Shown here: positions 1 to 14,087 of the stretch, piece after piece | How positions within the stretch are numbered: the first letter of the stretch is position 1 | Layout: each line of letters opens with the position of its first letter | Assembly (NCBI GenBank): GCA_003500955.1 | Contig: DNQP01000018.1 | Coordinates: forward strand, 740-14,826 | Source of the DNA: Curvibacter sp. | GTDB lineage: Bacteria > Pseudomonadota > Gammaproteobacteria > Burkholderiales > Burkholderiaceae_C | Direction: 5' to 3' | Length of the DNA: 14,087 nt | Program-made: the position numbers and the translations under genes | Notes under the pieces: model-generated | Seen by the model: the letters and a program-made list of their open reading frames with translations, nothing else | Databases searched by the model: none | What the model was told of the DNA's origin: nothing

Positions 1-539
1 TGCTGGTGGGCATCAACCTGCTGCGCGAAGGTCTGGACATTCCCGAGGTGTCGCTCGTGGCCATTCTGGACGCTGACAAGGAGGGTTTCCTGCGCTCCGA
101 GCGGTCGCTGATCCAGACCATAGGCCGCGCGGCCCGTAACCTGAATGGCAAGGCCATTCTGTATGCGGATCGTGTAACGGACTCCATGGCCCGTGCCATC
201 GGCGAGACCGAGCGTCGCCGCGGCAAACAGCAGGAACACAACGTGGCACACGGCATCACACCGCGCGCCATCGTCAAGCAGGTGCGCGACCTGATCGACG
301 GCGTCTACAGCGAGAAGGCCGGCCGCGAGGCCGAGCGCCTGGAGCAGGAGGCCATGGCCCGCGCCCAAGTCGAGGACATGAGCGAGAAGGACGTGGCACG
401 AGAGATCAAGCGGCTGGAAAAGCAGATGCTGGAGCACGCGCGCAACCTGGAATTCGAGCAGGCGGCCCGGGTGCGCGACCAGCTGTCCCTGCTCAAGTCG
501 CGCGCCTTCGGCGCTGCCGTGCCCGACCAGACGGCCTGA
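1..539 (+). CDS. uvrB: UvrABC excinuclease subunit B, 3' end (partial)
   Basis: This is the C-terminal 178 or so residues of UvrB, the damage-verifying helicase-like subunit of nucleotide excision repair; the 5' part lies before the window. The visible part opens in the second helicase domain ([20 protein letters not shown]) and contains helicase motif [11 protein letters not shown]. It then runs into the linker and ends with a UVR domain, the coiled-coil hairpin that binds UvrC, recognisable from [27 protein letters not shown]. The reading frame is open from base 3 and the stop TGA is at 537-539. About 100 bp separate it from iscR, which has its own promoter-like sequence, so the two are probably separate transcription units. 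The identification is secure. Confidence 0.97.
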
Positions 540-603
540 AAGTCTTTTGCTGACAAGGACTTGCGACAATTCCCGGTGATCCCGAGCGAGCCACTGGGTT
601 TTT

Positions 604-628
604 TGGTAAACTTGAGTCCGTTACTCGG
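604..628 (+). promoter_or_regulatory. Likely isc promoter -10 with IscR operator
   Basis: An extended -10-like element (TGG then TAAACT, 604-612) sits next to an inverted repeat, GAGT-ccgtt-ACTC (614-626), inside CTTGAGTCCGTTACTCGG. The layout resembles the type 1 IscR site (GACT...AGTC arms followed by GG) that overlaps isc promoters in other proteobacteria. The arms here read GAGT/ACTC, so the match is partial. No convincing -35 is visible, which is common for extended -10 promoters. The inferred role is repression of the whole operon by [2Fe-2S]-IscR when clusters are plentiful. The site lies 15 to 39 bases before the iscR ATG. Confidence 0.5.
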
Positions 629-642
629 AAAAGGAGCTTGCC

Positions 643-1179
643 ATGCGCCTCACGACCAAAGGCCGCTTTGCGGTCACCGCCATGATCGATCTGGCCCTGC
701 GCCAGAACAATGGTCCTGTGACCCTGGCCGCCATCAGCCAGCGGCAGCAGATTTCACTGTCCTATCTGGAGCAGTTGTTCGGCAAGCTGCGCCGCCATGA
801 GCTGGTCGAATCCACCCGCGGTCCGGGCGGCGGCTACACCTTGGCGCGCAAGGCAGCCGACATCACCGTCGCTGACATCATCTTGTCGGTGGACGAGCCC
901 ATCGATGCCACCCAGTGTGGCGGCAAGGAAAACTGCCTGGGCGAGGGCGGTCGCTGCATGACGCACGAGCTCTGGGCTTCCCTGAACACCCGCATGGTCG
1001 AGTTCCTGGACTCGGTCACGCTGCAGAAGCTGGTTGACGACCAGTTGGCCAAGGGCATCACCATCGAGGACAAGCCGGCTGTCAAGCGCGCCATCTCGGC
1101 GGCACCCGTGGTCAAGCCGGTGCGCGTGAATGCGCCCAACTCGGTGTTCGCCCTGGGCAACGCCTTCTCCAAGTCCTGA
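643..1179 (+). CDS. iscR: IscR, Rrf2-family iron-sulfur cluster regulator
   Basis: This 178-residue transcription factor controls the isc operon that it heads. The N-terminal winged helix (residues 1-70, starting [19 protein letters not shown]) carries the recognition region and the wing motif [11 protein letters not shown]. The cluster-binding loop has Cys92, Cys98 and Cys105 followed by His108, the ligand set expected for a [2Fe-2S] cluster in IscR. The tail beyond residue 140 is longer than the E. coli protein and low in complexity, as is usual in betaproteobacteria. The ATG is preceded by a good ribosome site, AAGGAG (631-636). iscS follows after 28 bases, consistent with co-transcription and autoregulation. 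Confidence 0.97.
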
Positions 1180-1207
1180 TTTTTTCGACGTTTCTCTGTT
1201 TTTTCCC

Positions 1208-2428
1208 ATGGACATGACGCCCCACTTCCCTATCTATATGGACTACGGCGCCACCACGCCTTGCGACCCGCGCGTGGTGGACGCGATGATCCCCTGGTTG
1301 CGCGAGCACTTCGGCAACCCGGCCTCCCGCAGCCACGCCTGGGGCTGGGAGGCGGAGGAGGCCGTGGAGAAGGCCCGCGGCCATGTTGCCGACCTGATCG
1401 GCGCCGATCCTCGCGAGATCGTCTGGACGTCCGGTGCGACCGAGTCCATCAACCTGGCCCTCAAGGGCGCAGCCCAGTTCTACAAGGGCAAGGGCAAACA
1501 CCTGATCACCCTCAAGACCGAGCACAAGGCTGTGCTCGACACCATGCGTGAGCTCGAGCGCCAAGGCTTCGACGTTACGTACATGGACGTCAAGGAAGAC
1601 GGCCTGCTGGACCTGGACGCGCTCAAGGCGGCCATCCGCCCCGACACCATCCTGATCAGCATCCTGTTCGTCAACAACGAGATCGGTGTGATCCAGGACA
1701 TTCCTGCCATCGGCGCGCTTTGCCGTGAGAAGGGCATCCTGTTGCACGTGGACGCCGCCCAGGCCACGGGCCGGGTCGAGATCGACATGGCCAAGCTGCC
1801 CATCGACCTGATGAGCATGACGGCGCACAAAACGTATGGCCCCAAAGGCGTCGGCGCTCTTTACGTGCGCCGCAAGCCCCGCGTGCGCATCGAGGCACAG
1901 ATGCACGGCGGTGGGCACGAGCGTGGCATGCGCTCGGGCACCCTGCCTACCCACCAGTGCGTTGGCATGGGCGAGGCCTTCCGCATCGCCAAGCTGGAGA
2001 TGGCTCAGGATCTGGAAAAGGCGCGTCGCCTGCAGAAGCGCCTGCTTGACGGCCTCAAGGACATCGAGCAGGTCTACATCAACGGCAGCCTCGAGCGCCG
2101 GGTGCCGCAGAACCTCAACATGAGTTTCAACTTCGTCGAGGGCGAGTCGCTGATCATGGGTATCAAGGGCCTGGCGGTGTCGTCCGGCTCGGCCTGCACC
2201 TCGGCCAGCCTGGAACCCAGCTATGTGCTGCGCGCCCTGGGCCGCAGCGACGAGCTGGCCCACAGCAGCCTGCGCATGACCATCGGACGTTTCACGACCG
2301 AGGAAGAGATCGACTACGCGATCACCACCATCAAGCACAACGTGGCCAAGCTGCGTGAGCTGAGCCCGCTCTGGGAGATGTTCCAGGACGGCGTCGACCT
2401 CAGCACGATTCAATGGGCGGCTCACTGA
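1208..2428 (+). CDS. iscS: IscS cysteine desulfurase
   Basis: This PLP-dependent enzyme removes sulfur from L-cysteine and passes it as persulfide to IscU; it also feeds tRNA thiolation. From ATG 1208 it is 406 residues, close to the 404 of E. coli IscS. It opens with [18 protein letters not shown], matching the family start. Key residues: His106 (TEHKAVL), the PLP lysine Lys208 ([13 protein letters not shown]) and the persulfide cysteine Cys330 ([14 protein letters not shown]). The C-terminal stretch ([20 protein letters not shown]) is the conserved IscU-interacting end. The frame is open further upstream to 1130 but this overlaps iscR and lacks family similarity. No clear ribosome site precedes 1208; the ATG at 1214 is an alternative start. 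Confidence 0.97.
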
Positions 2429-2446
2429 GCCCGAAGGAGAAAAATC

Positions 2447-2833
2447 ATGGCATACAGCGAAAAAGTCATCGACCACTACGAAAACCCCCGCAATGTCGGC
2501 TCTTTTGACAAGGGTGACGACACGGTAGGCACCGGCATGGTGGGCGCACCGGCCTGCGGCGACGTGATGAAGCTGCAGATCAAGGTGAACCCAAGCACCG
2601 GCGTGATTGAAGACGCGCGCTTCAAGACCTACGGCTGTGGTTCGGCCATCGCCTCCAGCTCGCTCGTGACCGAGTGGGTCAAGGGCAAGACCCTGGACGA
2701 AGCGGCGGCGCTGAAGAACAGCCAGATCGCCGAAGAGCTGGCTCTGCCGCCCGTCAAGATCCATTGCTCCATCCTGGCCGAGGATGCGATCAAGGCCGCT
2801 GTGGACGACTACCGCAAGAAGCACGTGAACTGA
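2447..2833 (+). CDS. iscU: IscU iron-sulfur cluster scaffold
   Basis: This 128-residue scaffold is where the [2Fe-2S] cluster is built before transfer. The cluster ligands are visible: Cys37 with Asp39 (APACGDVM), Cys64 ([12 protein letters not shown]) and His106-Cys107 ([11 protein letters not shown]). The motif LPPVK at residues 100-104 is the known HscA recognition site, matching the presence of hscB and hscA downstream. A strong ribosome site, AAGGAG at 2434-2439, precedes the ATG, the best in the operon. This suits a protein needed in larger amounts than its neighbours. It lies 18 bases after iscS and 2 bases before iscA. Confidence 0.98.
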
Positions 2834-2835
2834 AG

Positions 2836-3159
2836 ATGGCCGTCTCCCTGACTGAAGCTGCCGCCCGGCACGTGACCCGCTACCTGTCCAAACGAGGCAA
2901 GGGCGTGGGCGTGCGCCTGGGCGTCAAGACCACGGGCTGCTCCGGCCTGGCCTACAAGCTCGAGTACGTGGACGAGATCGCCCCCGAGGACATCGTCTTC
3001 GAAGGGCATGGCGTCAAGGTGCTGGTCGATCCCAAGAGCCTGTCCTACATCGATGGGACCGAGTTGGATTTCGTGCGCGAAGGCCTGAACGAAGGCTTCA
3101 AGTTCAACAATCCCAATGAACGCGATCGCTGCGGTTGCGGCGAGTCGTTCCGGGTGTGA
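2836..3159 (+). CDS. iscA: IscA, A-type iron-sulfur carrier
   Basis: This 107-residue A-type carrier moves iron or clusters from the IscU scaffold to target apoproteins. The three conserved cysteines are present: Cys35 in [11 protein letters not shown], and Cys99 and Cys101 in the C-terminal CGCGESF motif. The start ATG at 2836 lies 2 bases after the iscU stop, and no separate ribosome site is needed if translation is coupled. Its TGA overlaps the GTG start of hscB in the four bases GTGA. The assignment to IscA rather than ErpA or SufA rests on operon position and the ESF ending. Confidence 0.96.
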
Positions 3160-3683
3160 ACCTCCAGTCTGACGATTTCGAGCTGTTCGGCCTGCCGCGA
3201 CGCTACGCGCAGGACCGAGCCGCCATCGACGCCCGCTGGAAAGATCTGCAGCGCGAAGCCCATCCCGACAGGTTCGCGGCCCAGGGCGCGGCAGCGCAGC
3301 GTGTGGCCATGCAGTGGTCGGTGCGCATCAACGAGGCCTACCAGCGCCTGAAAGACCCGCTCAAGCGCGCCGCCTATCTGTGTGAACTGCATGGTGCGGC
3401 TGTGAATGCCGAGAACAACACGGCCATGCCCGCCGAATTCCTGATGCAGCAGATGGCCTGGCGCGAGGCGCTCGACGACGCGCAGGACACGGCGGCACTC
3501 GATGCCTTGAGCGACGAAGTCAATCGCAGCCGCCGCAGCTTGTTGCAACGTTGCGAGCAACTGATGGACGGTTCACAGGACTACACCGGTGCCGTGGCCC
3601 AGGTGCGGGCCCTGATGTTCATCGAGCGCTTTGCGCAGGACATCGAAGCCCGCTACGAGACTATGGAAAGCCGCCTCGGGTGA
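3156..3683 (+). CDS. hscB: HscB co-chaperone (J-protein)
   Basis: HscB delivers IscU to HscA and stimulates its ATPase. With the GTG start at 3156 the protein has 175 residues, typical for the family, and begins [14 protein letters not shown]. The J domain occupies about residues 1-75 with the essential HPD at 36-38 (REAHPDRF). The C-terminal three-helix domain that binds IscU follows (from about residue 85). An in-frame TTG at 3135 would give a slightly longer protein but lies well inside iscA; the GTG that overlaps the iscA stop (GTGA) is preferred, as it allows coupled translation. A gap of 38 bases follows before hscA. Confidence 0.94.
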
Positions 3684-3721
3684 CAATACCGCCCCTTTTT
3701 ACTGGCTAGAACAGAACAACG

Positions 3722-5578
<1,857 letters not shown>

Positions 5579-5599
5579 GCCCTCACCGAAAGAAGCAGC

Positions 5600-5938
5600 A
5601 TGCCCGTCATCAAGATCCTGCCCCATCCCGAATACTGCCCACAGGGCGCCGAGATCAGCGCACCCGCCGGCACCTCGATCTGCGAGGCTATGCTCGACAA
5701 CCACATCAACATCGAGCACGCCTGTGACATGAGCTGCGCCTGCACCACCTGTCACGTCATCGTGCGCCAGGGCTACAACTCGCTCAACGAAGCGGACGAA
5801 AACGAGGAAGACCTGCTGGACCGCGCCTGGGGCCTGGAGCCGCAGTCGCGCCTGAGTTGCCAGGCCATCCTGGCCCAGCAGGATCTGGTGGTCGAGATCC
5901 CCAAGTACTCCATCAACCACGCCAAAGAGAATCATTAG
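5600..5938 (+). CDS. fdx: ISC-type [2Fe-2S] ferredoxin
   Basis: This 112-residue adrenodoxin-type ferredoxin supplies electrons for cluster assembly on IscU. The cluster ligands follow the C-x5-C-x2-C...C pattern: Cys42, Cys48, Cys51 and Cys87 (HACDMSCACTTCHVIV and RLSCQAI). An additional Cys46 lies inside the motif, as is normal for this family. The C-terminus (VEIPKYSINHAKE) is the conserved end of the isc ferredoxin. It closes the operon: the stop is followed within 31 bases by a hairpin terminator. No iscX is found between fdx and the terminator. Confidence 0.97.
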   Translation: MPVIKILPHPEYCPQGAEISAPAGTSICEAMLDNHINIEHACDMSCACTTCHVIVRQGYNSLNEADENEEDLLDRAWGLEPQSRLSCQAILAQQDLVVEIPKYSINHAKENH

Positions 5939-6055
5939 CCCCCACGGTCGCCACTGCGTGTGCTGCGCCGCCCCCCCGAGGGGGCGCGTTTTTCCCTTTC
6001 GGGGCTGACCGCCAAGCGGCTCAGAGCCTTGGGGCGGCCCGGCGGATAAACCACT
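5939..6055. repeat. GC-rich palindromic intergenic element
   Basis: The whole spacer between fdx and dnaQ is made of inverted repeats. It contains the terminator hairpin at 5969-5986 and a second imperfect hairpin at 6009-6037, whose outer arms are CCGCCAAG and CTTGGGGCGG with an inner GGCTC-A-GAGCC. From memory, similar 'CGCCCCC..GGGGGCG' spacers with the neighbouring CCACTGCGTGTGCTGCGCC are scattered between genes in Comamonadaceae genomes. That is recalled knowledge and was not checked. No coding capacity is seen here. Confidence 0.5.
5969..5993 (+). terminator. Rho-independent terminator of the isc operon
   Basis: A GC-only stem of 7 base pairs, CGCCCCC (5969-5975) with GGGGGCG (5980-5986), has a 4-base loop and is followed after CG by TTTTT (5989-5993). 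It lies 31 bases after the fdx stop and is well placed to end the isc transcript. Confidence 0.75.
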
Positions 6056-6079
6056 GAGCGCTGCGGCTATGATTGCCGC

Positions 6080-6781
6080 ATGCGCCAGATCGTCCTCGAC
6101 ACCGAAACCACGGGCCTGTCCGCCGATAACGGCGACCGCATCATCGAGCTGGGTTGCGTGGAGCTGCTCAACCGCAAGCTGACGGGCAACAACCTGCATT
6201 TCTATTTCAATCCCGGGCGCGACAGCCACGAGGATGCGCTGCGGGTGCACGGCATCAGCAACGAGTTCCTGCGCGACAAGCCCAGGTTCGCCGAGCTGGC
6301 CGAAGAGATCCTGGCCTACCTCCGGGGCGCCGAGATCATCATCCACAACGCGGCCTTCGACGTCGGCTTCCTGAACAAGGAGCTGGAGCTCATCGGCAAG
6401 CCGCGTTTTGCCGAATTCGTCTCGGGCATCACCGACACCCTGGCCATGGCCAAGGAGATGTACCCGGGCAAGCGCAACTCGCTTGATGCGCTTTGCGATC
6501 GACTGGGGGTGGACAACTCGGGTCGCACGCTGCACGGTGCCTTGCTGGACGCCGAGCTGCTGGCCGACGTCTACATCAACCTCACGCGTGGCCAGGACGC
6601 ACTGCTGATCGATGCGGCCGAGACCAGTTCGGCGGCCGGGAGCTTCGAGCGCATCGATCTCAGCGCTTTCGAGCTGCCGGTCCTCAGGGCCTCGGAGCAG
6701 GAGCAGGCGGCGCACGAGGATCTGCTGAACCAGCTCGACAAGGCCAGTGGTGGCAAGACCGTCTGGCGTGCAGCTGCCTGA
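6080..6781 (+). CDS. dnaQ: DNA polymerase III epsilon subunit (3'-5' exonuclease)
   Basis: This is the proofreading subunit of the replicative polymerase, 233 residues against 243 in E. coli. The DEDDh exonuclease residues are all visible: Asp7 and Glu9 in the opening VLDTETTGL (Exo I), Asp94 in HNAAFDVGFL (Exo II), and His152 with Asp157 in LHGALLDAELLADVY (Exo III). The domain ends near residue 172. The C-terminal tail (about 195-233) is the usual flexible region that binds the alpha subunit, ending GGKTVWRAAA. The ATG at 6080 directly starts the family-conserved sequence. An ATG at 6069 is out of frame. It stands alone between the isc terminator and the tRNA. Confidence 0.95.
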   Translation: MRQIVLDTETTGLSADNGDRIIELGCVELLNRKLTGNNLHFYFNPGRDSHEDALRVHGISNEFLRDKPRFAELAEEILAYLRGAEIIIHNAAFDVGFLNKELELIGKPRFAEFVSGITDTLAMAKEMYPGKRNSLDALCDRLGVDNSGRTLHGALLDAELLADVYINLTRGQDALLIDAAETSSAAGSFERIDLSAFELPVLRASEQEQAAHEDLLNQLDKASGGKTVWRAAA

Positions 6782-6799
6782 AGAGGCCGCTGCAAGTTG

Positions 6800-6837
6800 T
6801 GGCATAATGCTGGTTTTCCTGAAGACGCAAACGTCTT
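6800..6837 (+). promoter_or_regulatory. tRNA-Val promoter and leader hairpin
   Basis: An extended -10 sequence, TGG followed by CATAAT (6800-6808), lies 43 bases before the tRNA. No clear -35 is seen. The leader then contains a perfect 6-bp hairpin, AAGACG-CAAA-CGTCTT (6822-6837), which may mark or protect the 5' leader before RNase P processing. The promoter call is moderate; the hairpin itself is plain in the sequence. Confidence 0.5.
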
Positions 6838-6850
6838 GCGCGCGGATTCA

Positions 6851-6925
6851 GGGCGATTAGCTCAGCGGTAGAGCACTGCATTCACACTGCAGGGGTCACA
6901 TGTTCGATCCATGTATCGCCCACCA
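6851..6925 (+). tRNA. tRNA-Val (anticodon CAC), CCA encoded
   Basis: A full cloverleaf can be folded by hand. The acceptor GGGCGAT pairs with ATCGCCC. The D arm is GCTC...GAGC. The anticodon stem CTGCA/TGCAG encloses the loop TTCACAC, with anticodon CAC at 6883-6885, which reads the valine codon GUG. The T arm is ACATG-TTCGATC-CATGT. The discriminator A and CCA are encoded (6922-6925). The gene is intact even though an integrase lies next to it, so the integrated element has either kept or restored its 3' end. Its close neighbour is the bidirectional terminator at 6929. Confidence 0.96.
6895..6925. other. Candidate attachment site (attL) in the tRNA-Val 3' end
   Basis: A tyrosine integrase gene ends about 90 bases from this tRNA and points toward it, the standard arrangement when an element has integrated into a tRNA gene. 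The usual crossover region is the T arm to CCA. The exact core cannot be set because the matching attR copy must lie beyond the right edge; no second copy of this sequence is seen in the window. The limits given are therefore nominal. Confidence 0.45.
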
Positions 6926-6928
6926 GTA

Positions 6929-6965
6929 AAAAACCCACGTAAATCAATGGTTTACGTGGGTTTTT
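6929..6965. terminator. Strong bidirectional terminator after tRNA-Val
   Basis: This is a perfect 15-bp inverted repeat, AAAAACCCACGTAAA (6929-6943) and TTTACGTGGGTTTTT (6951-6965), with a 7-base loop. It has T-runs on both strands, so it can end the tRNA transcript on the + strand and the long element operon, whose last gene is the integrase, on the - strand. Confidence 0.85.
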
Positions 6966-6997
6966 CTTTTGTCAAGGCCTGTGCAATCTGCGGCCCT

Positions 6998-7017
6998 GTG
7001 TAATTGCCGGTGTAATT
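6998..7017. repeat. Short direct repeat next to the integrase end
   Basis: GTGTAATT occurs twice, at 6998-7005 and 7010-7017, 12 bases apart, between the terminator and the integrase stop codon. Spacing and position resemble arm-type binding sites of tyrosine integrases, but two 8-mers are weak evidence and this may be chance. Confidence 0.25.
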
Positions 7018-8027
7018 CACGCCCGCGCCGCCTTTCGGGGTGGCGCGGGCTTTTTCTTTTTGGCGGTCGGCAGCACCAGCTTGCTGAGCTTGTTCAGCGC
7101 AGCGCGTTGCTGCTCGATCTGCAGGTGGGCGTATCGCTGGGTGGTCTGGGTGTTGGTGTGGCCGAGGATCTTGCCGATGGTGTAGAGGTCGACGCCCAGG
7201 CCCAGCAGGATGCTGGCGCAGCTGTGGCGCAGGTCGTGGAAGTTGACGTGCTCCATGTCGGCGGCCACGCGCGCGCGGCGCCAGGCGGTCTTGGCGCCGT
7301 CTACGGTGATCTGCAGGGGGAAGTGCTTGAGCCAGGGCCGAAGGGCGGGGATGATGGGCACGACGCGTGGCCGCTGGGTCTTGGTGTGGCTGCTGGGGAT
7401 GGTGATGGTATCCGCACCGATGTGTTCCCGCTGGATCTGGAAGATCTCGCCGCGTCTGGCACCTGTAAGCAGCGCGAACCAGATGGCGGCCTGTGCCTCG
7501 ATGCTGCAGTGGCTGGCGATCTCTCGCACCTGGTCGACAGTGAGGAAGACCTCGCGCTTGTTGTTGACGGGCACGTTGCGGATGCGCAGGCCGTAGTTCT
7601 CTGGCGTGAGGTTTTGCTCCCACGCCAGTGCCAGGCCCTTCTTGGCGGTGGCCAGGCTGCGGTTGATGGTTGCGGGGGCGTAGTGGCCACGCATGTCCTT
7701 AACGACGTGGGCACAGAACTCGCGTGCCTGGCTGGCCATGTATCGTTCGGCCCAGGGGGCTAGGCGCTGCGCATGGTAGGCCGAGCTGGTGGCGCTGCGC
7801 AGGTGCTTGGCGTGGCGCGTGTAGAGGCCCAGTGCGGCCGTCATGGGGATGTCGCCCGGGGTGGTGGCCTTGCGTGTCTGCGGCTGCTCCAGGCCTGTGC
7901 GCAGCTCGGCCTCTATGCGCTTGGCATCACGCGCAGGTGTGCCTTGCGGCAGGATGCGGTGAATTCGTTTGCCGCGGACCATAAGTCCGACGTGATGCCG
8001 ACCTTGAGCGTCTTGCCAGATGGACAT
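7017..8027 (-). CDS. Tyrosine recombinase (element integrase)
   Basis: This 336-residue site-specific recombinase integrates and excises the element at tRNA-Val. After an N-terminal beta-rich arm-binding-like part (MSIWQDAQGRHHVGLMVRGK) and a core-binding helical domain (about residues 60-150), the catalytic domain has the full set of residues: Arg191 (LLTGARRGEIF), Lys216 (SSHTKTQR), His264 and Arg267 (FHDLRHSC), His290 (ILGHTNTQTT) and the nucleophile Tyr299 (QRYAHL). The tail is basic. ATG 8027 is chosen because it gives the usual integrase opening, although no clear ribosome site precedes it; the next ATG is at 7982. It overlaps the upstream AlpA-like frame by 115 bases in another frame. 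It is the last gene of the element operon. Confidence 0.95.
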   Translation of the reverse strand: MSIWQDAQGRHHVGLMVRGKRIHRILPQGTPARDAKRIEAELRTGLEQPQTRKATTPGDIPMTAALGLYTRHAKHLRSATSSAYHAQRLAPWAERYMASQAREFCAHVVKDMRGHYAPATINRSLATAKKGLALAWEQNLTPENYGLRIRNVPVNNKREVFLTVDQVREIASHCSIEAQAAIWFALLTGARRGEIFQIQREHIGADTITIPSSHTKTQRPRVVPIIPALRPWLKHFPLQITVDGAKTAWRRARVAADMEHVNFHDLRHSCASILLGLGVDLYTIGKILGHTNTQTTQRYAHLQIEQQRAALNKLSKLVLPTAKKKKPAPPRKAARA

Positions 8028-8191
8028 GATTGATGCGTCTTGAGCCAGGTCTTGACTTCGGCGAGGTTGTAGCGCTTCCCCCGCCGCCCGATGGGCGTGA
8101 ATGGTAGCCCATCGAGCTCGAGGCGTCGAACGGTGGATTCGCTGATGGCCAGCGCCGCGCAGAGTTGCTGGCGCGTGAGCTCGGTAGTCAT
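7913..8191 (-). CDS. AlpA/MerR-like helix-turn-helix protein (possible excisionase)
   Basis: This small DNA-binding protein has 92 residues from ATG 8191. Residues 4-55 form a MerR/AlpA-type winged helix: LTRQQLCAALAISESTVRRL is the helix-turn-helix and LPFTPIGRRGKRYNLAEVKTWL the wing. Such proteins beside integrases commonly act as excision factors or activators of integrase expression; this role is inferred from position. A strong ribosome site, GAGGAGGAG (8195-8203), lies before the ATG, which itself overlaps the previous stop as ATGA (8188-8191). The frame is open further upstream to 8212, but the ribosome site favours 8191. The C-terminal third (after about residue 57) overlaps the integrase gene and has no recognised fold. 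Confidence 0.8.
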   Translation of the reverse strand: MTTELTRQQLCAALAISESTVRRLELDGLPFTPIGRRGKRYNLAEVKTWLKTHQSCPSGKTLKVGITSDLWSAANEFTASCRKAHLRVMPSA

Positions 8192-8937
8192 GCGCTCCTC
8201 CTCTGTTCCCACTCCCGCGTCAGCTCACCCTTCCACCCTGGTGGTGGCGTGAAGGTGAAGCGGTCATCGCGCGGGGTGGGGGCGCGTTGGATCTGCACGT
8301 GCGCGGGGATGGTGACGGTGGCTGACTCGGCCAGGCGGATGTCGCCGGCGGCGCGGGCCTTGCTGCCCTTGATGGTGATGGGCGCACCGTGCTTGCGCGT
8401 TCGCGCGGGCTTGGCCTGGCTCTGCGTGGGCTGAACTGGCGGCGGCGCTTCGCCGCGATCCCAGGCTTCGGCGTGGGCCAGCAGGGTGAAGTACCGATAG
8501 GTCCTGGGAGTGCCTCGGCGGAGTAAGCGGCCGGCCTCGGCGTGCTTGGGGAGCTTGCCGCCAAGCGTGCCGAGGGACGCTCCGGTGGCGCGCGCGATAT
8601 CGGGCAGGGTGGCGCCTGTGGGGGCGCTGCAGGCGCGCTCGATGGCCAGGGTGTAGCGGTCGCGCGGGTCGAGGCGCGGGCCTTCCGCGGCCGCGGCTGC
8701 GGCCTGGTCGAGCTGGGCCTTGGTCCATGCGACCAGGTCAGTCCTGTGGGTGAAATAGCGGTAGTTACGGCGTGTGCCACCGCGGTGCAGCTCGCCGGCG
8801 CTCACCATGGCCGGCAGCTTGTAGAGCAGCGTAGCCTTGGCGGCCGCGCACAGGGGCAGCAGCTCGGGCAGGCTGCGGCCCTGGGGTACGCTGCAGAGCC
8901 GCTGCAGCTGGGCGCCGTAGACGTCTTTTCGGCCCAT
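8188..8937 (-). CDS. Protein with two winged-helix-like repeats, unknown function
   Basis: From ATG 8937 this protein has 249 residues. It has a clear internal duplication: residues 7-72 and 97-160 share a pattern of LP-helix, then T-L-x2-KLP, then AG-x-L-x-RxGT-x-R-x-YRYFT, ending in AW. The pattern looks like two winged-helix units, each ending in an aromatic strand (NYRYFTHRTDLVAW and TYRYFTLLAHAEAW), which suggests DNA binding. A basic linker follows, and the C-terminus (residues 219-249, with FTFTPPPGWKGELTREWEQR) looks like a short phage-type tail motif. The ATG lies 2 bases after the preceding stop (TGACCATG), so coupling is likely. A start at 9012 is possible but would overlap the upstream gene. 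No function is claimed beyond likely DNA binding. Confidence 0.75.
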   Translation of the reverse strand: MGRKDVYGAQLQRLCSVPQGRSLPELLPLCAAAKATLLYKLPAMVSAGELHRGGTRRNYRYFTHRTDLVAWTKAQLDQAAAAAAEGPRLDPRDRYTLAIERACSAPTGATLPDIARATGASLGTLGGKLPKHAEAGRLLRRGTPRTYRYFTLLAHAEAWDRGEAPPPVQPTQSQAKPARTRKHGAPITIKGSKARAAGDIRLAESATVTIPAHVQIQRAPTPRDDRFTFTPPPGWKGELTREWEQRRSA

Positions 8938-8939
8938 GG

Positions 8940-9866
8940 TCAATCCGCCGGTCGCTTCGGACGCCACAGAATGGGATGGGCTGGCCACAGGTCGTTGGCG
9001 GAAAGAACCCACCAGCTGCCGTTCATCACCTTGGCGTCATGTACGCCGGTGCTGCCGGCGGTGATGACCTCGACGACCGTGCCGTCGTCGGGGTAGCCGA
9101 ACATTTCGAGCCAGCCCAGGCCCCGCAGCTCATGCCAGGCGCGGAACATTTCGCCGAGCATGGCGTCCTCTGCAGCCGACGCTTGCCCAGCCACCGGGCC
9201 GTGGCAGTCCTCCAGCGGGCCGCCCGGCTTGGCACGCACGTGCTCGATGGCCTGGCCCGCCGGCACAGTGCGCCAGTCTGGCCACTGCCGCGTTTCGTTC
9301 TTGGCCTGCTTGGCCACGAGGGCCTCGATGATCTGCTGGGGCGTGGCGCCAGTGCGCCAGGCGCCGTCCAGGGCGAGGATGGCGACGTCGATCCACTCGC
9401 TGAGGTCGGTGGGCGCAGCCTCGATCTCAAGCAGCTCCTTGCGGATGTGGTCGATGACCCCCTGGGTGCGCATGCCGGGGCCGAAGGTCTGCTCGCTGAA
9501 GGTGCGCTGGCGCTCCAGGTGCTGCAGCATGTCGAAGGTGCCGGCGGGCACCAGATCCACCAGCTCGCGCCTATCGTCCGGGTGGTTCTTGTTGAGGGTG
9601 CGCATGCGCACGTAGGCGCTGTCCCGGTCGGTGTACACGTTGCCTACGTGGGCGCCGTTGTGCGTGATGCTGGTGGCCACGACTTGGCGCCGCGGAATGA
9701 ACGTGAGCCGCTTGGCCGCGATCTCGACCAGGCAGTCCTCCACGGTGTCGCCCTCCACGGCCTCGACTGTGGTGGGGTTGCCCAGGGCCCGGCTGAGCGC
9801 GGCGATGCGGGTGCGGCGGACCAGGACGTATTCGTCCTGGTCGCACGGCTGCAGCTGTGCGCTCAT
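8940..9866 (-). CDS. DUF550 (MazG-like dATP/dGTP pyrophosphohydrolase) protein
   Basis: This 308-residue protein has three parts. Residues 1-110 have no clear family. Residues about 115-200 match the DUF550 family, annotated as dATP/dGTP pyrophosphohydrolase and common in phages: FSEQTFGPGMRTQGVIDHI, then KELLEIEAAPTDLSEWID, LDGAWRTGATPQQIIEAL and KNETRQWPDWR. The acidic pairs Glu144/Glu147 and Glu157/Asp160 fit the metal-binding EExxE/ExxD pattern of MazG-like folds. The C-terminus (DGTVVEVITAGSTGVHDAK, WWVLSANDLWPAHPI) is an additional small domain. Such enzymes may adjust nucleotide pools; whether that matters for reverse transcription here is only a thought. The start ATG overlaps the ParB-like stop by 4 bases (ATGA, 9863-9866). 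A longer upstream open frame was rejected. Confidence 0.8.
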   Translation of the reverse strand: MSAQLQPCDQDEYVLVRRTRIAALSRALGNPTTVEAVEGDTVEDCLVEIAAKRLTFIPRRQVVATSITHNGAHVGNVYTDRDSAYVRMRTLNKNHPDDRRELVDLVPAGTFDMLQHLERQRTFSEQTFGPGMRTQGVIDHIRKELLEIEAAPTDLSEWIDVAILALDGAWRTGATPQQIIEALVAKQAKNETRQWPDWRTVPAGQAIEHVRAKPGGPLEDCHGPVAGQASAAEDAMLGEMFRAWHELRGLGWLEMFGYPDDGTVVEVITAGSTGVHDAKVMNGSWWVLSANDLWPAHPILWRPKRPAD

Positions 9867-11779
9867 GCCTCGGCTCCGGCTGCTGCTTCGCCCTGCTGGC
9901 CAGCCTCGGCCGCGCCGGAGGACGCGGCCGCTTCCTCGCTCTGCATCGCGACAGCGATGCCTCGCTGGGCCTCTTCGGGCGAGAGCTTCGCGGCCTTCTT
10001 CTTCGACTTGGCCGGGGATGCAGCGGCAGCGGGGGGCGAAGTGGTGGGCTGCGCAGCGGGGTCGTTGGGCGAGGCCGATTTTTTCCCCTTGGCCTTGGGC
10101 TGCACGCCCAGCTCCTCGCGCATCTCTTCCTGGACTTGGGCCTGTATGGCCGCAGCGTCGAGGCCGGCGCTGTTGGCCAGGCTGATGAGGGCAGGCGCGG
10201 GGGTGATGACGCGCTGGTTGTCGTTCCATTGCTCGATGTCGCTGGCTTGCTTGCAGGCGATGTAGATGCAGATGCGGCTGCCCAGCTCGGTGTCGGGGAT
10301 GGCCTGGATGGCTTTTTCCAGCGCGTCGGTGTCGCCGTGGGCGGGATCGTCGGGCGTGAGGTCGAGCGCGAGGGCAATGGCTTCCTCGAAGTCGTAGACG
10401 TCGCTGAGGCACAGGTAGGTGAGCAGGGTGCGCAGCACTTCAGGCTGGAAGGCGCTGACGACGCCGGCCAGCAGCTGGGGGCGCAGGGCTTCGAGGGTGC
10501 GGGTGCGCCAGGTGGTCTCGTACTTTTTGGCCAGCTCGTGGCGCTTGCGCTCCTCCTCGGCCTGCAGGCGGGCTTTGGCGTGGGCCTTGTCTTCCTTCGG
10601 CGTGCCCTTGCCTTTGGCGGCGGCCTGGTCGAGCAGATCATCCAGCTCCCCGGCCAGCTCCTCGGTGACGACCTTGATGGACTTCTGGGTGTGCGGGCAG
10701 ATGATGAGCCGCGTGGCGTCCTTGATCTTGGCCTTGTCGAAGAACTCCTCCAGCAGCATGTGCCGCGGGGTCTGTCCGCCGGTGCGCGGGTCGTAGATGT
10801 GGTTCTCGACTTTTTCATAGCCGATGATGAAGTGACTGTTGGGCATCACCTTCTCAGCCTCTTCGCCCTCGATGACCTGCATGCCGGTCTTGCGGGCCTT
10901 GGCCACCACCTGGGCGTGGTGGGCGGCTTCCTTGGCGTGGAAGCAGGGCGGGTCGGTGCAGACGTCGGGACTGTCGACGTCGCTGAAGAGATCGGGGTTG
11001 GCACCGGTGCGCAGCTGGCAGTCGGTGCAGGCGGGCTTGTCGCTGCAGAGCTTGGCGTCCTTGATGTCGAACACGGCGCGCTCCAGGCGCAGCATGACGT
11101 TCTGCTCGAGCCAGATCTTGGCGCTGCGGTAGCTCAGGCGCAGTTCACCGCCATCGCCGAAGGTTTCGGTGAGGGCCTTCAGTGCCTTGAGCTGCAGCTT
11201 CTGGTCCGGGATGCGGGCGATGAGCTCGGCGCGGCTGGCGTCGAGTTTGCCCTCGCGCAGTGCGGCCTTGGCCTCTTGGCACAGGTCCAGCAGCTTGAAG
11301 CGGTTGAAGATGTAGGTGCGGCTCTTGCCCACCTTGGCGCAGAGCTCATCCTTGGTGATTCCGGTGGCCTGGATGAGGGCTTCGTAGCCCTCGGCCTCTT
11401 CGAGCGGCGTGAGGCCGTCGCGCTGCAGGTTCTCGATGATCTGGATCTCGATCACCTGGGCGTCTGTCAGATCGCGCACGATGGCGGGGATGGTGGCCAT
11501 GCCGGCCAGCTGGCTGGCGCGGTAGCGGCGCTCGCCGGCGACGAGCTCGAAGACCGGCAGAGTGGCGCTGGCCGCGTACTCGCGGAGGATGTCTTCCTGT
11601 CGCCACGAGGGCAGGGGCCGCACGAGCACGGGCTGGTGCACGCCGCTGGCCTTGACGCTGTCGGCCAGCTCTTGCAGCTTGGCTGCGTCGAAGTGCTTGC
11701 GCGGGTTGGTGAGGCTGCGCGCGATCAGGGGCAGCTCGATGTTCTGGAACTGGCCCTGGGTGAGTTCGTTGGTGCTCAT
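9863..11779 (-). CDS. ParB/Spo0J-like protein with Cys cluster and long C-terminus
   Basis: This 638-residue protein starts at ATG 11779, with the ribosome site AAAGGAAA a few bases upstream. Residues about 12-125 are a ParB N-terminal (CTPase/Srx-fold) domain: NPRKHFD (25-31), GVHQPVLVRPL, the GERR motif AGERRYRASQLAG (81-93) and ENLQRDGLTPLEEAEGY (116-132). A helix-turn-helix follows (141-163, ITKDELCAKVGKSRTYIFNRF). Residues 245-281 hold a cysteine/histidine cluster (Cys245, 251, 254, 274, 279, His281) that looks metal-binding. The rest is helical, then a low-complexity Ala/Pro/Lys tail from about residue 555. Known relatives act in plasmid or phage segregation or transcription control. 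Its start overlaps the RT stop (ATGA, 11776-11779), so it is probably translated with the retroelement genes. A longer frame to 12130 only shadows the RT. Confidence 0.85.
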   Translation of the reverse strand: MSTNELTQGQFQNIELPLIARSLTNPRKHFDAAKLQELADSVKASGVHQPVLVRPLPSWRQEDILREYAASATLPVFELVAGERRYRASQLAGMATIPAIVRDLTDAQVIEIQIIENLQRDGLTPLEEAEGYEALIQATGITKDELCAKVGKSRTYIFNRFKLLDLCQEAKAALREGKLDASRAELIARIPDQKLQLKALKALTETFGDGGELRLSYRSAKIWLEQNVMLRLERAVFDIKDAKLCSDKPACTDCQLRTGANPDLFSDVDSPDVCTDPPCFHAKEAAHHAQVVAKARKTGMQVIEGEEAEKVMPNSHFIIGYEKVENHIYDPRTGGQTPRHMLLEEFFDKAKIKDATRLIICPHTQKSIKVVTEELAGELDDLLDQAAAKGKGTPKEDKAHAKARLQAEEERKRHELAKKYETTWRTRTLEALRPQLLAGVVSAFQPEVLRTLLTYLCLSDVYDFEEAIALALDLTPDDPAHGDTDALEKAIQAIPDTELGSRICIYIACKQASDIEQWNDNQRVITPAPALISLANSAGLDAAAIQAQVQEEMREELGVQPKAKGKKSASPNDPAAQPTTSPPAAAASPAKSKKKAAKLSPEEAQRGIAVAMQSEEAAASSGAAEAGQQGEAAAGAEA

Positions 11780-13131
11780 GGGTTTCCTTTCGGTTGAAAA
11801 ACTTTGGTCATGTCGCCGGCGATCACCAGGCCACGCCGGCGCATCAGCTGGCCCAGCAGGGCGCGGTCCTGGTGGCTGTGGGTGGCCTGGCGAAGCAGGC
11901 CGAAGGTGCTGTTGGCCGATGCATGCAGGTCTTCCCGTGGCATGTCCTGCAGGCGCGCCATGGCCATGCGCACGGTGCGGCGACGGGTGATGCGGTGGTG
12001 TGGCTTGAGCAGGTGGCCCACGAAGTCGATGCCACGGGCGACGGGTTGCAGGATGGTCTTGCGCGGGTTGAGCTGCAGGTGCAAGCTGGCCAGCTGCTGC
12101 TCGATCTGTACGCGGGCCTGGTTGAGCCACTGGGGGCTCTGGTGCAGGAGGATGAAGTCGTCCACGTAGCGCACGTAGTGGGGCGCCCGCAGGCGGTGCT
12201 TGATGAACTGGTCCAGGTCGTCGAGCAGGACGTTGGCGAAGAACTGGCTGCTGAGGTTGCCGATGGGCAGGCCGTGATCTGCCGGTGCGTTGAAGAGGCT
12301 CTTGTGCGGCGGCACCAGGGCCAGCTCGGCGCGGCTGCCGCGCACCTCCACGTCTTGCCTGGGGTCGTGCATGAGGATGGTTTCAGCCAGGGACATCCAC
12401 CAGGGCTCCGCCACTTGGCGCTGCAGCTGCTCCAGCAGCACGGTCTTGTCGATGCTGACGAAGAAGTTGGCCAGGTCGCACTTCATGTAGTGGGCGGGCT
12501 GGCTCCAGTTGCGGGTGATGCTGCGCACCTGGTGCTCCAGCCGCTGGGCGGCGTACAGGGTGCCGCGGCCGGGGATGCAGGCGCAGCTGTCTGCCACGAA
12601 CCGTGCGTGGAAGCGCGGGGCGATGTGGTTGTAGAGCAGGTGATGGACGATGCGGTCGCGGAAGCGGGCAGCCCAGACTTCGCGCGGTTTGGGGTGGGTG
12701 ATGACGAAGCAGACCGATGGGCCGGGCTGCCAGGCGTCGCTGGCCAGTTCTTCGAAGAGCTGGTAGAGGTTGTGCTCGGCCATGGCCTCGAAGGCCTGGG
12801 CACTGGCGCTGGTGCGCTTGGTGCGCCGGCACTCGAGGTAGGCCTGCACGAGCCGCTGGAACAGGTGTGGATCTGCGGACGGCAACAACCGAGCCTTCGT
12901 AGCTCTTGTGGTTGTTGTTCTGGTTGCCGTTGTTGAAGTTGCAATTCCAGGCGTAGGAGGCGTACCGTTCGCGCTATTGCGGCCGCCACCCCGATGGCTC
13001 AGGGCAGAGGCTGCACCGGACCGGGCCCGCGCGCTGGCGGCGGTATCCGTGGTGTGCATGTCGGTGGCCTTGTGGGCCAGCGGCGCGACCAGATTCACTG
13101 TGCGCACGGGCATGAGAGCCTTGACTGTCAT
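11776..13131 (-). CDS. Diversity-generating retroelement reverse transcriptase
   Basis: This 451-residue reverse transcriptase copies the template repeat into mutated cDNA. The polymerase region begins near residue 88 (PHLFQRLVQAYLECRRTKR). It has the DGR-type segment RDRIVHHLLYNHIAPRFHA and DSCACIPGRGT (158-191), the first catalytic Asp219 in MKCDLANFFVSID, the motif LPIGNLSSQFFAN (288-300) with the IGxxxSQ variant typical of DGR enzymes in place of QGxxxSP, and YVDD at 322-325 (YVRYVDDFILL). The C-terminal thumb is short. No maturase, nuclease or retron RNA is seen. The start at 13131 overlaps the avd stop as ATGA (13128-13131). That start makes residues 57-87 be encoded by the template repeat itself, giving the odd Thr/Arg-rich TSTTATRTTTTRATK. 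A later non-ATG start such as the GTG at residue 95 cannot be excluded. Confidence 0.95.
   Translation of the reverse strand: MTVKALMPVRTVNLVAPLAHKATDMHTTDTAASARARSGAASALSHRGGGRNSANGTPPTPGIATSTTATRTTTTRATKARLLPSADPHLFQRLVQAYLECRRTKRTSASAQAFEAMAEHNLYQLFEELASDAWQPGPSVCFVITHPKPREVWAARFRDRIVHHLLYNHIAPRFHARFVADSCACIPGRGTLYAAQRLEHQVRSITRNWSQPAHYMKCDLANFFVSIDKTVLLEQLQRQVAEPWWMSLAETILMHDPRQDVEVRGSRAELALVPPHKSLFNAPADHGLPIGNLSSQFFANVLLDDLDQFIKHRLRAPHYVRYVDDFILLHQSPQWLNQARVQIEQQLASLHLQLNPRKTILQPVARGIDFVGHLLKPHHRITRRRTVRMAMARLQDMPREDLHASANSTFGLLRQATHSHQDRALLGQLMRRRGLVIAGDMTKVFQPKGNP
12872..12963 (-). repeat. DGR template repeat (TR)
   Basis: This 92-bp sequence aligns without gaps to the variable repeat at 13538-13629. 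Read on the - strand in the target frame it has many AAC codons and would encode FNNGNQNNNHKSYEGSVVAV. There are 28 adenines on that strand. The VR differs at 7 positions, all adenines in the TR (12909, 12912, 12913, 12916, 12919, 12931 and 12934 on the + strand, where each is T). None of the 64 other positions differs. The right part on the - strand (GGCTCGGTTGTTGCCGTCCGC) is identical in TR and both VR copies and is the likely initiation region (IMH). The TR sits just before the conserved RT core and inside the RT frame. Confidence 0.96.
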
Positions 13132-13490
13132 GCTGCAGGCGCCCTGTTCGTTTTCTTGAGCCAGCCGCCGGCCTGCTTGCCGATGCTGCCCAGCAGCTCG
13201 ATGGAATCTGCCCAGAGCTTGGGCGAGATGTACCGCGCGTCATGGCTGACGCGCAGCAGGACCGTGATGGCGCGCTCTTTGGCGAGCAGCTGCTCGATGT
13301 ACTCGGCGCGGGTGTCGCGCTGGGTGGCATTGGCAAGAGCCATCAGATCCAGCATGTCGACGCAGTGCTGGGTGATCTTCTCGCCCAGCGCGCGCTTGAC
13401 GGTGCGCGGCATCTGCACCTGTGCCTTGATGGCCAGATCCAGCAGCCGCACGCCGGTGCGGTGGATGGGGAGTTCGGTATGCAAGGCCAT
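13128..13490 (-). CDS. avd: Avd-like four-helix-bundle DGR accessory protein
   Basis: This 120-residue protein matches the accessory variability determinant (bAvd) family. That family forms a positively charged pentamer of four-helix bundles, binds the RT and the template RNA, and is needed for mutagenic retrohoming in the Bordetella phage system. Family marks: MPRTVKRALGEKITQHCVDML in helix 1-2, helical spacing through LALANATQ to LLAKERAITVLLRVSHDARYIS, and the C-terminal signature IGKQAGGWLKKTN. It lies directly between the target gene and the RT, the same order as mtd-avd-TR-brt in the phage BPP-1. Its stop overlaps the RT start (ATGA). Only a weak ribosome site precedes its ATG, so it is probably coupled to the target gene. 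Confidence 0.9.
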   Translation of the reverse strand: MALHTELPIHRTGVRLLDLAIKAQVQMPRTVKRALGEKITQHCVDMLDLMALANATQRDTRAEYIEQLLAKERAITVLLRVSHDARYISPKLWADSIELLGSIGKQAGGWLKKTNRAPAA

Positions 13491-13507
13491 GGCGGCGAGC
13501 TCAGCTC

Positions 13508-13523
13508 AAAAGGACTGAAGGAC
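13508..13523. repeat. 16-bp direct repeat, copy 1, after target gene 1
   Basis: AAAAGGACTGAAGGAC on the + strand (GTCCTTCAGTCCTTTT on the coding strand) lies 8 bases after the stop of target gene 1. It is identical to 14026-14041, which follows target gene 2. It contains the internal tandem GTCCTT-CA-GTCCTT. It is not palindromic, so it is not a simple hairpin terminator. Confidence 0.85.
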
Positions 13524-13531
13524 CAAAGGGC

Positions 13532-14005
13532 TCAGACTCTGCGGACGGCAACAACCGAGCCTTCGTAGCTCTTGGGGAGGTCGTGCTGGTTGCCGTAGTA
13601 GAAGTTGCAATTCCAGGCGTAGGAGGCGTCTTCCTCGTGCGTCTCGCAGGACCAGTGCCACGTGGGCTCCAGGTGGGGCTTGCAGTTGGCGTACAGCAGG
13701 GCCAGCTCCTGGCGGGTGGGCAGGTGGCCGCCGGCGCCTTCTATGAGCTTGCCTCTGGCCCAGTCCATGGCGGACTCCCAGTTGAGCTTGCTTGCAGGGC
13801 GGGCTGCGAGCAGCACCAGGTGGTGCTGGTGCTGGCCGTTTTCGTCCAGCACGGCGCCGGCGTAGTGTTCGCCGGGGTGCAGGGTGATGGTGCAGTCTTC
13901 GATCTGGATCTCGCGCGATTGCTGGGCCTGGCTGGCCAGCTGCTCGATCATCTTGGCCAGCTCGGTCTGGCGGGCCTGGACTTCCTCAAGGGTGATGGGG
14001 GGCAT
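13532..14005 (-). CDS. DGR target protein 1 (variable, C-type-lectin-like/DUF1566 type)
   Basis: This 157-residue protein carries the variable repeat in its last 32 residues. Residues 5-32 form a likely coiled coil (EEVQARQTELAKMIEQLASQ). Residues about 45-157 look like the DUF1566/formylglycine-enzyme type of C-type-lectin fold used by DGR targets: HLPTRQELALLYANC, then PTWHWSCETHEEDASYAW and the final KSYEGSVVAVRRV. Variable residues are Tyr136, Tyr137, His141, Asp142, Leu143 and Pro144; the template would give Asn-Asn and Asn-Asn-Asn-His. No signal peptide or membrane segment is visible, so it is probably cytoplasmic or part of a virion. The ribosome site AGGAG (14011-14015) precedes ATG 14005. 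Its ligand is unknown. Confidence 0.92.
   Translation of the reverse strand: MPPITLEEVQARQTELAKMIEQLASQAQQSREIQIEDCTITLHPGEHYAGAVLDENGQHQHHLVLLAARPASKLNWESAMDWARGKLIEGAGGHLPTRQELALLYANCKPHLEPTWHWSCETHEEDASYAWNCNFYYGNQHDLPKSYEGSVVAVRRV
13538..13629 (-). repeat. DGR variable repeat 1 (VR1)
   Basis: This 92-bp segment covers codons 126 to about 156 of target protein 1 and ends 4 bases before the first base of the stop codon. Compared with the TR, on the coding strand the changes are A to C (3), A to T (3) and A to G (1), all within the 26-bp stretch 13575-13600. Six codons are altered: 136, 137, 141, 142, 143 (two bases) and 144. Flanking codons, including the central GGC AAC CAG, are unchanged. 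Confidence 0.96.
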
Positions 14006-14025
14006 GTTTGCTCCTGGTGGTGATG

Positions 14026-14041
14026 AAAAGGACTGAAGGAC
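14026..14041. repeat. 16-bp direct repeat, copy 2, after target gene 2
   Basis: Exact second copy of AAAAGGACTGAAGGAC. It begins at the base right after the stop of the second target gene and lies just before the ribosome site of target gene 1. See copy 1 at 13508-13523. Confidence 0.85.
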
Positions 14042-14087
14042 TCAGGCGGTGAGCGGAATCAAGCGGACGGCAACAACCGAGCCTTCG
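14042..14087 (-). CDS. Second DGR target gene, last 14 codons (partial)
   Basis: The - strand at the right edge reads EGSVVAVRLIPLTA followed by TGA (14042-14044). The first part, EGSVVAVR, is the same as the end of target protein 1 and in the same frame relative to the repeat. The last six residues (LIPLTA) differ, so this is a separate gene and not an artefact of the repeat. The rest of the gene lies beyond the window. It precedes target gene 1 in the operon by about 36 bases. Confidence 0.8.
   Translation of the reverse strand, partial: EGSVVAVRLIPLTA
14063..14087 (-). repeat. Variable repeat 2 (VR2), constant end only
   Basis: 25 bases, GCGGACGGCAACAACCGAGC plus CTTCG on the + strand, are identical to the ends of the TR (12875-12899) and VR1 (13541-13565). 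This is the constant initiation part; the adenine-rich variable part would start about 10 bases beyond the window. Homology to the TR stops at the GCGG boundary, 3 bases earlier than in VR1. Confidence 0.85.

Follow-up and report, generated by a model that had tools for sequence, protein, structure and literature searches.

Does the window, by which we mean the whole stretch of 14,087 nucleotides analysed here, carry a diversity-generating retroelement (DGR), as an initial annotation had proposed, and if so, how is its template RNA laid out and what does it diversify? The locus is very probably a prophage DGR that diversifies two adjacent genes of predicted lectin fold, with the roles for its leader RNA, reverse transcriptase (RT) start and targets that are set out below. 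The repeats and target genes are as follows.

12872 to 12963, minus strand: template repeat (TR), 92 bp with 28 adenines on the coding strand
13538 to 13629, minus strand: variable repeat of target 1 (VR1), in gapless 92-bp alignment with TR
13532 to 14005, minus strand: target 1, 157 aa, predicted C-type-lectin fold (Lcl_C-like), from the Lcl_C profile, homologues and structure prediction
14042 to 14087, minus strand: 3' end of target 2, the last 46 bases of the window, with the end of VR2 (14063-14087)

Read on the coding (minus) strand, TR and VR1 show 7 mismatches over 92 bp, and 7/7 are at TR adenines. On recomputation the chance of this is C(28,7)/C(92,7) = 1.35e-4, or about 1 in 7,400, close to the 1 in 7,000 given by the initial annotation for the same gapless, adenine-only alignment. 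At 14063-14087 the VR end recurs a third time, as a 25-bp copy that proved to be the end of VR2; in the 76 bp of VR2 that can be read beyond an assembly gap, 9/9 mismatches are at TR adenines. Together the two VRs have 16/16 differences at A and no non-adenine change. The last 37 nt are identical between TR and VR1, and a separate IMH/IMH* difference was not seen. BPP-1 carries a hairpin 3' of its VR; here the 70 nt 3' of VR1 folded into a hairpin no better than shuffles (z 0.16). Four weak matches to TR (E 0.03 to 0.7) were found on other contigs of the same genome.

VR1 sits in the C-terminal part of target 1, a predicted C-type-lectin-fold protein, and its differences from TR alter residues 136, 137 and 141-144, precisely the set named in the initial annotation. 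Target 1 scored 30.1 bits against Pfam Lcl_C, under the cut-off of 34.9, and a PDB sequence search gave no match below E 0.032; a first structure model (11 sequences) was poor, with a pLDDT of 61.3. No signal peptide was visible by eye. In total 756 homologues of target 1 were found, and entropy was calculated from 105 of them, among the 120 matches listed. Where TR has an adenine at the first or second codon position (17 VR residues), entropy averaged 2.00 bits, against 0.28 bits at the remaining 15 VR residues, so that variation is concentrated at the TR-adenine codons.

Target 2 continues beyond the window on the same contig (L012, 14781 to 15477), past a run of 315 N. The contig halves at this gap share 13 bases of VR, and joining them gives a 122-aa protein that is identical over its full length to P0121, an intact protein found elsewhere. 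A third target inside the N gap was considered and is needless, because the joined halves already give this whole protein. The element had been called complete within the window; it is not, since the second target with VR2 runs past the window end, which is also why that gene had been missed. No Pfam match was found for target 2. The TR part of the RNA would be copied to cDNA with random errors at adenines, and the mutated cDNA would then be pasted into the VRs of these two adjacent small genes, both predicted to encode C-type-lectin folds. Beside the repeats lie the genes for two DGR proteins.

13128 to 13490, minus strand: avd, accessory variability determinant, 120 aa, from Pfam, PHROG and NCBIfam
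11776 to 13131, minus strand: RT open reading frame, 451 codons, conserved RT domain from about residue 88, from Pfam, PHROG, a structure search and a tree

The protein described as Avd-like is assigned by Pfam bAvd (41.6 bits, above the cut-off of 40) and PHROG 3206 'Avd protein of DGR' (5.8e-24), and reaches 46.1 bits against an NCBIfam model, below its cut-off of 80. Most of the RT (11776 to about 12870) falls outside the interval 12872 to 14087 to which the element had been assigned, and both reported RT motifs are present, IGNLSSQ at residue 290 and YVDD at 322. The SQ motif of region 4 is a mark of DGR-class RTs according to the accessible text of PMC3521204. The RT matched PHROG 1423 with 363.9 bits, and its nearest solved structure by sequence is 8ub7 (3.6e-34); a CRISPR-associated RT and a group II maturase RT match less well (3.3e-9 and 3.1e-8).

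That the RT belongs to another class (group II intron, retron or defence RT) and merely neighbours a chance repeat can for practical purposes be set aside. The RT domain does match the group II, retron, DRT and AbiA models of NCBIfam, but with scores far under the curated cut-offs (for example 97.3 bits of 300 for the group II model TIGR04416, and 47.5 of 235). The RT tree, which held three group II rows and left retrons out, places the RT with the DGR enzymes and apart from 3/3 group II intron RTs (100/100), as the initial annotation had expected, and adenine-biased TR/VR pairs with an Avd recur in close relatives. The identification as a DGR is upheld by adenine-only TR/VR pairs, Avd, a DGR-class RT and a lectin-fold target. 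A decayed or dormant element, in which the VR differences are old and the targets are no longer diversified in the host, is improbable. The genome offers a single snapshot, and of the 17 VR1 residues able to vary only 6 depart from TR; against dormancy, RT, Avd and target 1 are open, target 2 has its intact identical copy elsewhere, purifying selection acts on the RT domain across the clade (dN/dS 0.14 and 0.22 in two parts of it), all 16 VR differences are at A, and there are relatives that have changed in the VRs and nowhere else. L018 (identical to L019) and L020 have 0 differences outside the VRs over 2,962 bp, and differ at 14 positions in VR1 (13 at TR A, one at a T site) and at one in VR2, a TR A. 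A single VR2 difference, at a G, separates L027 from L026 or L028. At least two VRs per locus were present in 33/33 close loci scanned. The strict adenine specificity claimed for the element held in relatives for 721/737 VR differences and failed for the other 16, in a scan whose scoring leans towards adenine. Recent DGR activity in the relatives is evident at the level of sequence, and the element in this genome, judged from one snapshot, is probably active as well.

The region between avd and TR matched a known RNA family.

12962 to 13144, minus strand: RT-15 RNA (Rfam RF03018), a structured leader, 151.4 bits against a gathering threshold of 82

This match spans the full model, beginning in the last bases of avd and ending over the first 2 nt of TR. 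The resulting layout has a 164-nt leader before TR and 10 nt between TR and RT residue 91. Covariation was found in RT-15, with a change on both sides in 26/49 pairs and 0/500 shuffles as high. Folded alone, the leader of the window was no better than shuffles (z -0.20), and the RT-15 structure accordingly rests on covariation. RT-15 was found in 18/30 sources scanned, and its last 1-4 positions overlapped the TR start in 18/18, with leader lengths ranging from 144 to 191 nt; its closing helix stops a few nt before TR. Across 199 genomes, RT-15 was above cut-off in seven, the same seven that hold the best RT matches. Synonymous rate was reduced only up to RT residue 107 and was 0.44-0.58 from residue 108 on. 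No paper on RT-15 was found in the literature searched, an absence that is not proven, as the presumed source paper, reportedly Weinberg 2017, lay outside that search. For RF03018, Rfam records no more than a name and the type sRNA. We infer that the template RNA consists of the RT-15 leader plus TR, and that this 5' leader would take over the recruitment of the RT-Avd complex, for which BPP-1 uses a 3' spacer. If true, this assigns a role to the family RT-15.

Residues 1-87 of the RT open reading frame cover the leader and TR, and its first ATG overlaps the avd stop (ATGA). This overlap was present in 19 unique sequences, of which 18 were open and in frame into the RT; in L037 the ATGA is present but the frame into the RT is broken. 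All 11 distinct gap blocks among these 18 sequences were multiples of 3, a result that is partly built in because the sequences simulated were chosen for being in frame. By neutral change the whole region stayed stop-free in 0.3% of runs, the leader alone in 9.7% and TR alone in 9.6%. Among sequences lacking the ATGA overlap, L030 and L038 also stay open, in L048, L050, L051 and L052 the frame runs on through TR and over most of the leader but meets a stop near the leader start, and L049 has stops in the leader and within TR; frame preservation through leader and TR is only partly kept in five named phages. Among 13 unique close sequences, the window included, dN/dS in the RT frame was 0.82 for the leader and 2.00 for TR (residues 1-8 alone, 0.31), against the values of 0.14 and 0.22 in the RT domain, and TR as an N terminus under amino-acid selection was therefore rejected. 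With codon-level selection absent in leader and TR, translation through them rests only on frame preservation. TTG/GTG starts inside TR are possible in the window at residues 82 and 83, but as a general RT start they were discarded, since no such codon occurs between residues 55 and 95 in L025, L032, L034 and L039. A start inside the leader is possible. Translation of the RT would begin upstream of TR, with the ATG at the avd stop as the simplest start codon, and would run on through both leader and TR.

The experimental model for enzyme recruitment by a DGR RNA, and for the start and stop of cDNA synthesis, is BPP-1, whose target Mtd has a C-type lectin fold. The present cassette resembles BPP-1 in the order target-avd-TR-RT on one strand with Avd in both, in adenine-specific TR/VR pairs (17/18 differences in BPP-1 by the same scan) and in a lectin-fold target. 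The RNA layouts differ. In BPP-1, TR follows avd at 0 nt and a 144-nt spacer between TR and brt is matched by Phage_DGR (RF03022), whereas this cassette has the RT-15 leader 5' of TR and no Phage_DGR match in the window; from TR to RT residue 91 there are 10 nt here and 186 nt in BPP-1. BPP-1 has one tail-protein target, and here two small targets lie outside tail genes. The proposed match to BPP-1 (mtd-avd-TR-brt) stood for gene order; it failed for RNA layout and apparently also for the type of target gene. If the conserved structure occupies the opposite flank of TR in this clade, that would reveal which parts of the BPP-1 model are general.

A further likeness was found in Burkholderia phage Magia (NC_070954), which has RT-15, Avd, an RT that is 54.6% identical and, next to integrase and RecT genes, small targets of lectin fold. 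Magia differs in its three VRs, of which one lies about 7 kb away from TR, and in a stop in the RT frame about 30 nt after the avd stop. Its announcement already terms the locus a potential DGR and names no RNA element in its accessible part (PMC7883833). TR lies over the 5' part of the RT reading frame here, as in the group 3 DGRs of DiGReF, in which TR overlaps the RT ORF, and multiple VRs occur in about a seventh of the DiGReF set (both from the accessible text of PMC3521204); TR/RT overlap and multiple targets are already known DGR classes. The same text concludes that arrangement is irrelevant to mechanism and loosely tied to RT phylogeny, whereas leader and TR were adjacent in every one of the 18 loci with RT-15 in our scan.

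The remaining features of the window concern the setting of the cassette.

9863 to 11779, minus strand: ParB-like protein, downstream of the RT, from Pfam and PHROG
7017 to 8027, minus strand: tyrosine integrase of the prophage, from Pfam and PHROG
7913 to 8212, minus strand: HTH protein, excisionase-like by PHROG (1.1e-6), HTH_17 below cut-off
6878 to 6925, plus strand: attL core, the 48-bp 3' end of a tRNA-Val gene (6851-6925), repeated exactly on contig C42 (attR)

The cassette appears to reside in a prophage integrated in the bacterial chromosome, with its targets in the integrase/recombination arm. A relative of the ParB-like protein follows the RT in 9/21 viral loci. We propose, tentatively and at somewhat short of even confidence, that a clade of temperate phages of Pseudomonadota has a second template-RNA architecture, with an RT-Avd-binding 5' leader and no 3' spacer; that in a subgroup the RT gains an N-terminal extension by translation of leader and TR, one RNA serving as recruiter, template and mRNA; and that the targets are intracellular or lysogeny-phase binding proteins, not tail fibres.

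Two alternatives bear on parts of this proposal, and both are unlikely. RT-15 might be an independent regulatory RNA for avd/RT expression and no part of the template; it starts in the last avd codons and covers the likely RT start region, which would suit a regulator of translation. Yet in all 18 loci RT-15 stops right at the 5' boundary of TR despite the variable leader length, its closing helix ends just short of TR, and the DGR RNA family of BPP-1 also abuts TR, on the opposite side; these points argue for a leader that forms part of the template RNA. With a comparably low probability, the targets could, like that of BPP-1, be virion proteins that bind the receptor, with genes that lie apart from the rest of the tail genes. 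The predicted C-type lectin fold is also that of Mtd. In the accessible part of a survey, viral DGR targets of clades 1, 4 and 6 are mostly tail proteins (PMC8144416), and the Magia authors suggest in theirs a change of host range as one possibility (PMC7883833). The neighbours, however, are integrase, excisionase, RecT/RecE, repressor or methylase genes, mostly on the same strand, and spike or fibre genes are located elsewhere; the sole tail-fibre gene in the sampled part of the prophage, which does not cover its middle, is without a VR, and that middle part may carry a further target. Nor did the small targets (122 and 157 aa) match any tail family, the only match being PHROG 4245, of unknown function. 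Early- or lysogeny-phase binding proteins, as opposed to virion tail tips, would fit these neighbours, and such small early-region targets in temperate phages make one ask how a phage benefits from hypervariable binding proteins whose place is probably not the tail. No early-region DGR targets were recognised by title or abstract in the literature searched. In L020, a CII-like gene lies on the opposite strand to the targets.

A repeat search of the window returned the template repeat (TR) and the variable repeat of target 1 (VR1) as its first direct-repeat family. Read on the coding (minus) strand, 7 of their 92 positions differ and all 7 lie at TR adenines, a placement with a chance probability of 1.35e-4 given 28 TR adenines. 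The initial annotation's diversity-generating retroelement (DGR) is real and correctly named.

Features of the window
12872-12963, minus strand: TR
13538-13629, minus strand: VR1
13144-12962: match to the Rfam RNA family RT-15 (RF03018), 151.4 bits
14063-14087, the extreme window end: third copy of the VR end, 25 bp
6851-6925: tRNA-Val, adjoining an integrase gene
6878-6925: exact 48-bp repeat of the tRNA-Val 3' end

The reverse transcriptase (RT) domain falls in PHROG 1423 (363.9 bits). Its nearest solved structure by sequence was 8ub7 (3.6e-34), which we take to be the DGR complex of Bordetella phage BPP-1, followed by a CRISPR-associated RT (3.3e-9) and a group II maturase RT (3.1e-8). A tree of 37 rows, with several long branches and an unsettled bootstrap, placed the RT inside a DGR group and apart from three group II intron RTs (100/100), not with the group II enzymes that the initial annotation had named as telling against a DGR. 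The accessory protein Avd matches bAvd and PHROG 3206, with an NCBIfam score below the cut-off.

RT-15, here the leader between avd and TR, was present in 18 of 30 sources scanned, and in each of these its final 1-4 positions run into the beginning of the TR. The 12 sources without it were the distant DGRs L040-L047, BPP-1, Lagaffe, Bacteroides phage F2 and Vibrio VP58.5. Among 199 genomes, RT-15 scored above cut-off in 7, the same 7 that gave the best RT matches; three weak sub-cut-off RT-15-like matches (L072, L073, L074) occurred in genomes where no RT match reached 1e-20. In an alignment of 16 sequences 95.4% of cells pair, against 29-39% for slid versions of the structure, although the structure was derived from the alignment used to score it, biasing the test in its favour. 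Both-side changes were seen in 26 of 49 pairs, with 0 of 500 shuffles as high. The fold stability of the window leader alone was not above shuffles. A literature search, whose reach excluded the presumed source paper, turned up no paper on RT-15.

In BPP-1 the TR comes right after avd, and another Rfam family, Phage_DGR (RF03022), matches 3' of the TR (2882-2750), whereas in the window the RT-15 leader stands 5' of the TR. Our analysis adds a leader-first variant with two targets, whose RNA is open to testing.

Layout of DGRs: leader (avd stop to TR); TR to RT residue 91
Window: 164 nt; 10 nt
RT-15 clade: 144-191 nt; 7-39 nt
BPP-1: 0 nt; 186 nt
Vibrio VP58.5: 9 nt; 141 nt
Lagaffe: 31 nt; 326 nt
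L045, L047: no avd found; 155 and 151 nt
L040: 219 nt; 26 nt
L041: 221 nt; 58 nt
Bacteroides phage F2: 128 nt; 42 nt

The nearest DGRs outside the RT-15 clade (L040, L041, Bacteroides phage F2) are likewise leader-first, and their leaders had no Rfam match; L040, L041 and L060 (128-221 nt from avd to TR, short gap to the RT) might have a leader RNA of a different, unnamed kind. The VR/TR pair found in L042-L044 is placed differently, with the adenine-rich copy downstream of the RT. According to PMC12875486, RT-Avd recruitment and cDNA priming in BPP-1 belong to the 3' spacer. The window DGR has no space for such a spacer outside the RT coding sequence, where synonymous change is reduced only up to residue 107 (0.255, 0.374; beyond it 0.44-0.58). 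The recruitment role of the spacer would here be taken over by the leader.

The RT frame is open from the ATG of the ATGA overlap through leader and TR in 18 of the 19 unique sequences that have this overlap, the exception being L037, and four loci (three unique) have no start codon between RT residues 55 and 95. It is also open through the TR in L048 and L050-L052, not in L049. No selection was detected on the leader/TR amino acids in this frame, yet the frame is mostly kept. Neither the position of the TR inside the RT ORF nor the presence of multiple VRs is a new feature, since a TR overlapping the RT ORF defines group 3 of a 2012 classification and multiple VRs are known (PMC3521204).

An RT match at 1e-20 was found in 15 of the 199 genomes (own included), 7 of the 15 having the close form. 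A single viral-contig scan gave 21 loci, and a genome-contig scan two, one of them close (L054, Burkholderiales), with an RT identical to that of L017 in the tree. Five named phages were added to the scans. All 33 close-form loci scanned for VRs (L012, the window's own, L013-L039 and L048-L052, several being near-copies) carry at least two. The initial annotation had held that VR change away from adenines in relatives would count against the element: 721 of 737 differences (61 VRs, 30 loci) lie at TR adenines, in its favour, and the rest lie elsewhere, in a hand-entered tally that leaves out the copies L014, L019, L028 and L029 and all distant DGRs, still includes some near-copies, and comes from a scan penalising adenine mismatches less. 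The identical scan of BPP-1 gave 17 of 18.

Of nine near-identical locus pairs examined for VR change, four showed no difference. Between L018 (and its copy L019) and L020, over 2,962 bp, there are 0 differences outside the VRs, VR1 holds 14 (13 at TR adenines) and VR2, the repeat of target 2, holds 1, at a TR adenine. Set beside L026 and L028, L027 has a single difference in VR2, at a G. In L025/L032, VR1 has 4 differences (3 at TR adenines) and an ungapped comparison gave 426 elsewhere, probably through an indel shifting it out of register. In some phages, extra lectin-like genes with VRs stand roughly 3 to 7 kb away from their TR.

Further lectin-like targets with VRs
L021: 1053-1556
L030: 1030-1371
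L024: 4715-5149
L048: 5761-6141

The second target lies at an assembly gap. The window's contig (C131, 15,681 bp, of which the window spans 740-14826, in a draft genome 89% complete) carries a second lectin-like gene past a run of 315 N (L012 14827-15141). Over the 76 readable positions of its VR2, 9 differ from the TR, and all 9 coincide with TR adenines (P 1.4e-5). The two halves of the gene share 13 bases of VR and, joined, give a 122-aa protein identical to P0121, an intact protein present on other contigs; judged from these sequences, the N run, which falls within VR2, most likely arose as an artefact of assembly. The shared 13 bases also mean that the gap length is probably wrong, and variable regions may break assemblies. 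P0121 had no Pfam match in a profile search, and its sole PHROG, one of unknown function, is that of target 1.

The 48-bp repeat recurs on contig C42 of the same genome (L075 6205-6252), with no whole tRNA around it. It marks the prophage ends, the middle lying on other contigs. Up to the repeat, C42 holds one gene for a tail fibre and one for tail-fibre assembly, and a genome search with the TR found no VR on this prophage part. According to Roux 2021 (PMC8144416), viral DGR targets in three clades are mostly tail proteins. The DGR of Burkholderia phage Magia is already published, as 'potential' (PMC7883833). The neighbours of the cassette in Magia, Haboob, QDWS and Cruim01 are integrase, repressor, recombination or methylase genes. 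The L021 cassette comes after RecT and RecE-like genes and before the integrase gene, and a tail spike gene there is encoded on the opposite strand. Upstream of the L020 cassette, a CII-like gene occupies the opposite strand. From this setting, and from target protein starts in which no hydrophobic signal was seen by eye, we think that the targets act early or in lysogeny. Beside the attachment site, window 1-6800 holds host-side genes resembling an isc cluster, presumably iscR, iscS, iscU, iscA, hscB, hscA and ferredoxin (named from translations and known gene order), and a dnaQ-like gene.
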